A stretch of DNA of 64,000 nucleotides. Origin: Dehalococcoidia bacterium. Lineage in GTDB: Bacteria > Chloroflexota > Dehalococcoidia > Dehalococcoidales > Fen-1064. Below are positions 1 to 64,000 of this stretch, one piece after another. Position numbers and translations under genes: made by a program. The notes beneath the pieces are model-generated. The model saw nothing but the letters and a program-made list of their open reading frames with translations, was not told the DNA's origin and did no database searches. Where the stretch lies: contig DUFD01000046.1 in assembly GCA_011171075.1 (NCBI GenBank), positions 1-64,000 on the forward strand, in the 5' to 3' direction. Every line of letters begins with the position of its first letter. The stretch's first letter is position 1.

Positions 1-376
1 TCGTACCCAGTAGTTCCCCCCCCATCGGCGAAAACACGGTCCGCCCCGGCACATCCGATTCGTACTGCTCCCCGACCAGTTCACCTTGAGAATCGGCAAT
101 CACTATCCCGTCGGGGTCAACCAGCACGACCCGTCGAGCGGACAGACCCCCCATCTGCTCCACCACAGGCTGAACTCCCGTCCAGCCTGCCCCTGTACGA
201 TAGTGACGACCCAATTCAACATACATTCTGGAAGCACGTGCTTCCTCGCTGCTCTCCCAGAAACGCTGGATTTCCCCCCGTGCGGACTGGTCAACGAAGA
301 AAAATACGGTAACAACCGTGACCAGTATCACCGCTGTAAAAGCTAACAGGAGACGAAACTGCAGACTATGTATCAT
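1..376 (-). CDS. Sensor histidine kinase, N-terminal part (runs off the window)
   Basis: The reading frame opens with ATG at 376, overlaps the end of the response regulator by 11 bases and is still open at base 1, so only about 125 residues are visible. The start MIHSLQFRLLLAF is followed by one hydrophobic helix (about residues 9-28) and then a hydrophilic, probably extracytoplasmic sensor region with the segment VVLVDPDGIVIADSQGE, as in single-Cache/PAS-like sensors of membrane kinases. HAMP, HisKA and ATPase domains would lie outside the window. The kinase role is inferred from topology and from translational coupling to an OmpR-type regulator; the signal is unknown. Confidence 0.75.
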   Translation of the reverse strand, partial: MIHSLQFRLLLAFTAVILVTVVTVFFFVDQSARGEIQRFWESSEEARASRMYVELGRHYRTGAGWTGVQPVVEQMGGLSARRVVLVDPDGIVIADSQGELVGEQYESDVPGRTVFSPMGGELLGT

Positions 377-1061
377 CGTTCACCTCCGATAGCTTGTAGC
401 CGACACCGTACACTGTCTTGATATACGTCGGGTTAGCAGGGTCTGGCTCAAGCTTCCGTCGCAGCTTCAGGATATGAACGTCAATAGTGCGGTCAAAGCC
501 TTCAAAGTCCGGCCCCAGGGCCTGCTCGATAAGCTGCGCCCGGCTGAACACCCTGCCCGGTTCCTTGGCAAGCACACCAAGCAGTCTGAACTCTATCGAA
601 GTAAGGTGAACAGGCCTGCTATCAAGAGTCGCCTCGTGCTTCTGAAAATCCACCGTAAGATTGCCTTGCGTGACCTGCGCCGGGCCACGCTCGCCGGGAA
701 TGCGCCTCAGCACCGTCCTCACCCTGGCTGCCAGTTCCCTGGGACTGAATGGTTTGGTCATGTAGTCGTCCGCACCCAGTTCCAGGCCGTTCAGTTTGTC
801 CTGGTCGGTGGTCATGGCCGTGAGCATGATAATCGGTACGTCTGATTCGTTCCTTAGAGTCCGGCAGACCTCCAGGCCGTTCATGCCGGGTAGCATCAGG
901 TCCAGAACAATGAGGTCGGGACGTTTTTCCCGTGCCAGCCGCAGGGCCTCGATACCATCATAGGCAGTCAACACCCGGTACCCGTCCCGGTCCAGGTATA
1001 GCTTGACAAGCTCCACCGTCTTAACATCATCATCAACCACCAGGACCCTTTTACCCGCCAT
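366..1061 (-). CDS. OmpR/PhoB-family response regulator
   Basis: 231 residues. The N-terminal receiver domain has the acidic pocket D10-D12 and phosphoacceptor D54 in LIVLDLMLPGMNG, with the conserved Lys in DDYMTKPFSPREL. The C-terminal winged-helix DNA-binding domain (about residues 130-228) ends in the typical KTVYGVGYKL wing. It is the first gene of a kinase/regulator pair. The adjacent minus-strand genes for a small exported protein and a repeat protein are possible targets, but nothing in the sequence proves this. Confidence 0.93.
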   Translation of the reverse strand: MAGKRVLVVDDDVKTVELVKLYLDRDGYRVLTAYDGIEALRLAREKRPDLIVLDLMLPGMNGLEVCRTLRNESDVPIIMLTAMTTDQDKLNGLELGADDYMTKPFSPRELAARVRTVLRRIPGERGPAQVTQGNLTVDFQKHEATLDSRPVHLTSIEFRLLGVLAKEPGRVFSRAQLIEQALGPDFEGFDRTIDVHILKLRRKLEPDPANPTYIKTVYGVGYKLSEVNDDT

Positions 1062-1150
1062 CTGTCACACCCCCGGCTACTCTTGTACCAATCAAATGTT
1101 AGAACACAAATGTTAAAGAAATGTTAAAATCCCGTCCCTTCCATAGTACC

Positions 1151-1185
1151 AAAAAAGAAGAGGGGAGAGTAATTCTCCCCTCTTC
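1151..1185 (-). terminator. Intrinsic terminator, minus strand
   Basis: A perfect 12-bp stem (1157-1168 with 1174-1185, GAAGAGGGGAGA arm) with a 5-base loop. On the minus strand it is followed directly by six T (complement of the A run at 1151-1156). It lies just downstream of the small exported protein gene. Confidence 0.85.
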
Positions 1186-1230
1186 AACGTAAGTCCCGCC
1201 TGTGTGTATGTCAGGGAGTTTAGGCTATTC

Positions 1231-1653
1231 CTACTCAGCACCCGGAATATGCCAGACACCGAAGCCGCATCCGCCACGCATCTGAAATCTGCCGAAACCA
1301 AGCGGCCCACGATGTCCGAGTCCACCGAACCCAAAATCAACATCAGGCCTGGCTGACCACCATTCGCTGTAGGCTGCAGCTTCCTCTTCAGTAATCAGGC
1401 CCTCCTCAACAGCCTTATCAATCCACTTAAGCTCGAATTCCGCATGCACCTCGTTAATGACCTCGGTAAAGGCGTCTTTAAGCTGCTGCGGGTCGATACC
1501 GAGCTTGTCAGCAACCCTCTCCAATATGGCTACTCTGGAAGGGACATCCTCCTCCTCATCCTCACCCTGCGCGTAAACGACGCCAGCTACGCTCCCGGCT
1601 ACTATCACAGCCGCCAGTACCAATAGAAGGATGAACTTCTTACTTTTCCACAT
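1231..1653 (-). CDS. Small exported protein, DUF2680-like
   Basis: About 140 residues. After MWKSKK comes a hydrophobic segment ending in VVYAQ, a plausible signal peptide with cleavage after the Ala. The mature part is a short acidic helical domain (RVADKLGIDPQQLKDAF) resembling the small DUF2680-type domains common in Chloroflexota and Firmicutes, then a Gly/Phe/Arg-rich tail. The ATG at 1653 is chosen because AGGAGG lies 10 bases before it; an in-frame GTG at 1659 is only 4 bases from that site. Function unknown. Confidence 0.7.
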   Translation of the reverse strand: MWKSKKFILLLVLAAVIVAGSVAGVVYAQGEDEEEDVPSRVAILERVADKLGIDPQQLKDAFTEVINEVHAEFELKWIDKAVEEGLITEEEAAAYSEWWSARPDVDFGFGGLGHRGPLGFGRFQMRGGCGFGVWHIPGAE

Positions 1654-1755
1654 TGGCACAGTACCTCCTTTCCACCAATCTCTTATATAAGAATAACACC
1701 TGAGTGTTAAAATCCTATTAACATTTTCAGTAAAATTGCTACCAAACCAATATGT

Positions 1756-1786
1756 AAGAAGCCCCGCCTTCGTAGCGGGGCTTCTT
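1756..1786 (-). terminator. Hairpin terminator after the repeat-protein gene
   Basis: A perfect 12-bp inverted repeat (1756-1767 with 1775-1786, AAGAAGCCCCGC arm, 7-base loop), 40 bases beyond the stop of the minus-strand repeat-protein gene. The stem itself ends in CTTCTT and no long T run follows, so its efficiency is uncertain. Confidence 0.7.
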
Positions 1787-1824
1787 CATAGGATGGGGGG
1801 GTATTATTAATGTCTAAACAAGAC

Positions 1825-3909
1825 TCACTCGGTATCCTCAGCACTAACCGGCTGATTGACTGCCTGTATCTGGTTTTTAACAGCGATTAGTCTCTGGATT
1901 CTATGCGGGGATAGAGATGTATTAGCCTGTACCTGTGCCCTAATTAGCTGGGGACCGTTGGCCTGTACTGCCTGGACCAACCTGGCTCTGGTAGCCTGCA
2001 GGGCATTACCACTTGAGTCCGTGCTAACCGACCGTATCACAATCAGGGTGCATCCGGGATAGTATCCCTTCTTGATAGCCACCAGCAGGTATAGACCCGG
2101 CTCTTCAAAGGTGTGCCTTACCTCGCCATTCTCATCCGTCCAGTCGATGAACTCACCAACCAGTCTGACGATTGCTTCATAGTCCACATCAGCGGCAGCC
2201 GCTACGGCTGTCTCATTTAGCTGGGCTATCTGTTCTTTCAGGACATCAATATTATCCCTTGATACTGCCCAGACACCAGCACCCTCTACCGGGCTCTGAG
2301 TCCTGCGCTCAAAGACAACCATGGTCACCTCTTCACCCGTCTTGGCCATTTGCGGGGCCCTGATGCCCAGTGCCTTGGGGAGTGTGCCGATGCGGATAGG
2401 GGCAAAGCCAGGCAGGTAGTCCGGCTTGACAGCCAGCAGCAGGTACCAGCCAACCTCATCAAAGGCATGGTACACTTCGCCGGCACCGTTAGTGATGCCG
2501 ATTAACTCGCCATAGCAGTCTGCCAGGGCTTTGTAGTCTATATCGACGGCGGCGATTTCACCGGCCTCACGTATTCTTGTTATCTCTTCGTTCAGGGCTA
2601 CGGCGTTGTCCCGCGAGAGGGCAAAGACAAACGCACCTTCCACTGCTTCGCCAGAGAGTCGCTCGGAGACACCGATGGTGACTATCTCACCGACCGGAGC
2701 AGTCTTCGGGGCATCGATAACAAGAGCCTTGGGGACAGTCCCGACACGAATAACGCGGAAGGCGGGGAGGTAGCCCCTCTTGACCGCGACCAGCACGTAG
2801 CAGCCAGCCTCGTCAAAGGCATGGTAAACTTCACCATTCTCGTTCGTCCAGTCGATAAACTCGCCGTAGATTCTCACCAGTTCTTCATAGTCGATATCTT
2901 CAAGCGTAGCGGTTTCCTCCTGAAGTCTGGCAACCTCTTCCTTTACTATCTCGGCGTTTTCACGGGACAGTGCCCAGACACCGGCACCTTCCACCGGCAC
3001 TCCGGTACCACGCTCGAATACAGTGATAGTGATTTCTTCACCAACCCGAGCTGTATCCGGGGCCTTGATACCGAGGGCCTTGATAGTGGGCCAGATGTTG
3101 ATTCGGGCAAAGCCGGGGAGGTAGTCAGCCTTGACGGCTATCAGTAGATACCTACCCGCCTTATCAAAGGCATGGTGCACCTCGCCATACTCGTTAGTGA
3201 TACCAATTAACTCGCCATACCTTCTTGCCAGGGCTTCGTAGTCAATAGAAGCGACGTCAACCGTAGTGTCCTCCCGGAGGGTGGTCATCTCTGCCTGGAG
3301 GGCCTCGGCGGCACCCGGCGATACTGCAAAGACCAGAGCGTTCTCTACCGGTTGTTGGGTACCACGCTCGAATACAGTAATAGTTACCTCTTCGCCAACC
3401 CTGGCGTTTTGCGGGGCCTTGATGCCGAGGGCCTTAACTACCGGCCTGACGGCAATCGGTGCGAAGCCGGGGTAGTAACCACCCTTAACAGCCAGCAACA
3501 GGTACCAGCCAGCCTCGTCAAAAGCATGGTATACCTCGCCGTTGTTACCGGTAATGCCGATTAGCTCACCGTAGGCTTCTCCCAAGGCCTGGTAATCGAT
3601 ACCTTCCGTGCCGGTTGCTTCGCTCGCTCTAAGCGTAGCCATCTCTGCCTGGAGAGCCTCGGCGTTTTCACGGGACAGCGCAAAGACAAAAGCACCGCCT
3701 ACCGGCGCCCCTGTACCACGCTCGTAGACGCCGATGGTCACCTCCTGGCCGACGTAGGCCAACCGTGGTGCTCTGATGACAAGGGCATTGGGCAGCGATA
3801 CCGCCTCCACGTCCTCAACCGTGCCATCCTGCGCCATGGCGGGTAGCCCCGTAAAGAGCAGTACCAGCACCATCAGCGCCGACATTATTGCGAACCATTT
3901 CTTTTTCAT
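1825..3909 (-). CDS. Exported protein with five tandem 118-residue repeats
   Basis: 694 residues. A clear signal peptide (MKKKW, hydrophobic stretch, then GLPAMAQ) precedes five tandem units starting near residues 41, 159, 277, 394 and 512. Each unit begins with a KALGIKAP-like strand, continues with VGEEVTITVFERGT and an Ala/Glu-rich helix, and ends with NGEVYHAFDEAGWYLLLAVK and a GYYPGF turn. The unit looks like a beta-sandwich of carboxypeptidase-regulatory or DUF4198 type with a helical insert. No LPXTG motif or C-terminal membrane helix is seen, only a Gln/Ala/Arg-rich tail of about 65 residues. AGGAGG precedes the ATG at 3909. Role unknown, plausibly surface or envelope-associated. Confidence 0.8.
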   Translation of the reverse strand: MKKKWFAIMSALMVLVLLFTGLPAMAQDGTVEDVEAVSLPNALVIRAPRLAYVGQEVTIGVYERGTGAPVGGAFVFALSRENAEALQAEMATLRASEATGTEGIDYQALGEAYGELIGITGNNGEVYHAFDEAGWYLLLAVKGGYYPGFAPIAVRPVVKALGIKAPQNARVGEEVTITVFERGTQQPVENALVFAVSPGAAEALQAEMTTLREDTTVDVASIDYEALARRYGELIGITNEYGEVHHAFDKAGRYLLIAVKADYLPGFARINIWPTIKALGIKAPDTARVGEEITITVFERGTGVPVEGAGVWALSRENAEIVKEEVARLQEETATLEDIDYEELVRIYGEFIDWTNENGEVYHAFDEAGCYVLVAVKRGYLPAFRVIRVGTVPKALVIDAPKTAPVGEIVTIGVSERLSGEAVEGAFVFALSRDNAVALNEEITRIREAGEIAAVDIDYKALADCYGELIGITNGAGEVYHAFDEVGWYLLLAVKPDYLPGFAPIRIGTLPKALGIRAPQMAKTGEEVTMVVFERRTQSPVEGAGVWAVSRDNIDVLKEQIAQLNETAVAAAADVDYEAIVRLVGEFIDWTDENGEVRHTFEEPGLYLLVAIKKGYYPGCTLIVIRSVSTDSSGNALQATRARLVQAVQANGPQLIRAQVQANTSLSPHRIQRLIAVKNQIQAVNQPVSAEDTE
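2026..3789 (-). repeat. Five in-frame tandem coding repeats (about 354 bp each)
   Basis: The five 118-residue units of the exported protein are also visible as DNA repeats, for example the recurring stretches complementary to GCATGGTA(T/C)ACCTCGCC. Units 3 and 5 share the EGAGVWA version where units 1, 2 and 4 have GAFVFA or NALVFA, suggesting internal duplication followed by divergence. Confidence 0.85.
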
Positions 3910-4121
3910 CTGGGTGTTCCTCCTTTTTCCTTTGATGGTTCTCTTTGTGAACCGCGGTTATAATCTGTATAACGCACAAGTTGGAAAAAGGTTAGCTCTA
4001 GACTGGTACAGTACTTAAGGTAGGGACGCTCTGCACATGCAGAGTGGTATCGATAAAAAACACTGTGGTATGATTGTCAGAGAGATTCTATATTCAGTAG
4101 CGTTTATACGGAGGTTTAAGC

Positions 4122-5162
4122 GTGGAGAAAATCAGGTTGGGCAGGACAGACATGATGGTCACAAGGCTGGGCTTCGGGGGTATTCCTATTCAGCGACTCT
4201 CCGAGGATGACGCCGTGGCCGTTGTCAGGAAATGTGTTGAACTAGGTATAACCTTCTACGATACCGCCAACGCCTACACCACCAGCGAAGAGCGCATCGG
4301 CAAGGCAATTGCTGGAAAACGCAATGAGCTTATCATCGCTACCAAGTCCGGGGCCAGGGACCGTGAAACAACCGAAAAGCACCTCAGCTTAAGCCTGGAA
4401 CACCTGCAGACCGACTACATCGACCTGTATCAGTTCCACGGCGTGAGCACCCGAGAGCACCTGGATATAGTCCTCGACCCCAAAGGTCCCCGAGCGGTGG
4501 TCGAAGAAGCTAAAAAAGCGGGGAAGATAAGGCATATCGGTATTACGTCTCACTCGATGGACATTGCCAAGGAGGCAGTGAAGACCGACCAGTTCGAGAC
4601 ATTGATGTTCCCCTTTAACTTCATTACAACTGAGCCCACCGACGAGCTGATACCACTCTGCCGCGAGCATGATGTAGGCTTCATCGACATGAAGCCGATG
4701 GGCGGCGGCATGCTCGACAATGCCACGGTCGCCTTCAAGTACCTCCTCCAGTTCCCCGATATCGTCTACATACCAGGCATCGAGCATATCTGGGAGATTG
4801 AAGAGATTGCCGGGATAGTCCAGGGGAGCGCCCGGATAACAGCCGAGGAAGAGGCCGAAATGCAGCGCCTGCGTGCCGAACTGGGCACAAGGTTCTGCCG
4901 TCGCTGCGACTACTGCCAGCCGTGCCCCCAGGAAATCCCGATATCAATGGTGATGAACAGTGCCGGCTTCGCCAAGCGCCTGCCGCCACAACGGATGTTC
5001 TCCGGCTGGATAAGCGAGGGCATGGGAAGGGCGGCCACCTGTACCGAGTGCGGCGATTGCGAGGAGAGATGCCCCTACGAGCTTCCCATCAGAGAAATCA
5101 TCGCGGAGCGCAGCCGGTGGTACCAGGAAGCGAAGAATCAGTACGAGGAGCAAGCAGTCTGA
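4122..5162 (+). CDS. Aldo/keto reductase with C-terminal 4Fe-4S cluster region
   Basis: 346 residues. The AKR tetrad is recognisable: D47 and Y52 in FYDTANAY, K75 in IIATKSG and H106 in LYQFHGV. The C-terminal 80 residues carry two cysteine clusters, FCRRCDYCQPCP and CTECGDCEERCP, ligands for two 4Fe-4S clusters as in the Fe-S AKR subfamily of anaerobes. The GTG start at 4122 has GGAGG 7 bases upstream. The substrate is unknown; the clusters suggest ferredoxin-linked electron transfer. The next gene begins 15 bases after the stop, so they may be cotranscribed. Confidence 0.9.
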   Translation: MEKIRLGRTDMMVTRLGFGGIPIQRLSEDDAVAVVRKCVELGITFYDTANAYTTSEERIGKAIAGKRNELIIATKSGARDRETTEKHLSLSLEHLQTDYIDLYQFHGVSTREHLDIVLDPKGPRAVVEEAKKAGKIRHIGITSHSMDIAKEAVKTDQFETLMFPFNFITTEPTDELIPLCREHDVGFIDMKPMGGGMLDNATVAFKYLLQFPDIVYIPGIEHIWEIEEIAGIVQGSARITAEEEAEMQRLRAELGTRFCRRCDYCQPCPQEIPISMVMNSAGFAKRLPPQRMFSGWISEGMGRAATCTECGDCEERCPYELPIREIIAERSRWYQEAKNQYEEQAV

Positions 5163-5177
5163 AATGGCAGGGGGCGA

Positions 5178-5813
5178 TTGTTAGTATTCGGGCATGCCGG
5201 TATCACCCTCGGCGCCGTCACATTAATCAATGGCCTCGTTACCGGTGTGGTATCTAAACGGGGAGAAGCATACCGTCTATCAGAACCGGATAACAATACC
5301 CATGGAAAATCATTCCTTGCTGGCCTGTCCTCATGGTTTACCCGCCTGGGCAAACGCCTGGATTTAAGGATATTGCTGGTAGGCTCCCTCTTGCCGGACA
5401 TCATAGACAAGCCGCTGGGGCACATCTTTTTCCGGGAATACCTGTCGGGTGGCCGAACCTTTGCTCACACCCTGCTGTTTACCGTTCTCATAGCACTGGG
5501 CGGACTCTTTCTCCGCTACCGCACCGGAAAGACATGGCTCCTTGTCCTGTCACTTGGCTCATTTGTTCATCTTATCCTAGACGAGATGTGGTTGTCGGAG
5601 TGGCGAACGACACTGCTCTGGCCGTTTTACGGCCTCGAGTTCCCAAAAGCAGACATCACCGACTGGCCAGGTAATCTGTGGAACGCCCTGCTGCATGAAC
5701 CTGCTGTTTATATCCCCGAAATTATCGGGGGTGTGGTTATAATAATCTTCCTCTGGGTGCTGATACGAAACAGCAGGCTTATGAACTTCTTAAAGCATGG
5801 CCACCTCAACTAA
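5178..5813 (+). CDS. YdjM/DUF457-like membrane-bound metal-dependent hydrolase homologue
   Basis: 211 residues. It starts MLVFGHAGITLG, the His-containing N-terminal helix typical of the LexA-regulated YdjM (DUF457) family, followed by LLVGSLLPDIIDKPLGH and FAHTLLF, whose His and Asp residues fit the family's metal-site pattern. At least four membrane helices are seen, the last near residues 175-195. TTG at 5178 is preceded by an AGGGGGCGA ribosome site. The catalytic role of this family is not established. Confidence 0.75.
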   Translation: MLVFGHAGITLGAVTLINGLVTGVVSKRGEAYRLSEPDNNTHGKSFLAGLSSWFTRLGKRLDLRILLVGSLLPDIIDKPLGHIFFREYLSGGRTFAHTLLFTVLIALGGLFLRYRTGKTWLLVLSLGSFVHLILDEMWLSEWRTTLLWPFYGLEFPKADITDWPGNLWNALLHEPAVYIPEIIGGVVIIIFLWVLIRNSRLMNFLKHGHLN

Positions 5814-5926
5814 ACACGAAGAGCGCTGCAATCACCTTGAATTAGTCCATATTATAGACTAAAATTCAATTTAGCCCCGTAAACTAACAGGTATTCCCGG
5901 AAATATCTCTATATATGGTGGTTTAT

Positions 5927-6721
5927 ATGAGCAGGTTCATTGACATACTGAACAGGTCTTCTCAGACGACCGCGCAGGCTATAGGCTTCCGAACAACAAA
6001 AGCAGCCCAATCCAAACATCGAATACAGCTTGTTGCTGCCGTATCGAAGGGTACCACCGACAATATTACTGATTATGTTACCGGTGCCGATGCCGGCCTG
6101 CTGCGAGTCTCCAAGATTGGTTCAAGTGCCAGCACGCTGAAGAAGGCAATCCCGCCCAAATCGGACATTCCCTGGGGTATCTGGCCCGAGGAGACCTCCC
6201 AGGAGGAAATACAAAAAGGAATGAAGTCGGGCTGTGATTTTATTGTCCTTCCTGCCGGTGCCACCCTGGTAGTACCCCCCGACGACAGTATCGGTATCAT
6301 TATTCAGATAGATACATCAGTCGCTGAGGGACCGCTACGGACACTGAATGAGCTACCGCTGGATGCCGTACTGGTTACTCCACAATCAGAAATAGACAGC
6401 TCCCTCACCTGGCACCAGCTGATGCTCCTCCAGCGCTTTGGCGACCTCCTGACCAAGCCTATACTGGTCTCGATTCCTTCAAATACCGGCGCTGACGAAT
6501 TACAGCTCCTCCAAGATGCTGGTATCGACGGGGTAGTCGTTGAGACGGGACCTGACCAGCCATCCGGAGAAACTACCCGTCTGCGCCAGATGATTGACGG
6601 CCTGAAGCCACCACCTACCCACAAGCAACACAAAATGGATGCCTTACTACCTCGCACCAGCCGTGATACGGAAACGATGGCCGAAATCGAAGAAGAGGAC
6701 GAAGACGACGAAGACGACTAG
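5927..6721 (+). CDS. Conserved hypothetical protein, TIM-barrel-like, acidic tail
   Basis: 264 residues from the ATG at 5927, chosen because GGTGG lies just upstream; an in-frame ATG at 5915 lacks a good site. Alternating strands and helices (IQLVAAVSK, CDFIVLPAG, IIIQID, AVLVTPQS, PILVSIPS, GIDGVVVETG) suggest a (beta/alpha)-barrel-like fold, but no catalytic motif is recognised. The tail after residue 250 is almost purely Glu/Asp (EEEDEDDEDD). It is convergent with guaB3, 29 bases apart. Function not assigned. Confidence 0.7.
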   Translation: MSRFIDILNRSSQTTAQAIGFRTTKAAQSKHRIQLVAAVSKGTTDNITDYVTGADAGLLRVSKIGSSASTLKKAIPPKSDIPWGIWPEETSQEEIQKGMKSGCDFIVLPAGATLVVPPDDSIGIIIQIDTSVAEGPLRTLNELPLDAVLVTPQSEIDSSLTWHQLMLLQRFGDLLTKPILVSIPSNTGADELQLLQDAGIDGVVVETGPDQPSGETTRLRQMIDGLKPPPTHKQHKMDALLPRTSRDTETMAEIEEEDEDDEDD

Positions 6722-6750
6722 CCCCAGCTGGCATCAGCACAGTAGCAGCA

Positions 6751-7890
6751 TTACGCCTGGGACATCTGCCAGGCCTTGCCTTCAGTGGTGATTGCGGGAG
6801 CAATCACCATCTCGGTCTGCTGCATCTCGCGGATAGTAGCCGCCCCACAGAACCCCATGGCCGTACGAATCGCCCCGACCAGGTTCTGGCTGCCATCGGT
6901 CATTGAGGTCGGGCCGAAGAGTAGCTGCTTCAACGGTGCCGTGGTACCGACCTTGATTCGGGTCCCTCTAGGCAGGTCCGGATGCGGGTTTGCCATCCCC
7001 CAGTGATAGCCGTAACCGGGTGCTTCCTCAGCCTGGGCGAAGACCGAACCGAGCATGACGGCATCAGCACCGGCGGCCAGCGCTTTACAGATATCGCCAC
7101 CCTTATGAAAACCACCATCGGTTACAATCGGTACATAGCGGCCCGACTCTTTATAGTATTGCTCTCTGGCAGCGGCACAGTCGAGCGTGGCCGTTATCTG
7201 TGGTACCCCGATTCCAAGGACCGCCCGACTGGTGCAGGCTGTCCCCGGACCGACACCGACCAGAACTCCGGAGATTCCGGTCTTCATCAGTTCCAGGCAG
7301 GAACTGTAGCTGACACAGTTACCAACAACTACCGGTATCGGTAACGATTCGATAAGCTCGGGGAAGATAAGGCCTCGTGCGCTCTTGGATGTGTGGCGAG
7401 CACTGGTAACCGTAGATTGGACGACCAGAATATCACCGCCGGCCTCGGCTACCAGCGGGGCAAAGCGTTTGGTATTAGCCGGGACCACCGATACCGCACA
7501 TACTACTCCCCCCTGCTTGATGGCCTGTACCCGTTCTCCTATCAGGTTTTCTTTGATAGGCTCGGAGTATATCTTCTGCATCAGGGCAGTAGATTCGGCC
7601 TTTGAGGCGCGGGCAATCTCGGACAGCACTTCGTCAGGGTTTTCGTAGCGGGTCTGTACGCCGTCCAGGTTGAGGACCGCCAGACCACCCATTTTGCCGA
7701 GGAGGACGGCCATGTTTACATCGACCACACCATCCATAGCGGAGGCGAGAATGGGGATAGTAAACGTGGAATCAGCGATCTTGAAGTCTGTATTTACCTG
7801 ATCGGGATTAATGGTTACGTCACCGGGGACCAGTGCAACTTCGTCAAAGCCGTAGGAACGTCGAAGCTGCTTGAAGGCGGGAGCAGTCAT
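6751..7890 (-). CDS. guaB3: GuaB3-family IMP dehydrogenase-like protein
   Basis: 379 residues from the ATG at 7890. It has the IMPDH/GMPR barrel without CBS domains. The catalytic loop GPGTACTSRAVLGIG holds the active-site Cys; VTDGGFHKGGDICKALAAGADAVMLGS is the phosphate-binding region. Length and lack of CBS domains match the GuaB3 group of Actinobacteria and Chloroflexota, whose exact reaction in guanine nucleotide metabolism is less settled than that of GuaB. The longer frame back to 7974 is rejected because a good promoter lies inside it and GGTAGGAAG sits directly before the ATG at 7890. Confidence 0.88.
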   Translation of the reverse strand: MTAPAFKQLRRSYGFDEVALVPGDVTINPDQVNTDFKIADSTFTIPILASAMDGVVDVNMAVLLGKMGGLAVLNLDGVQTRYENPDEVLSEIARASKAESTALMQKIYSEPIKENLIGERVQAIKQGGVVCAVSVVPANTKRFAPLVAEAGGDILVVQSTVTSARHTSKSARGLIFPELIESLPIPVVVGNCVSYSSCLELMKTGISGVLVGVGPGTACTSRAVLGIGVPQITATLDCAAAREQYYKESGRYVPIVTDGGFHKGGDICKALAAGADAVMLGSVFAQAEEAPGYGYHWGMANPHPDLPRGTRIKVGTTAPLKQLLFGPTSMTDGSQNLVGAIRTAMGFCGAATIREMQQTEMVIAPAITTEGKAWQMSQA

Positions 7891-7912
7891 CTTCCTACCC
7901 CTTTTAATCAAT

Positions 7913-7941
7913 AATATACCAAAAGCCACAGACCCCGTCAA
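7913..7941 (-). promoter_or_regulatory. Sigma70-type promoter for guaB3
   Basis: On the minus strand TTGACG (7941-7936) and TATATT (7918-7913) are separated by 17 bases. The predicted transcript starts near 7906, about 16 bases before the ATG at 7890, which fixes the short start of guaB3. Confidence 0.75.
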
Positions 7942-8048
7942 GGAAATTTCCGGGCGAAAATGGTAATTTCTCAAAATATCTGAATCGTGCTCTGGACTGT
8001 CGACTCCAAATAGGTTATGTTATAATAATTTGGCTGAGGGAATAGGTG

Positions 8049-8864
8049 ATGCCCATCCTTTATGTTGTGGCGACCCCCATTGGCAATCTGGAAGATATAT
8101 CTTTACGTGCCCTGCGCACTCTACATGAGGTGGAGCTTATCGCTGCCGAAGATACCCGGAAAACAAAACGCCTGCTGGCCAAGTACGACATCACGACACC
8201 AACAACCAGTTTTCACGAGTATACCAGGGCCCCTAAAATAGACCGCATACTTGAACAACTGGAAAAAGGGGATGTTGCCCTGGTCTCGGAAGCTGGAATG
8301 CCCGGTATCTCTGACCCCGGTTATGAGCTGGTAACCGCCGTCATCGACCGTGGTTTTCCGGTGGTGCCGATTCCTGGCCCGTCGGTGGTAACGGCGGCGC
8401 TGGCCATTTCCGGGCTGCCCACCGACAGTTTCAAGTGCCTGGGTTTTTTACCCAGCCGGGCAAATACCCGCCGGCGCCTTCTGGAGGAAATAGCCGACGA
8501 ACCATCAACGCTGGTCATCTTCGAAGCCCCCCACCGACTGTTAGCATCGCTGGCTGATATGCTGGCCGTTCTCGGGGACAGAAGGATTGCCCTCTGCCGG
8601 GAACTTACCAAGCTACACGAAGAGGTATTCCGTGGCTCTATCAGTCAGGCTCAGGAGCATTTCACCACGCCGCGGGGAGAGTTTACCTTGATTATCGAAG
8701 GCAAGAGGGACAGAGAAAAAGCAGAGTTGACTGATGAAATTAAGAAACGACTGAAGTATATGCGTCAGTCCGGCCTATCCGCCCGGGAAGCTATCGCCAC
8801 AATTGCCGGGGAGACGCATCTATCAAAGAAAGAGCTTTATCGAGCATGGTTAAGGTTAGCTTGA
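8049..8864 (+). CDS. rsmI: 16S rRNA 2'-O-ribose C1402 methyltransferase RsmI
   Basis: 271 residues. The N-terminus PILYVVATPIGNLEDISLRA is the RsmI signature of the SAM-dependent tetrapyrrole-methylase fold, followed by AAEDTRKTKRLL, VSEAGMPGISDPG and IPGPSVVTAALAISGLP. The C-terminal small domain (LSAREAIATIAGETHLSKKELYRAW) is also typical. GTG (8046) and ATG (8049) are adjacent starts; GAGGG upstream allows either. It methylates C1402 in the ribosomal decoding centre. TATAAT at 8021-8026 may be its -10 box. Confidence 0.95.
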   Translation: MPILYVVATPIGNLEDISLRALRTLHEVELIAAEDTRKTKRLLAKYDITTPTTSFHEYTRAPKIDRILEQLEKGDVALVSEAGMPGISDPGYELVTAVIDRGFPVVPIPGPSVVTAALAISGLPTDSFKCLGFLPSRANTRRRLLEEIADEPSTLVIFEAPHRLLASLADMLAVLGDRRIALCRELTKLHEEVFRGSISQAQEHFTTPRGEFTLIIEGKRDREKAELTDEIKKRLKYMRQSGLSAREAIATIAGETHLSKKELYRAWLRLA

Positions 8865-8905
8865 TAAAATAAAGAACGTAAGAAATACCGAGGAGGACCG
8901 GACCA

Positions 8906-9139
8906 TTGCGACAGGGTTGTATCTCGTTAGGGATGATTCAATGTGATAACTGTAAGATATTCATTCCGCACGGAGAGCGTTATCTACTGATTGATAATGA
9001 AGACGGCGCCGGGACCGAAGCTGGTAAGAGGTCGTGCTACTGCCTCAACTGCAGCCTGGAAAAGGGCTTAGCCGAGTACAGAGAGGAAAAGGGGGAGCGG
9101 GTACTCACCTTCTTCCCCGGCGAGACTTATAATGTATAA
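8906..9139 (+). CDS. Small zinc-ribbon protein, unknown function
   Basis: 77 residues from TTG at 8906, which has AGGAGG 9 bases upstream; an internal ATG at 8933 lacks such a site. CDNCKIFIPHGERY and CYCLNC provide two CxxC knuckles for one zinc. It lies between rsmI and metG in the same orientation. No family assignment is possible by eye. Confidence 0.65.
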   Translation: MRQGCISLGMIQCDNCKIFIPHGERYLLIDNEDGAGTEAGKRSCYCLNCSLEKGLAEYREEKGERVLTFFPGETYNV

Positions 9140-9171
9140 CCACACAACTCTATACTTCGCAGGAGAAGGGA

Positions 9172-10842
9172 ATGGCTGAGAGAATTCTTGTCTGTGTGGC
9201 CTGGCCTTATGCCAACGGTTCGCTACATCTCGGACATATTGCCGGCGCGAATCTGCCAGCGGATATCTTCGCCCGTTACCACCGCCTCAAGGGCAACGAA
9301 ATCATCATGGTGTCTGGCTCGGACGCGCACGGCACACCGACCACCATCAAGGCCGAGCAGGAGGGAAAGACTCCACAGGAGATAGTTAACTACTACCAGC
9401 AGGAATTTCTCGATTGCTGGCAGAAGTTGGGCATTACCTTCGACCTTTTTACCACCACCGACACCCAGAACCACACGGAAGTGGCACAGGACATCTTCCT
9501 GCGGCTCCTTGAAAAAGGCTATCTCGAAAGACAAACCATCTCACAGGCGTACTGCCCGAACTGCCAGCGATTTCTACCTGACCGTTATGTCGAGGGCACG
9601 TGTCCACACTGCAAGTCACCAAACGCTCGCGGCGACCAGTGTGATGCATGCGGCAAGCTTCTGGACACACCCGACCTCATCGATGCCCGCTGTCGGGTAT
9701 GTGGCACCACCCCCGTCTACCGGGACTCAGAGCAGTTCTACTTCAGACTGCCTGCTGTCAGAGACAGGCTGCTGGAATGGGTAAAGCAACAGACCCACTG
9801 GCGAACGAATGTCCTGAACTTCACCACCCGCTACCTCGAAGAAGGCCTGATAGACCGGGCATTCACCCGCGATATAAGCTGGGGAGTGCCGGTGCCGGTA
9901 GAGGGATTCGAGGACAAACGTATCTATGTATGGTTTGAAGCTGTTATCGGCTACCTCTCTGCCACCAAGGAGTGGTCTAACTTGCAGGGCGAACCGGAGA
10001 AATGGCGCGACTTCTGGCAGAACGATTCTACCAAGAGCTACTATTTCCTCGGTAAGGACAACATCGCCTTTCACACTATCATCTGGCCGGCGATGCTGAT
10101 GGGTTACGGGGGCCTCAACCTCCCCTACGACGTCCCGGCCAATGAGTTCCTCACCATCGAAGGCAGAAAGCTGTCCACCAGCCAGAACTGGGCGGTCTGG
10201 CTGCCGGACTATCTGTCGCGGTACGACCCCGACCCGCTGCGCTACCTGCTCTCGGTCAATATGCCGGAAACCAACGATACTGATTTCTCCTGGCGTGAGT
10301 TCGTGCGGCGTAACAATGATGAACTGGTGGCCACCTGGGGCAATCTGGTGAACCGGGTGCTCACCCTTACTTACCGTAATTTTGATGGTTGCGTGCCGTC
10401 GCCGGGAGAGCTTGATGAAAGCAGCCAGGCTCTGATTAACGCTACTGATGCAACACTGGCCCGCACTGACGAGCTTCTCTATGGTTGTCACTTTAAAGAA
10501 GCCATCAAGGTGGCTATGGACCTGGCACACGAAGCGAACCGTTACCTTGATAAAACGGCCCCCTGGAAGGTAATCCATGAAGACCGTAAGGCTGCTGCCG
10601 ACTCCCTTTATACGGCGATACAGATAATTTCTGCGCTGCGGACTGTGCTTTACCCCTTCCTGCCATTCAGCTGCCAGAAACTACATGAAATGCTGGGGTT
10701 CAATGGCAATATTGAAGACCAGGGTTGGAATCTGCAAACAGTACCACCGGGACAGAAGCTCCAATCACCGCAACCGCTGTTCACCAAACTGGATGAGAAG
10801 GTTGCCGACGAGGAGTATGCCCGACTGAGAGCAACAGATTAG
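9172..10842 (+). CDS. metG: Methionyl-tRNA synthetase
   Basis: 556 residues. The class I signature is PYANGSLHLGHIAG; the KMSKS loop appears as GRKLSTSQ near residue 330. The zinc region has CPNCQRFLPD, CPHC, CDACGK and CRVCG, four CxxC knuckles as in the two-knuckle-pair form of MetRS. The anticodon-binding helical domain follows; there is no C-terminal EMAP-type tRNA-binding domain, as in short bacterial and archaeal forms. ATG at 9172 is preceded by AGGAGAAGG. The polyprenyl synthase gene follows after 34 bases. Confidence 0.96.
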   Translation: MAERILVCVAWPYANGSLHLGHIAGANLPADIFARYHRLKGNEIIMVSGSDAHGTPTTIKAEQEGKTPQEIVNYYQQEFLDCWQKLGITFDLFTTTDTQNHTEVAQDIFLRLLEKGYLERQTISQAYCPNCQRFLPDRYVEGTCPHCKSPNARGDQCDACGKLLDTPDLIDARCRVCGTTPVYRDSEQFYFRLPAVRDRLLEWVKQQTHWRTNVLNFTTRYLEEGLIDRAFTRDISWGVPVPVEGFEDKRIYVWFEAVIGYLSATKEWSNLQGEPEKWRDFWQNDSTKSYYFLGKDNIAFHTIIWPAMLMGYGGLNLPYDVPANEFLTIEGRKLSTSQNWAVWLPDYLSRYDPDPLRYLLSVNMPETNDTDFSWREFVRRNNDELVATWGNLVNRVLTLTYRNFDGCVPSPGELDESSQALINATDATLARTDELLYGCHFKEAIKVAMDLAHEANRYLDKTAPWKVIHEDRKAAADSLYTAIQIISALRTVLYPFLPFSCQKLHEMLGFNGNIEDQGWNLQTVPPGQKLQSPQPLFTKLDEKVADEEYARLRATD

Positions 10843-10876
10843 CTATTACCCAACTGCTATATGAAGGGAGACAACC

Positions 10877-11845
10877 TTGAAGCTAAGCGACATCTATCAA
10901 CCGGTACAGGAAGACCTGGCATCAGTAGAAGCAGAGCTGAAGCTGGTTAGCCAGGTCGAGAATCCCTGGCTTAGTGAACTGCTTGAATACAGTCTCAAAG
11001 GCGGCGGAAAGAGGATTCGTCCTATTCTGACATTGCTGTCCGCCAGGTCCTACAACTACGATATCGATACATTGATGCCAATGGCAATGGCAGTCGAGCT
11101 GATGCACCTGGCTACCCTGGTACATGATGATACTATTGACAACTCTGCGGTCAGATGGGGCAGGCCAACAATTAATAAGCTATGGGGTACCGAGCAGGCT
11201 GTGCTCCTCGGCGACTATCTCTTTGCGCAGGCGGGCGAACTGGTAGCCAAGACCGACAACCTGGCTGTAATCAAGCTTCTTCCCCATACCCTGATGATAA
11301 TAACCAGCGGTGAGATAGCCCAATCGCGCAGTGCCTTCAACCTGGAGCAAACCCGCGAACACTACCTGCACCGGATTGCCAGTAAGACAGCTGCACTTTT
11401 CATCCTGGCAACGGAGTCCGGGGCAATTCTAAGTGACGCCCCCAAAGAAGGGGTCAGGATAATGATAGACTACGGGCGTAACCTTGGTATCGCCTTCCAG
11501 ATAGTGGACGACATCCTGGATTTCATTGGCACGGAAGAGGAAATGGGCAAGCCGGTGGGCTCTGACCTGTCCCAGGGCACCCTGACCCTGCCGGCGATGC
11601 TGCTTCTCGAGCGTTATCCCGGTGAAGATAATCCGGTAAAGCAGCTATTTCAAGCAAGGGGCGGGAGTCAGTACGTCTCGCAGGCAATTGAACAGGCTCG
11701 TAACTCACCAATCATCGAAGAATGCTTCAGAGTTGCTGCCGGGTATTGTGACCATGCGTGTCAGCGATTGGACCGACTGCCAGATACCGAGGCCCGCAGG
11801 TCGCTATATGAACTGGCAGACTTTATTATCAACAGGCGCGTATAA
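10877..11845 (+). CDS. Trans-polyprenyl diphosphate synthase
   Basis: 322 residues. It contains both aspartate-rich motifs: DDTID in LVHDDTIDNSAVRWGRPT and DDILD in QIVDDILDFIG, which bind Mg2+ and allylic diphosphate, plus KGGGKRIRP near residue 40. It condenses isopentenyl diphosphate units, probably for quinone side chains or undecaprenyl-type lipids. Chain length cannot be read reliably. TTG at 10877 has GAAGGGAG upstream. FtsH converges from the other side. Confidence 0.92.
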   Translation: MKLSDIYQPVQEDLASVEAELKLVSQVENPWLSELLEYSLKGGGKRIRPILTLLSARSYNYDIDTLMPMAMAVELMHLATLVHDDTIDNSAVRWGRPTINKLWGTEQAVLLGDYLFAQAGELVAKTDNLAVIKLLPHTLMIITSGEIAQSRSAFNLEQTREHYLHRIASKTAALFILATESGAILSDAPKEGVRIMIDYGRNLGIAFQIVDDILDFIGTEEEMGKPVGSDLSQGTLTLPAMLLLERYPGEDNPVKQLFQARGGSQYVSQAIEQARNSPIIEECFRVAAGYCDHACQRLDRLPDTEARRSLYELADFIINRRV

Positions 11846-11881
11846 ATATCAGAAGAGGGACAGGGACAGGAATGTCAGCGC

Positions 11882-13825
11882 CTAGTCAGACGGTGCCGGG
11901 TCTGTAAGGACCGGCCCTATGACGGGGGCTTTCTTCGTCCTGGGCTTCCTCTTGGGCCTGGGTTTCTCTTCGGTCACCGGCGTAGTAAGGGTAACAGTAG
12001 CAGGAGCAGTTGGCACGGGTGGTTCTGTTTCCGGTGGTACCGGTGCCTTTAATACCTCCTCCAGCGCCTCGCTATCCAGGGTCTCTCTGGCAATAAGCGT
12101 CTGTGCCAGGTGCACCAGCTTCCCCTTGTTCTCCGTTAGTATCTTGGTGGCTACATCATGGGCATTCTTTATTATCCTGTCGACCTCGCGGTCAATCTCA
12201 AGAGCGACCCTGTCGCTGTAGTCCTTCTGCTCAGAGATTTCCCGGCCGAGGAAGACCATCTCCTGCCGGTCACCAAATGTCCGTAGACCCAGCTTATCAC
12301 TCATACCAAAGTCGGTCACCATCCGGCGGGCCAGATTAGTTGACTGCCTGATGTCATCATGGGCCCCGGTACTCGCCTCATTGAAGATAAGCTGTTCGGC
12401 CGTATGCCCGCTAAGAAAAACAGCTATCATATCATTAAACTGGGACACAGTTCTCAGGTAGCGATCTTCGGCCAGCTGCTTGGTATAACCGAGTGCCATC
12501 CCACGGGCCACAATCGAGATTTTGTGTGGTGGGTCAGCGTTCGGAAGTATCCATGCCACCAGAGCATGCCCGGCCTCATGGTAGGCAGTTATCTCTTTCT
12601 CCTTGGGGCTTATGCGGCGACTCTTCCGCTCCGGACCGGCAATCACGCGGTCAATTGATTCCTCAAAGTCCGGCATATGGATGGATTTTTCTCCACGCCG
12701 GGCAGTCAGAATGGCAGCCTCATTGACCAGATTAGCTAGGTCGGCACCGCTGAAGCCAACCGTTTCCTTGGCCAGCACACTGAGGTCAACCTCCTTCGCA
12801 AGAGGCTTATCTTTGGAGTGTACCTTTAGAATCGCCACTCTGCCGTCCACATCGGGCAGGTCAAGCACAACGCGGCGGTCGAAACGACCGGGCCTGAGCA
12901 GAGCCGGGTCAAGGATATCGGGGCGGTTGGTTGCCGCCAGCACAATCACGCTGGTATTGGTATCAAACCCATCCATCTCGGTGAGAATCTGGTTCAGGGT
13001 CTGCTCTCTTTCGTCGTGGCTGCCGCCTAGTCCGGCGCCCCGGTGCCGTCCTACGGCATCAATTTCATCAATGAAAATGATGCATGGCGTGTTACGCTTC
13101 GCCTGGTCGAAGAGGTCGCGCACCCGTGAGGCACCGACACCAACGAACATCTCCACGAATTCACTACCGCTTATCGAAAAGTAGGGTACCCCCGCCTCGC
13201 CTGCAATAGCCCGGGCCAGCAGCGTTTTACCCGTACCGGGTGGTCCCACCAGCAGGATGCCACGGGGTATCCTCGCCCCGACATCCTGGAACTTTTCACG
13301 CGACTTGAGGAATTCAACGACCTCCGCCAGTTCCTGCTTGGCCTCGTCAACACCGGCAACATCATTAAAAGTCACCGAAGGTTTGTCCCCAGGGAACAGC
13401 CTGGCCCGACTCCGCCCGAAGCTCATGGCCTGGGTGTTGGACCCCCGGGCACGGAAAAATAGGAAGAATATCAGACCACCGAACAGGAGAAGAGGAAGGA
13501 AGCTTATCAGTATGTTACCCCAGTTGAATCCGGTGGGCTTAATCTCGTAATCCACGCCATCAAGAACGAGCCCCGTAATCTCAAAGATACTGGTTTCACC
13601 TTTATAGCTCTCCAGCTCCCGACCGTCCTTGGTGGTTGCCGTTATCCACTCGCCATCCACAACCAGCGATTCTATCTGGCCATCCTGCGATTCCCGGATG
13701 AGTTCACTCAGTTGAACTTCCACAGGCCTCGGCCCGGATGGTTGAAGGGCAAAGGCAATCAGGGCAATCCCACCAATCAGGATTACCAGATAGAGCAGCC
13801 CAACTCGTTGCCACCTCGGTCTCAT
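11882..13825 (-). CDS. ftsH: ATP-dependent zinc metalloprotease FtsH
   Basis: 647 residues from the ATG at 13825 (GGAG 5 bases upstream). Two membrane helices (about residues 9-28 and 110-127) flank a short periplasmic loop. The AAA module has Walker A GPPGTGKT, Walker B IIFIDEID, the pore loop [17 protein letters not shown] and the second region of homology [19 protein letters not shown]. The zinc site is HEAGH near residue 418. The tail is Pro/Thr-rich and ends in a basic stretch ([13 protein letters not shown]). It degrades membrane and regulatory proteins. TATAAT on the minus strand at 13870-13865 is a likely -10 box. Confidence 0.97.
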
Positions 13826-13970
13826 ACTCACTCCAGAAGGGGTAATTCAGACCCTGTTTATATCATTATACCATACCAGAACAAATTTCGATGAGGAAGG
13901 TGGCGTACTCTTCCACATGATTGGTGACATTACAATATCCTCTTTTTCCTACCTCTCGTGCCTGTTTGGT

Positions 13971-14056
13971 GGTGGATGCCCCATCGCCTGAATCCCCTTC
14001 CCCAGTGGGGGAGGGGAATTAAAAATAAAGAGGGGTGCAGCCCCTCTTTGACCCCT
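13971..14056. repeat. Dispersed palindromic repeat, family A, full copy
   Basis: Structure: GTGGATGCCCCATC, CTGAATCCCCTTCCCC, a first palindrome (CCCCTTCCCC/GGGGAGGGG), an A-rich spacer, then a second palindrome (AGAGGGGTGCAGCCCCTCT). The same order is seen at 35516 and 55405. It fills the gap between ftsH and hypA, and no gene is seen in the rest of that gap. Confidence 0.8.
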
Positions 14057-14121
14057 CGCTGACCTATCTCTGGCCCCTTATCAGTGGAGTGGCAAGGGAG
14101 TGTCCCCTGGTATATTCTGAA

Positions 14122-14466
14122 TCAGTCAGCAACCTCGATGCTCTCGATACTCAGCTCCCTGCCGGAGGTCAGGTCAATATGAGTATCACCACACCTGGGG
14201 CAGACGATTGACATTTCCCCGGCGGTAAACTCCGCCCCGCAGCCAGAGCAGGTATAGCCAAGAGGCACCTCTCTTATACTAAGGGTGGCTCCGGCCATGT
14301 TGGTATCCGCGGTTAGCATGCTGAAACAGAAAGCTAGCTGCTCCGGTACGACAGCCGCCCACTTCCCGACGGAGATATTCACCGCCTTGAGCTGTTCAAC
14401 ACCGTGGCTGGCCATCTCTTTCTCAACAATATCAACGATGCTCTGGGCGATAGACATCTCATGCAT
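14122..14466 (-). CDS. hypA: Hydrogenase nickel insertion protein HypA
   Basis: 114 residues, the usual HypA length. The N-terminal MHE supplies the nickel-binding His2; the zinc site is CSGCGAEF and CPRCG, two CxxC pairs. HypA works with HypB to deliver Ni to [NiFe]-hydrogenase. No hydrogenase structural or other hyp gene is in this window. The gene sits 24 bases after a ferredoxin-type protein gene and is probably cotranscribed with it. Confidence 0.93.
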   Translation of the reverse strand: MHEMSIAQSIVDIVEKEMASHGVEQLKAVNISVGKWAAVVPEQLAFCFSMLTADTNMAGATLSIREVPLGYTCSGCGAEFTAGEMSIVCPRCGDTHIDLTSGRELSIESIEVAD

Positions 14467-14490
14467 AAGTCTGTCCCCGGCTCTAACCCC

Positions 14491-15576
14491 CTAGAAACCT
14501 GCCTCGGCACGTTTTTTCATCATTGTCTCGCCTAAAGCCATTCGGTTCAGTGGAGGGGTAAAATCGCCAACTCTCTCCACCAGAGTAATCGCTTCTTCCT
14601 GGCAACCGGAGACGCAGACACCGCAGCCAATACATCTGTCCTCGTTCCAGTCCGGTACGTTTCCATCCCTCAGAGTCAATGCATCCGTAGGGCAGCGGTC
14701 AACGCAAGTCCCGCATACAGTGCACAGGCCTGCATCGAATGATGGTATGTAACTATGCAGCATGGCCTCGGCGGGCTTTGGCTGCACGAGAACATCCTGA
14801 AACATAGCACAGTGGCAGGGACAGCAGTTACAAATGAAGTCAATTCTCTGAGTATTGATAGCGACATGAACCAGACCGGCTTCCTCTGCCCGGCGGAAAA
14901 TGTCCATGGCCTCCTCTTTGCTCACCCGGCGCCCTATTCCTCTCTCGATGAGATACTCTGCGGTAGTGCGGAACTGCATGCATACCTCCATTGGCATTCC
15001 GCAGACATCGTTTTCATCAACCAGCAGCGCCTCGTGTCGACAGTAGCAGGTAGTGACCGCGATAGGCTCCGAGCTCTCTACATATGCCAGGACCTGGTCA
15101 AATGTCTGAACTGCCGCTTCAGCGTTAATCGTCTTACCGACCGGAATAACCCGTGTACCGGGGTAAATGACCCTGGGTGGAATGGCAGCAGCTCTGGCCG
15201 CTGCCTTGCGATAAGCATTGATAGCCCTGGCTATCTCATAGTCGCGGTCGGTCTTCGTACCCCGCATGAACTGGTATTCAAAGATGCCGGGCATCAGTGG
15301 AGCCGCTGCGTAATAGCGAGTCCCGTCTCTCACGAAAGACATGCAGAGTCCTTTATCGGCCATCGCTTCCAGAATAGCCGTGACGCCCGCCTCGCTCTTA
15401 CCTGTCTCCTTAGCAATCTCGCCCGGTGTGAAGCGCCCTGCCGGCATGGCGTTCTGGATTTCTGCTTGCTCCGGGGTAAAGAGCGTCCTGGCCATTTCAT
15501 AGAACTCGGGGATATCCGTAACCCTACCACGCCTGGCCATCGTTTCTCTCAACTGTCGGTATACTTCATCGTCCAT
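14491..15576 (-). CDS. Winged-helix/4Fe-4S double-ferredoxin protein
   Basis: 361 residues. The N-terminal about 110 residues look like a winged-helix domain (FTPGEIAKETGKSEAGVTAILEAM). The middle has cysteine-rich segments TTCYCRHEALL and FICNCCPCHCAMF. The C-terminal region is a 2[4Fe-4S] ferredoxin with CTVCGTCVDRCP and CIGCGVCVSGCQ. Such proteins accompany anaerobic redox complexes and may relay electrons or sense redox state. AGGAGG lies 9 bases before the ATG at 15576. It precedes hypA, suggesting a hydrogenase-linked role (inference). Confidence 0.8.
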   Translation of the reverse strand: MDDEVYRQLRETMARRGRVTDIPEFYEMARTLFTPEQAEIQNAMPAGRFTPGEIAKETGKSEAGVTAILEAMADKGLCMSFVRDGTRYYAAAPLMPGIFEYQFMRGTKTDRDYEIARAINAYRKAAARAAAIPPRVIYPGTRVIPVGKTINAEAAVQTFDQVLAYVESSEPIAVTTCYCRHEALLVDENDVCGMPMEVCMQFRTTAEYLIERGIGRRVSKEEAMDIFRRAEEAGLVHVAINTQRIDFICNCCPCHCAMFQDVLVQPKPAEAMLHSYIPSFDAGLCTVCGTCVDRCPTDALTLRDGNVPDWNEDRCIGCGVCVSGCQEEAITLVERVGDFTPPLNRMALGETMMKKRAEAGF

Positions 15577-15700
15577 CCGGAAAAACCTCCTGCGCTGCTA
15601 ACCAACTTGAAAATCCTATCTGATAAATGCGCATGCTCTCTCTACATTATAGCCTCAGTCGTGTTGAATGACCAGATTGAGTCAGGCAAAAACTGAATAT

Positions 15701-16531
15701 CTAGGCAAGGGCTTGGTAGGTATTTTGCAGGAGAAGGGCATCGTCTTCTAGATTTGGGCTTTCACAGATTACGAGTCCCTTAACGTCGTAGTCCTTCAAT
15801 GCCCGGACGAATTCCACATAGTTGAAATCGGACTCTTCCATGTTGAGGTGCTTGATTTCGCCCTTACCCCCATAGGCTATCCCCGATACGTGGATATGGA
15901 TATCATCAAGGGCACTCCGACCGAGCCGTTCCGCAATCCACGAAAGGATAGACGCAAATTCATCGTAGGAGTTATTCTTACCATCTCTGGCGTGATAATG
16001 GGCGAAATCGATACATGGAGCAACCATCTCAAGTTCAAGCGACAGGTCAAGTAATTCCTCAAGGTTACCGAACTGCGTCTCCCTCCCCATTAGCTCCGGT
16101 CGAATCCAGACATGGATGTCCTCCCGCTTAAGTCGCTCCATCACTTCTTGCAAACGCTGCTTTACCACATGATAGACCTGCTCCGGTGGGTCACCGAGAT
16201 AGAAGGCCGCGTGGAAAGCCACGCTACGGGCCCCGCACCAGGACGCAATCCTGGCCGTTTGCAGTAGCCTCTCCTGGCTGGCCTTGACCTTCTCCGGTTC
16301 CCGGGCATTGAGGTTGATGTAGTACGGCGCGTGAGCCGATAGCTGTACACCGGTCCTGACAGCCGTCTCCGCAACAACGCGGGCTGTCGACTCACCCATG
16401 CTGGCACGCCGGACAAACTCCATCTCCATACATCCCAGCCCTAGTTCGGCCACACGCTCAATACCATCTGCGGTGGACGGCCCCTTCGAACTATGAGGAG
16501 TACCCGCTGTGCCAAATAGTAATCCGGACAT
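15701..16531 (-). CDS. Endonuclease IV-type TIM-barrel protein
   Basis: 276 residues from the ATG at 16531, chosen because it gives the family's usual start (LLFGTAGTPHSSKG); the frame also extends up to 16582. Metal-site residues expected for the AP endonuclease 2/endonuclease IV barrel are visible: SAHAPYYINL, VAFHAAFYLG, PELMGRETQFG, IDFAHYHARDG, IHIHVSGIAYG and ICESPN. It could cleave at abasic sites or be a related sugar isomerase; the PE.MG....G block favours the endonuclease IV line. It is transcribed divergently from the aro operon. Confidence 0.75.
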   Translation of the reverse strand: MSGLLFGTAGTPHSSKGPSTADGIERVAELGLGCMEMEFVRRASMGESTARVVAETAVRTGVQLSAHAPYYINLNAREPEKVKASQERLLQTARIASWCGARSVAFHAAFYLGDPPEQVYHVVKQRLQEVMERLKREDIHVWIRPELMGRETQFGNLEELLDLSLELEMVAPCIDFAHYHARDGKNNSYDEFASILSWIAERLGRSALDDIHIHVSGIAYGGKGEIKHLNMEESDFNYVEFVRALKDYDVKGLVICESPNLEDDALLLQNTYQALA

Positions 16532-16629
16532 GATTCGTTTTGCCCCCAAAGGCATGATATCCACAGCCCGTTCGACTGTCAAGGAAGTGCTTTTCTATAC
16601 ATTCATAGCAGGACTTAAAAGCAAACCTG

Positions 16630-16658
16630 TTGACAAAGCCCGTTACTTATGGTAAATT
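16630..16658 (+). promoter_or_regulatory. Promoter of the aro operon
   Basis: TTGACA at 16630-16635 and TAAATT at 16653-16658 with a 17-base spacer. Predicted transcription start near 16665, giving a leader of about 218 bases before aroF. Confidence 0.8.
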
Positions 16659-16690
16659 CGACTTATAAAGGACGACACGAAGGAGTTAAG

Positions 16691-16768
16691 TTGACCTACC
16701 ATACCTCCCAAAACTTCTACTTTTACTGGTATTTTGCAGAGCGTACCCGGTGCGCTTGGGAGGTCTAG
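16691..16768 (+). CDS. Aromatic leader peptide of the aro attenuator
   Basis: A 25-residue open frame starting TTG, 5 bases after AGGAG (16681-16685). It contains the uninterrupted run FYFYWYF (codons 9-15, 16715-16735): three Phe, three Tyr and one Trp in seven codons. A further Tyr and Trp occur at codons 3 and 23. Nine of 25 residues are Phe, Tyr or Trp. Its position between the promoter and an intrinsic terminator ahead of the shikimate operon is exactly that of trpL/pheL-type peptides. Stalling here would sense charged aromatic tRNAs. Confidence 0.85.
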   Translation: MTYHTSQNFYFYWYFAERTRCAWEV

Positions 16769-16847
16769 TCACGTAACAAGGCGCAATTAGTTACCAGGAA
16801 CAAACATACAACGAAGGACCCTCTCAAGCAGAGGGTCCTTCTCTTTT
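16703..16847 (+). promoter_or_regulatory. Trp-type attenuator of the aro operon
   Basis: Segment 1 (16703-16711, ACCTCCCAA, inside the leader peptide) is perfectly complementary over 9 bp to segment 2 (16756-16764, TTGGGAGGT), with the aromatic codons in the loop. Segment 2 (16758-16765) can instead pair with 16817-16825 (GACCCTCTC, one bulged C), which is the 5' arm of the terminator. The terminator stem is 16814-16824 with 16830-16840 (11 bp, 5-base loop), followed by CTCTTTT. This is the pause/antiterminator/terminator logic of classical attenuation. Confidence 0.85.
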
Positions 16848-16882
16848 CGGGTATAAACAGATAATATAACGGAGGATGGAAA

Positions 16883-17947
16883 GTGATTATCATGAACAGT
16901 GAAGCCACCAAAGAAGAAATCGCCAATGTGGTCAGGGAAATCAAGAAGTTTGGCCTGAAGGCCGATATATCGCAGGGGGCATATCGTACCGTAATCGGAC
17001 TCGTCGGTGACGAGAGCAAAATACCGTTCTCTCACTTTGCCGTCCTCCCCGGCGTTAAAGAGGCCAGGCCGGTTGAAACGCCCTACAAGCTGATAAGCCG
17101 TGAATATGCGCGAATGGCTGAAGGCGAGACCGGGAACCGGATTATTAAGGTCGGTGATGTTGAGATTGGCGGTGATGAACCGGTCTTCATCGCCGGTCCC
17201 TGCGCCATCGAGAGCAAAGAGCAGCTTTTCAAGACAGCCGAAGGCGTCAAGAAGGCCGGCGCTCACATATTGAGAGGTGGCATCTTCAAACCCCGGACAT
17301 CGGTCCACTCATTCCAGGGACTCGGTGGTAACGGCAGCGAGGGTGCGAGCGAGGCCCTCAGCTGGCTGCGTGAAGCTGGTAACAGGTTCGAGCTACCAGT
17401 AGTTACCGAAATCCGCGGGGAGAGTCAGGTTGACCTGGTCGCAGAGCATGTTGATATAATCCAGATTGGGGCGAGGAATATGTACGACCAGGACCTGATT
17501 ACGAAGGTCGCCAGGAAAGGCAAACCCATTCTCTATAAAAGGCACTTCGGGGCCGGTATCGAGGAGTTCCTGTCGTTTGCTGAGTATATCGTGGCCGAAG
17601 AGAACAGGGACATCATATTATGCGAAAGGGGGATCCTGCCCCTAGGTAAGGGGCGCAGCTACACACGGTATACCCTTGACCTCAGTGCGGTACCGGCCAT
17701 GCGGAAGGAGACATACCTGCCAGTTATTGTCGACCCCAGTCATGCTGCTGGACGACGCGACCTCATCTTTGATCTGAGCTGTGCCAGTATCGCTGTGGGT
17801 GCCTGTGGGCTTATAATAGAGACCCACCACAATCCTGTAGAGGCGCTGGTTGACAGCCAGCAGCAGATTACGCCGGATGAACTGAAGGAGGTCATCAGTG
17901 CCTGTCGGCAGATTCACAAGGCAGTCCAGCACTGCCAGAGAACTTAA
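16883..17947 (+). CDS. aroF: 3-deoxy-7-phosphoheptulonate (DAHP) synthase, type I-beta
   Basis: 354 residues. The N-terminal about 85 residues form the ferredoxin-like regulatory domain found in Thermotoga-type enzymes; the barrel follows with IAGPCAIESKEQ, RGGIFKPRTSVHSFQG, IIQIGARNMYDQDLI, KPILYKRHFGAG and VIVDPSHAAGRRDL. The usual KPRTSPYSFQG is KPRTSVHSFQG here. It condenses PEP and erythrose 4-phosphate, the first step of the shikimate pathway. GTG at 16883 has GGAGG 7 bases upstream. First gene of the nine-gene operon, behind the aromatic attenuator. Confidence 0.96.
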   Translation: MIIMNSEATKEEIANVVREIKKFGLKADISQGAYRTVIGLVGDESKIPFSHFAVLPGVKEARPVETPYKLISREYARMAEGETGNRIIKVGDVEIGGDEPVFIAGPCAIESKEQLFKTAEGVKKAGAHILRGGIFKPRTSVHSFQGLGGNGSEGASEALSWLREAGNRFELPVVTEIRGESQVDLVAEHVDIIQIGARNMYDQDLITKVARKGKPILYKRHFGAGIEEFLSFAEYIVAEENRDIILCERGILPLGKGRSYTRYTLDLSAVPAMRKETYLPVIVDPSHAAGRRDLIFDLSCASIAVGACGLIIETHHNPVEALVDSQQQITPDELKEVISACRQIHKAVQHCQRT

Positions 17948-17961
17948 GATGGAGTTATACC

Positions 17962-19041
17962 ATGAAAACGGTCACTCTGAAACTGAATAGCGGCAGTCAT
18001 GATGTCATCGTTGGACCCGGACTGCTTGCAGAGAGCGGCTACCACCTGAAGGGACTCGGCCTCAAGGGTAAACTGGCTATCATCACCGATGCCACCGTGA
18101 GAAAACTCTATGCCAACGCCCTGAAGCAGACCCTTCTGGCCTCCGGTTTCGAGGTAACCATTCTCAACGGACCTGACAGCGAAGAGGAGAAATCACTGGA
18201 GACCGCCGGTCGACTCTACCTTGAACTGACCGACATGCATGCAGAGAGGTCGACACCGGTGCTGGCCGTAGGTGGCGGGGTAATCGGCGACCTGGCCGGT
18301 TTTGTGGCCGCTACCTATCAGCGCGGGGTACCACTGGTGCAGATACCGACCACCCTGCTCGCCCAGGCCGACAGCAGCCTCGGTGGCAAGACCGCCGTCA
18401 ATCACGGTAGCCTGAAGAACCGGATTGGGGTATTCTACCAGCCCAGGTTAACCATCTCCGATACCAATACGCTTAAGAGTTTAACAAAGGAGCAGCTCAG
18501 CGAGGGTCTCTGCGAGATAATAAAACACGGGGCAATTCGCGACGGCGAGTTGTTCGACTACATTGAAAGCAACCTCGACCGGATTATGGACTGCGACGAC
18601 GAGGCACTGGAGACCATTGTCCACCGGTCGGTGAAAATCAAGGCGGAGGTAGTCGAGCAGGACGAGTTTGACCTTGGTCTGCGTAACATCCTCAACTACG
18701 GCCACACCGTCGGGCACGCCGTGGAAACGGTCTCCGATTTCCAGGTACCTCATGGACGGGCAGTGGCTATCGGCATGGTAGTGGCCGCCGAAATCTCGAA
18801 CCGGATGGGCCTGCTTAATAAAAACGACGTCGCCAGAATTGAAGAGCTACTCACACAGGCCGGACTGCTGGGGAAAGTCCCTAAAATAGAGAGGGACAGA
18901 CTTATTGAGGCAATGCACCACGACAAGAAAATTGTTGGAGGCAAGATTAGGTTTGTTTTGCTTAAAACGATCGGAGAAGTCACCGTCACCGATGACGTTA
19001 GCCTTGACCTGGTAGAAAAAGTCCTTTCGGAGAAGCTATGA
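17962..19041 (+). CDS. aroB: 3-dehydroquinate synthase
   Basis: 359 residues. NAD-binding GGGVIGDLAGFVAATYQRG, then IPTTLLAQADSSLGGKTAVNH, and zinc ligands in LCEIIKHG and LNYGHTVGHAVE. It converts DAHP to 3-dehydroquinate. It begins 14 bases after aroF and overlaps aroD by 4 bases. Confidence 0.97.
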   Translation: MKTVTLKLNSGSHDVIVGPGLLAESGYHLKGLGLKGKLAIITDATVRKLYANALKQTLLASGFEVTILNGPDSEEEKSLETAGRLYLELTDMHAERSTPVLAVGGGVIGDLAGFVAATYQRGVPLVQIPTTLLAQADSSLGGKTAVNHGSLKNRIGVFYQPRLTISDTNTLKSLTKEQLSEGLCEIIKHGAIRDGELFDYIESNLDRIMDCDDEALETIVHRSVKIKAEVVEQDEFDLGLRNILNYGHTVGHAVETVSDFQVPHGRAVAIGMVVAAEISNRMGLLNKNDVARIEELLTQAGLLGKVPKIERDRLIEAMHHDKKIVGGKIRFVLLKTIGEVTVTDDVSLDLVEKVLSEKL

Positions 19042-19694
19042 AACAGCCCCGGATTTGTGCCGCCATTACTACCGCCGACCTCAAGGCAATCAGGCAAGTT
19101 GAGCAGCAGGTCGACCTGTTCGAGGTACGCATTGACCTTATCGGTGATAACTGGCAGAAGGTAGTTAAAGGACTGAATAAACCCTGGATTGCTTGCAACC
19201 GCAGCGCCGCCGAGGGCGGTCAGTGGCAGGGCAACGAGGCAAGAAGGGTGGAGAAGCTACTCCAGGCAGTGGAAATGGGGGCATCAATAGTCGATATCGA
19301 GCTTAAAACAAAGAACCTGGCCAACATCGTCAGGCTCATCAAGCGGCACGCCGAGTGTCTCCTCTCCTATCACGACTTGGAGAAAACGCCCAATTTTGAT
19401 ACCATGAGGCAACTAATACAGCAGCAGATAGAAGCCGGCGCAAATATATGCAAGGTCGTTACGACCGCCCGGAGCTTCGGGGATAACCTGAGCGTATTGC
19501 AGCTAATTCCGGCATTCCCGGACAAAAGGGTGGTCGCGTTTGCCATGGGTACCGCCGGCATTACCAGCCGAATTTTCTGCCCGCTGGTGGGGGGCGACTT
19601 CACCTACGCTTCCCTGGCCGAAGGTAAAGAATCGGCCCCGGGGCAGGTGAACGTAGAAGAACTGAAAAATATCTACGAGATGATAATCGAATGA
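19038..19694 (+). CDS. aroD: 3-dehydroquinate dehydratase, type I
   Basis: 218 residues. Type I catalytic residues are visible: H112 in SYHDLEKTPN and Schiff-base lysine K139 in ICKVVTTAR; FEVRIDL and AMGTAGITSRIF are also characteristic. It dehydrates 3-dehydroquinate. ATG overlaps the aroB stop, and the stop overlaps aroE by 4 bases, so translation is coupled. Confidence 0.95.
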   Translation: MKQPRICAAITTADLKAIRQVEQQVDLFEVRIDLIGDNWQKVVKGLNKPWIACNRSAAEGGQWQGNEARRVEKLLQAVEMGASIVDIELKTKNLANIVRLIKRHAECLLSYHDLEKTPNFDTMRQLIQQQIEAGANICKVVTTARSFGDNLSVLQLIPAFPDKRVVAFAMGTAGITSRIFCPLVGGDFTYASLAEGKESAPGQVNVEELKNIYEMIIE

Positions 19695-20578
19695 CAGATA
19701 TGAATATAACCGGAAAAACAAAACTTTGCGGACTAATAGGCGAGCCGGTAGAGCATACCATGTCACCGGCGATGCACAACGCCGCTTACCGGGAGATGGG
19801 GCTGGACTACGTCTACGTCCCCTTTCGGGTCAGGCCTGATAACTTAGGCAGGGCCATCGACGGCATGAGGGCCTTCAACATCCGCGGGCTGAACGTCACC
19901 ATCCCGCACAAGGTCGGTGTCATCCCTTTCCTCGACAAGCTGGATACACTCGCCGAGAAGATTGGCGCTGTAAACACGATAGTCAATGATAACGGCATAC
20001 TCACCGGCTACAATACCGACGCAACCGGCTTCCTGCGCGCTCTGCTGGCGAAGGGAATCGAGCCCCGGGGAAAGAAAGCCCTCGTCCTCGGTGCCGGAGG
20101 GGCTTCACGGGCGGTCTCCCTCATCCTGGCCGACAGCGGCGCCGAACGGATTATTATCCTGAATCGAGCTGAAGAGCTGGACTGGGCATACGAACTGGCT
20201 GGTAACATCAGCATGCTCTACAACATGGACGCCAAGGCCGGGCAACTGAATCGCGAAAGCCTGGACAGTGTCATGGAAAGAATCGACATCAGCATACTGG
20301 TCAATGCCACCAGTGTCGGCATGACACCCGATGTTGATAGTACGCCGATTGATGACGACCTGCTCCGGCCCGGACTGGTCGTCTTCGATGTTGTTTATAA
20401 CCCGCTCGGGACAAGGCTGCTCAGGGACGCCGAGACCGCCGGAGCCGAGACCATCAGCGGCATTGAGATGCTGGTCTGGCAGGGGGCGCTTGCCTTCGAA
20501 AAGTTCACTAGTCAGGAAGCTCCACTCGATTTGATGAGGCAGGAAGCAATCAGGCAGCTGGAGGAGCATGAAGAGTAA
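19691..20578 (+). CDS. aroE: Shikimate dehydrogenase
   Basis: 295 residues. Substrate site CGLIGEPVEHTMSPAMHN; catalytic K74 in NVTIPHKVG and D110 in GYNTDATGF; the dinucleotide loop is VLGAGGASRAVSL with NRAEE after the next strand. It reduces 3-dehydroshikimate to shikimate. It overlaps aroK by 11 bases. Confidence 0.96.
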   Translation: MTDMNITGKTKLCGLIGEPVEHTMSPAMHNAAYREMGLDYVYVPFRVRPDNLGRAIDGMRAFNIRGLNVTIPHKVGVIPFLDKLDTLAEKIGAVNTIVNDNGILTGYNTDATGFLRALLAKGIEPRGKKALVLGAGGASRAVSLILADSGAERIIILNRAEELDWAYELAGNISMLYNMDAKAGQLNRESLDSVMERIDISILVNATSVGMTPDVDSTPIDDDLLRPGLVVFDVVYNPLGTRLLRDAETAGAETISGIEMLVWQGALAFEKFTSQEAPLDLMRQEAIRQLEEHEE

Positions 20579-21098
20579 CATCGCCCTGATAGGCTTCATG
20601 GGCACCGGCAAGTCGGCCGTGGGTAAGGCTGTGGCGGGAAAGCTGGGCCGGGAGTTCGTGGAAATGGACTCGCTGATTGAAGAGATGGCAGGCAAACCGA
20701 TACCCGATATCTTCGAGCAGGACGGAGAAATCGCCTTCCGTGAGCTGGAAATCGAGGCAACCAAAAGGGTGGCCCAGGGGAGCAGACAGGTCATTGCCTG
20801 CGGTGGAGGCATGGTGCTCAATAAAATAAACGTCGACCGGCTGCGGGAAACATCACGGATGGTCTACCTGAAAGCCTCTCCCCGTAAAATTCTGGAGAGG
20901 ACGTCCGCAGACGCGAACGACAGGCCTCTCCTCGATGTGACCAACCCGGCGCAACGCATCCGGGAATTACTCGATTTCAGGAAGCCTTTCTACGAGCGCT
21001 CCGCCGATATTATAGTAAATACATCAAGGCTAAGCACCGATAAGTTGGCCGACCTGATAATTCATATGTTGAAGGAAGATGAAGGCTTCAATCTCTAA
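20568..21098 (+). CDS. aroK: Shikimate kinase
   Basis: 176 residues. Walker A GFMGTGKSAVGK at residues 9-20, shikimate-binding EMDSLIEEMAGKPIPDIF and FRELE, and the VIACGGGMVL loop. It phosphorylates shikimate at O3. The last 20 bases overlap the start of aroA. Confidence 0.95.
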   Translation: MKSNIALIGFMGTGKSAVGKAVAGKLGREFVEMDSLIEEMAGKPIPDIFEQDGEIAFRELEIEATKRVAQGSRQVIACGGGMVLNKINVDRLRETSRMVYLKASPRKILERTSADANDRPLLDVTNPAQRIRELLDFRKPFYERSADIIVNTSRLSTDKLADLIIHMLKEDEGFNL

Positions 21099-22344
21099 AA
21101 GCAAAGTGGCCGGTAGCATAATCGCTCCATCCTCGAAAAGTTACACCATACGCGGGCTGATGTGCGCTGCCCTGGCCCACGGCACCAGTGAACTCATCAA
21201 TCCCCTTGGCTCCGATGATACCGAGGCCGCCACGGAGGTACTTAGCAAGGTCGGGGTATCCATCGGTCAACTTGAAGACCGCTGGGAAGTTAGCGGCGGC
21301 AAGTTCCATGAGGCCGACAGCGACCTTTTCTGCCGTGAGTCGGCGGCCACTTTCCGGTTCATGACCGCCGTCAGTGCCTTGCTACCCGGAAGGCATCGCC
21401 TCACCGCCGGACCCACCCTCTCCTTGAGACCGGTCGGGCCACTGGTCGAGGCCCTGCAGCAGATGGGGATTAACTGCTCTTCCGAGGGTGGCTTCCCCCC
21501 GGTAACAGTCGATGGCGAGGGACTGTGGGGTGGGACTACCGGGCTACCGGGCGACATCAGCTCCCAGTTTGTCACGGCATTGCTGCTGGTCGCCCCACGG
21601 GCCAGTGCAGAGATGACCATCCGGTTGACGACACCGTTGGAATCGGCCCCGTTCGTGCTGATGACACTGGACACCATGCAGTGGTTCGGAGTATCGGTGG
21701 CCTTTTCCGAGGAAATGGACGTTTTCCAGGTGGTGCCGCAGCCGTATAAACCGACCCGGTACCAGGTTGAGGGCGACTGGTCGTCTGCCTCTTATCCCCT
21801 GGCGCTGGGGGCCCTTGCCGGCGAGATAACCGTCAATAACCTCAGCCCGGAAAGTCTCCAGGCTGACCGAAAAATCCTAGAACTCTTGCAAGATATGGGG
21901 GCTTCGGTTATAGTCAAGGGAAATTCGGTAACGGTGAGGAAGTCCAGACTGAAGGCAATCAAGACCGACCTGTCCAACTGCATTGACCTGCTGCCAACAG
22001 TAGCGGTACTGGCCGCTACCGCCGATGGTGTCAGCCATCTTACCGACATTGGACGGGCACGGCTCAAGGAATCGGACCGGGTGGCGGCTGTCCGCGAGGG
22101 ACTGGAAAGGATGGCTATTCCCGTCACCGTGGAAGAAGACCGAATGATAATTACCGGCGCACCGCCTAAGGGAGCCACAATAGATAGCGAAGACGACCAC
22201 CGTATTGCCATGGCCTTTGCCCTGCTCGGTACGGTGGCTGGAGAAACGGTGATTGAAGGGGCTGAATGTGTCTCCAAAACATATCCCGACTTCTGGGAAG
22301 AAATGAAAAGCCTGGGCGTAGAGGTGAGAACCGATGGGGAATAG
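21079..22344 (+). CDS. aroA: 5-enolpyruvylshikimate-3-phosphate synthase
   Basis: 421 residues with the duplicated inverse barrel. [11 protein letters not shown] (K20) is the phosphate-binding start; [14 protein letters not shown] and [13 protein letters not shown] are the C-domain signatures. The segment normally reading NAGT-M/A-R is E-S-A-A-T-F-R at residues 87-93, placing Ala (A89) at the position of the glyphosate-contacting Gly96 of E. coli. It transfers enolpyruvate from PEP to shikimate 3-phosphate. It overlaps aroC by 11 bases. Confidence 0.96.
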
Positions 22345-23425
22345 CCTCGGCAATATTTTTAGGATAACCAGCTTCGGAGAGAGCCATGGTCGTTGTGTCG
22401 GTGTCATTATTGACGGCTGCCCCGCCGGACTGCCGCTTACCGAAGAGGACATCCAGAGCGAGGTCGATAAAAGAAGACCGGGTAGCGGTCCCGCCAGCAC
22501 CAGTCGCTCCGAAGAAGACAGGGTCGAGATTCTCTCTGGCGTCTATAACGGTCGCACCACCGGAGCGCCTGTCTGCATGCTGGCATGGAACCGGGATGTC
22601 GATTCCAGCCAGTACCTGGAGAACCGCTTTCTACCGCGACCGGGCCACGCAGATTTCACCGCCTTCACCAAGTATGGCGGCTTCAACGACTTTCGTGGTG
22701 GCGGGCGTTTCTCCGGCAGGATAACGGCAGGCTTCGTCATGGCCGGAGCAATCGCCAAGAAGCTGCTAGGACTCCGGGGTATCGAGATAATGGCGTATAC
22801 CGTGGAAATCGGAGGCATAAAAGCCAGACGTGCGGAACTCGATGTGATACGGACGAACGTTGATGCTAGCGCCTTAAGGTGTGCTGACCCGGCGGCAACC
22901 GAGCAGATGCTTCAGGCAATCGAAAAAGCCAGGGCTGAAGGCGACAGTCTCGGTGGCATCATCGAGGGCATAGCCCTCAATGTACCAGCCGGACTCGGTG
23001 ACCCGGTCTTCGATTCACTGGAGGGAGACCTTGCCAAGGCACTGTTCGCCATTCCGGCAGTCAAAGGAGTGGAATTCGGCTCGGGTTTCTCGGCATCCAC
23101 CAAACGCGGCTCGGAAAATAACGACCCCTTTGCTATCGAAGACGGAAAGGTAGTGACCCTGACCAACAACGCCGGCGGCATTCTCGGTGGCATCAGCAAC
23201 GGGATGCCGGTGGTCACCAGAGTCGCCGTGAAACCAACGCCCTCCGTAAGCCAGGACCAGGAGACGGTGGACATGGAGAAAATGGAACCGGCCACGCTAT
23301 CGACCCATGGCAGACATGATGCCTGTATCGTTCCGCGGGCAGTACCGGTCGTGGCAGCCATGATGGCGGTAACGCTGTGTGATTTTGCCATCATGGCAGG
23401 TACTATTCCGGAGGTAATTAGATGA
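22334..23425 (+). CDS. aroC: Chorismate synthase
   Basis: 363 residues. Signatures are [17 protein letters not shown], the Arg-rich [33 protein letters not shown] and [13 protein letters not shown]. It uses reduced FMN to eliminate phosphate from EPSP, giving chorismate. Its stop overlaps the pheA start by 4 bases. Confidence 0.97.
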
Positions 23426-24492
23426 GCCTGGACGATCTGAGGAAGAAAATCGACGAAACGGACGCCGAGATAGTCAGGCTTCTCGCTGAGAGGATACGAA
23501 ACGCCGAAGAGATAGGCCGGGAGAAACAGAAACAGGGGAAACCGGTAGAAGACCTGAGCCGGGAAGAGAAGGTGCTCGCCAACGTCCGCAAACTCGCCGA
23601 GCAGGCGAACATCAGTGTGGAGGGGATTGAGAGTATCTTCCGACGGATAGTAAACGTCACCAAAAACGTTGAAGGGCTCAGCGTTGCCTTTCAGGGGGAG
23701 ATTGGTGCCTACAGTGAGGAGGCAGCCGTCAACTTTTTCGGCCCCTCGATTGAGGTAAAGCCCTGTGAATCCTTCGATGACGTTTTTAATGCCGTCGAGA
23801 GGGACGAAGCACAATTCGGGGTCGTGCCGATTGAGAACTCGCTGGAGGGCAGTATCAGCCGGGTCTATGACCTGCTCCTGGAATCGAACATCATGGTTCA
23901 GGGTGAGACAGAACTGCGTGTCACCCACTGCCTCATCGCCAATCCGGGAGCCAGGCTCGACCTGATAAAGAAGGTCTATTCTCACCCCCAGGCGCTGGGA
24001 CAGTGTCGTGCCTTCCTCAAGCACCTCAACTGTGAACTGATACCCACCTACGACACCGCCGGTAGCGTCAAGATGATAAAAGAAGAGGCGATAACGGACG
24101 GAGCTGCTATCGCTAGTGTCCGTGCCGCCGAAATCTACGCGATGACGATTCTGGCGCAGGAAATAGAGGACAACCCGAACAATATCACCAGATTTTTCAT
24201 TCTTGCCAAGCACGATTCTCCACCAACGGGAAATGACAAGACATCCATCGTCTTTTCCGTGAGCCACAAACCCGGGGCGCTCTATAACCTGCTCAAGGGA
24301 CTGGCTGTTAGCCAGATTAACCTCACCAAGATTGAGTCGCGGCCAACACGTCAGAGGCCATGGGAATACAATTTTTATCTCGACTTTGAGGGTCATCGTG
24401 AGGATGCCACCGCAAAGGAGGCACTCGGGAAGCTGGAGCAGGCCGCCCTGTTTATTAAGGTCCTTGGCTCCTACCCCAAAGCTGCCCGATAA
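23422..24492 (+). CDS. pheA: Chorismate mutase / prephenate dehydratase (P-protein)
   Basis: 356 residues in three domains: AroQ chorismate mutase (1-85, [23 protein letters not shown]), prephenate dehydratase (about 90-270, [34 protein letters not shown]) and a C-terminal ACT domain (about 278-352) with the Phe-binding ESRP motif ([13 protein letters not shown]). It converts chorismate to phenylpyruvate and is probably feedback-inhibited by Phe. The fusion is the usual bacterial P-protein arrangement. Confidence 0.96.
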
Positions 24493-24510
24493 AGCCATAC
24501 GGAGCATAAC

Positions 24511-25380
24511 ATGAGGTTTGCTATAGTCGGTGGTTCCGGCAAGATGGGCCAGTGGTTTGCCCGCCTGTTGCGTGAAGAGGGAAAGCAGGTACTGTTGACA
24601 GGCCGGAGTGCGGATAAGCTCCGGAAAGTCCAGCAGCAGCTTGACGTTGAGGTGACGACTGATATCGGGCAGGTTAAAGATACTGACGTCATCATCATAT
24701 CGGTACCGCTGGATGCCTTCGAATCGGTCGTCCGGCAACTTGCCCCCCACACCAATTCCAGCCAGATTGTCATGGACGTTACCGCACTCAAGGTGCAGCC
24801 GGTGGACATCATGCACCGCTACATCACGTCAGCGGTCACCCTGGGAATGCACCCCGTATTCGGACCGGGGGCAAAGAGCCCGGACAAACAGAACTTCGTT
24901 CTGACACCAACCAGTGAGCGAGAGGTAGCCCTGGCTGAGAAGGTAAAAGGCCATCTGGAAGCCCGCGGGGCACGGGTCACCCTGATGACTCCACGAGAGC
25001 ATGATGAGATGATGGCCATCATTCTGGGACTGGCCCATTTCATTGCCATCGTCACCGCGGATACCCTGCTTGCTCAGAACAGATTCCAGCAGATGAAGTC
25101 GATTGGGGGCACCACCTTCAAAGTGCTCTACACCCTAGTCGAGAGCGTCATCTCCGAGGACCCGGAGCTTTATGCCTCCCTCCAGATGGGCTTTCCCGGT
25201 ATCGGTGAGATTGAAGAGCAATTCCTGAAAAACACAGCCACCTGGGCCGACCTGGTGAAAAACAAGGACAGGCAGGGCTTTGCCGACCGAATGAGCGCCC
25301 TTCAGGCAATACTGGAGAAAACGGACCCTCATTTCGAGAAGGCCTACGAGAACCTGTATAAAATCACAGAAGGGCTTTAA
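24511..25380 (+). CDS. tyrA: Prephenate (arogenate) dehydrogenase
   Basis: 289 residues. N-terminal Rossmann motif VGGSGKMGQWFARLL, then VIIISVPLDAFESV, MHPVFGPGAKS and the dimerisation helices with LGLAHFIAIVTADTL. It oxidatively decarboxylates prephenate or arogenate towards tyrosine. No C-terminal ACT domain is present. It is the last gene of the aro operon; no trp gene follows, although the leader peptide also contains Trp codons. Confidence 0.93.
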   Translation: MRFAIVGGSGKMGQWFARLLREEGKQVLLTGRSADKLRKVQQQLDVEVTTDIGQVKDTDVIIISVPLDAFESVVRQLAPHTNSSQIVMDVTALKVQPVDIMHRYITSAVTLGMHPVFGPGAKSPDKQNFVLTPTSEREVALAEKVKGHLEARGARVTLMTPREHDEMMAIILGLAHFIAIVTADTLLAQNRFQQMKSIGGTTFKVLYTLVESVISEDPELYASLQMGFPGIGEIEEQFLKNTATWADLVKNKDRQGFADRMSALQAILEKTDPHFEKAYENLYKITEGL

Positions 25381-25414
25381 CCACCTCCGGCTTTTATAGC
25401 CCTCCTCATCTAGC

Positions 25415-25455
25415 AGTGGAGGCCCCATCCCCTGTATCCCCTTCCCCCTTGGGGG
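25415..25455. repeat. Family A repeat, left half only
   Basis: GTGGAGGCCCCATCCCCTGT and TCCCCTTCCCCCTTGGGG match the left half of the full copies at 35516 and 55405, but the copy then runs into unrelated AT-rich DNA. The matching right half is at 29391-29448, across the AT-rich island. Confidence 0.75.
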
Positions 25456-25518
25456 CTTTGCCTTATAAGTCTCATTTTTTACTTACTTTAGGGGCAACCG
25501 ACTCTTTTGCCTCAAAAG

Positions 25519-26100
25519 TCATTTGTTATCCCTCTTCCATTTTTTAACTTGTGTGTCGACATAATTATCCCAATCAAGCCTTTGCCTCCAACCATCAATA
25601 ACTCCGTTTATCCAGTTTTTGGGCTGTCCACCAGCGAAGTAAGACTCAATTTGCAACCTAGTGACCCCATCCCCAGCAGTGTGAGCCTTAACGAGAGAAT
25701 ATATTTGTTCCAATTCGGGTAGCGGTTGAGTAAAAACCAGAGTCTCAAAAACTATAAACCGCACATCCGATATGTCGGGAAAGTGAAAGGCAACCCCAAC
25801 CACAGCAAAATTGCCTATGGATATATCGTGTATGCCCTTCGGCAACGATGCAAACCGAACCGATAATCTATCCGATACTGCCTGTTGGAACCTCTCTAAA
25901 TCCTCCGTCTTGCCTGCATCAAGTAATAAGATACGCCCGTCAGTCGTGATTGCGGGTATGAAATAATCGGTATTCCCATTTACTTTTTCCTCTAGACGGC
26001 ACGAGTGGATAAAAACTGGCGGAGGTGCTTTCTGCGAAACAGAAACAGCAACATCAGTGGCTTCATCAAGGGTTAGTATGTGCATATGATAGCCTGTCAT
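25519..26100 (-). CDS. Hypothetical protein in the AT-rich island
   Basis: 193 residues from the ATG at 26100, which has AGGGG about 8 bases upstream; the frame extends to a GTG at 26118. No signal peptide or membrane helix is seen. Segments such as YFIPAITTDGRILLLDAGK and IGNFAVVGVAFHFPD suggest an alpha/beta or NERD-like soluble fold, but I do not recognise the family. It overlaps the preceding gene by about 35 bases in another frame and is likely cotranscribed with it. Codon use is AT-rich compared with the flanking aro operon. Confidence 0.6.
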   Translation of the reverse strand: MTGYHMHILTLDEATDVAVSVSQKAPPPVFIHSCRLEEKVNGNTDYFIPAITTDGRILLLDAGKTEDLERFQQAVSDRLSVRFASLPKGIHDISIGNFAVVGVAFHFPDISDVRFIVFETLVFTQPLPELEQIYSLVKAHTAGDGVTRLQIESYFAGGQPKNWINGVIDGWRQRLDWDNYVDTQVKKWKRDNK

Positions 26101-26731
26101 TTTTATTTCCCCTTGCACAACTCTTGAATGAACATATAGGGGAAGAAAAAATCTGGTATTGTCTCCATAGTACCAATCTTCTTACGTTTGCTCCTTCCCC
26201 GTTCATCACATATGTGATGTAGAACTTGCCAGATTCTATGTATATGCTTTTTATTTGTACCAGTCCGATGTAATCACGTAGTTCAACGGCCTTTTTGCTT
26301 CTTGAATAATGCGCCTTTGCTATAAAGTCCATGCCAATAGCCAATTCTCCATAAACCACTGCTTTGTTTGTGTTGGCTATGTGCTGAGATAGTTCTGTAA
26401 AGCGAGCCTGTTGTACATTCTCTAAATATAACTGCCATACAGATTTGCCATCCTGCCCATCAGTCTTGAAACGAATAGACTTTCCCTGTTTATCTATAAC
26501 TGTAAACGTGGCATCCTCATGCTCGTCGATTGTAAGAACGAAATTCAGCTTCGTAATGTGCCGAACTGGGCAATAATACATCCTCACAATCTCGCTCCAC
26601 GGAATTATAACGTCACCCTTAGTACGGCTGATGCCCCCTTCATGGATTCTTGTTTTGGTAAATAAACCAAACTTGTAAAGGGTGAGGCCTAATTGCGCTT
26701 CGTATGGCACTTCCTTATCATTATTTCTCAT
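26066..26731 (-). CDS. Hypothetical protein in the AT-rich island
   Basis: 221 residues; ATG at 26731 has AGGGG 8 bases upstream. Strand-rich segments (GLFTKTRIHEGGISRTKGDVI, LNFVLTIDEHEDATFTVID) recall a PH-like or DUF-type domain, and YITYVMNGEG lies near the end. The last about 30 residues (from VLWRQYQIF onward) are basic and look less conserved. Family not recognised. Middle gene of a three-gene minus-strand set. Confidence 0.6.
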   Translation of the reverse strand: MRNNDKEVPYEAQLGLTLYKFGLFTKTRIHEGGISRTKGDVIIPWSEIVRMYYCPVRHITKLNFVLTIDEHEDATFTVIDKQGKSIRFKTDGQDGKSVWQLYLENVQQARFTELSQHIANTNKAVVYGELAIGMDFIAKAHYSRSKKAVELRDYIGLVQIKSIYIESGKFYITYVMNGEGANVRRLVLWRQYQIFSSPICSFKSCARGNKNDRLSYAHTNP

Positions 26732-26749
26732 GGCAACTACCCCTTGTCA

Positions 26750-27016
26750 TCATGTATTATCTCTTTTGTCGTTTTTGGGATTGTCTTTTTCAATAGGCGC
26801 AAAGACGTTAAGTAGCCACTTAATGAACCTATCAGTTTTAGGTATCAGTAAGAATAGTCTCAATATCGGCCTATAGAATATAGCCACAAACAATATAAAT
26901 AGAAGTACATAGAATGATGCAAATGGGTAATTAGATAACATTCCATGCCCCCTTTGCCATTCTGGGAATAATATAATGAGACTGCCTAATGCTATTCCGA
27001 TAACTAACTCTCTCAT
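26750..27016 (-). CDS. Small membrane protein in the AT-rich island
   Basis: 88 residues with two hydrophobic helices (about residues 3-18 and 33-56) and a charged C-terminal tail (EKDNPKNDKRDN). An inverted repeat ATTCTGCC-N10-GGCAGAAT at 27022-27047 lies just upstream of the start and could be an operator. The ribosome site is weak. Function unknown. Confidence 0.5.
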   Translation of the reverse strand: MRELVIGIALGSLIILFPEWQRGHGMLSNYPFASFYVLLFILFVAIFYRPILRLFLLIPKTDRFIKWLLNVFAPIEKDNPKNDKRDNT

Positions 27017-27132
27017 AAGTTATTCTGCCTAGCACTTTTGGCAGAATTCTATCACATATGCCGATAGCCAACCAGTTATATGACGGGATGAAATACCTAT
27101 TAGGAGCAAAATTAACCATAGAAATCATAATC

Positions 27133-28350
27133 TTACAGACTCCCCACTTCAGGCCAGAATGTTGGTTCAAGCCCCAGTTCATATATAGACTGTATCAGAA
27201 CACAAATATTGTGGCAGAGAATCTTACAAAGGACTTCATTAACCTGAGCGATAGGGGTTTTAGCCCGTACCGAACTTCCGAACTTGCCCTTAATCATGGA
27301 GAAGGTGGTCTCGACATTAGACCGTTTGTGATAATGAGTAAGGAAGGCTTCCCGATTGAAGTTGTAGAAGTGCCACATCCTCTGCCAGAGAGCATCAAAG
27401 GGCTTGGCTCCTTGACTACCCTTCGAGTAACTTCTGAACGGGATATAGGGTGTGGCATTTACCGCCTGAACAGCGTGGAGATTCTTTTTGCTGGAGTAGG
27501 CTTTGTCAGCCGACACTTCATTGATGGTGAAAGTCTTGGCAGTGGTATTTACCAGTTGGGGAAGCTGAGGGGAATCCGATGTCTCAGTTGGTGTGGCCTC
27601 AACGCTAGTTACAACATGAGTTTTGACACCGCACATCAGGTGGGTTTTAATCCATTTGGCTTCGCTCCGCATTTTACCCCATTTGTGGTCGAACCATCTG
27701 TCATAGGTTGTAGTAGAGAAGCCAGAGGAATCAACGGCAAAGTCGGTCTCTACGGCTCTGAGAGGGCTGGCACTTTGCTCAATGAGAGATTTGAGAAGCA
27801 TGGTCAATTCAGGGTTTTCAAGGTATCGGAATGCGCTGTTGTAATGCGCAGCCTTAGAAATCATCCCTGCGTCCTGAGCCTCTTTCAATTGAGTTGTGAA
27901 CCTGCGTCCTGACATCATTGAGTAAGACTTGAGCGCAAGCCCGAAAACGACATCGGATAGTGGCAATCGGGGACGACCAAACCTATATTCTGGCTGCTCA
28001 ATCCCGTTGCAAAGGTCTCTAAGCAGAGTTACGAAATGCTCCTGCTCGTGGGTCTGTGCTGCATTGTAGGTAGCCCATTCCTGAGTGCAAGTCATCGTGA
28101 CAGACTTGGTGTAAGTAACACTGCCGTCTGGCTTGGTCTCTCTCTGGATAACATACTCCACAGCGTGGATATGCTTGCAGGGCAAGTGCCGTTTCTCGAA
28201 ATCGGGGCAGGTGCAGAACGGCTCGCCGTGGTCGAGGTTCACGATGTAAGTCCCGTTACCAGACTGAGAGGGGACTTTCCACCCTAATTTATTCCTTTCA
28301 ATCCTTGAAGTCGCTGCAATCACCAACCCTTTTTCTCGTCTCGCATCCAT
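27133..28350 (-). CDS. DDE transposase with N-terminal SWIM zinc finger
   Basis: 405 residues from the ATG at 28350 (GAGGTG just upstream); the frame is open further but runs through the promoter. N-terminal SWIM motif: CTCPDFEKRHLPCKHIHAV. The DDE core resembles IS5/IS1182-type transposases: first Asp in FAVDSSGFSTTTY, second in VSADKAYSSKKN, and Glu in KRSNVETTFSMIKGKFG. It appears intact. It is transcribed divergently from a zinc-ribbon gene, with paired operator-like palindromes between them. Confidence 0.85.
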   Translation of the reverse strand: MDARREKGLVIAATSRIERNKLGWKVPSQSGNGTYIVNLDHGEPFCTCPDFEKRHLPCKHIHAVEYVIQRETKPDGSVTYTKSVTMTCTQEWATYNAAQTHEQEHFVTLLRDLCNGIEQPEYRFGRPRLPLSDVVFGLALKSYSMMSGRRFTTQLKEAQDAGMISKAAHYNSAFRYLENPELTMLLKSLIEQSASPLRAVETDFAVDSSGFSTTTYDRWFDHKWGKMRSEAKWIKTHLMCGVKTHVVTSVEATPTETSDSPQLPQLVNTTAKTFTINEVSADKAYSSKKNLHAVQAVNATPYIPFRSYSKGSQGAKPFDALWQRMWHFYNFNREAFLTHYHKRSNVETTFSMIKGKFGSSVRAKTPIAQVNEVLCKILCHNICVLIQSIYELGLEPTFWPEVGSL

Positions 28351-28367
28351 TATGCACCTCAGCACTA

Positions 28368-28456
28368 TATACTCTAAGAATATATTACCACAGAAGTATG
28401 TATTTGTCAATACCTCTTGACAATTATTTTGTAAAATATTATACTCTAGAAGTATA
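28368..28456. promoter_or_regulatory. Back-to-back divergent promoters with twin palindromes
   Basis: Plus strand: TTGACA 28417-28422, 17 bases, TATACT 28440-28445. Minus strand: TTGACA 28410-28405, 17 bases, TAATAT 28387-28382. The -35 boxes face away from each other inside TTGTCAA-N6-TTGACAA. A palindrome TATACT-CTAGA-AGTATA (28440-28456) covers the plus -10 box and a near-copy TATACT-CTAAG-AATATA (28368-28384) touches the minus -10 box, as expected for one repressor controlling both directions. Confidence 0.75.
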
Positions 28457-28476
28457 TAGTATATACGGAGGTTGAT

Positions 28477-28629
28477 ATGCCGATTGTTGACATCATAATT
28501 AAGGGATTTGAATGTTTGAGGTGCGGTCATCAATGGGTACCGAATGACATAAACCAAGAGCCGAAGGTATGTCCGAAATGCAAATCTCCGTATTGGAATG
28601 TACCGAGACGTAAACCAGTAGAGAAATGA
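28477..28629 (+). CDS. 50-residue zinc-ribbon protein
   Basis: Begins MPIVDIIIKGFECLRCGHQW; the ribosome site GGAGG ends 5 bases before the ATG. Cysteine pairs CLRCG and CPKCKSPYW form one zinc ribbon, with a basic end (RRKPVEK). It has its own strong promoter facing away from the transposase. Comparable small ribbons often lie near mobile or regulatory loci; a DNA-binding role is a guess. Confidence 0.7.
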   Translation: MPIVDIIIKGFECLRCGHQWVPNDINQEPKVCPKCKSPYWNVPRRKPVEK

Positions 28630-28651
28630 ATAAGGTGAATCAGGGTGCAAG

Positions 28652-29119
28652 ATGACAAATGACTCTGAGGGAATGCTAATTAGAGGTCTTGCTGAGGTTG
28701 AGGACTTTAAAAAAGTGGTAACTGCCTTTGATGGACAACTGAAATCGCTTAAGACACAACTTGGGAAGCAAACGAAGCGAATTAACCAATTGGAACTGAT
28801 GGGTTTCCAAGAGCAAATTACAAATCTCAGCGAAAAAATAGACTCTATTAACACGAACTTGATTGACATGGCTCGTACTGTAGCTACTAATGAGATAACT
28901 ACTTTGAGATTGCACATGCAAAGGGCAATTGAAAAAACCTTCAAACCAGATAATCCGAACCGAAAACGGCTTAGGGAATACATATCCATTGAAGCTACTA
29001 AAGCCAGCGAGAGGGCTAAAAACTCCCTATCGCCAATAGATTTGTATGAAGATTTTAGACGTGAATGCACAAATTGCTCCAAAAAATATAAATTAAATGC
29101 CTTTAGACATAAACCCTAG
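28652..29119 (+). CDS. Coiled-coil protein, unknown
   Basis: 155 residues. Residues about 15-75 are heptad-like (LKSLKTQLGKQTKRINQLEL, then EQITNLSEKIDSINTNL), predicting a long coiled coil; the C-terminal part is basic with a CTNC pair. ATG is preceded by AGGGTG and lies 22 bases after the zinc-ribbon gene, so the two are probably cotranscribed. No family recognised. Confidence 0.6.
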   Translation: MTNDSEGMLIRGLAEVEDFKKVVTAFDGQLKSLKTQLGKQTKRINQLELMGFQEQITNLSEKIDSINTNLIDMARTVATNEITTLRLHMQRAIEKTFKPDNPNRKRLREYISIEATKASERAKNSLSPIDLYEDFRRECTNCSKKYKLNAFRHKP

Positions 29120-29127
29120 TATCATGT

Positions 29128-29301
29128 TTATATTGGAGTAAATGTCTCCTCTTCCCACTTATGTATTTCCTCCCTCACTATCTCTCTTACTCTCTCCTCA
29201 GTTAATGTCGCACAAGGCACGGGAATCTTTGTGGGTTCTTCCTTTGTAGGCAGTGGTTTTTGAGGTTCCACAGATTTACCACTAAGTGTTGGGTTTTTCA
29301 A
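29128..29301 (-). CDS. 57-residue protein with amphipathic helix
   Basis: Begins with TTG at 29301, preceded by AAAGGAG with a 7-base spacer. The sequence is MKNPTLSGKSVEPQKPLP, a Pro/Lys/Glu-rich linker, then the amphipathic helix LTEERVREIVREEIHKWEEE. Short, but the ribosome site and protein-like composition support coding. It is convergent with the coiled-coil gene at the right end of the island. Confidence 0.45.
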   Translation of the reverse strand: MKNPTLSGKSVEPQKPLPTKEEPTKIPVPCATLTEERVREIVREEIHKWEEETFTPI

Positions 29302-29390
29302 CTTACGTCTCCTTTGTTGGGAGGCTTCGCCTTTTGTACTTTTAGGGCAACTTACCTACTTCTGTGGCAAGTCGGTCTAAAAAGGCAAAG

Positions 29391-29448
29391 CTCCCCTTGG
29401 GGAAGGGGAAGATAAAGAAAAGAGGGGCTTCGCCCCTCTTTTCTCCCC
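29391..29448. repeat. Family A repeat, right half only
   Basis: CTCCCCTTGGGGAAGGGG, an AAAGAAA spacer and the palindrome AGAGGGGCTTCGCCCCTCT, then CTCCCC: the right half of the full copies at 35516 and 55405. Together with 25415-25455 it would make one complete copy. Confidence 0.75.
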
Positions 29449-29472
29449 GTTATCAGTACTTTGAGGTTGAAT

Positions 29473-30531
29473 TTATCTCTGGCTTAGTGTGGAGGCGCCG
29501 GACACGTTAATTTTGCCCATTGTGGGATTACCGCTATAGCAGAGTCTGGAACCGCTGCTCAGGTCCATATCCAGTTTACCGTTAACGGTTACGGCTGCCT
29601 CGCTGGCACCTTTAAGGTTGATACTGGTGTCATTAAGAACGAAATCAGTCAGGTCCAGCCGACTTGCCCCCCAGGCACTCAGTACCACGTTGTTGGCAGA
29701 ACCACCCAGCTCCGCCCGGCTGGCTCCGGAAAGCGTAAACTCGGCATCGGCCAGCTTCATGTTACCCCTGAGGCGACTTGCCCCCGATATCTCAACCCTA
29801 CTCTTGCCGGCCTCAATATCAACATGTGAAACGCTGCTACCGGAGAGATTCAGGGCAAAAGCATCATCGGATCTGAAATCACTGACGGTGCATGTTGCCG
29901 CACCGCCAAGGCGTAGTTTGTTTAACTTGGGCATGGTGATGCTGGCTTGCAGATTCGGCCGCGCAATAAAGGTGAGTGGTTTGATTGATAACTTCAGAGT
30001 GTTCCCGGACTTGGCAACATTGACGTAATCGAAAAAGTTCTCATCACCAGCGATAGTAACATGGTGTGAATCCGCCCGTTTAATCTCAACCCTGAAACAA
30101 CTACCGACCTCAACATTAGTAAAGTCGCTGAAATCCATCTCTCTGGTAACGACGTTCCTTTTGCCAGCCGAAGGCCCGACCATTATCGAAATGGCATGGT
30201 CAATGTGAGACTCTACTTTTTCAGCCGTTTCCTCAATCCGTCTCTCAGCCCGTCGTATCAATGTGTTAACACGAGGTCTTCCGGTCTCTTCAATTTCCTC
30301 GGACATTTTGCGTAGAATGTCACGGAACTCAAAAATGTCTCTCTTTACCCTCTCCTTAACCTCTTCAGCCTCTCTCCTAAGGTCGTCAATACTCATAAGT
30401 CCAAAATCTCCGGGAATAAAAAAGCCTGCAGCATTTCTTTCTGGTAATTCCAGTTTATTATCTGCGCCGCAGGCTGTCAATGCTATCAACAGGTGTATGG
30501 CAAATCTTGACAGGTAGTGGTACGCCTTCAC
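29473..30531 (-). CDS. Lipoprotein with DUF2807 (GIN) beta-helix domain
   Basis: 352 residues. The N-terminus has a hydrophobic stretch ending in the lipobox LTAC (Cys about 21). Residues 45-125 are charged and helical (REAEEVKERVKRDIFEFRD). From about residue 130 (NVVTREMDFSDFTNVEVGS) the protein is a DUF2807-type right-handed beta-helix, with repeated LSGASRAELGG-like turns. The domain is found in cell-surface proteins of unclear function. GTG at 30531 has only a weak ribosome site, so the exact start is uncertain. Confidence 0.75.
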   Translation of the reverse strand: MKAYHYLSRFAIHLLIALTACGADNKLELPERNAAGFFIPGDFGLMSIDDLRREAEEVKERVKRDIFEFRDILRKMSEEIEETGRPRVNTLIRRAERRIEETAEKVESHIDHAISIMVGPSAGKRNVVTREMDFSDFTNVEVGSCFRVEIKRADSHHVTIAGDENFFDYVNVAKSGNTLKLSIKPLTFIARPNLQASITMPKLNKLRLGGAATCTVSDFRSDDAFALNLSGSSVSHVDIEAGKSRVEISGASRLRGNMKLADAEFTLSGASRAELGGSANNVVLSAWGASRLDLTDFVLNDTSINLKGASEAAVTVNGKLDMDLSSGSRLCYSGNPTMGKINVSGASTLSQR

Positions 30532-30570
30532 AGGACCCGCGAAGAATTGAAATCAGACAGGTAAACAGAA

Positions 30571-30631
30571 AGTCGGACACTGCTCTTGTAGGTGTAAGAT
30601 TGATGCTGGGAAGTAAATACAGTGTCCGACT
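30571..30631. repeat. 12-bp perfect inverted repeat upstream of the lipoprotein gene
   Basis: AGTCGGACACTG (30571-30582) and CAGTGTCCGACT (30620-30631) are perfectly complementary with a 37-base loop. They lie 40-100 bases upstream of the minus-strand lipoprotein start, in a gap without another convincing gene. There is no T run, so a terminator is unlikely. Confidence 0.7.
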
Positions 30632-30731
30632 AACTGATTGCACTCGCCTGGCTAGGTCCTTTATCACTCTCCTTGTCTTCACTTTTTAATTTACTTTACT
30701 TCAGGGACGTGATTTAGAGGACGGGGTGCGA

Positions 30732-30857
30732 CTAGAACTCGTATCGAGGACACCGGTAATACCCTATCGTCTCATCACAAGGTACGGTGAAATTACTACC
30801 CATCATCAAGCCAATAATCTGGCCCAAGACGTGCATTGATTCGAAAAATCGTTTCAT
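30732..30857 (-). CDS. 41-residue small protein
   Basis: MKRFFESMHVLGQIIGLMMG followed by a short tail with two Cys and GYYRCPRYEF. AGGAGG lies 6 bases before the ATG at 30857; TTTACC and TATATA 16 bases apart upstream on the minus strand could be its promoter. The ribosome site is among the best in the window, which argues for translation. Function unknown; the amphipathic N-terminus may associate with membranes. Confidence 0.5.
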   Translation of the reverse strand: MKRFFESMHVLGQIIGLMMGSNFTVPCDETIGYYRCPRYEF

Positions 30858-31065
30858 CTCTCTACCTCCTTTCCTATCTCTACCGCTATATACAGTGTAG
30901 CCTGGGCAGGTAAAAATAAAATAAAAAGACGGCGAGATTTGTTAAAGAGAGGTCGCAATGAGGTTACAAAATAGTTACAGTTTGACCAGGACGGATGAAG
31001 AACAACATTTCTGGCGGGTAACCGATGACAATTCTTACGAAGTCAGAGAGTGCCCCGCTGCCGGG

Positions 31066-31746
31066 TTAGTCTGGCCTTGCCAGGAAATAGCCAACGCCCG
31101 TCCTGGTAAGGATGAGACGCGGACGACTGGGATCTTCCTCGATTTTCTCGCGTAGTCGCCGGATGTGAACCTTGAGGCTATCAGCCGCCCCCGGGTAGTC
31201 GTCTCCCCAGACTGCCTCGGCCAGGCTCGAATGCGTCACAGCACGACCACCATTCCGTATCAGGTGTGCCATAATGTGGCTTTCGGTAACAGTGAGGGGG
31301 ATATCCTTCCCGTTGTAGTTAAGTTGTCCTATGGTCGTATCTAACCGTAATGGTCCGTATGATACCACTTCGGCTTCGGCAGTACCCTGCCGTCGAATTA
31401 ATGCCTTGACCCGCGCCAGAAACTCTAGTTGCCGGAAGGGCTTTGTTATATAGTCATCAGCACCCCACTCCAATCCCTTAACAATATCGGCCTCGTCTGA
31501 CCTGACTGTCAGGATGATAGTAGGTACCTGTGAAAAGAGGCGTATCTGCTGCAGCACCTCGAACCCGTTGATATCGGGCAACCCCAGGTCAAGGATGACA
31601 ATATCCGGTGACTCGCTCTCAACCAGTTCAACACCCTTCTGGCCGAGACGGGTAGATATTAACGTGGCTTCTGGCCAGCGAATCTTGAAGGCAAGTGAGA
31701 TGGCATCGACAATTTCGCGATCGTCTTCAATAAGGAGGACCTTCAT
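31066..31746 (-). CDS. OmpR-family response regulator
   Basis: 226 residues. Receiver domain with E8/D9/D10, phosphoacceptor Asp in DIVILDLGLPDINGFEVL and Lys in DDYITKPFRQLEF. The C-terminal winged helix ends RLILTRTGVGYFLARPD. Its ATG overlaps the kinase stop by 4 bases, so kinase and regulator are translationally coupled. Confidence 0.93.
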   Translation of the reverse strand: MKVLLIEDDREIVDAISLAFKIRWPEATLISTRLGQKGVELVESESPDIVILDLGLPDINGFEVLQQIRLFSQVPTIILTVRSDEADIVKGLEWGADDYITKPFRQLEFLARVKALIRRQGTAEAEVVSYGPLRLDTTIGQLNYNGKDIPLTVTESHIMAHLIRNGGRAVTHSSLAEAVWGDDYPGAADSLKVHIRRLREKIEEDPSRPRLILTRTGVGYFLARPD

Positions 31747-32999
31747 GTGACCACCTCCCGCTTGGCATCCTCCCGCTGTTGAAAAGTGGCGGCTAGAGGT
31801 ATCGAGAAGCCGAAGGTTGAACCTTTACCGACCTCGCTATCCACCCATATCTCACCGTCATGAAGCTCAACCATGTATCTACACAGAGCCAGCCCTAATC
31901 CCAGACCACTGAGACGTTCACGGTCACTCAACTGCCGGTGGTAGGGTCGAAAAAGACGTTCCTGGTCCTCTTTGGGAATACCGGGGCCATTGTCCTCAAC
32001 CTCCACCACGAGAGAGCCATTCTGTTCCCTGGCCCTGAGGGTAATCTCGCCACCCTCCTGGGTGAATTTAGAGGCATTAATCAAAAGGTTCAGCAACACC
32101 TGCCGCAGGCGTTCTTCATCAGCCCAGACCCGGGGGAGAGAAGGCGGTAGCTCCAGCATCAGCGACTGCCCGGCAGATTTGGCCACTACAGCCATATCCT
32201 CACCCACGCGCTGCAGTAAAGGCAGGACATCCAGTGATTCACGGTTAAGTTTTAAGGTGCCTATCTCAACCTTAGCCAAATCAAGCAACTCATCTATCCG
32301 TTTGCTTAGATTGGTAGCACCGCGATGAATGTTCTCGGCAATACTCATCCAGGGTTCTTCATGTAGCTCGCTATAAAGCAGTTCACTGGAAGAAAGCACC
32401 GGGGTCAACGGAGTCTTAAGCTCATGCACAAGAGCCCTGGTGAACTCTATCCGCCACTGTGCCTCGGCCTCCAGTTGTTCACGCAGACTCCTTTCCTGTT
32501 CGTAGGCTTCTTCAAGCTTTTCCTGGGCCTGCTCAAGCTCGGTGATATCCATGGCCTGGCCGAGGACAGCCCGCCTCCCCCGGTATTGAACAGAAGAGAC
32601 ACCCTCCAGCATCCAGCGTACCTGCCCACTGCTAAGAACAATTCGATACCTGTACGGCTCCCGGCGCTCTCCTTTGAGCATTTTTATCGCGCTTTCGCGG
32701 ACCATCTCACGGTCCTCCGGCAGGACCAGATTCATCGAAGGGGTACCGATAAGCTCGTCCGGTTTGCCACCCGCAATCCCGCGAAAGATATCGTTGACGA
32801 ACTGGAATTCACCGTCCTGGACAATAAAGAGACCGATTGGTGTGGCGGAGCGAAAGATCCTCAGCAGTTCACTTTCCAGCACATGCTGGCTCTCCGCTGT
32901 TTCCAGCTCGCTGACTCGCTGGTTCAGTTCAGCAGTCTGTCGTCGTAGCTCGGCAAGCTCTGCGATGAGTTGTTTTTTAGACTTCGCTTCGTCTTTCAT
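31743..32999 (-). CDS. Soluble PAS-domain sensor histidine kinase
   Basis: 418 residues, no membrane helix. An N-terminal coiled coil (about 1-42), a PAS domain (about 45-165, IGLFIVQDGEFQFVND), a second coiled linker, HisKA with LVHELKTPLTP (phosphoacceptor His) and an ATPase domain with N box LLNLLINASKFT, G1 VEDNGPGIP and G2 GLGLGLAL. It would sense a cytoplasmic signal through PAS and phosphorylate the regulator encoded next. Confidence 0.93.
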   Translation of the reverse strand: MKDEAKSKKQLIAELAELRRQTAELNQRVSELETAESQHVLESELLRIFRSATPIGLFIVQDGEFQFVNDIFRGIAGGKPDELIGTPSMNLVLPEDREMVRESAIKMLKGERREPYRYRIVLSSGQVRWMLEGVSSVQYRGRRAVLGQAMDITELEQAQEKLEEAYEQERSLREQLEAEAQWRIEFTRALVHELKTPLTPVLSSSELLYSELHEEPWMSIAENIHRGATNLSKRIDELLDLAKVEIGTLKLNRESLDVLPLLQRVGEDMAVVAKSAGQSLMLELPPSLPRVWADEERLRQVLLNLLINASKFTQEGGEITLRAREQNGSLVVEVEDNGPGIPKEDQERLFRPYHRQLSDRERLSGLGLGLALCRYMVELHDGEIWVDSEVGKGSTFGFSIPLAATFQQREDAKREVVT

Positions 33000-33098
33000 C
33001 TTTTCCCGGCCGGACAGGATACCTTTTTACTATACAGTGATACTCCACGTTTCACCGTGTACCATTTGCTATGATTCTAACGCCGTGGGGTAATAACG

Positions 33099-34019
33099 TC
33101 AACTTACCGGCTGTTCGTTAAGATAATCGATAACACCATCGGGTGTCATGATTCCCCGTTCGGTCACCACCCCGGTAAATAGCTCCAGCGGTGTAATATC
33201 GAAGTGGGGATTCCTTATATCGACCGTTTGCCCTACGTCTGTTGGGTCGGCCAGCTCTCCACCATCCCTGTCCTCGAAATCGAATTGCCGGTTACCCCGA
33301 GTCGTATCAAACTTCAGAGTATCTGCCAGTACGTAGACAGGTACGCCATGCCTGTCAGCGAGCACGGCCACCTGATAGCTACCCACGCCATTCACCACGC
33401 CAGCCGCAGATATCGTATCGGCGCCCAGCAGTACCCTGTTAACATCTGACATGTAGAGCCCCACGGCGGCATCATCTATAAAGGTAACCGGCAACCCGGA
33501 ATCGTCCAGCCGCCGGGCAATTGTTTCTCCGGTACGACCGGGCCCCGACCTGGTAACGACCACCTCAATACCACCCGCCTGGCGAGAGATTTCCTCTAAA
33601 AGTGCCACCACAGTGGAGCTGAAGCTGTGGGTCATTATCCTTTCACCCTCAGCTATCAGCTCCCGGCCATACGCTACAATCTGTGTCAGTGCCTTTAATG
33701 ATTCGTCGATTTTCTCATCAACGGTGGAGATGGTTAACTCACGCAGTAATGCCACATCACCTGCCGGAACTTTAGCTGAAATTTCTCTGAGGAGTCGGCT
33801 AACGATATTGCGTATCGGCGTCATCGTTGGCCTGGCCGATATTAACTCCTGTCCTGCTTCATTAAGCCCGCCAAGAAACTGCTCACCGGTAACGGCCTGG
33901 CTATTTTCGGCGGTAGTCTTCAAAACGCCTAGAGCCTGCCGAGCGAGCTCAATGGCACCATGTGTCCGGTCGTCCCGAACCTTATTTATGAGCCGGGCAA
34001 TATCAGGGTTTACTGCCAA
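33099..34019 (-). CDS. eIF-2B alpha/beta/delta-like protein (ribose-1,5-bisphosphate isomerase family)
   Basis: 306 residues. The C-terminal Rossmann-like domain carries VTRSGPGRTGETIARRL, GADTISAAGVVNGVGSYQVAVLA and PVYVLADTLKF, the signatures shared by eIF2B subunits, methylthioribose-1-phosphate isomerase and archaeal ribose-1,5-bisphosphate isomerase. The helical N-terminal domain is typical. RuBisCO is not seen here, so an AMP-pathway role is not supported; sugar-phosphate isomerase is the safest reading. It follows the citrate-synthase-type gene after 34 bases. Confidence 0.8.
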   Translation of the reverse strand: MAVNPDIARLINKVRDDRTHGAIELARQALGVLKTTAENSQAVTGEQFLGGLNEAGQELISARPTMTPIRNIVSRLLREISAKVPAGDVALLRELTISTVDEKIDESLKALTQIVAYGRELIAEGERIMTHSFSSTVVALLEEISRQAGGIEVVVTRSGPGRTGETIARRLDDSGLPVTFIDDAAVGLYMSDVNRVLLGADTISAAGVVNGVGSYQVAVLADRHGVPVYVLADTLKFDTTRGNRQFDFEDRDGGELADPTDVGQTVDIRNPHFDITPLELFTGVVTERGIMTPDGVIDYLNEQPVS

Positions 34020-34053
34020 CTTAACACCCTGCTTGAATTACAAAGCAGCCTGT

Positions 34054-35307
34054 CTAGTAATCCAGTGGTGTCATTGTCATTAATTGCTTAGCAATGTCCG
34101 GGTAATCGGCGATAAAGAGAAGCTCGTCCTCCACCAGCTGTTTCTGGGAAAGCACGTTCGCATAGCGTACCAGTTCCAGGACCTTCTCCGCCTCCTCGGC
34201 ATCGCGGAAGCGAATAGCCTCTTCTCCCATTATCTCGTTCATCACGTGGCGGAAGCCACTGATACCGCCGTACCGCCCGGTGCATATTTCGCGTCCGGTC
34301 TCGACTAACTCCGGCTCACCCCGGCCTAACTCCTCAAAACCGTATAACTCATAATTGTCCGGATCCTTGAGGACACCATCGGCATGAATGCCGGAGGCAT
34401 GGGCAAAAGCGTTAGCCCCGACCCCCGGCTGATTGATGGGAATGGGAACACCGAAGGCATAGCTGGCAAATCTGGCGATTTCCCACGACTTCGAAAGGTC
34501 CATTTCGTAGCCCAGCTCGTATTTGCCACCGATACCCTTTGCCTTGGTTAACGCCAGCAGTACCGCCACCAGGTCGGCATTACCAGCCCTCTCACCGATT
34601 CCGTTGATAGTGGTGTTAATGTAAGCGTCCTGTCCGCCATCAATCACACCCTTGGCCCCGGCAATGGAATTGGCTACCGCCATCCCGAGGTCACCGTGAC
34701 AGTGTATCTCTATCGGTAGCCCGACATTCTCCGCCAGCAATTTGGCCGTCTCGTAGATAGTAAACGGGCTGTCATAACCCAGGGTATCGCAGTATCGTAG
34801 ACGGTCAGCACCGTGTTCCTTGGCCGCCAGGCCGAACTGGATTAGGAAATCCAGGCTTGTCCGGGAACCGTCCTCTGCATTTACTCCCACGGTCTCCGCA
34901 CCGAGGGCTCTGGCAGCGTCCACAGCCTCCACCATCATGTTCACGATGTCACGTTTGCCCTTTTTCCCGAGAAACTTCCCCGTTATCATCTGGTCGGAGG
35001 TAGAAATAGACAGATTGAGGTGCTTAATATCCGGTACCTGTTTGAAGCACATCTCCACGTCTTCAGCTACAGCCCGCATCCACCCCTCCAGCCGCATTGG
35101 TTGCAGGACGCCCATTCGTGCCAGTTCCAGATTAGCCGCCAGGTAGTATGCTTCATGGCGAGTCGTCGGGAAACCAAACTCAGACTGAAAAACACCCATC
35201 TCATTGAGATATATGTTAATCATCGTCTTCTCCAGCTTGGAAAGGCCCAGCTTGGCCGTCTGAACGCCATCCCGGTTGGTCACGTCAATAATGTATATCT
35301 TTCCCAT
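34054..35307 (-). CDS. Probable Re-citrate synthase (homocitrate synthase family)
   Basis: 417 residues from the ATG at 35307 (GGAGG 5 bases upstream). A DRE-TIM metallolyase: IDVTNRDGVQTAKLGLS at the start, EIHCHGDLGMAVANS with the metal-binding HxH, and TINGIGERAGNADL. The family includes homocitrate synthase, isopropylmalate synthase and the Re-face citrate synthase. In Dehalococcoides CBDB1 the gene annotated as homocitrate synthase (cbdbA1708) was shown to be a Re-citrate synthase. Here aconitase- and isocitrate dehydrogenase-type genes lie upstream on the same strand, favouring citrate synthesis. Homocitrate synthase remains possible. Confidence 0.75.
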   Translation of the reverse strand: MGKIYIIDVTNRDGVQTAKLGLSKLEKTMINIYLNEMGVFQSEFGFPTTRHEAYYLAANLELARMGVLQPMRLEGWMRAVAEDVEMCFKQVPDIKHLNLSISTSDQMITGKFLGKKGKRDIVNMMVEAVDAARALGAETVGVNAEDGSRTSLDFLIQFGLAAKEHGADRLRYCDTLGYDSPFTIYETAKLLAENVGLPIEIHCHGDLGMAVANSIAGAKGVIDGGQDAYINTTINGIGERAGNADLVAVLLALTKAKGIGGKYELGYEMDLSKSWEIARFASYAFGVPIPINQPGVGANAFAHASGIHADGVLKDPDNYELYGFEELGRGEPELVETGREICTGRYGGISGFRHVMNEIMGEEAIRFRDAEEAEKVLELVRYANVLSQKQLVEDELLFIADYPDIAKQLMTMTPLDY

Positions 35308-35515
35308 CAAATCCTCCAGCACAGGTTCTTCGCTTATTCGTATATTATACGGCTATTAGTTTTGGTTAGTGTCAATTTATACGCCAATATCCGCCGAATA
35401 ATTAAATGCGGTGCATGTATTATACAGTATTTCGTGGTTCAGTGCAATATGATTTGCCGAATAATTGAGTTGATGCTACTTTAATACTCACTAATTGCTT
35501 CACCCTCTGTTTGCT

Positions 35516-35602
35516 GGTGGTGCCCCATCCCCTGTATCCCCTTCCCCCCTGGGGAAGGGGCATATAAAGAAAAGAGGGGCCACGCCCCTCTTAAACTCCC
35601 CT
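35516..35602. repeat. Dispersed palindromic repeat, family A, full copy
   Basis: GGTGCCCCATCCCCTGTATC, CCCCTTCCCC...GGGGAAGGGG, A-rich spacer, AGAGGGGCCACGCCCCTCTT, AACTCCCC. Part of a 519-base gap (35323-35841) between the citrate-synthase-type gene and isocitrate dehydrogenase that holds no gene. On the minus strand TATAAT (35349-35344) is a likely -10 box for the citrate-synthase-type gene. Confidence 0.85.
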
Positions 35603-35735
35603 ATAAGCATTTAGAAACAAAGAATCGAGTTTCTAACCAGTAATTCCTTTAAAGAAATAGGGAATTCATCGGCCCAGTTTCCGACCTTTTTTAGAGGTGC
35701 AAAGACGCCTGCCTGAGAAGTGCCTTCTCACCGTT

Positions 35736-35798
35736 TTGGGGAGCCAAGAGGGGTGTAACCCCTCTTGGCGGGGGATTCCAAGGGGGTGCCCCCCTTGG
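35736..35798. repeat. Dispersed palindromic repeat, family B
   Basis: GGGAGCCAAGAGGGGTGTAA followed by CCCCTCTTGG (first hairpin), then CCAAGGGGG...CCCCCTTGG (second hairpin). It is closely similar to 55570-55635, and both lie about 80-140 bases after a full family A copy. Confidence 0.8.
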
Positions 35799-35841
35799 TC
35801 TTATCCACACATAGAGGAAAAAGTAAAAGAATGAATTAAGC

Positions 35842-36921
35842 TCAGCCCCTCAGCTTTTCAATTACGGCATCGGCCACCTGTGACGTGCCAACGGCATTCT
35901 CGGGTGCATCGGGCTTGAGGTCGTAGGTAACGTTCTTACCTTCAGTAATAACGGCAGCGATGGCCGTTTCCATACGGTCGGCTGCTTCATTTTCACCGAG
36001 ATGATGTAGCATCATCACCCCCGACAGCATCATCGCCATCGGGTTGACCTTATTCATACCGGCATTCTTAGGGGCGCTGCCGTGGGTTGCCTCAAAGACG
36101 GCAATATCATCACCCAGATTGGCTCCGGGGGCCATACCAAGTCCACCGACCAGCCCGGCACAGAGGTCAGACAGGATATCACCGTAGAGATTGGGCGTCA
36201 CCGGCACATCGTACTGCCGGGGCTTTTGCACCAGCTGCATGGCCATATTGTCCACAATCCTGTCTTCAAACTCTACGTCCGAATATTCCGCGGCAATTTC
36301 ACGGGCAACCGAGAGGAAAAGACCGTCGGAATACTTCATGATATTGGCCTTATGTACCGCCGTGATCTTCCGGCGGTGATATTCCCGGGCGTATTCGAAG
36401 GCGAAACGGATGATGTTCTGGCTGCGTGTCTCCGAGATTGCCTTGATGCTTATCCCGGAGTCCGACAGGATACCCTCACCTGTGGCCTGTTGAATAAACT
36501 CCATCAGCCGGGCTGTATCCGGTGTCGCCTTCTCAAACTCAATCCCGCTGTAGAGGTCTTCCATGTTCTCCCTGACAACGACAATATCGACATCTTTAAA
36601 TGGCGACGGCACGCCGGTATACGTCTTGCAGGGTCGCAGGCAGGCATAGAGTCCCAGTGCCTTGCGCAGGGCGACGTTGACACTTCTGAAACCGGAACCG
36701 ACCGGCGTTGTTACCGGACCCTTGAGGGCAACCCGGTTCTTCCTGATAGACTCAAGAACACTCCCCGGCAAGAGCGTGCCATATTGCTCCTGGGCAGCTT
36801 CACCTATCGTGCCAATATCCCAGTTAAAGCTAACACCAGTGGCTTCCAGGACCCGTCGCGTTGCCTCCGTGACCTCCGGTCCGACCCCATCACCGGGGAT
36901 AAAGGTAATGTTATAGGACAT
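35842..36921 (-). CDS. icd: Isocitrate dehydrogenase (decarboxylating dehydrogenase family)
   Basis: 359 residues from the ATG at 36921 (AGGAAGAGG upstream). Start FIPGDGVGPEVT; substrate segment FRSVNVALRKALGLYACLRP with the Ser and Arg ligands expected for isocitrate; VVVRENMEDLYSG; metal site GDILSDLCAG; coenzyme loop EATHGSAPKNAGMNKVNP. In that loop Lys-Asn replaces Lys-Tyr of NADP enzymes and Asp-Ile of NAD enzymes, so cofactor choice is open. It follows the aconitase-type subunits by 17 bases. Homoisocitrate or isopropylmalate dehydrogenase are alternatives. Confidence 0.83.
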   Translation of the reverse strand: MSYNITFIPGDGVGPEVTEATRRVLEATGVSFNWDIGTIGEAAQEQYGTLLPGSVLESIRKNRVALKGPVTTPVGSGFRSVNVALRKALGLYACLRPCKTYTGVPSPFKDVDIVVVRENMEDLYSGIEFEKATPDTARLMEFIQQATGEGILSDSGISIKAISETRSQNIIRFAFEYAREYHRRKITAVHKANIMKYSDGLFLSVAREIAAEYSDVEFEDRIVDNMAMQLVQKPRQYDVPVTPNLYGDILSDLCAGLVGGLGMAPGANLGDDIAVFEATHGSAPKNAGMNKVNPMAMMLSGVMMLHHLGENEAADRMETAIAAVITEGKNVTYDLKPDAPENAVGTSQVADAVIEKLRG

Positions 36922-36938
36922 CCTCTTCCTCACATTGC

Positions 36939-37466
36939 CTACGGTTTCCGACCGGTGGGTAACACGAAATCGCTGTATTTCTTAATATAGGGCAGCAGTC
37001 CACCCTCTTCAAGGATAGCCAGCATTACGTCGGGCAAAGGACTGAATGTAAGCTGGCTACCGGCGGTCAGATTGTTGATAGTACCCGCCTTGAGGTCCAC
37101 CTCCAGTTTATCGCCGTCGCCAATACCATCGGTATCGCAGAGCAATACCGGCAATCCAAGATTGATAGCATTACGGAAAAATATGCGGGCGACCGATTTA
37201 GCGATGATGGCACTGACCCCGGCCATCTTGATGACCAGTGGAGCATGTTCCCGACTTGAGCCGAGGCCAAAGTTTTTGCCAGCCACAATGAAATCGCCCT
37301 CATGCACCCGGACAATGAAGGTCGAGTCGATGTCCTCCATGAGGTGCTTCGCCAGCTCGGGGAGGTTGCTCCTCAGGTGAGCATACCTGCCCGGTATAAT
37401 GTAGTCGGTCGTAATATTGTCCCCGAACTTAAAGGCCCTACCCTCGAGCAACTTCGCATCCTCCAT
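36939..37466 (-). CDS. Aconitase/isopropylmalate isomerase-type small (swivel) subunit
   Basis: 175 residues. GRAFKFGDNITTDYIIPGRY is the swivel-domain start; FGLGSSREHAPLVIKMAGVSAI and FFRNAINLGLP complete the active-site lid. The ATG overlaps the large-subunit stop (TAATG). A true leuC lies in the leu operon at the window end, so this pair more likely acts as aconitase (citrate to isocitrate). Confidence 0.85.
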   Translation of the reverse strand: MEDAKLLEGRAFKFGDNITTDYIIPGRYAHLRSNLPELAKHLMEDIDSTFIVRVHEGDFIVAGKNFGLGSSREHAPLVIKMAGVSAIIAKSVARIFFRNAINLGLPVLLCDTDGIGDGDKLEVDLKAGTINNLTAGSQLTFSPLPDVMLAILEEGGLLPYIKKYSDFVLPTGRKP

Positions 37467-38731
37467 TACCAGAACTCCCTGGGGTCACTTATTTCACCCG
37501 TAACCGCCGATGCCGCTGCCGTAGCCGGACTGCCGAGATAAACAAACGCCTTCGGGTTCCCCATCCTTCCCTGAAAATTCCGATTGGCCGTCGTCAGACA
37601 ACTCTCGCCGTCACCCAGCACCCCCTGGTGCATCCCCAGGCAAGCGCCACACCCTGGTGGCAGAATTACCGCTCCCGCATGTAGCATGATCCCGATATAA
37701 CCAGCAGTCATCGCTTCCAGCAGGACCTTGCGTGATGCCGGGGAAACCACCAGCCGGGTTTGAGGATGACGTTGCCTTCCCTTAAGAATTCTGGCAGCGG
37801 CCGCCATGTCTTCGAGGCGGCCATTCGTACACGTACCGATATATACCTGCTGTATCTTTGTCCCTTTTAGCTCACTTACCGGAGCCGTGTTGTCCACGGC
37901 ATGCGGACAGGAAACCGTCGGCTCCAGCCGGCTGGCATCAATCTCTACCGTCCTCTCATAAACGGCATCGGCATCCGGGGTCAGCGGTTTATAGTCATCT
38001 TCCCTGCCCTGCTCACGGAGATACTCCCGTGTCGTTTCGTCAGAGGGAAACAGCCCTGCCTTTGCCCCCGCCTCGATAGCCATATTAGCTACTGTCAGAC
38101 GCTGTGCGACGCTCATCTGGTCGACAGCACTCCCTCCGAACTCCAGCGCCTGGTAGGTAGCGCCGTCGGCTCCGACCTGTCCGATAAGGTGAAGAATCAG
38201 GTCCTTACCGGAAACGGCACCAGCCAGCTGGCCTGTAACCAGCACCCGGATACTCTCCGGCACACGGAACCATGTTCTACCCAGGCAGAGGACCACCGCC
38301 ACGTCGGTGGAGCCCATACCACAGGCAAAGGCACCCAGTCCGCCGGCCGTAACGGTATGAGAGTCACTACCGACCACCAGTTCGCCCGGCCTGGCAAGCG
38401 ATTCAGCCACTATCTGGTGGCAGACACCATCACCGACATCGTAGATACGGCATCCGGTATCGCAGGCGAAGTCACGCAGGAGCATGTGGTCATTGGAGAG
38501 TTCCTGGCTCGGGCTGGGTGCGGCATGGTCAAGGAACACGGCCGCACAGAGCGAGTCACTTATTCCCTGAAAGCCGGCCGCCTGAAACTGCCTTACTGTC
38601 AGCGGTCCAGTAGTGTCCTGAACGAAGGCCAGGTCTACCCTGGCAATAACGATATCTCCCGCCCGTGCCTCTCCCCCTGACTTATCGCCAAGTATCTTTT
38701 CGGCCAGTGTCCTGCCCACAGCTTCATCCAT
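37466..38731 (-). CDS. Aconitase/isopropylmalate isomerase-type large subunit
   Basis: 421 residues. 4Fe-4S ligands: Cys in VYIGTCTNGRLEDM and the pair in PPGCGACLGMH. Substrate segments VGSDSHTVTAGGLGAFACGMGSTDVA and DTTGPLTVRQF are typical of the LeuC/homoaconitase/split-aconitase group. Together with the small subunit, isocitrate dehydrogenase and the citrate-synthase-type enzyme it gives a full oxidative branch from oxaloacetate and acetyl-CoA to 2-oxoglutarate (inference from context). Confidence 0.83.
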   Translation of the reverse strand: MDEAVGRTLAEKILGDKSGGEARAGDIVIARVDLAFVQDTTGPLTVRQFQAAGFQGISDSLCAAVFLDHAAPSPSQELSNDHMLLRDFACDTGCRIYDVGDGVCHQIVAESLARPGELVVGSDSHTVTAGGLGAFACGMGSTDVAVVLCLGRTWFRVPESIRVLVTGQLAGAVSGKDLILHLIGQVGADGATYQALEFGGSAVDQMSVAQRLTVANMAIEAGAKAGLFPSDETTREYLREQGREDDYKPLTPDADAVYERTVEIDASRLEPTVSCPHAVDNTAPVSELKGTKIQQVYIGTCTNGRLEDMAAAARILKGRQRHPQTRLVVSPASRKVLLEAMTAGYIGIMLHAGAVILPPGCGACLGMHQGVLGDGESCLTTANRNFQGRMGNPKAFVYLGSPATAAASAVTGEISDPREFW

Positions 38732-38791
38732 AACTCAAGTTCAGTCCCGAGGTCTCATGCTCACCAGAGGCACGGTACGAGCAATACCGTC

Positions 38792-38820
38792 ATTGTAGCC
38801 GTTACGCAATATCGTTGCAA
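38792..38820 (-). promoter_or_regulatory. Promoter of the aconitase-isocitrate dehydrogenase genes
   Basis: Minus strand TTGCAA (38820-38815), 17-base spacer, TACAAT (38797-38792). Transcription would start near 38785, about 54 bases before the ATG at 38731. It is divergent from the leuS leader promoter, whose -35 box starts 31 bases away. Confidence 0.65.
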
Positions 38821-38850
38821 ATCAATGTCAGGTCGGCCAACCGGACGTTA

Positions 38851-38879
38851 TTGACAATAATCACTCTCTATGTTATGTT
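38851..38879 (+). promoter_or_regulatory. Promoter of leuS and its leader
   Basis: TTGACA 38851-38856, 17-base spacer, TATGTT 38874-38879. Six bases follow before the leader-peptide ATG at 38886, so +1 and the start codon coincide. Confidence 0.8.
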
Positions 38880-38885
38880 ACCATC

Positions 38886-38927
38886 ATGAACAGGCAAGAA
38901 CTTATACTCCTTCTTAGCAGTCCTTAA
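38886..38927 (+). CDS. Leucine-rich leader peptide of leuS, predicted leaderless
   Basis: Thirteen residues, MNRQELILLLSSP, with four Leu and one Ile in five consecutive codons (38901-38915). The ATG is at the predicted transcription start, so no ribosome site exists. It is followed by an antiterminator/terminator module and leuS. Ribosome stalling on Leu codons when charged tRNA-Leu is low would raise leuS transcription. Confidence 0.8.
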   Translation: MNRQELILLLSSP

Positions 38928-38982
38928 CCGGTAAGTGGGTTCGTCTCTTACAGGGGACCGTCCCACGGGACGGTCTTTTTTT
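38928..38982 (+). promoter_or_regulatory. leuS attenuator (antiterminator and terminator)
   Basis: Terminator: GACCGTCCC (38956-38964) pairs with GGGACGGTC (38967-38975), followed by seven T. Competing antiterminator: GTGGG (38935-38939) pairs with CCCAC (38962-38966), and CCG (38928-38930) with CGG (38971-38973). A ribosome at the leader stop codon (38925-38927) would cover GTGGG and let the terminator form; one stalled at the Leu codons would leave it free. A local hairpin GTAAG/CTTAC (38931-38935 with 38947-38951) is also possible. Confidence 0.8.
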
Positions 38983-39019
38983 ATAATATCGAAACCAGAA
39001 TAAACTCAGGAAAGAAAAA

Positions 39020-41809
39020 ATGGCAGCGAAGTACATTCCAAACGAAATCGAGAAAAAGTGGCAGGAGAAATGGGCGGAGACCGGCCTATACCGCGTCACC
39101 GAGGACAGCCCGAAACCCAAGTACTACGCCCTCACCATGTTTCCCTATACCTCGGGCGACCTCCACATCGGTCACTGGTACGCTATGGCCCCTTCCGATG
39201 TTCAGGCCAGATTTAAGCGGATGCAGGGATACAACGTACTCCACCCGATGGGCTTCGATGCCTTTGGCCTTAACGCTGAGAACGCTGCCATCAGGCAGGG
39301 TATTCACCCTTACACCTGGACGATGCAGAACATCGAGAATATGCGACGCCAGCTCAAGAGCATCGGGGCTATTTACGACTGGGACCGGGAGGTTATCACC
39401 TGCCTGCCCGAATACTACAAGTGGACACAGTGGTTCTTCCTCAAGCTGTACGAGCACGACCTTGCCTATCGCCAGAAAGCACCGGTCAACTGGTGTCCGA
39501 GCTGCCAGACGGTGCTCGCCAACGAGCAGGTAGTGGACGGCTGCTGTGAACGTTGCGATACGGCTGTCATCCACCGCGACCTTGAACAGTGGTTCTTCCG
39601 GATTACGAAATACGCTGATGAGCTCATGCAGTACGAAGGAATTGACTGGCCGGAGCGGATAAAGATAATGCAGCGTAACTGGGTGGGCCGCAGCACTGGC
39701 ACCGAGATTTCCTTTGCCCTCGACCACCCTGGCGTCGATGAAAAGGAAATCAGGGTCTTCACCACCCGCCCCGATACCACCTTCGGCGTGACCTTCATGG
39801 TACTCGCCCCGGAACACCCGCTGGTGCCCAAACTAACTGTACCTGAGAAAAAGGCGGAAGTCGAGGCCTACATTGAGAGGTCGCGCCGGCAGACCGAGAT
39901 TGAGCGCCTTTCTACTGAGAAGGAGAAGGACGGTGTTTTCACTGGTGCCTATGTGACGAACCGGCTCAATGGGGAGAAGGTACCCATCTGGATTGCCGAC
40001 TACGTGCTGCTGAGCTACGGTACCGGCGCCGTCATGGCCGTCCCGGCCCACGACGAACGTGACTTTGCCTTTGCCCTGAAATACGGACTGCCCGTAATTC
40101 ACGTGATTGACCGCACTGATGGTATCGCCAAGAGTTATGCTATGGCGGGGACGATGCGTCCAGGCCTCAAGCAATCCTTGGAGGATGCCAATATCAGCTT
40201 TACCGAAACGAGTGACGGCGGTCTTTACATCACACTTCGTGGTGACGACCAGATAGACAACTACATTGAGATGGTCAGGGTACATCTACTCCCCGGTTGC
40301 TGGAGCGAGATTGTCGGCTCACGCTGGCTCTTCATCTTCGCCAGCGAAGAGGGTACGACCGTAGTACCTTTTGATTCCATCGAGGCAGAGCGGTCGATTC
40401 TGGCAAAATGCAAGGAGCTCGAGCCAAACGTTCGCAGCAGGCGTACCGTAATGGAGATGTTGTGGGGTCTGGAGTTTTACCGAGATATGCTGTTTCATAC
40501 CGAATACGGGACGATGATTCACTCCGGCCCGCTGACGGGCACACCTGGTGACCAGGCAATCAGCACGGTGACCAAATGGATGGAACAGCAAGGTTTCGGT
40601 CATGCTACCGTCAGCTATCGCCTGCGCGACTGGCTGATTTCGCGCCAGCGTTACTGGGGCGCGCCGATACCGATGATATATTGTGATAAATGTGGCATCG
40701 TGCCTGTCCTAGAGGAAGACCTGCCCGTGCTGCTGCCAGAAGACGCTGAGTTCAAACCCACCGGTGAGTCACCGCTGGCCTACCATGAAGGATTCGTTAA
40801 CACCACCTGCCCCAAGTGCTCCAGTCCGGCCAGACGCGAGACGGACACCATGGACACATTCATGTGCTCGTCATGGTACTTCCTACGCTACTGTAGCCCG
40901 CACTACTCGCAGGCCGCCTTCGACCCCGAAAAGGTGAAGTACTGGATGCCGGTAGACCTCTACACCGGCGGCGCCGAACACGCCGTGATGCACCTGCTAT
41001 ATGTCCGCTTCTTCGTCAAAGCGCTGAGAGATATGGGAATAGCCGATTATAATGAACCGTGTGTCCGACTGTATAACCAGGGACACATCATCGCCGAGCA
41101 GCGAAAAATGAGCAAGTCGCGGGGTAATGTAATTACTCCTGATGAGTACGTTGCCGACATGGGCGTAGACACCGTACGTGTTTACTTTATGTTCCTCGGT
41201 CCCTGGGAGCAGGGAGGCGAGTGGGATGACAGCGGTATCAGCGGGGTCAGACGATGGCTAAACCGTGTCTGGAATCTGGTGCTGGAGGAATACACTCCCA
41301 GAGCAGAGAACGATGGAGTACGCACCGAGTTACGGCGGACCACTCACCAGACCATCAGGAAGGTGACCGGTGATATTGAGAGACTGCGTTTCAATACCAT
41401 GATTGCCGCCCTGATGGAATTCACCAACTACCTCGCTAGAATTAAAGAGGCTGGCAGTGTCAGCCAGGCCGATTGGAAAGAGGTGGTGGACATTCTGCTG
41501 CTACTCCTGGCACCGTCAACTCCCCATATCACGGAAGAGCTCTGGGAGCAGACCGGACACAACTACAGCATCCACAGCCAGGACTGGCCACAGTGGGACG
41601 AGGCGCTGGCTAAAGATGAAGAGGTCACGCTGGTGGTCCAGGTAAACGGCAGGCTGCGCGACCGCATCACTGTCCCTATAAGTATCACCGAGGATGAAGC
41701 CAAACAACTGGCACTGGAGAGCCCCAAGTCCAAACCTCACATTGAGGGCAAGCAACTGGTGAGGGCGATATATGTCCCCCATAAGCTGGTGAATTTGGTG
41801 GTGAAATGA
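39020..41809 (+). CDS. leuS: Leucyl-tRNA synthetase
   Basis: 929 residues, longer than the about 860 of E. coli. HIGH motif as FPYTSGDLHIGHWYAM, KMSKS as QRKMSKSRGNVITPDEY, editing-domain TTRPDTTFGV, zinc-like CPSCQTVL and CERC, and the LRDWLISRQRYWGAP signature. About 115 residues near positions 370-487 (with RVHLLPGCWSEIVGSRWLF) are inserted where most bacterial LeuRS proceed directly from the editing domain to the catalytic core. Charges tRNA-Leu. Controlled by the leucine leader upstream. Confidence 0.97.
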   Translation: MAAKYIPNEIEKKWQEKWAETGLYRVTEDSPKPKYYALTMFPYTSGDLHIGHWYAMAPSDVQARFKRMQGYNVLHPMGFDAFGLNAENAAIRQGIHPYTWTMQNIENMRRQLKSIGAIYDWDREVITCLPEYYKWTQWFFLKLYEHDLAYRQKAPVNWCPSCQTVLANEQVVDGCCERCDTAVIHRDLEQWFFRITKYADELMQYEGIDWPERIKIMQRNWVGRSTGTEISFALDHPGVDEKEIRVFTTRPDTTFGVTFMVLAPEHPLVPKLTVPEKKAEVEAYIERSRRQTEIERLSTEKEKDGVFTGAYVTNRLNGEKVPIWIADYVLLSYGTGAVMAVPAHDERDFAFALKYGLPVIHVIDRTDGIAKSYAMAGTMRPGLKQSLEDANISFTETSDGGLYITLRGDDQIDNYIEMVRVHLLPGCWSEIVGSRWLFIFASEEGTTVVPFDSIEAERSILAKCKELEPNVRSRRTVMEMLWGLEFYRDMLFHTEYGTMIHSGPLTGTPGDQAISTVTKWMEQQGFGHATVSYRLRDWLISRQRYWGAPIPMIYCDKCGIVPVLEEDLPVLLPEDAEFKPTGESPLAYHEGFVNTTCPKCSSPARRETDTMDTFMCSSWYFLRYCSPHYSQAAFDPEKVKYWMPVDLYTGGAEHAVMHLLYVRFFVKALRDMGIADYNEPCVRLYNQGHIIAEQRKMSKSRGNVITPDEYVADMGVDTVRVYFMFLGPWEQGGEWDDSGISGVRRWLNRVWNLVLEEYTPRAENDGVRTELRRTTHQTIRKVTGDIERLRFNTMIAALMEFTNYLARIKEAGSVSQADWKEVVDILLLLLAPSTPHITEELWEQTGHNYSIHSQDWPQWDEALAKDEEVTLVVQVNGRLRDRITVPISITEDEAKQLALESPKSKPHIEGKQLVRAIYVPHKLVNLVVK

Positions 41810-42336
41810 ACATCACGATTCGTGACTACGAGACGAAAGACTATGATATCTGCCGCTTACTCTGGGTGGAGCTAACGCAGCACCACCGCGATATCTACGG
41901 AGACCCTACCATCGGCGGTGACGACCCAGGGCGTGAGTTTGACAGATACCTTGAAAATCCTCAACGAAAGGGCTCCTGGATAGCTGAAATTGAAGGCAAA
42001 GTCATAGCGCTTGCCGGACTTCTCACCCATTCACATCCTGAAGAAGGTGACACAAGAATGGGAGGAGAAGTGGAACCGGTAGTGGTTTCTCAGCCCTATC
42101 GCGATAGAGGTATAGGTACCAGGCTCGTTGAACATGTTGTGGAGCAGGCCAGGAGAAATGGCGTCCGATTCCTGAGCATAAGACCGGTCGCCCGTAATGA
42201 GCGGGCACTTTCGTTATACGTCAGACTGGGTTTCGACGCTGTGGGAGAGGTTGCACTGCTCCAGGACCTCTCTTCATCGTATGACAGGAAGTGGAAGCCG
42301 GGGATCAGAATCCTTAACAACGAACTACGTTATTAA
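41806..42336 (+). CDS. GNAT-family N-acetyltransferase
   Basis: 176 residues. The acetyl-CoA site is VVSQPYRDRGIGTRLVEHV (motif A, Q/R-x-x-G-x-G), followed by RPVARNERALSLYVRLGF. The ATG overlaps the leuS stop (ATGA), so it is coupled to leuS. Substrate unknown. Confidence 0.85.
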   Translation: MNITIRDYETKDYDICRLLWVELTQHHRDIYGDPTIGGDDPGREFDRYLENPQRKGSWIAEIEGKVIALAGLLTHSHPEEGDTRMGGEVEPVVVSQPYRDRGIGTRLVEHVVEQARRNGVRFLSIRPVARNERALSLYVRLGFDAVGEVALLQDLSSSYDRKWKPGIRILNNELRY

Positions 42337-42353
42337 CGGTCAGGTATATCACT

Positions 42354-43028
42354 ATGGAAGAATCTGAGAACAATACACCCGTTGAGATGGGCGCTTTCTT
42401 CGATGACAAAGCCAGTACCTACGAAGATCGTCAGAAAGGGAGAGGTCCTCACTTTCTGCATATGCACATGGCCGTTGCCGGTGCCCTCGAAGAGACCAGC
42501 CAGGGGCTGAGAATTCTCGACCTCGGATGTGGGACTGGTGTCGAGCTGGAGATGCTGCTTGGCAGAGCGCCAAACGCCCGGATAACGTGTATCGATGTAT
42601 CGGACGGTATGCTCGAACAGTTGAGGCACAAGTATACCGACTCACTGGAGCAGCTCGAGATAATTCAGGGCTCATTTCAGGAGATACCTTTTCAGGAAAG
42701 GCACTACGATTACGTAGTGTCGGTATTTGCGATGCATCACTTCCCATACCCACAGAAGCTAGAACTCTACACGAAGGTGAGAAAGGCACTACGGTCTGGC
42801 GGTGTCTACCTCGAAGGCGATTATTACGTATCACCGGAAGAGGAGGAACAAGATTTAGCACGGTACCAGCAGTTACTCAAGACTGGAGTTATTTTCCCCG
42901 ACAGGCGCTACCATATAGATGTTCCATTCTCGGTTGCCAGACAGAAACAGGTCCTGCTAGAAGCCGGTTTCTCAAAGGTAGCAGTGCTTTTCGAGGGTGG
43001 AAACAACGCCGTATTTTCGGCCGCTTGA
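42354..43028 (+). CDS. Class I SAM-dependent methyltransferase
   Basis: 224 residues. Motif I is ILDLGCGTGVELEML, with CIDVSDGMLEQL after it and VVSVFAMHHFP as the motif IV region, typical of Methyltransferase 25/11 small-molecule enzymes. The late segment LLEAGFSKVAVLFEGGN is also characteristic. Substrate unknown. It follows the acetyltransferase by 17 bases. Confidence 0.85.
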   Translation: MEESENNTPVEMGAFFDDKASTYEDRQKGRGPHFLHMHMAVAGALEETSQGLRILDLGCGTGVELEMLLGRAPNARITCIDVSDGMLEQLRHKYTDSLEQLEIIQGSFQEIPFQERHYDYVVSVFAMHHFPYPQKLELYTKVRKALRSGGVYLEGDYYVSPEEEEQDLARYQQLLKTGVIFPDRRYHIDVPFSVARQKQVLLEAGFSKVAVLFEGGNNAVFSAA

Positions 43029-43125
43029 CACTTTTGCCATTCAGGGGGTAGTCTGCAATATCTTAAGCCCTTTCAAGATAAGTCCACCCTTTCTTCGAAG
43101 GAGAGGGAAGTACACGGGGGAGAGG

Positions 43126-43938
43126 TTGACAGAAATCTTAAAAATAGCCTTCATCGGCGGCGGCAACATGGGCGAGGCCATACTCTCGGCGGTGCTGGAC
43201 AAGCACCTGGCAACCGTCCAGTCCGTGACCGTCAGTGACATCAGCCCGGAGCGGCGTCAGTACCTTGAGCAAGAGTACAATGTTACCGTGACTGACGACA
43301 ACCGGCAGGCAGCAGCCGATGCCGATATCGTTGTGCTCGCCATCAAGCCACAAAACCTGACAGAGGTAATGGCCGAGCTAGAGGACACCCTCACACCGGA
43401 GCAGCTGGTGCTGTCAATCATCGCCGGGGCCAGGCTCGATACAATCTGTCAGGGACTTGGACACCGGGCAGTCGTCCGGGCAATGCCAAACACACCCGCC
43501 CAGATTGGCCGGGGAATGACGGTCTGGACAACCACCGAGGACGTCAGTGAATGGCAAAAGGAATGGGCAAGCTCCATTCTTGGCGTCATGGGACACGAGA
43601 TTGAGGTTGATAGTGAAGACCAGATAGACATGGCTACCGCTGTCAGCGGCAGCGGCCCGGCCTACCTTTTCCTCTTCGTCGAGGCACTGGTGGATGCCGC
43701 CATCCAACTGGGTCTTTCCCTCGATATGGCCCAGGAACTGGTGCTGACTACAGTGCTGGGTTCCAGTCACCTTATCGAGGAATCGGACAGAGAACCCGCT
43801 GAGCTGCGACGAATGGTTACCTCTCCAGGCGGAACTACCGCCGAAGCCCTACGAGAGCTTGAACAGGGGAACTTCGCCGACCTTCTCGCCCGGGCGGTAA
43901 GAGCCGCCTACGAGAGGGCTAAACAGCTGGGGAGCTAG
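43126..43938 (+). CDS. proC: Pyrroline-5-carboxylate reductase
   Basis: 270 residues from the TTG at 43126 with GGGGGAGAGG directly upstream, giving the usual family length; the frame stays open to 42997 but that part is not ProC-like. Rossmann motif IAFIGGGNMGEAIL, then VVLAIKPQNL, RAMPNTPAQIGRGM and the dimer helices DMATAVSGSGPAYLF and MVTSPGGTTAEALREL. Last step of proline synthesis. Confidence 0.94.
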   Translation: MTEILKIAFIGGGNMGEAILSAVLDKHLATVQSVTVSDISPERRQYLEQEYNVTVTDDNRQAAADADIVVLAIKPQNLTEVMAELEDTLTPEQLVLSIIAGARLDTICQGLGHRAVVRAMPNTPAQIGRGMTVWTTTEDVSEWQKEWASSILGVMGHEIEVDSEDQIDMATAVSGSGPAYLFLFVEALVDAAIQLGLSLDMAQELVLTTVLGSSHLIEESDREPAELRRMVTSPGGTTAEALRELEQGNFADLLARAVRAAYERAKQLGS

Positions 43939-43962
43939 CTGTTTCACCACCGCAAACCGAAC

Positions 43963-43984
43963 GGGGGTTGTTGCCCAAACCCCC
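43963..43984 (+). terminator. Possible terminator after proC
   Basis: GGGGGTT (43963-43969) pairs with AACCCCC (43978-43984) across an 8-base loop, 25 bases after the proC stop. The following sequence is only moderately T-rich, so this is tentative. Confidence 0.45.
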
Positions 43985-44083
43985 GCTGGTTATTCATTAC
44001 GTAATCGGTATCCACCCGTGTTGGCTGTCAAACAGACAGAGTTCTGTACAGATGGCGTACCTTCTCACTTTTTGTGGGGAACT

Positions 44084-44293
44084 TTATTCCTTTCTTGGAT
44101 GGTCAGGGTCAGGAACGCAACAGTCTACCGGACAGATCTCAGCACACTTGGAGCTCTCATGAAAGCCAACGCACTCAGTGCACTTCTCGGGGTCGATAAT
44201 GTAGATTGTCTCACCCTCGCTGATTGCGTTGTTGGGACATTCTGGTTCGCAGGCCCCACAGCTAATGCATTCGTCCGTAATCTTATACGCCAT
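44084..44293 (-). CDS. 2[4Fe-4S] ferredoxin, YfhL type
   Basis: 69 residues from the ATG at 44293 (AGGAGG 8 bases upstream). First cluster CISCGACEPECP; second cluster CTECVG, an inserted loop (FHESSK), then CAEICPVDCC, as in YfhL-like and Allochromatium-type ferredoxins. Electron carrier; partner unknown. Last gene of the coaD/rsmD set. Confidence 0.92.
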   Translation of the reverse strand: MAYKITDECISCGACEPECPNNAISEGETIYIIDPEKCTECVGFHESSKCAEICPVDCCVPDPDHPRKE

Positions 44294-44340
44294 AAAGAAT
44301 GCCTCCTTCCTACCTGGGGAATCCCCCCTTATTATAATCT

Positions 44341-44826
44341 TCACTGCCTGCTGCTAAGTTTCTTTTTCAAAGCAACAGCTACATGCTCCGGTACCATGTT
44401 CTTAATATCACCGCCCAATCCGGCCACCTCTTTGAGCAGACTGGAACTGAGGAACTGGTACTGCAGACCGGTCATCAGGCAGACTATCTCAAGGTCGGGG
44501 TATAACTTCCTATTCATCTGTGTCATCTCAAACTCGCGCTCGAAATCGGTGACCATCCTCAGACCGCGAACCAGTGCTTTGGCTCCCATGTCCCTCGCAA
44601 AATCTACGGTCAGATTGGAAAAAGAGGTCACTTCAATGTTGGCAATCCTGACCACGGTACGTTTCACCAGGTCAACCCTCTCTTCTGTTGAAAACAGAAT
44701 ACGCTTATCCGGCGTATCGTAAATTCCGATAATCAGTTTATCGAAGAGCTGGGCTGCCCTAATGGCAATATCAAGGTGTCCGTTCGTTATCGGGTCAAAG
44801 CTTCCAGGGTATACGGCGATTGTCAC
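44341..44826 (-). CDS. coaD: Phosphopantetheine adenylyltransferase
   Basis: 161 residues, the usual length. AVYPGSFDPITNGHLDI holds the T/HxGH motif; VRGLRMVTDFEREFEM and the SSSLLKEVAGLGGDI region are typical. It makes dephospho-CoA. Its start overlaps the rsmD stop by 4 bases, a common rsmD-coaD pairing. Confidence 0.96.
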   Translation of the reverse strand: MTIAVYPGSFDPITNGHLDIAIRAAQLFDKLIIGIYDTPDKRILFSTEERVDLVKRTVVRIANIEVTSFSNLTVDFARDMGAKALVRGLRMVTDFEREFEMTQMNRKLYPDLEIVCLMTGLQYQFLSSSLLKEVAGLGGDIKNMVPEHVAVALKKKLSSRQ

Positions 44827-45377
44827 GTTCTTGCCCCCTTAAGATAGATTGAGATACAACTATCACCATGGCGGTGTTCCTTAAGCAGGTTCAACACACC
44901 ATAGCTGGAATCGAGAGTAAGTCTGGGAGAATGCGTGACCACAACAACTGTGTCCGGTCCCACCAGTTTGGAGTTTGCCAGCTGCGCCACCACATTGCCT
45001 ATCGACACATCTGCGTAGGGAGGGTCCATCAGTATGATACCATACTCCTTATCAAGAAAAGAAAGTGCTTTGGTGACATTGCAGCAGTATACATGCGCAT
45101 TGGCACCGAGCTTCGTTTTTTCAAGATTCCGTTTGATTATACCACAACAACGTCGTTCGTAGTCAACAAAGTCAACCCAACCGGCACCCCGGCTCAGAGC
45201 CTCAATACCCAGAGCCCCGCTACCGGCATACAGGTCAAGCACCCGCGACCAGTCATGGGCAGTGTTCTCCAGGATTGAAAAAATCGCTCCCCGCACCAGG
45301 TCTGTTGCCGGACGGACATATACGCCTTTCGGGACTGCAAGTAGATGCCCTTTAGCCCTGCCGGTAATAACCCGCAC
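44823..45377 (-). CDS. rsmD: 16S rRNA (guanine966-N2)-methyltransferase RsmD
   Basis: 184 residues. RVITGRAKGHLLAVPKG and RPATDLVRGAIFSIL are the RsmD start; motif I VLDLYAGSGALGIEALSRGA; catalytic ILMDPPYAD. GTG start at 45377. It methylates G966 of 16S rRNA. Confidence 0.95.
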   Translation of the reverse strand: MRVITGRAKGHLLAVPKGVYVRPATDLVRGAIFSILENTAHDWSRVLDLYAGSGALGIEALSRGAGWVDFVDYERRCCGIIKRNLEKTKLGANAHVYCCNVTKALSFLDKEYGIILMDPPYADVSIGNVVAQLANSKLVGPDTVVVVTHSPRLTLDSSYGVLNLLKEHRHGDSCISIYLKGART

Positions 45378-45420
45378 TGTTAACTACCTCGCTGATATTA
45401 TTCAATACCTGTACCTGCTG

Positions 45421-46122
45421 TCAATCACCGCTATGCTCGATAAGCGTCACTAATCTGCCGTGAGCATCCTCAAACAAAGGACGGCCGTGCCCGAAGCAGA
45501 TAATTTTAATATCCAGTTCAGCTATTTTTTTCACCGAGGCTACGGACTCCTGCATGTCAGTACTCACCATCTTGGCAGGCAAGCGGAGCTTTCTACGACG
45601 CCTTTGCAGGGCATCACCTACAAAAAGTAGCCCCCGCTCAGCAGCGTAGAGACATACACTGCCCGGTGTATGCCCCGGCGTAGGTACAACCCTCAGACCA
45701 CCCAGGGGCTTCAGTACCTCACCACCCTCCAGCTGGACATCGACATCTCCGGGCTCAAGGACGAAATGCTTTCGTACACGATGAAGAAAAGGGATACGCA
45801 ACAGCCTACGTAAACCTTCGGGATAAGACGGGTCTGCATCATATTTAGCCAGGCCGGCCTTATGGATGAAGACTGTCATATCGGTAAACCTCCGCAGGTC
45901 CTGTACGGCACCGATGTGGTCGATATGGTTGTGGGTAATGATGATTGAACTGATATCATCTACCGAGCGTCCGATACTGCGCACGAAATTCATTATACCC
46001 GTATAGCTGCCTGGAAGCCCGGTATCAATCAGGGTCAATTCCTGCTCGGCAATGACATACAGGTTGGTGCCTCCACCTGTAAGCCGGTAGACACCGGGTA
46101 TAATCTCACTAGACCGCATCAC
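45421..46122 (-). CDS. Metallo-beta-lactamase-fold hydrolase
   Basis: About 233 residues. The HxHxDH metal motif appears as ITHNHIDHIGAVQDL, followed by HTPGSVCLY, FVGDAL and CFGHGRPL, as in glyoxalase II-like proteins. The substrate cannot be inferred. GTG at 46122 and ATG at 46119 are both possible starts. It lies downstream of purB. Confidence 0.85.
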   Translation of the reverse strand: MMRSSEIIPGVYRLTGGGTNLYVIAEQELTLIDTGLPGSYTGIMNFVRSIGRSVDDISSIIITHNHIDHIGAVQDLRRFTDMTVFIHKAGLAKYDADPSYPEGLRRLLRIPFLHRVRKHFVLEPGDVDVQLEGGEVLKPLGGLRVVPTPGHTPGSVCLYAAERGLLFVGDALQRRRRKLRLPAKMVSTDMQESVASVKKIAELDIKIICFGHGRPLFEDAHGRLVTLIEHSGD

Positions 46123-46168
46123 TCCGCCACCGGGGGTTCTGGTAGATTATCGCCAGACCTGAACCGAA

Positions 46169-47524
46169 TCATATACTGCGAGGGGCCAGCTCAGCAGACT
46201 TCGTCCTCCCTATCTTGTCCTTCCACTGAGCTTCGGTGAGCCCCAGTCGCTCGAAAATTTCATCAACATGGCGCAGGTAGTACTGATAGTCAAATAAAGA
46301 CTCCAGTTCATCAGCAGGCAGGACAGCCACAACCTCCGGGTCAGCCTTCAATAGACCCAGGAACCGCTTGTTGCCCTTCCACGATTTCATGGCATTACGC
46401 TGCACCAGTTCATAAGCCTCCTGTCGACTCAGCCCTTTGTCTATCAGTGCCAGCAGGACCCGCTGCGAGAAGAGCAGACCCTTGGTAATATCCATATTCT
46501 TCTTCATACGCTGCGGATACACCTGCAACCCCTTGATTACTCCTGTAAAAATAGCCAGTACGTAGTCGATTACGAGACAGGCGTCAGGCAGAATAACACG
46601 TTCGGCAGAGGAATGGCTGATGTCACGCTCGTGCCACAGGGCGATGTTCTCCATGGCGGTTAACGAGTAACCCCGCATCAACCGCGCCAGTCCACAAACC
46701 CGCTCGCATAGCTCGGGGTTACGCTTGTGAGGCATCGAAGAAGAGCCAGTCTGGCCGGCACTGAAGGGCTCTTCGGCCTCGCGTACCTCGGTACGCTGCA
46801 GGCCTCTTATCTCAGTGGCGAATTTTTCCAGCGAGCTCGCCATTATTGCCAGGGTGGTCACGAACCGGGCATGGCGGTCCCGCTGCAGAACCTGGTTGGA
46901 CACCGGGGCTGGCCTCAAGCCAAGCCGGGCACAGGCCTTTTCTTCAAGCTGGGGGGATAGCGTGGCATAGGTACCGACCGCCCCAGAGATTTTACCGACG
47001 GCGATTTCGCGCTGGGCTTCGCGAAGCCGCTGTCGGTTACGGTTCATCTCCTCAACCCATAATGCCAGCTTAAGCCCGAAGGACATCGGCTCGGCGTGGA
47101 CACCATGGGTACGACCGACCATCGGGGTGTACTTATATTTAATCGCCTTTTCTGCAAGCGCAGCAATCAGTTCCTTGATATCCTCTTCTATTATCGCGGT
47201 CGCTTCAACCAGTTGTAAGCTGGTACCGGTATCCCAGACGTCCATCGACGTTAGACCCAGGTGGATAAAGCGTGATTCCTCACCAATGCTCTCTGCTACG
47301 GCCCCGAGAAATGCCGTCACATCGTGGTGGGTTTCCTTAAGTATCTCATTCATACGCCTGAGGTCAACGCGGGCCATTTTTATCTTGGGGATGGCCTTCC
47401 GCGGGACAACACCCAGTTCCGCCCAGGCTTCACAGGCCGCAATCTCAACATCAAGCCAGCGGTCAAATTTGTTTTCGTCCGACCATACCCGCTCCATCGC
47501 GGGGCGAGAATAGCGCTCAATCAT
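46169..47524 (-). CDS. purB: Adenylosuccinate lyase
   Basis: 451 residues. Signature GSSSMPHKRNPELCE, catalytic loop segments GRTHGVHAEPMSFG and TSMDVWDTGTSLQLVE, in the fumarase/aspartase fold. It acts twice in purine synthesis, on SAICAR and on adenylosuccinate. The ATG overlaps the purE stop by 4 bases. Confidence 0.97.
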   Translation of the reverse strand: MIERYSRPAMERVWSDENKFDRWLDVEIAACEAWAELGVVPRKAIPKIKMARVDLRRMNEILKETHHDVTAFLGAVAESIGEESRFIHLGLTSMDVWDTGTSLQLVEATAIIEEDIKELIAALAEKAIKYKYTPMVGRTHGVHAEPMSFGLKLALWVEEMNRNRQRLREAQREIAVGKISGAVGTYATLSPQLEEKACARLGLRPAPVSNQVLQRDRHARFVTTLAIMASSLEKFATEIRGLQRTEVREAEEPFSAGQTGSSSMPHKRNPELCERVCGLARLMRGYSLTAMENIALWHERDISHSSAERVILPDACLVIDYVLAIFTGVIKGLQVYPQRMKKNMDITKGLLFSQRVLLALIDKGLSRQEAYELVQRNAMKSWKGNKRFLGLLKADPEVVAVLPADELESLFDYQYYLRHVDEIFERLGLTEAQWKDKIGRTKSAELAPRSI

Positions 47525-47985
47525 TTGCTACCCTCCTGTTGCTCACGGCGGTATTTCTCATAGGCCACCCTTATTTTATCGTATTTGAGGCCGAGTATCT
47601 CGGCGGCGAGGTAGGCGGCGTTTTTAGCCCCGGCACTCCCCAGGGCCATGCAGGCCACCGGTATCCCGGCGGGCATCTGGACAATCGAGTAAAGGGCATC
47701 GATACCGTTCAGTTCTCCACTGGCCAGCGGCACGCCGATAACAGGCAGCACCGTCCAGCTGGCAAGCACGCCTGGCAGGTGGGCAGCCCTGCCAGCGGCG
47801 GCAATAATAACCTCAACCCCCCTCTCCCGCGCCGAAAGCCCATACTCCCTAGCCTTTTCCGGAGTGCGGTGCGCCGAGATTACGGAGACCTCGTAGCCGA
47901 TACCCAGCTCATCAAGCACATCCAGTGCCGGCTGCATTGTCTCGGCATCAGATTTGGAACCCATTACCACGCCTACCAGAGACAT
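47521..47985 (-). CDS. purE: N5-carboxyaminoimidazole ribonucleotide mutase
   Basis: 154 residues. Class I PurE signature VGVVMGSKSDAETMQPALDV, SAHRTPEKARE and AAGRAAHLPGVLAS with the catalytic His residues. Fifth and sixth steps of bacterial purine synthesis normally need PurK as well; purK is not in this window. Confidence 0.96.
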   Translation of the reverse strand: MSLVGVVMGSKSDAETMQPALDVLDELGIGYEVSVISAHRTPEKAREYGLSARERGVEVIIAAAGRAAHLPGVLASWTVLPVIGVPLASGELNGIDALYSIVQMPAGIPVACMALGSAGAKNAAYLAAEILGLKYDKIRVAYEKYRREQQEGSK

Positions 47986-48060
47986 ATATCTTACCTCACT
48001 TCACACATACCAGATTTCTAACGAAGAAATAATACCATGTTTGTAAATGGGGCGGTTAGT

Positions 48061-48669
48061 CTATGCCAGTAAATTCAACGCTGCTTTAATATCCTCGGCA
48101 ATCATCCTTCGCTTGCTCTTTTCAATGAAAAAGCTAGGGCCAGCCTGCAGGTAGGACGGAAAAGCCCTTCTGCCCCGGAAGAAGTACTCCTGCCCACGTA
48201 TCTTATAGGTGGAGCCCGCCGGAATTACCCTGCCCTCACCAGCCCTTTTAGCGATATAGTTCACCGCCTTGATGGCGACATCACCCATCAGCATAAACAC
48301 CTTTATGTTCGGGAACAGTGCCAGTTCTCTTTCGAGTATATTTGAACACTCCTCGATAGTGCCCGATTTTATCCCGTAACCTGTTTTCCCGCATTTCACC
48401 GCCGTAGTGAGGTACACACCCAGATTAAGGATATCCTGCATGGATGAAACATCGGCACCGGCGTCGTTGAATGCCTGCACCGTGGTCTGCTGGAACAAAG
48501 AATCACCCTTTGCATAGTAATAGTCGTCAGGGTTCTCCGGGGCAGCCTCCGAAATCATCACGACAGATACCTTATCAGGGTTCAAGTCTGCGTCCGGAAC
48601 GATGTAGCATTCATGCCTGACATCAGCGCAGGGGAAACCCTGGCAACCTATATACTGGCTCACCCGCAT
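48061..48669 (-). CDS. Uracil-DNA glycosylase superfamily protein
   Basis: 202 residues. VMISEAAPENPDDYYY occupies the place of motif A (GEAPG-like), LTTAVKCGK the middle strand and VFMLMGDVAIKAV the strand before the C-terminal motif. This fits the UDG fold, but catalytic residues deviate from families 4 and 5, so activity is uncertain. ATG at 48669 has GGAG 8 bases upstream. Lies between purD and purE. Confidence 0.7.
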   Translation of the reverse strand: MRVSQYIGCQGFPCADVRHECYIVPDADLNPDKVSVVMISEAAPENPDDYYYAKGDSLFQQTTVQAFNDAGADVSSMQDILNLGVYLTTAVKCGKTGYGIKSGTIEECSNILERELALFPNIKVFMLMGDVAIKAVNYIAKRAGEGRVIPAGSTYKIRGQEYFFRGRRAFPSYLQAGPSFFIEKSKRRMIAEDIKAALNLLA

Positions 48670-48687
48670 TCGTTCTACTCCACCCCT

Positions 48688-49956
48688 CTAAGACATGCCT
48701 TCTATGACGGCAATATCCCTCCGGTAATGAGCACCCTCAAAGTGAATCCGCGGGATATTGGCGTAGACCTTATCCCTGGCCTCGGTAATAGTCTTACCAG
48801 GAGCCACTACCGTCAGCACCCGACCACCACTCGTAACCACCTGCCCGTTATCAGTGAGTCTCGTCCCGGCATGAAATACCAGCACATCTTCGTCGAGGTC
48901 ATCAAGGCCGGTGACCGGATAGCCGGTCTGGTAGCTGCCGGGGTATTCACCCGATGCCACCGCAACACCGACACAGGCACCATCATTGAGTGTAATCTTT
49001 GTCCGGTCAAGCTTGCCATTGATTACCGCCAGGATAATTTCCACCAGGTCGGTCTCGAGCAAGGGCAGGACAACCTGTGTTTCGGGGTCGCCGAGACGGG
49101 CGTTGAACTCGATTACCTTCGGACCTTCGCTGGTTATCATCAGTCCACCATAGAGCGTGCCGCGATACAATCTGCCTTCCTCAGCCATAGCCCTGATTAC
49201 GGGCTTCATAATGGTATCCTGCACCGTCTCCGCCAGATCCTGATTGAGAAACTCGGGCGGGCTGTAACTGCCCATACCGCCGGTGTTCAGACCTTTGTCT
49301 CCATCAAAAACCCGTTTGTAGTCGCAGGCGTAACCCAGCGGGAGTACCGTCTCACCATCCGTAAAGACAAAAGCACTCATCTCCCGCCCTGTGAGGTGCT
49401 CCTCGATAACCACCCTCTCGCCTGATACCCCAAGGCTCTTTTCTTTCATGAACCGGGTGAGTATTTCCAGGGCTTGCAAGACCGATCCAGCGATTACTGC
49501 TCCCTTACCCTCCGCCAGGCCGTCGGCTTTTATCCAGACTGGCGGCGACTGTTGCTCTACATACCGCTTAGCTTCGGTATAGTCGGAGAAGGCAACGCTT
49601 TTAGCACAGGGGATATCATACTTCTGCATAAGCTGTTTTGAGAAGACCTTACTCGACTCAATCTCGGCGGCCTGTTTGGTCGGTCCGAAGACGGGTACAC
49701 CGAGGGCCTGAAAGTGGTCGACCGCACCGGCAGCCAGAGGGGCTTCGGGCCCGACCACCACCAGCCCGATACCCTCCTGCTTCACGGCCTGTGATAGAGA
49801 CTCTATATCTGTGTCTTTGATATCAAGGTTCCGGGCAATCCGGGCAGTACCGGCATTACCCGGTGCGGCATAGATTAAGGAGGTATGGGGACTCTGCGCC
49901 AGTTTCCAGACGAGGGTATGCTCGCGAGCACCCCTACCAACGACCAGTATTTTCAA
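48688..49956 (-). CDS. purD: Phosphoribosylamine-glycine ligase
   Basis: 422 residues from TTG at 49956, preceded by GGAGGGAAGGC; this gives the standard start KILVVGRGAREHTLVWKL. ATP-grasp signatures: VVVGPEAPLAAG, KADGLAEGKGAV, EEHLTGREMSAF, GGMGSYSPPE and EFNARLGDPETQ. It makes glycinamide ribonucleotide, the second purine step. Confidence 0.96.
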   Translation of the reverse strand: MKILVVGRGAREHTLVWKLAQSPHTSLIYAAPGNAGTARIARNLDIKDTDIESLSQAVKQEGIGLVVVGPEAPLAAGAVDHFQALGVPVFGPTKQAAEIESSKVFSKQLMQKYDIPCAKSVAFSDYTEAKRYVEQQSPPVWIKADGLAEGKGAVIAGSVLQALEILTRFMKEKSLGVSGERVVIEEHLTGREMSAFVFTDGETVLPLGYACDYKRVFDGDKGLNTGGMGSYSPPEFLNQDLAETVQDTIMKPVIRAMAEEGRLYRGTLYGGLMITSEGPKVIEFNARLGDPETQVVLPLLETDLVEIILAVINGKLDRTKITLNDGACVGVAVASGEYPGSYQTGYPVTGLDDLDEDVLVFHAGTRLTDNGQVVTSGGRVLTVVAPGKTITEARDKVYANIPRIHFEGAHYRRDIAVIEGMS

Positions 49957-49978
49957 GCCTTCCCTCCGGCGGTTATAT

Positions 49979-50455
49979 TCAGGCGGCAAAGCTGGAGCGC
50001 ATCTTTATACCCCAATGCCCGTCCTGCTCTGTCATCACCCATATAGACGGATATGTACCAATCAGACTGCCATCTGCACGATAGCGTGAGAAAGTGACCT
50101 TCAAGTGCACCTTGGTCTCGCTACTCTGGATGACTTCCCTCAAGTCCCAACAGCTATGGTTCCAACCGGTGCGCTGCTGGAATATACTGAAGAAACCGGC
50201 CGGCATCTGGTTGTCGGCAGTCTCGCTGATTACCAGCGTGCCGTCTGCCCCCACCCGGGCGTGTGGATAATTCAGACACTCACGGGCGGCTTTGGGGTCG
50301 GCAGCATTGAACGCATCCATGAAGGACATTGCCGCCAGCACTGCCTTCTCCTCCGACTGGTTAGCCACCGCAGTGACAACCCGTTTACCGTCCGACTGTT
50401 CTGTCGATCTCTCGACGGTGACTATATCCTTCGGATAATCCCCGTGAGACTGCAT
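49979..50455 (-). CDS. NTF2/SnoaL-like domain protein
   Basis: 158 residues. A helix AAMSFMDAFNAADPKAAREC followed by paired strands (FSRYRADGSLIGTYPSIWVM, GHWGIKMRSSF) fits the NTF2-like cone fold of SnoaL or DUF4440 proteins. No catalytic residues can be assigned. It lies just upstream of purD on the same strand. Confidence 0.65.
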   Translation of the reverse strand: MQSHGDYPKDIVTVERSTEQSDGKRVVTAVANQSEEKAVLAAMSFMDAFNAADPKAARECLNYPHARVGADGTLVISETADNQMPAGFFSIFQQRTGWNHSCWDLREVIQSSETKVHLKVTFSRYRADGSLIGTYPSIWVMTEQDGHWGIKMRSSFAA

Positions 50456-50490
50456 TCTTTATACCCTCTTATTACGGCTGGTTTTCCTCC

Positions 50491-50578
50491 GGCCATCCTC
50501 TCCCCCTGTGTCCCCCTCTCCTTGAAAGGAGAGGGGGAAGAGAGATATTGAAGGGGCTTCGCCCCTTCAAACTTCCCT
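50491..50578. repeat. Family A-like palindromic repeat, variant
   Basis: CCCCCTGTGTCCCCCTCTCC, palindrome with GGAGAGGGGG, spacer, then AAGGGGCTTCGCCCCTT and CTTCCC. Same architecture as the family A copies but diverged. It lies directly at the 3' end of the AT-rich zinc-ribbon gene. Confidence 0.65.
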
Positions 50579-50969
50579 AATGCTTAGACAGTTTTTCGTG
50601 CTTGTCGACTATCACCTCACCTGTTTCTGCATCTACAACAAGCTCTTGGTATGAATCATTAGAATCAGCATGTTCTCTATCTTTAACTAATTTTTTATAT
50701 ACTAATCTTCCGTCCTTACCCCTCTTCTTACCTTCTTCTAATTCATAGTCAGCTCTGTTTTTCTTGTGTTTTGAGGCTGGTTTCTTAACTTTTAACCCGA
50801 CGTACTCATGTAAAACCAGAGTCTCTCTTACAGTCGAGTTTATGTTTCTCCTAAGAGACCCGCAATTAGGGCAAGGTTTAAGCTTTTCTGAATCTTGGTC
50901 TATCTCATCATCTTGAAAGACGTACTTGCACTCACTACATTCTACTGACCTGCTAACTTCGCTAGACAC
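50577..50969 (-). CDS. AT-rich zinc-ribbon protein, unknown
   Basis: 130 residues. Two CxxC pairs (CSECKYVF and CPNCGSLRR) at the N-terminus form a zinc ribbon; the rest is lysine-rich and ends in a segment with VVDAETGEVIVDKHEK. Base composition is clearly more AT-rich than the flanking purD and guaA genes, and a palindromic repeat abuts its 3' end, so transfer is likely. Function unknown. Confidence 0.65.
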   Translation of the reverse strand: MSSEVSRSVECSECKYVFQDDEIDQDSEKLKPCPNCGSLRRNINSTVRETLVLHEYVGLKVKKPASKHKKNRADYELEEGKKRGKDGRLVYKKLVKDREHADSNDSYQELVVDAETGEVIVDKHEKLSKH

Positions 50970-50975
50970 CTTATT

Positions 50976-52652
50976 CTACTCCCACTCGATAGTAGAAGGG
51001 GGTTTGGAGGTGATATCATAGACCACCCGGTTGACCTCGGGTACCTCGTTAACAATCCTGTTCGAAATCCGCGCCAGGACATCGTAGGGCATTCGTGCCC
51101 AGTCGGCGGTCATGGCATCCTCGCTGGTCACCGCCCGGATGCCCGCCAGGTATCCATAGGTACGGTAGTCGCCCATGACACCCACCGACCTGACATCGGT
51201 GAGCACGGCGAAGGTCTGCCACAGCGGTCGGTAGAGATTGGCTTTCTTTATCTCATTCATCACGATGAAATCACAGGAACGCAGTATCTCCAGTTTCTCC
51301 CGGGTCACCTCACCGATGATGCGGATGGCCAGGCCGGGTCCGGGGAAGGGCTGCCGCCAGACCATCTCCTCGGGAAGACCCAGCTCCAGCCCGAGCTGGC
51401 GTACCTCGTCTTTGAAAAGATAGCGCAGCGGCTCAATCAGTTTGAGCACCATCCTTGCCGGCAGCCCGCCGACATTGTGGTGGGTCTTTATCTTGGCAGC
51501 CGCGTTGCTCCCGGAAGAGGCGCTCTCAATAACGTCCGGGTATAGCGTCCCCTGGGCCAGGAAATCGACCTTACCCAGCTTCTTGGCCTCCTCTTCGAAG
51601 ACCGCGATAAACTCCTCGCCAATCTCGATACGCTTGCGCTCCGGGTCGGTTACGCCTTCGAGGCGTTTCAGGAAGCGGTCGGTAGCATCGACATAGTTAA
51701 TCTGCATACCCAGGTTAAGCCGAAAGGTGTTGAAAGTCCGCTCCACCTCTTCACGGCGTAGCAGACCGTTATTAACAAAGATACACGTGAGCTGGTCGCC
51801 GACTGCCCGGTGAATCAGTGTGGCCACTACCGCCGAATCGACCCCGCCGGATAGGGCATTGATGATTTTGCCGTCGCCCACCTGCTCCCTTATCCGCTCC
51901 ACGCTCTCGTTGATGAAGTTACCCATCGTCCAGTTCCCCTGGCAGCCACATATCCGGTAGGCAAAGTTCTTCAGGAGCTTCTTCCCCTCGGGGGTATGGA
52001 CCACTTCAGGATGGAACTGGAGACCAAAGACGTTACTATCGTTACCCATCACGGCAACCGGTGAGTTCTCGGTATAGGCCAATGATTGAAAACCAGCCGG
52101 CATCGCTTCAATCCGGTCACCGTGGCTCATCCAGACCTGCGAGGAGGTATCCACCCCGGTAAAGAGTGGTGAATTGGCATTGCTCAGGTGGAGCAATGCC
52201 TGACCATACTCGCGTTTTACTCCTGGAGCCACCTGCCCGCCAAGCTGCCTGGCCAGTACCTGCATTCCGTAGCAAATCCCCAGAATCGGCAGGCCGCTTT
52301 CATAGATATAGGGCTGTGCCAGCGGTGCCCCGACATCGTAGGCACTGGCCGGTCCACCGGAAAGGATGAACCCTTTGGGATTCAGGGGCGTAATCTGCTC
52401 CCAGGGAGCATCATAGGGGACAAGCTCACAATAGACATGGTTCTCACGTATTCGGCGGGCGATAAGCAGGCTGTACTGCGAACCGAAGTCGATAACTACT
52501 ATCGTCTCACGTTCAGCGCTTACGGCCTCACTGACCGGAGTCGTCTCACCGCCCGTTTCGGCAATCTCCAGGTAGGTGGAGACCTCGATATCACCGCTCG
52601 TAGCTACGCGACGATTGTCCTTGACCGTCCGCCCTGACCTGTCCTTTTTCAT
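50976..52652 (-). CDS. guaA: GMP synthase (glutamine-hydrolysing)
   Basis: 558 residues from the ATG at 52652 (AGGGGGG just upstream), giving an about 35-residue N-terminal extension before [16 protein letters not shown]. Glutaminase domain with nucleophile Cys in [14 protein letters not shown] and His/Glu in [11 protein letters not shown]-loop [12 protein letters not shown]; dimerisation end PSTIEWE. It aminates XMP to GMP. The extension may be an annotation artefact if a later start is used. Confidence 0.96.
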
Positions 52653-52734
52653 GTCCCCCCTGCTTACCAAAGATTACCATTGCGGTACATCCTTGTCAAA
52701 GAAAAATACGGTGTCTCTTCAGCAGGCCGGACAA

Positions 52735-53397
52735 TCAAAGTTGCATCTCCCGAAGGTCGTCGGCAAGCAGGAGTCTGGGTTCGGTGACAGCCTGGACATC
52801 CTCAGCCGTCACTGAAGGAGCCACCTCCCTGAGCAAAAGCCCTTCCGGCGTTACCTCGATAACCGCCAGGTTGGTGACAATGGTATTTACCACGCCATAG
52901 CCGGTCAGCGGACAGGTGCACCTGGTGACTATTTTTAACTCTCCGAAGCGGGTGGTATGCTCCATGACAACAATGACACGCCTGGTGCCGCTCACCAGAT
53001 CCATGCTCCCCCCGATACTGCCTGCTTTTCTCCCCGGCGCCATCCAGTTAGCCAGGTCACCATTTTCCGAGACCTGATAGGCACCAAGCACCGTCACATC
53101 AATACGCCCGCTTCTTATCATGGCAAAGGCCGTAGCGCTATCGAAAAAGGCAGCGCCAGGTTTCAGTGTTAACGGCTGCGAGCTCGCATTGACGAGGTCG
53201 ATATCCATCTCTCCCTCGTCAGCGATACGCCCGAATCCCAAAGCACCATTCTCGCTGTGGAGTACGACCCCCATCTCATCCGTGATAAAGTTCGATACCA
53301 GAGTGGGCAGGCCAATACCAAGGTTCACGTACTGCCCGCTTTGAAGCTCCCTGGCCGCCCTCAAGGCAATTAGCTCCCTACTTAAACCCGACATCAT
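52735..53397 (-). CDS. 3-oxoacid CoA-transferase, beta subunit
   Basis: 220 residues from the ATG at 53397 (GGGAG 6 bases upstream), overlapping the alpha gene by 20 bases. LGIGLPTLVSNF and the catalytic Glu motif LHSENGALGFG are the SCOT/AtoA signatures; GGSMDLVSGTRRVIVVMEHT is also conserved. It moves CoA between succinate or acetate and 3-oxoacids; the exact pair is unknown. Confidence 0.92.
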   Translation of the reverse strand: MMSGLSRELIALRAARELQSGQYVNLGIGLPTLVSNFITDEMGVVLHSENGALGFGRIADEGEMDIDLVNASSQPLTLKPGAAFFDSATAFAMIRSGRIDVTVLGAYQVSENGDLANWMAPGRKAGSIGGSMDLVSGTRRVIVVMEHTTRFGELKIVTRCTCPLTGYGVVNTIVTNLAVIEVTPEGLLLREVAPSVTAEDVQAVTEPRLLLADDLREMQL

Positions 53398-54067
53398 ATT
53401 TCTCTCCCTTGACAATACGACTGACATAGATGCCGGGCGTAACCACCGATTCGGGGTCCAGTTCACCGACCTCTACAATCTCATCGACCTCAGCGATGGT
53501 GACGGCTGCGGCTGTTGCCATTACCGGATTAAAATTACGCGCCGTCATGCGGTATATGAGATTACCCATCCTATCGGCCTTGTAGGCCTTAATCAGGGCG
53601 AAGTCGGCCCTCAGTGCTCGCTCCAATAGATACTCCCGGTCATCAAAGATCCTTTTTTCCTTGCCCTCACCGGCAACCGCACCGACACCGGTAGGCGTGT
53701 AGAAACCGGGGATACCGGCCCCGCCAGCCCGAATCCTCTCGGCAAACGTCCCCTGAGGAACGACCTCCAGCTCGACTTCACTCTTCTGGTACAGCTCCTC
53801 AAAGGCATTGATCTTGCCCGCATAGACCGGGTACGAGGCGATTACCTTGCTTATTTGACGCTTTCTGAACAGTATGGACAGGTCAAAGTCCTCTAGCCGC
53901 CCGCCGGGGCTGTTCGTTATCGCCGTGATGCCCTTCGTGCCCTTTTCATAGAGTGCCTTGATAAGTGCAAACGGGATACCGGCCACACCAAAACCCCCGA
54001 ACATGATAGTGCTGCCATCCTGAATATCTTTTACCGCCTCTTGCGGACTCACCAGTACTTTGTCCAT
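53378..54067 (-). CDS. 3-oxoacid CoA-transferase, alpha subunit
   Basis: 229 residues. Signature MFGGFGVAGIPFALIKAL at residues 22-39, then GGRLEDFDLSILF, GGAGIPGFYTPTGVG and ADFALIKAYKADRMGN, typical of ScoA/AtoD. It heads the pair transcribed towards guaA. Confidence 0.93.
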   Translation of the reverse strand: MDKVLVSPQEAVKDIQDGSTIMFGGFGVAGIPFALIKALYEKGTKGITAITNSPGGRLEDFDLSILFRKRQISKVIASYPVYAGKINAFEELYQKSEVELEVVPQGTFAERIRAGGAGIPGFYTPTGVGAVAGEGKEKRIFDDREYLLERALRADFALIKAYKADRMGNLIYRMTARNFNPVMATAAAVTIAEVDEIVEVGELDPESVVTPGIYVSRIVKGEKYDVGFK

Positions 54068-54190
54068 ACTGCTCCCCTGTACTATCTACGTGGTATCCCT
54101 CCTATGCTACACTTCAGGAGCAGCGGAGTTCAAGCACCTGTGCTCATTCCTGTGATTAGGGGCACCAATGTTTGCGAGGAAGATATTATA

Positions 54191-54220
54191 AGAGGGGCTG
54201 CGCCTCTCCTTTAATTCCCT
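54191..54220. repeat. Family A repeat, right-half fragment
   Basis: AGAGGGGCTGCGCCTCTCCT followed by TTAATTCCCT matches the second palindrome and tail of the full copies. No left half is present. Confidence 0.6.
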
Positions 54221-54292
54221 CTTATTCTGCTCGTTACCAGTATTGTGCTATACTTGCCTCGGACAGGAAAATCTCCCTCAGATACGGAACAA

Positions 54293-54937
54293 GTGTCGAA
54301 AAAGCTCTCTCCAAAACTTAAAAAACAGATAGAAAAGGGCATCGTTATCCTCCGGCAGGGAGGGATAGTCGCTTATCCGACCGACACCCTCTACGGCCTC
54401 GGTGCCAGCATGACGAGCCGACAGGCAGTAGAACGTATCTATCGAGTCAAGCAACGACCCCCGGATATGGCCTTACCTTTACTGGTGGCGGACATTTCAC
54501 AAATCGAAGCGCTTGCCGAAACGGTGCCCGAAGTTGCCCGCAAGCTTATAGAAAAATTCCTGCCGGGCGCACTGACCATCGTGCTGCCCGCATCCCTTTC
54601 TGTTCCTGAAATCGTCACCGCCGGAGGAACGACCGTGGCTGTCAGGATACCCGCCCACCCGGTACCCATCGCCCTGATTGAGGGTATCGGAGCACCGCTG
54701 GTTGGCACCAGCGCCAATGTAAGTGGCAAGCCCAGTCCACTGACTGCCGACGAGGTGTATAACCAGCTAGGCGATAAAGTCGACCTGATTATCGACGAAG
54801 GCAAGCCATGCCCCGGAACGGCATCGACCATCGTGGATGTGACCGGAGAGGTGCCGGTGGTAACAAGAGAAGGCGCCATATCCAGAGAAGAGATAGAAAG
54901 AGTATTTAAATCGAGCAACACCGCGAAAGGAGACTGA
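54293..54937 (+). CDS. Threonylcarbamoyl-AMP synthase (Sua5/YrdC/YwlC)
   Basis: 214 residues from the GTG at 54293; the frame opens at 54245, but TATACT at 54249-54254 looks like its -10 box. Signatures GGIVAYPTDTLYGLGAS, YRVKQRPPDMALPLLV, LIEKFLPGALTIVL, VAVRIPAHPV and TSANVSGKPSP. It makes the precursor of t6A37 in ANN-decoding tRNAs. Confidence 0.93.
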   Translation: MSKKLSPKLKKQIEKGIVILRQGGIVAYPTDTLYGLGASMTSRQAVERIYRVKQRPPDMALPLLVADISQIEALAETVPEVARKLIEKFLPGALTIVLPASLSVPEIVTAGGTTVAVRIPAHPVPIALIEGIGAPLVGTSANVSGKPSPLTADEVYNQLGDKVDLIIDEGKPCPGTASTIVDVTGEVPVVTREGAISREEIERVFKSSNTAKGD

Positions 54938-54940
54938 GCC

Positions 54941-55378
54941 GTGCGTATTGCCGTAGGATGTGACCACCGGGGACGAGACCTCAAGGAATTAGTTATAAGG
55001 CTGCTCGCCGAAGCGAACCACGATTATAACGACTTCGGCACTAATAGCGATGAGCCGGTCGACTACCCTGACATCGCTAAAGAAGTGGGTGAAGCGGTCG
55101 CCGGGGGGCAGTATGAATACGGCATTCTGATGTGTGGCACCGGTATCGGCATGAGCATGGCCGCCAACAAGGTGCGGGGGATAAGAGCTGCCCTGTGCCA
55201 TAACGCCTTCGCCGCCCGCCGGGCGCGACAGCACAACAACGCCAATATCCTCTGCCTCTCTGCAGAAGAAAGCATGGAACTGGTACCGGAGATTTTAGAG
55301 ACCTTCCTCACCACTGAGTTTGAGGGAGGCCGACACCAGCGCCGCGTCGACAAGATTATGGAGATAGAAAGCTCCTGA
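54941..55378 (+). CDS. rpiB: Ribose-5-phosphate isomerase B
   Basis: 145 residues. AVGCDHRGRDLKE, DYPDIAKEVGEAV, catalytic Cys in LMCGTGIGMSMAANK and HNNANILCLSAE. GTG start with AAAGGAG upstream, 3 bases after the Sua5-type gene stop. It interconverts ribose and ribulose 5-phosphate. Confidence 0.95.
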   Translation: MRIAVGCDHRGRDLKELVIRLLAEANHDYNDFGTNSDEPVDYPDIAKEVGEAVAGGQYEYGILMCGTGIGMSMAANKVRGIRAALCHNAFAARRARQHNNANILCLSAEESMELVPEILETFLTTEFEGGRHQRRVDKIMEIESS

Positions 55379-55404
55379 GAAAACAGGACATCACCCCTGT
55401 GTGA

Positions 55405-55490
55405 TAGTGGAGGCCCCATCCGCTATATCCCCTTCCCCAGTGGGGAAGGGGAAGATTTTTTAAGAGGGGCTGCGCCCCTCTTAAACTCCC
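55405..55490. repeat. Dispersed palindromic repeat, family A, full copy
   Basis: GTGGAGGCCCCATCCGCTAT, CCCCTTCCCCAGTGGGGAAG, T-rich spacer, AAGAGGGGCTGCGCCCCTCT, AAACTCCC. It lies in the gene-free stretch 55379-55696 between rpiB and the ilv promoter. Confidence 0.85.
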
Positions 55491-55569
55491 TTTCAAATAA
55501 TCATATTGTCACATAAATCGGCTCTCTTTAAGGTGAGAACGACCTGTGCCCGAAAACTGCCCTCCACAC

Positions 55570-55635
55570 CGTTTCGGGGTGTCCAGAGGGGTGTAACCCC
55601 TTTGGAACGGGGGTTCAAGGGGGACACCCCCTTGG
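55570..55635. repeat. Dispersed palindromic repeat, family B
   Basis: GTTTCGGGGTGTCCAGAGGG, GTGTAACCCCTTTGG, then CAAGGGGG...CCCCCTTGG. Near-copy of 35736-35798, again placed after a full family A repeat. Confidence 0.8.
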
Positions 55636-55696
55636 AAATATACGAACTGTGTTATTCGCGGATGGTAAGACAGTCCTAAAATTATTGTCAGAACAG

Positions 55697-55725
55697 TTGA
55701 CAATAAACAAAAACTGTGATATTTT
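55697..55725 (+). promoter_or_regulatory. Promoter of the ilv-leu operon
   Basis: TTGACA 55697-55702, 17-base spacer, TATTTT 55720-55725. Exactly six bases separate it from the leader-peptide ATG at 55732, so the start codon coincides with the predicted +1, as upstream of leuS. Confidence 0.82.
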
Positions 55726-55731
55726 CATATC

Positions 55732-55785
55732 ATGAGCACGCAGTATGCAACCTTAGTACTTATCGTTATCAGCCGTTACCGGTGA
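55732..55785 (+). CDS. Branched-chain leader peptide of ilv-leu, predicted leaderless
   Basis: Seventeen residues, MSTQYATLVLIVISRYR, with the unbroken run Leu-Val-Leu-Ile-Val-Ile (codons 8-13, 55753-55770), all three amino acids made by the downstream operon. There is no room for a ribosome site between the promoter and ATG. It stops at TGA 55783-55785, immediately before the antiterminator sequence. Confidence 0.85.
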   Translation: MSTQYATLVLIVISRYR

Positions 55786-55833
55786 GTGGGTTCGTCTCGC
55801 ACGGGGAGCCGTCCCACGGGGACGGCTTTTTTT
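55779..55833 (+). promoter_or_regulatory. ilv-leu attenuator (antiterminator and terminator)
   Basis: Terminator: GCCGTCCC (55808-55815) pairs with GGGACGGC (55819-55826), followed by seven T. Antiterminator: GTGGG (55786-55790) pairs with CCCAC (55813-55817), 22 bases apart exactly as before leuS, plus CCG (55779-55781) with CGG (55823-55825). A ribosome reaching the stop codon would mask GTGGG; one stalled at the Leu/Val/Ile codons would not. Confidence 0.83.
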
Positions 55834-55862
55834 ATTATTAGCAGTAAAGGCAGGCGGAAATA

Positions 55863-57524
55863 ATGAAAAGTGATGCGGTCAAGAAGGGTATTGAAAGGGC
55901 AGCGCACCGTTCGCTGCTGCATGCGGTCGGGGTCAGCCTGAGCGACCTCGATAAGCCATTCGTGGGTATCATCAACAGCTTCAGCGAGATTGTCCCCGGC
56001 CACATCAACCTGCGGAGTATCGCCGAAGCGGTCAAGCAGGGTGTAGCCAGGGGTGGTGGCGTCTCCTTCGAGGTCAACACCATTGCCGTCTGTGATGGCA
56101 TCGCCATGGGCCACGCCGGCATGAAGTACAGCCTGCCCAGCCGGGAGCTGATAGCCGACTCCGCGGAGACGGTTGCCGAAGCCCATGCCTTCGATGCCCT
56201 TGTCTTCATCCCCAACTGTGACAAGGTAGTGCCCGGCATGCTCATGGCAGCCATGAGGCTCAACGTGCCGTCTATCTTCATCAGCGGCGGCCCGATGCTC
56301 GCGGGACACATTGGCACCGAGGGCGGTCGTAAGTTTGACGTCATATCCCTTTTCGAGGCAGCCGGCAGGGTTACGGCAGGTGAGATGAGCGAAGAGGAAC
56401 TGGCCAGGATGGAAGAACTGACCTGTCCCGGCTGCGGAAGCTGTGCCGGCATGTTCACCGCCAACACGATGAATTGCCTCACCGAGGTGCTGGGGATGGG
56501 TTTGCCCGGAAACGGTACCATTCCGGCCGTCGACGCCAGACGGATGATACTGGCCAGAAAAGCCGGCGAGGAGGTTATGCGACTCCTGGCCTCTGGTACG
56601 TGTCCACGGGATATTGTCACCGCGGCCGCGATAGACAACGCCCTCACGGTTGATATGGCCCTGGGTGGCAGCACTAACTCGGTGCTGCACCTGATGGCCA
56701 TCGCCAATGAGGCAGGGATTAGCTTCCCGTTGACCAAGGTGAACGAACTCTGCCAGAGTACCCCGCACATCTGCCTGCTCAGTCCCGCCGGCGAAAACCG
56801 CATCGAAGACCTGGATAGGGCGGGTGGTATTCCCGCGGTGATGAAAGAGGTCGGTGACCTCCTCAATCTGGAACTACCCACCGTAACCGGGAAATCGGTA
56901 GGGGAGAACATTAAAAATAGCCAGGTGCTTGACAGAGAAGTAATCCACTCCAGGGACAATGCCTATTCCGCCACTGGTGGTATCGCCATCCTCTTCGGCA
57001 ACCTGGCGCCTGACGGTGCCATTGTCAAGAAGGCAGCAGTCGCCCCGGAGATGATGGTACACCAGGGACCGGCCAGGGTGTTCGACTCCGAGGAGGAAGC
57101 CACTACCGCTATCATGAAAAAAGATATGAAGAAAGGCGATGTAGTCGTTATCCGGAACGAAGGCCCCAGGGGTGGCCCGGGTATGCGGGAGATGCTGACA
57201 CCCACCGCCCTGCTGAGCGGTATGGGCATGGACAAGGATGTAGCCCTCATCACCGACGGGCGTTTCTCGGGCGGTTCCCGTGGTGCTGCCATCGGCCATG
57301 TCTCGCCGGAAGCAGCCAGTCGCGGACCGATTGCCGCCCTCCGAGACGGGGACATCATCAAGATAGATATCCCGGATTGCAAGCTCGAGATAGAGCTCAG
57401 CGACGAAGAAATTTCCCGGCGGCTGGCAGAACTCAGCGAGTTCGAACCGAAAATAAAAACAGGCTATCTGAGCCGATACATAGAGAAGGTGACTTCGGCT
57501 AGTACCGGAGCCGTGTTCAGTTAG
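55863..57524 (+). CDS. ilvD: Dihydroxy-acid dehydratase
   Basis: 553 residues. Fe-S cysteines in [11 protein letters not shown] and [30 protein letters not shown] and the catalytic-region [17 protein letters not shown] signature are present. It makes 2-oxo acids for Val, Leu and Ile. First structural gene after the attenuator; ilvB follows by 13 bases. Confidence 0.97.
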
Positions 57525-57537
57525 GAGGAGATGCAAT

Positions 57538-59235
57538 ATGAAGATGACTGGTGCCCAGATGATGCTGGATGGTCTAGTCAAGGAAGGGGTCGAGGTTACC
57601 TTCGGCATCCAGGGCGGTAAGGTTATCCCCCTATTCGACACCATGCCCCAGTTCCCGCAGATACATCACGTGCTGACACGGCATGAGCAGGGAGCTGCCC
57701 ACGCCGCTGAAGGCTACGCCCGCGCCACGGGAAAGGTCGGGGTATGCATCGCAACCTCCGGACCCGGAGCCACCAACCTGGTTACCGGTATCGCCGATGC
57801 TTTTCTCGACTCGGTACCGATGGTGGCGATAACCGGTCAGGTCAACCGACCCGACATCGGCAAGGACGCCTTCCAGGAGGTAGACATCACCGGCATTACC
57901 CTGCCGATTACCAAGCATAATTACCTAGTGCTGGATACTCCTTCAATGCCACGGATTGTCAGAGAGGCTTTCTATCTGGCACGTACCGGTCGACCCGGCC
58001 CGGTACTGATTGACGTGCCCGGCGATGTCTTCATGGAGGAGACAGAGTTCCACTATCCCAAGGAGTTCGACCTGCCCAGCTACAAACCGACACTCAGGGG
58101 GCACCCGGCACAGATTAATAAGGCCGCCAAGGTAATCAATGATGCCCGGCAACCTGTTATCCTGGCCGGGCGGGGTGTCATCGTCTCCGGAGCGTACGCC
58201 GAACTGAAAGAGCTTGCCGAGAAAGCGCAGATACCGGTAATAACAACCCTGCTGGGCATCAGCGCCATACCGGAGAGTCATGTCCTCTCCTACGGGTGGC
58301 TGGGTATGCACGGCATGGTCCACGCCAACATGGCCACCGACGCCGCCGACACGATAATCGCCATCGGTATGCGCTTCGATGACCGGGCCACTGCCAAAGT
58401 AAGCGCTTTCAATACCCGCGCCCGCATAGTCCATATCGACATTGACCCGGCGGAGATTGGCAAGAACATAAAGGTAGACGTTCCGATTGTCGGTGACGTC
58501 AAGACCGTGCTTACACAACTAAATAAAGTGGTAGAAACCAGCCAGCATATCGACTGGATAAGCCAACTGGATGAGTGGCGCCGGACACACCCGTCACTCA
58601 ATATCCGCGACAGCGAGTCCGTACTGCCGCAGTATGTCGTCCGGCAGATTTACGAGGCCACCAAGGGGGAGGCCACCATTGTAACCGGCGTGGGACAGCA
58701 CCAGATGTGGGCGGCGCAGTATTATCACTACGACCACCCCAACTCCCTCATCACGTCAGGTGGTCTGGGCACGATGGGCTTCGGGCTGCCCGCGGCGATA
58801 GGTGCGCAGGTTGGCCGTCCCGAAGCTATAGTCTGGTGCCTCGATGGTGACGGCAGCTTCCAGATGACAATACAGGAGCTGGCCACAATCCAGCAGGAGA
58901 GACTGCCACTCAAGATTGCCATCCTCAATAATGGTTTCCTGGGAATGGTCAGGCAATGGCAGGAGCTGTTCTTCGGCAAGCGCTATGTGGCCACGCCGTT
59001 AAGCGGCCCGGACTTCGTCAAGGTGGCCGAAGCCTATGGCATCCCGGGAACAATGGCAAAACGCAGAGAAGATGTTATTCCGGCTATCGAGCAGGCGCTG
59101 AGTGAACCGGGGCCGTTCTTAATCGACTTCCGCATCGAGCCGGAAGAGAATGTCTATCCCATGGTTAAGCTCGGTGGTAGCCTGGTAGAGCTACTGGAAG
59201 GTGAAGACGTAAAGAAAGGGGTGGTAAAATCATGA
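57538..59235 (+). CDS. ilvB: Acetolactate synthase, large subunit
   Basis: 565 residues. ThDP-activating Glu in LTRHEQGAAHAAEGYARA; IPVITTLLG; ThDP/Mg site GDGSFQM...NNGFLGMVRQWQ. It condenses pyruvate with pyruvate or 2-oxobutyrate. Its stop overlaps the ilvH start by 4 bases. Confidence 0.97.
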   Translation: MKMTGAQMMLDGLVKEGVEVTFGIQGGKVIPLFDTMPQFPQIHHVLTRHEQGAAHAAEGYARATGKVGVCIATSGPGATNLVTGIADAFLDSVPMVAITGQVNRPDIGKDAFQEVDITGITLPITKHNYLVLDTPSMPRIVREAFYLARTGRPGPVLIDVPGDVFMEETEFHYPKEFDLPSYKPTLRGHPAQINKAAKVINDARQPVILAGRGVIVSGAYAELKELAEKAQIPVITTLLGISAIPESHVLSYGWLGMHGMVHANMATDAADTIIAIGMRFDDRATAKVSAFNTRARIVHIDIDPAEIGKNIKVDVPIVGDVKTVLTQLNKVVETSQHIDWISQLDEWRRTHPSLNIRDSESVLPQYVVRQIYEATKGEATIVTGVGQHQMWAAQYYHYDHPNSLITSGGLGTMGFGLPAAIGAQVGRPEAIVWCLDGDGSFQMTIQELATIQQERLPLKIAILNNGFLGMVRQWQELFFGKRYVATPLSGPDFVKVAEAYGIPGTMAKRREDVIPAIEQALSEPGPFLIDFRIEPEENVYPMVKLGGSLVELLEGEDVKKGVVKS

Positions 59236-59780
59236 CCGGAAACAAGCATACGCTGGTTGCCCTCGTCGAGGACAGACCCGGGGTACTGAACCGGATGGCC
59301 AGTCTATGTCGGCGGCGAGGCTTCAACATCGAGAGCATTGCCGTAGGACACAGCGAAACACCGCGCCTTTCGCGCATGACCATCGTCGTCGACGGTACCA
59401 ACGCCATGATTGAGCAGCTGCGAAAGCAGCTGGACAAGCTGGTGGTTACCATGAAGGTATCGGACATCACCTCGGATAATATCGTTGTCCGTGAACTGGC
59501 GCTTATTAAGGTTAAAGCCAATTCCGAGACCCGGAGCGAGATAATACAGATTGTGGATATATTCCGCGCGGATATCGTCGACGTGGCCGAAGAATCGGTA
59601 ACCGTCGAGGTCACCGGAGACGAAGATAAGATAGATTCACTTCTCAGTCTGCTCCGTGGATTCGGTATTAAGGAGTTATCCAGGACAGGACGAATTGCTA
59701 TGACCCGTGGAGGCACCAGTCTTCTCGGAGAGGACAAAGATAAAACTGGAGGGAGAAGACAAAAGAAGGCAGCATCCTGA
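59232..59780 (+). CDS. ilvH: Acetolactate synthase, regulatory small subunit
   Basis: 182 residues. N-terminal ACT domain HTLVALVEDRPGVLNRMASL with GFNIESIAVGHSE, then the second ACT-like domain (LALIKVKAN, FRADIVDVAEESVTVEVTG). It carries Val feedback inhibition and stimulates IlvB. Translationally coupled to ilvB. Confidence 0.96.
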   Translation: MTGNKHTLVALVEDRPGVLNRMASLCRRRGFNIESIAVGHSETPRLSRMTIVVDGTNAMIEQLRKQLDKLVVTMKVSDITSDNIVVRELALIKVKANSETRSEIIQIVDIFRADIVDVAEESVTVEVTGDEDKIDSLLSLLRGFGIKELSRTGRIAMTRGGTSLLGEDKDKTGGRRQKKAAS

Positions 59781-59828
59781 GATCTAGGATTAGGCCTGAA
59801 AAGATGAAGATTGTCACTCACTGTTACA

Positions 59829-59857
59829 TTGATTTCGCCCAGTTTATCCTGTAATGT
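59829..59857 (+). promoter_or_regulatory. Possible internal promoter for the usp gene
   Basis: TTGATT 59829-59834 and TAATGT 59852-59857 with a 17-base spacer, in the 106-base gap between ilvH and the universal stress protein gene. It may allow stress-dependent expression of usp and downstream ilvC independently of the attenuator. Confidence 0.5.
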
Positions 59858-59886
59858 AATGATGGATTCATCACCGGAGGTACAGA

Positions 59887-60831
59887 ATGTTCCGTAAAAT
59901 GCTGGTTTTGCTTGATGGCTCCGAGCTTTCTGAGGTAGTCTTCCCCTTCGCCAAGGAGCTCGCTGCCAGACTAAATCTGGACGTGACTATGCTGCAGGTC
60001 TATGGTGATATCGGACGTAACTTCGTACCAGTACACAAGGCCTACATCGAGCGTGCCGCCGAGACAATAAAGAGTCAGATAGCGGATGTCCAGGAGAGAC
60101 TCGGTATCCCACCGCAGGAAAAACAGGCGGAAGTCCGGGGAGAACTAGCTGACGGTCATTATGCTGATGAGATACTGAGCTACGCTGAGAGGAACGATAT
60201 CGACCTTATTCTAATGGCCAGCCACGGGCGTTCGGGGATTCGGCGCTGGCGCATGGGGAGCGTTGCTGACAAGGTGCTAAGGGCTGCGAAGGTACCGGTA
60301 CTGTTTATTCGAGCCGGTGCTGAGGACGCCACCCCATACGACAAGTGGCCAACAAAATCAATAGTAGTCCCCCTGGATGGTTCGGAAAGAGCGGAATCAG
60401 TGCTTCCCCACGTTATAGCGCTGGCCAAGCAACGCACCACCGAGCCGATAATCGTAAACCTTATCAGGATTTGCGATCCACCGGTAGCTCCGTCCTACTA
60501 TTCTCCGGAGCTTTCCGGGGTACCCCTTAACTGGGGAGAATTCATGGAACAAGAGATGGACCGCTGTAAACAGAACGCCAGTGACTACCTTGAGAATATA
60601 GCCAAACAGCTCGATGACCAGGGTATTAAGGCAGAGTCCACGGTGCTTGTGGGTCAGGCCGCCGATGAAATAATAGAATATGTCAGCAAGAACCCGTACA
60701 GCATCGTCGTCATGGCGACTCACGGGCGCACCGGGTTGAGGCGGCTCGTCTTCGGCAGCGTCACCGAGAGTGTCCTGCACGCAGTCTCTAACCCGATACT
60801 ACTGACCAAGCCGGAACAAGCTGGCTCGTAG
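59887..60831 (+). CDS. Tandem universal stress protein (two UspA domains)
   Basis: 314 residues in two UspA halves. Half 1 (1-145) starts [19 protein letters not shown] and has [20 protein letters not shown]; half 2 (about 155-312) starts [19 protein letters not shown] and ends [18 protein letters not shown], the G-2X-G-9X-G(S/T) ATP-binding motif. It sits between ilvH and ilvC, interrupting an otherwise standard ilv order. Confidence 0.93.
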
Positions 60832-60854
60832 GAGGTAACGGGGAGGAAGGGGCA

Positions 60855-61850
60855 ATGGCAAAGATATACTATGATAACGATTGTGATTTGAAACTGCTCG
60901 ACGGGAAAGTAGTTGGTATCATCGGCTACGGCAGCCAGGGGCATGCCCAGGCCCAGAACCTGAGAGATAGCGGCTGCCAGGTAATCGTCGCTGAGGCTGA
61001 GGGAAGCCCGGGCTGGAATAATGCCAGGGAAGCCGGCTTTAAAGTAACAAAAGCCGCCGAAGTAGCCAGAGAAGCCGATATTATCTCAATTCTGGTCCCT
61101 GATGAACTGCACGGCAGGATTTACAACGAGTCAGTCCTGCCCGGACTGGATGCCGGTAATACCCTGTTATTCTCACATGGATTCAGCATTCACTTCGGGC
61201 AGGTATTACCACCGTCGGACGTAAACGTTATCATGATAGCGCCCAAGTGCCCCGTCCATATGCTAAGACAGCTATACACTGAGGAGGTCGGGCCTCCGGC
61301 GATTGTAGCCGTGCACCAGGATGCCACCGATAATGCTAAGGATATTGCCCTGGCCTACGCCAAGGGCATCGGTTGCAGCCGGGCCGGCGTCATCGAGACT
61401 ACCTTTGCTGAGGAGACCGAGACCGACCTCTTCGGGGAGCAGACCGTGCTCTGCGGTGGTATTACCGGCCTTATAAAAGCAGGCTTTGAGACGCTGGTAG
61501 AAGCTGGCTATCAACCCGAGATAGCCTATTTTGAAATCCTTCACGAGCTAAAGTTGATTATCGACCTTATCTACCAGGGTGGCCTCAGCTATATGCGGTA
61601 CTCCGTCAGCGATACCGCCGAGTACGGCGACTATATAAGCGGGCCAAGAATCATTGACGAGATGGTAAAGCAGGAGATGGCCGAGGTGCTGGCCGAAATC
61701 CAGGACGGTACCTTTGCCAAGGAGTGGATACTGGAAAATCAGGCCGGTCGACCTGTCTTCAATGCGCTGAGACGCATCGAGGCAGAGCACCCCATCGAGG
61801 TGGTGGGGGCTGAGCTACGCCAGATGATGCCCTGGCTCAAGCAAGGCTAG
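60855..61850 (+). CDS. ilvC: Ketol-acid reductoisomerase, class I
   Basis: 331 residues. [33 protein letters not shown], catalytic [18 protein letters not shown] and [14 protein letters not shown]. The cofactor loop after strand beta-2 reads A-E-A-E-G-S-P-G-W (46-54); the usual Arg and Ser residues that bind the NADPH 2'-phosphate are absent and two Glu are present, suggesting NADH use. Otherwise a normal class I enzyme. Confidence 0.96.
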
Positions 61851-62013
61851 TTACAGGAATGTGCAAAATTGATACGCACTGAGTATGAAAGAATAAGTGA
61901 ATACCTGAGATTGTATTCCGCGTTTGGATTTTCCGGCAGATACAAACTCATCCTTACTGGCCCCTCTCCTTTATTGGGGAGGGGATGATGGCTGGTGTAT
62001 TTAGTACAGTCAT

Positions 62014-62064
62014 AGAGAAACACAACACCCGCAGGGGGAATGCCCTTTGGGTTGTGTCTTCTCT
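62014..62064 (+). promoter_or_regulatory. Long hairpin just upstream of leuA
   Basis: AGAGAA-ACACAAC (62014-62026) pairs with GTTGTGT-C-TTCTCT (62051-62064) with one bulge, and the loop contains GGGGG and CCC. It ends 2 bases before the AGGAGG site of leuA. Position suggests control of translation or RNA processing within the ilv-leu transcript. The rest of the 226-base gap holds a family A-like CCCCTC/GAGGGG palindrome fragment at about 61956-61985. Confidence 0.5.
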
Positions 62065-62076
62065 CAGGAGGATGTC

Positions 62077-63597
62077 ATGGAAAAGGTAATTATCTTCGAT
62101 ACCACTCTCCGGGACGGTGAGCAGGCAGCCGGTGGTTCAATGAACGTCTCGGAGAAACTGGAAATAGCCAGACAACTGGAAAAGCTCGGCGTGGATGTCA
62201 TTGAGGCCGGCTTTCCGGTAACATCGCCGGGTGATTTCGAGGCGGTACGCCTCATTGCGGAAGAGGTGCGCACCCCTGTAATCTGCGTGCTCACCCACGC
62301 CAATCTCGAAGCGGTGGACCAGAGCTGGGAGGCGGTCAAGGGAGCGGCACACCCGTGCATCCATATCGTTCTGTCGTCTTCAGACATTCACCTCTTCTAC
62401 CAGCTGAGGAAGAGCCGTGAGGAAATCCTGAAGATGTCCTGCGATACGGTAGCCAGGGCGAGGAAATACTGCGATAACGTTGAGTTCTCCGCAATGGACG
62501 CCAGTCGTACCGACCCGGCATACATCTATCAGATACTTGAAGCGGTAATAGACGCCGGGGCCACCACTGTGAACATCCCTGATACGGTGGGCTACGCCAT
62601 GCCCGACGAGTTTGGCGGCCTTATCGACAACGTCTTCAAGAACGTGCCAAATATCAACAAGGCAATCGTCAGTGTACACTGCCATAATGACCTGGGCCTG
62701 GCCGTAGCCAACAGCCTGGAGGCCATCAAGCGGGGGGCCAGACAGGTGGAAGGCACCATTAACGGCATCGGTGAAAGGGCGGGCAATGCCTCGCTCGAGG
62801 AGATCGTCATGGCCATCAAAACCCGACAGGACTTTTACGACCTCTATACCGATATCGACACAACCCAGATATACAAGACGAGCCGGCTGGTCAGCGAGTT
62901 GACCGGTACCCCGGTCCAGCCCAACAAGGCTATTGTCGGTGCCAACGCCTTCCGACATTCGTCGGGTCTCCACGTTGACGGTGTCATCAAGATGCGGACG
63001 ACCTTTGAGATAATGGACCCCAAATCGGTAGGGGTACCCTCCAGCAGTCTGGTGCTGGGCAAGACCAGCGGACGGCATGCCTTCAGGGAACACCTGGCCG
63101 AACTTGGTTACAGCCTGTCCGAGGAAAATTTCAGTCGTGCCTTTACCGCCTTTAAAGAGCTGGCCGATAAGAAGAAGAACGTCACCGATAAGGACATTGA
63201 ATCGATAGTTGCTGAGGAACAGCGTACCGTCTCCGAGGTCTACCACCTCGACCGCCTACAGGTGACCTGTGGCGACCGGGGGATACCTACTGCCTCTGTC
63301 CAGCTTGTAGCACCTGAAGGCAAGGTTCACTCCGAGGCTGCTATCGGCACCGGGCCGGTGGATGCAGTCTGCAAGGCAATCGACAAGATAGTGGCTGTAC
63401 CATGCAAGCTCACCGAGTTCACGGTGAAGTCTGTCACCGAGGGGATTGACGCCATCGGTGAGGTGCTGATAAGGGTAGAAAGTGAGGGCCTGACCTATAC
63501 AGGTCGCGGTGCGGATACTGACATTATCGTTGCCAGCGCCAAGGCCTATATCAACGCCCTTAACCGGCTGCTGTCCGATAGGAAAACTATTTCATAA
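62077..63597 (+). CDS. leuA: 2-isopropylmalate synthase
   Basis: 506 residues from the ATG at 62077 (AGGAGG 5 bases upstream); the frame opens at 62047 but those residues fall in the hairpin. DTTLRDGEQAAGGSMN, metal-binding SVHCHNDLGLAVANSLEA, TINGIGERAGNASLEE, and a C-terminal regulatory domain (about 395-500) for Leu feedback. First committed leucine step. Confidence 0.96.
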   Translation: MEKVIIFDTTLRDGEQAAGGSMNVSEKLEIARQLEKLGVDVIEAGFPVTSPGDFEAVRLIAEEVRTPVICVLTHANLEAVDQSWEAVKGAAHPCIHIVLSSSDIHLFYQLRKSREEILKMSCDTVARARKYCDNVEFSAMDASRTDPAYIYQILEAVIDAGATTVNIPDTVGYAMPDEFGGLIDNVFKNVPNINKAIVSVHCHNDLGLAVANSLEAIKRGARQVEGTINGIGERAGNASLEEIVMAIKTRQDFYDLYTDIDTTQIYKTSRLVSELTGTPVQPNKAIVGANAFRHSSGLHVDGVIKMRTTFEIMDPKSVGVPSSSLVLGKTSGRHAFREHLAELGYSLSEENFSRAFTAFKELADKKKNVTDKDIESIVAEEQRTVSEVYHLDRLQVTCGDRGIPTASVQLVAPEGKVHSEAAIGTGPVDAVCKAIDKIVAVPCKLTEFTVKSVTEGIDAIGEVLIRVESEGLTYTGRGADTDIIVASAKAYINALNRLLSDRKTIS

Positions 63598-63662
63598 TAC
63601 CTGTCCTCACGGTAAGCCGTGTGGATAAGGTACCTGCTGACTATTCATGAAAGGAAAGTGCT

Positions 63663-64000
63663 TTGACATTAGTTGAAAAGATACTGGCAGCCCATACCGA
63701 TAAGGACAGGGTAAGCCCGGGCGATTTCATCAACGTCAGGGTGGACCTGATTCTGGCCAACGACATCACCGCCCCTATCGCTATCAAGGAGTTCCGGCGA
63801 CTGGGAATCGACAGGGTTCTTGACCCCGAAAAGGTTGTCATGGTGGCCGACCACTTTGTACCCAACAAGGACATTACCTCAGCCGAGCAGGCTAAGATGA
63901 TGCGTGACTTCTGCCACGAGCAGGGGATACCCCACTATGACGTCGGGCAGATGGGTATTGAACACGTGCTGCTACCGGAGCAGGGGCTGGTGGTACCCGG
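63663..64000 (+). CDS. leuC: 3-isopropylmalate dehydratase large subunit (partial)
   Basis: Only the first 112 residues are in the window. TTG start at 63663 with AAGGAAA upstream. LVEKILAAHTDKDRVSPGDF, DPEKVVMVADHFVPNKD and HYDVGQMGIEHVLLPEQG match LeuC of the archaeal/bacterial HacA-like group. It is the expected gene after leuA and makes the second aconitase-type pair at 37-38.7 kb available for citrate. Confidence 0.92.
   Translation, partial: MTLVEKILAAHTDKDRVSPGDFINVRVDLILANDITAPIAIKEFRRLGIDRVLDPEKVVMVADHFVPNKDITSAEQAKMMRDFCHEQGIPHYDVGQMGIEHVLLPEQGLVVP

Follow-up and report, generated by a model that had tools for sequence, protein, structure and literature searches.

A putative leaderless leucine attenuator upstream of leuS in Dehalococcoidales, with related leaders before ilvD and valS

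Introduction

Leader-peptide attenuators are known from Escherichia coli, where the leader of the ilvGMEDA operon carries Leu, Val and Ile codons, like a leader found at position 55732 of the DNA described here, and where pheST shows that a synthetase gene can be under leader-peptide control, in that case by pheM. Both of these E. coli leaders have Shine-Dalgarno (SD) sites, unlike the putatively leaderless ones in the window, by which we mean the whole 64,000-nt stretch of Dehalococcoidia DNA that was analysed. T-boxes (RF00230) likewise sense tRNA aminoacylation upstream of synthetase genes. In the actinobacterial LEU element, associated with leuA, a pseudoknot is formed whose base stem pairs the Leu codons with the leuA SD sequence; judged by its description, it is set apart from the leader reported here by the different gene and by the intrinsic terminator of the latter.

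The closest described systems are in Streptomyces. Classical attenuators of leuS were predicted for S. avermitilis and S. coelicolor by Seliverstov in 2005, in a paper that also mentions pheST attenuation (PMC1262725). For S. lividans, RNA-seq revealed a leaderless leader peptide, LeuL2 (MRAVRLLLSEPR), upstream of the gene, with a hairpin and its uridines behind it (PMC8079986). A transcript whose first bases are the leader's ATG is also described for trpL of S. meliloti (PMC7298713). The 5′ ATG and stalling at codons for the sensed amino acid are what we propose for the present leader too, the gene controlled by trpL being one of Trp biosynthesis rather than a synthetase gene.

Results

The leader upstream of leuS

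All elements of the leader lie on the plus strand of the window. A sigma-70-type promoter (38851-38879) can be read as TTGACA (38851-38856), a 17-nt spacer and TATGTT (38874-38879), with TG preceding the −10 box; boxes of the form TTGAC(A/T) and TAnnTT are present in 15/15 leuS leaders. A 6-nt discriminator separates the end of the −10 box at 38879 from an ATG at 38886, which is at or adjoining the +1 predicted from promoter spacing. This ATG opens an ORF of 13 codons and a stop (38886-38927), encoding MNRQELILLLSSP, in which Leu occupies codons 6, 8, 9 and 10 (codon starts 38901, 38907, 38910 and 38913). Region 2, the sequence GUGGG at 38935-38939, begins 10 nt past the start of the stop codon and forms the 5′ half of the outer helix of a predicted antiterminator. 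The remainder of the antiterminator (38943-38966) comprises an inner helix, GUCUCU/GGGGAC (38943-38948/38953-38958), and the sequence CCCAC (38962-38966), which doubles as part of an arm of the intrinsic terminator, GGACCGUCC-CACG-GGACGGUCU plus a U-run (38955-38982; hairpin located within 38952-38979, T-run 38976-38982). The presumed controlled gene, leuS (39020-41809), encodes a leucyl-tRNA synthetase of 929 aa, identified by NCBIfam TIGR00396 with 1016 bits against a cut-off of 548. The promoter, the Leu ORF at 38886, the alternative helices and leuS had all been named in the original prediction, and each is found as claimed.

Two features of the surroundings may be mentioned. Directly upstream of the leuS promoter is a divergent cluster on the minus strand (35842-38731), comprising large and small subunits of aconitase/isopropylmalate-dehydratase type and an isocitrate-dehydrogenase-like gene. 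In LeuS itself, which is 929 aa long in this genus, matches to most relatives in the order (frames of ∼820 aa) break at residues 363/493, pointing to an insert of ∼130 aa (residues about 363-493) that G091, G096 and G104 would share.

The leuS leader shows no T-box. An Rfam scan of the window gave no matches at the gathering score, and a permissive search gave only sub-threshold noise at the leuS and ilvD leaders; up to E 5, leucine leader families (such as RF00512, so named in PMC3766115) were absent from the hits at leuS. The ileS gene of the same genome (G000), by contrast with leuS, carries a T-box at 116 bits and served as positive control (L298, G000:C42:1500-2600, minus strand); ileS T-boxes are also present in two relatives (L288, L289). 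Since gathering-score matches are absent, we reject the idea that leuS is preceded by a T-box or another known RNA, and the proposal of a Leu leader peptide in place of a T-box is supported.

Conservation upstream of leuS

The search with the LeuS of the window as query covered the genus (3 genomes), the family (14) and the order (156). Upstream DNA was examined for all 14 family genomes and for 58 further leuS loci from 57 genomes of the order, so that 71 of the 134 genomes in the order that gave a LeuS match are covered; locus L088 (48 nt) was too short. A promoter, Leu-bearing mini-ORF, GUGGG-like region and terminator precede leuS in 14/14 family genomes. The peptides vary, as in MKRQRLLLALSIDSP, MKKQDLTLTLSIDSP, MSTHILALALTVT and MNGHLLSLALTITYSDR, with spaced Leu positions kept. 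A lack of conserved Leu codons in relatives would have refuted the original prediction, and the comparison came out in favour of the prediction. Of the 58 other leuS loci only one has such a leader (G119, of a different family), with none in the upstreams examined from 11 genomes of the order labelled f10. G119 holds both a leuS-type and an ilvD-type leader (L066, L241).

Might a constitutive terminator or processing site simply have a Leu-rich ORF beside it by chance? Terminator-like matches alone are not rare (2 found against 2.3 expected in 3 kb), and the single-sequence fold energy of the G000 leader is unremarkable (z −1.18; 27 of 200 shuffles equally good), so that it is comparison across genomes that decides. 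The element is kept throughout the family (14/14 genomes) and recurs at paralogous sites, which refutes a chance origin, a reading that we regard as scarcely credible; judged by this family-wide conservation, the leuS leader in the window is beyond chance.

Related leaders before ilvD and valS

A covariance model built from the 15 leuS leaders was searched in the 156 order genomes, and all matches listed with E≤0.007 included 48 non-leuS places. Six of these were excluded, one inside a coding region (G067) and five upstream of ilvD that lack a leader ORF, leaving 36 leaders before ilvD (36 genomes) and six before valS (6 genomes). The five ORF-less upstreams (L254, L256, L257, L258 and L259, in G056, G109, G135, G140 and G038) have a promoter, a GUGGG-like region and a terminator but too little space for a leader ORF.

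One of the ilvD leaders is in the window itself (match 55732-55833, E 6e-16), also on the plus strand. There a promoter TTGACA-17-TATTTT (55697-55725) is followed by the ORF MSTQYATLVLIVISRYR (55732-55785, with its stop), which carries Leu, Val and Ile codons, and by a GUGGG region 2 and terminator (55786-55838). Downstream are ilvD, ilvB, ilvH, an ORF labelled usp-like on reading rather than by family search, ilvC and leuA (55863-63597).

The valS leaders encode short Val runs, such as MKRTVVVVTI, MNTTVVVVTK and MTINPVVVVM, and occur in 6 of the 14 family genomes (L242, L243, L244, L247, L251 and L252). Three of the six downstream genes were tested and exceed the NCBIfam valS cut-offs, the other three being assigned by similarity to these. 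No such leader lies within the 420 nt examined upstream of valS in G000, G001 and G002.

A scan of 393 genomes across the class with model R2 gave nine matches at E≤0.001, eight of them within the order; the ninth (G372) was rejected, the promoter-ORF arrangement being absent on reading. Of four matches at E≤0.01 among 400 genomes of the phylum (G000, G074, G521 and G832), those in G521 and G832 are partial and were judged to be chance. Both scans used stricter filters and scored few candidates per genome, so that absence there is a soft result. Weak matches within the family (G009, G010 and G012) were likewise judged to be chance, and a weak match at ileS of G002 (E 5) proved to be the T-box, so that ileS is rejected as a member of this leader class.

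In a tree of 57 leaders (∼150 columns, 18 of 54 branches open) the valS leaders group together (91/87), whereas those of leuS and ilvD are interleaved by genus, with weak resolution. This interleaving suggests repeated recruitment or gene conversion.

Codon content and the downstream gene

In all three gene classes the leader is a short ORF rich in codons that match the gene downstream. The leuS leaders (n = 15) contain 48 Leu, 4 Val and 15 Ile in 209 residues, the ilvD leaders (n = 36) 90 Leu, 85 Val and 62 Ile in 515, and the valS leaders (n = 6) 6 Leu, 22 Val and 3 Ile in 60. The association between codons and gene gives a chi-square P of 3e-10, a value that treats residues as independent in rows that are related by descent. 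Leu is written in leuS leaders as CTC (22), CTT (20), TTA (3), CTA (2) and TTG (1), and in ilvD leaders with all six codons. In the leuS leader of G006 there are just 2 Leu, with Phe occupying the last site. This natural codon swap on one RNA chassis supports ribosome-mediated attenuation.

Thr, Ser and Ile are also common in the leuS leaders. The presence of 15 Ile and 28 Thr, together with the 4 Val, might suggest a general branched-chain sensor of the ilv type, responding to Leu, Ile and Val (or Thr) together rather than to Leu specifically, and the interleaving of leuS and ilvD rows in the tree points the same way. We think this rather unlikely, however, given that Val makes up 85/515 residues in ilvD leaders against 4/209 in leuS leaders, and that the leuS leader of the window has 4 Leu, 1 Ile and no Val. 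A Leu-specific leader remains the preferred reading.

Position of the start codon

The distance from the −10 box to the ATG is 6-9 nt in 15/15 leuS leaders, 6-10 nt in 36/36 ilvD leaders and 8 nt in two of the six valS leaders, and hence 6-10 nt in 53 of the 57 overall. The other four valS leaders have 15-21 nt, and in these a purine-rich AGAG/AAAGAG stretch precedes the ATG; the automatic promoter call for valS of G011 was poor. The short spacing is consistent with leaderless starts in these 53 leaders, and the contrast with the longer, purine-rich 5′ stretch of the four valS leaders would favour that reading.

A leader-peptide attenuator could also operate with a longer 5′ UTR, the true start being upstream of 38851. 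The four long-spaced valS leaders indicate that members of this class can do so, and the +1 of the leuS leader is taken from promoter spacing. This arrangement is nevertheless unlikely for leuS: both boxes and their distance to the ATG are kept in every leuS leader, and the −10 box fills the space before the ATG, where no SD-like motif was seen in the sequences examined.

Pairing, spacing and folding

Helices were sought in each sequence separately; the MAFFT alignments A1-A4 place region 2 out of register between genera, so that covariation on them was left uncounted. In 56 of the 57 leaders at least 5 bp can form between region 2 and arm 3, as GUGGG/CCCAC in 43, and where region 2 varies, as in CUGGAG/CUCCAG (G121 ilvD) and GUGGAC/GUCCAC (G008 valS), it still pairs and the terminator is kept. 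Antiterminator and intrinsic terminator are predicted to be mutually exclusive, although the shuffle test applied to individual sequences is weak: pairing is better than in composition shuffles at p<0.05 in 18/57 leaders (3/15 leuS, 9/36 ilvD and 6/6 valS), and in the leuS leaders of G006, G012 and G013 it is no better than in the shuffles.

The leading edge of a ribosome lies ∼13 nt beyond the first base of the A-site codon. Counted from the stop codon, region 2 lies 3-15 nt away in 56/57 leaders and 17 in one, near enough to be masked wholly or partly. Counted from the start of the last regulatory codon, it lies 21-33 nt away in 15/15 leuS leaders, 21 nt in 6/6 valS leaders and 18-23 nt in 34/36 ilvD leaders, distances at which a stalled ribosome should leave it free, and 12 and 15 nt away in the other two ilvD leaders.

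For the nascent G000 leader up to arm 3, the predicted fold is the GUGGG/CCCAC antiterminator, whether or not the upstream part is included. In the complete leader the terminator is predicted to be energetically favoured even with a stalled ribosome, implying that antitermination must be kinetic. No strong or conserved 1:2 protector hairpin is evident, and none seems to be needed.

That the G000 antiterminator is predicted without a ribosome also suits a switch independent of translation, in which a protein or polymerase kinetics sets the helices and the ORF is incidental, as do the five ilvD upstreams that keep the other elements with no room for an ORF. Yet such a switch would not account for codons that match the gene in three classes, nor for the distances to region 2, which are preserved for the stop as well as for the regulatory codons, and we consider it very unlikely.

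Discussion

We conclude, with a probability of about 0.88, that transcription attenuation at the leuS leader is ribosome-mediated and responds to the level of charged leucyl-tRNA. From its promoter, ORF, helices, spacing, conservation and codon-gene match we infer a start site, ribosome stalling and a direction of regulation, as follows. Transcription would begin at the AUG, or within about 3 nt of it, and a ribosome would initiate on the leaderless mRNA. When Leu-tRNA is ample the ribosome would arrive at the stop codon, its leading edge masking GUGGG wholly or partly; the terminator would then form, leaving leuS untranscribed. When Leu-tRNA is scarce the ribosome would stall at the Leu codons, at least 21 nt upstream of GUGGG. 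The latter could then pair with the CCCAC of the terminator's 5′ arm, allowing RNA polymerase to continue into leuS.

How new is this arrangement? The original prediction held that control of leuS by a leaderless leader peptide was undescribed, a claim overtaken by the Streptomyces attenuators of PMC1262725 and PMC8079986; since these are published, the arrangement itself is not new. They share with the present leader an ORF with Leu codons, a hairpin with a U-run, and leuS downstream; the leaderless start, seen by RNA-seq in S. lividans, is predicted here. The likeness is one of features rather than of aligned RNAs, and the hosts belong to different phyla. We found no literature on leaders in Dehalococcoidia or Chloroflexi, or on valS leader peptides, in the literature searched; Lopatovskaya 2010, cited in PMC4833913 and devoted to this very topic, may contain a prediction for Chloroflexota. 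What looks new is the host, Chloroflexota of the Dehalococcoidales type, together with the shared, re-coded chassis and its valS member.

On balance we favour the view that a modular leaderless chassis has been copied and re-coded within one order, with Leu codons before leuS, Val codons before valS and Leu, Val and Ile codons before ilvDBHC-leuA, beside a T-box at ileS. If this is true, valS would be a new target for a leader-peptide attenuator. The natural series of codon swaps (Leu, Val and Leu/Val/Ile on one RNA chassis) makes specificity directly testable.

Finally, these leaders would add Chloroflexota to Streptomyces as hosts in which a leaderless leader peptide attenuates a tRNA synthetase gene, and the organisms concerned appear to employ T-boxes as well as leader peptides. 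The leader codons may allow the amino-acid response of each operon to be predicted in these uncultured bacteria.

Follow-up and report, generated by a model that had tools for sequence, protein, structure and literature searches.

The ilvD leader in the window (the whole 64,000-nt stretch of DNA analyzed here, from the 2.14-Mb, 53-contig genome of an uncultured member of Dehalococcoidales, Chloroflexota) very likely controls the ilvD-ilvB-ilvN-usp-ilvC-leuA operon by ribosome-mediated transcription attenuation, and its leader peptide is probably leaderless. The promoter spacing, the run of branched-chain codons and its conservation, the match between codons and downstream genes, and the terminator could all be read directly from the sequences.

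The ilvD leader and its relatives

All features of the locus lie on the forward strand. The -35 hexamer TTGACA (55697-55702), which almost all 50 leaders described below share, is separated by a 17-nt spacer from the -10 hexamer TATTTT (55720-55725). A TG extension precedes the latter at 55717-55718, and both TG and the TA...T pattern were kept in relatives. In a promoter scan of 1.5 kb this was the sole 10/12 match, and no competing promoter of equal strength was present in the stretch scanned; sites scoring at least 9/12 numbered three, versus 0.8 expected in shuffles. Six bases (CATATC) separate TATTTT from the ATG at 55732, which opens a 17-aa reading frame, MSTQYATLVLIVISRYR (55732-55785, with the stop codon TGA at 55783-55785). 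It contains the codons TTA GTA CTT ATC GTT ATC, encoding LVLIVI (55753-55770), and this sequence confirmed the original prediction of a 17-aa peptide with six consecutive Leu, Val or Ile codons ahead of an ilv-leu operon. An intrinsic terminator, consisting of a GC-rich hairpin and a T run ending at 55833 (55803-55833), is positioned between the leader reading frame and the first gene. Upstream of the leader, the region following rpiB (55428-55640) holds several G- and C-rich inverted repeats, possibly a terminator and repeat elements.

The genes that follow the terminator were assigned by NCBIfam matches above cut-off: ilvD, the first regulated gene (55863-57524, TIGR00110), ilvB (57538-59235, TIGR00118), ilvN (59232-59780, TIGR00119), ilvC (60855-61850, TIGR00465) and leuA (62074-63597, TIGR00973). 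The reading frame between ilvN and ilvC (59887-60831) matched no NCBIfam model at the threshold applied and resembles a two-domain universal stress protein (usp).

We gathered ilvD upstream regions from named genomes as well as across the family, order and class. This comparison, which the original prediction had put forward as its own test, yielded 32 distinct ilvD leaders in Dehalococcoidales, each with a promoter, a Leu/Val/Ile-rich reading frame and a terminator, and the branched-chain codon run was kept in all 32. Peptides from relatives include MSTQYVTLVLIVTNYFR, MNRYNLVLALIVISGYQ, MNSLTFSLVLIVTYLSQ, MNEQNVTLVLIVMKQSP and MNCNYAILVLVTYT. Because orthologous ilvD leaders keep the codon run, promoter and terminator, the arrangement is, judged from these sequences, beyond what chance would give. 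The same promoter was also seen upstream of ilvD at 11 loci in other Dehalococcoidia (L025, L026, L035, L036, L044, L046, L050, L054, L065, L068 and L097), where a CCGTCC terminator follows it after about 35-45 nt and no branched-chain codon run is present.

In each of the 32 ilvD leaders, 6, 7, 8, 9 or 10 nt separate the -10 hexamer from the ATG; for L028 we counted the first ATG (gap 9) and took the ATG at gap 21 as internal. The claim that the ATG lies exactly six bases after the -10 box thus held within the window's genus and gave way to a range of 6-10 nt across relatives. A normal discriminator spans 6-8 nt. A gap of 6-10 nt would therefore leave about 0-3 nt untranslated, which could not hold a Shine-Dalgarno site. 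From this promoter spacing the leader peptide is probably leaderless, as originally predicted, and it is very unlikely that the ATG is preceded by an untranslated stretch able to accommodate a ribosome site. Among ordinary genes of the window, a leaderless-type promoter was found for 1 of 53, a frequency not above that at control distances, and within the window leaderlessness therefore looks special to the leaders.

Sister leaders at leuS and valS

A covariance model built from the ilvD leaders (R1) matched a second place in the window, at 38886-38981 on the forward strand. Here a promoter of the form TTGACA-17-TATGTT (38851-38879), also found by pattern search, is followed by the Leu-rich peptide MNRQELILLLSSP (38886-38927), whose ATG again lies six bases past the -10 box. 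The word "again" in the original prediction fits this second leader. Downstream, a GTGGG strand and a terminator (GACCGUCCCACGGGACGGUC plus a U run) occupy 38935-38980; this terminator has an A-U pair in place of one G-C pair of the ilvD version. The gene that would be controlled is leuS (39020-41809, TIGR00396 above cut-off).

In relatives, the model matched further leuS leaders and five valS leaders, bringing the distinct leaders to 32 at ilvD, 13 at leuS and 5 at valS (n=50), every one followed by a terminator. A pattern search found about 2 places per family genome, versus about 0.3 for a reversed control. A further covariance model (R2) revealed no attenuator kind in the family besides those at ilvD, leuS and valS, and no such leader was found at valS of the window's own genome. 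The weak class-wide R1 matches outside the order that we inspected were T-boxes or ordinary terminators.

The composition of the peptides followed the downstream gene. The ilvD peptides mix Leu, Val and Ile, the 13 leuS peptides contain 2-4 Leu and 0-1 Val, and four of the five valS peptides contain 4 Val and 0-1 Leu (MTINPVVVVM, MSTKLVVVVTY, MNTTVVVVTK and MKRTVVVVTI). None of 20000 label permutations was as extreme, a figure that serves as a guide only since leaders of related species are non-independent. We regard this codon-to-gene match as the strongest evidence for an attenuator that reads codons.

The choice among synonymous codons was also uneven. In the leuS leaders, nearly every Leu codon is CUU or CUC and CUG accounts for 0 of 42, versus a CUG share of 46% among Leu codons in nine window genes; CUU and GUU are abundant in the ilvD leaders. 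Such a bias suggests that particular isoacceptors are sensed, although the counts are non-independent through shared ancestry.

The -10 to ATG gap of 6-10 nt was found in 13 of 13 leuS leaders, 2 of 5 valS leaders and 47 of 50 leaders overall. The other three valS leaders (L141, L145 and L171) have a gap of 19-21 nt and are not leaderless, so leaderlessness is not obligatory for the module. We are nearly evenly divided about a tentative account of these families, in which a single ancestral leaderless module of promoter, leader reading frame, GUGGG antiterminator and terminator would have been copied within Dehalococcoidales. Retuning solely by exchange of codons in the reading frame would then have produced Leu/Val/Ile, Leu and Val versions at ilvD, leuS and valS, and the leuS version may read one Leu isoacceptor because CUG is avoided. 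The set forms a natural series in which one RNA switch would be read with three codon sets, and closely related valS copies offer either a leaderless or a short-leader start.

The predicted switch and alternative explanations

The switch itself was modeled by RNA folding. In the window's ilvD leader, the putative antiterminator strand GUGGG (strand 2, 55786-55790) lies directly 3' of the stop codon, as in most long-peptide ilvD leaders. Its predicted partner CCCAC (strand 3, 55813-55817) is located within the terminator, in its ascending arm and loop, and the helix is predicted to be extended by an inner helix of the GUCUC/GRGGC type. When folding was begun at strand 2 (RNAfold), the GUGG.../...CCAC outer helix was predicted in all 50 leaders. 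In most long-peptide leaders, the predicted antiterminator would exclude the terminator and could be blocked by a ribosome that has reached the stop codon.

We folded the RNA downstream of a ribosome placed at defined positions. A ribosome at the last regulatory codon left the terminator arm sequestered in 46 of 50 leaders, at a mean energy of -14.4 kcal/mol. Moving the ribosome to the stop codon brought this mean to -6.8 kcal/mol; 30 of 50 leaders still paired at least 4 arm bases upstream, in part through weak local GGG/CCC pairing. Antiterminator energies were only slightly below those of dinucleotide shuffles (mean z -0.7). When 8-14 nt separate the stop codon from GUGGG, a ribosome of standard footprint would cover that strand only in part. 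Such displaced stops occur in the valS leaders and in some of the ilvD and leuS leaders, the window's leuS leader among them. The window's ilvD leader and its near relatives give the clearest case of the modeled switch.

The terminator and GUGGG hardly vary among the ilvD leaders, and RNAalifold therefore found no two-sided covariation there. The antiterminator is thus supported chiefly by the folds bounded by a ribosome and by a few compensatory variants, namely two-sided pair changes at positions 1, 2 and 5 of the outer helix, in segments that were structure-selected. The RNAalifold consensus also contained a weak candidate protector hairpin, in which the regulatory codons form strand 1, UACUUAUC (55757-55764), and pair with GGUGAGUG (55781-55788). 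Its variation was mostly G-U, with no two-sided changes.

The proposed mechanism would operate as follows. Transcription starting at the ATG, or within about 3 bases of it, would produce a nascent RNA that opens with the leader reading frame, and translation would begin by leaderless initiation. When charged Leu-, Val- or Ile-tRNA is scarce, the ribosome would stall in the LVLIVI run, leaving GUGGG free to pair with CCCAC, together with the inner helix, and transcription would go on. When the Leu, Val and Ile tRNAs are all charged, the ribosome would reach the stop codon and cover GUGGG, so that the terminator could form and transcription would end. Equipped with Leu codons, the same module would control leuS in the window's genome, and a version with Val codons would do so for valS in some relatives.

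If the attenuator were real and transcription began further upstream, the peptide would instead follow a short untranslated leader that lacks any clear ribosome site. The three valS leaders with a 19-21 nt gap indicate that the module tolerates a short leader, and L020, L021 and L022 have in-frame starts further upstream. However, those starts are not conserved, the promoter is the most conserved upstream feature, and the 6-10 nt gap holds in every ilvD and leuS leader. Since the window stretch also lacks an equally strong competing promoter, we consider an upstream start unlikely. It is much less probable still that the terminator works independently of the peptide, with a protein or small molecule binding the leader RNA in a riboswitch-like manner and the codon run being incidental. 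Some relatives do keep the promoter and terminator before ilvD with about 40 nt between them and no codon run, as such a mechanism would allow. But where the peptide is present its reading frame is kept and its composition tracks the downstream gene, be it ilvD, leuS or valS, and no Rfam family, T-box included, matched the locus. None of the Rfam leader families reached threshold there, and the best sub-threshold matches were unrelated.

Control of the operon by a T-box or another tRNA-sensing leader has a precedent close by, as other Dehalococcoidia carry T-boxes upstream of ilvD (L058, L075, L079 and L089). The window's own genome carries two T-boxes, one on contig 42 (L223, 2039-2304), adjoining an ileS-like reading frame, and another on contig 47 (18157-18444). 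Yet the window contains no T-box at the Rfam gathering threshold, and a leader of about 100 nt is too short for the 219-position T-box model. With T-box sequence and structure both absent, T-box control of this operon is refuted, and tRNA-sensing leaders as a group deserve next to no credence here. Because the T-box near the ileS-like gene coexists with the peptide leaders, peptide attenuation and T-boxes appear to divide the branched-chain genes within one genome.

Comparison with known systems

The nearest parallels come from other taxa. In Corynebacterium glutamicum, transcription of ilvBNC starts one nucleotide from the leader start codon (PMC11857589). Its attenuator (IlvL MTIIRLVVVTARRLP, ilvB-II motif) likewise combines a 15-aa leader rich in Leu, Val and Ile with an antiterminator/terminator switch ahead of a branched-chain operon (PMC11857589, PMC10272879). 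It differs in belonging to Actinobacteria, in preceding ilvB, in its leader of about 290 nt and in occurring once per genome, whereas the Dehalococcoidales leader is about 130 nt long, precedes ilvD and has sister copies at leuS and valS. RNA-seq of Streptomyces lividans TK24 revealed a leaderless ilvL before ilvBHC (MRTRILVLGKRVG) and a leaderless leuL before leuS (MRAVRLLLSEPR) (PMC8079986). These also are leaderless leader peptides before branched-chain genes and leuS, but in another phylum; in Dehalococcoidales, the leaders at ilvD, leuS and valS share the promoter and a recognizable 3' half (strands 2-4). Attenuators of the same kinds, Leu-rich before leuS and branched-chain before ilvB, were predicted in other taxa, namely the Actinobacteria Streptomyces, Corynebacterium and Mycobacterium, in a paper that does not use the term "leaderless" (PMC1262725).

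In Sinorhizobium meliloti, the trpL leader RNA opens with the ATG of a 14-aa reading frame (peTrpL) and contains a terminator/antiterminator switch (PMC7298713). Both traits resemble the arrangement proposed here. The S. meliloti system responds to tryptophan, however, and both its peptide and its RNA have further roles in trans; nothing in the present case points to such roles. T-box leaders (RF00230) control the same genes, ilvD and ileS, in related Dehalococcoidia, but they sense uncharged tRNA directly without a leader peptide and are absent at the ilvD locus.

The original prediction had set a leaderless peptide against classical attenuators, which begin with a peptide dependent on a ribosome site. 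This contrast is fair for enteric bacteria, but the novelty it implied does not stand, as leaderless leaders have already been reported for the C. glutamicum, S. lividans and S. meliloti attenuators. A genome-wide survey estimated about 5% leaderless genes in Chloroflexi where any were detected (PMC3160421). The freely readable literature that we searched contained no attenuators of this kind in Dehalococcoidia or Chloroflexota. What seems to be new is therefore the occurrence in Chloroflexota and the matching of one module to three genes. Leaderless leader-peptide attenuation, reported in Actinobacteria and Sinorhizobium, would thereby extend to Chloroflexota. Together with the T-boxes at ileS and ilvD, it would mean that a single class has arrived at two solutions for sensing tRNA charge in one pathway. 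Many short reading frames of this type would escape gene annotation.
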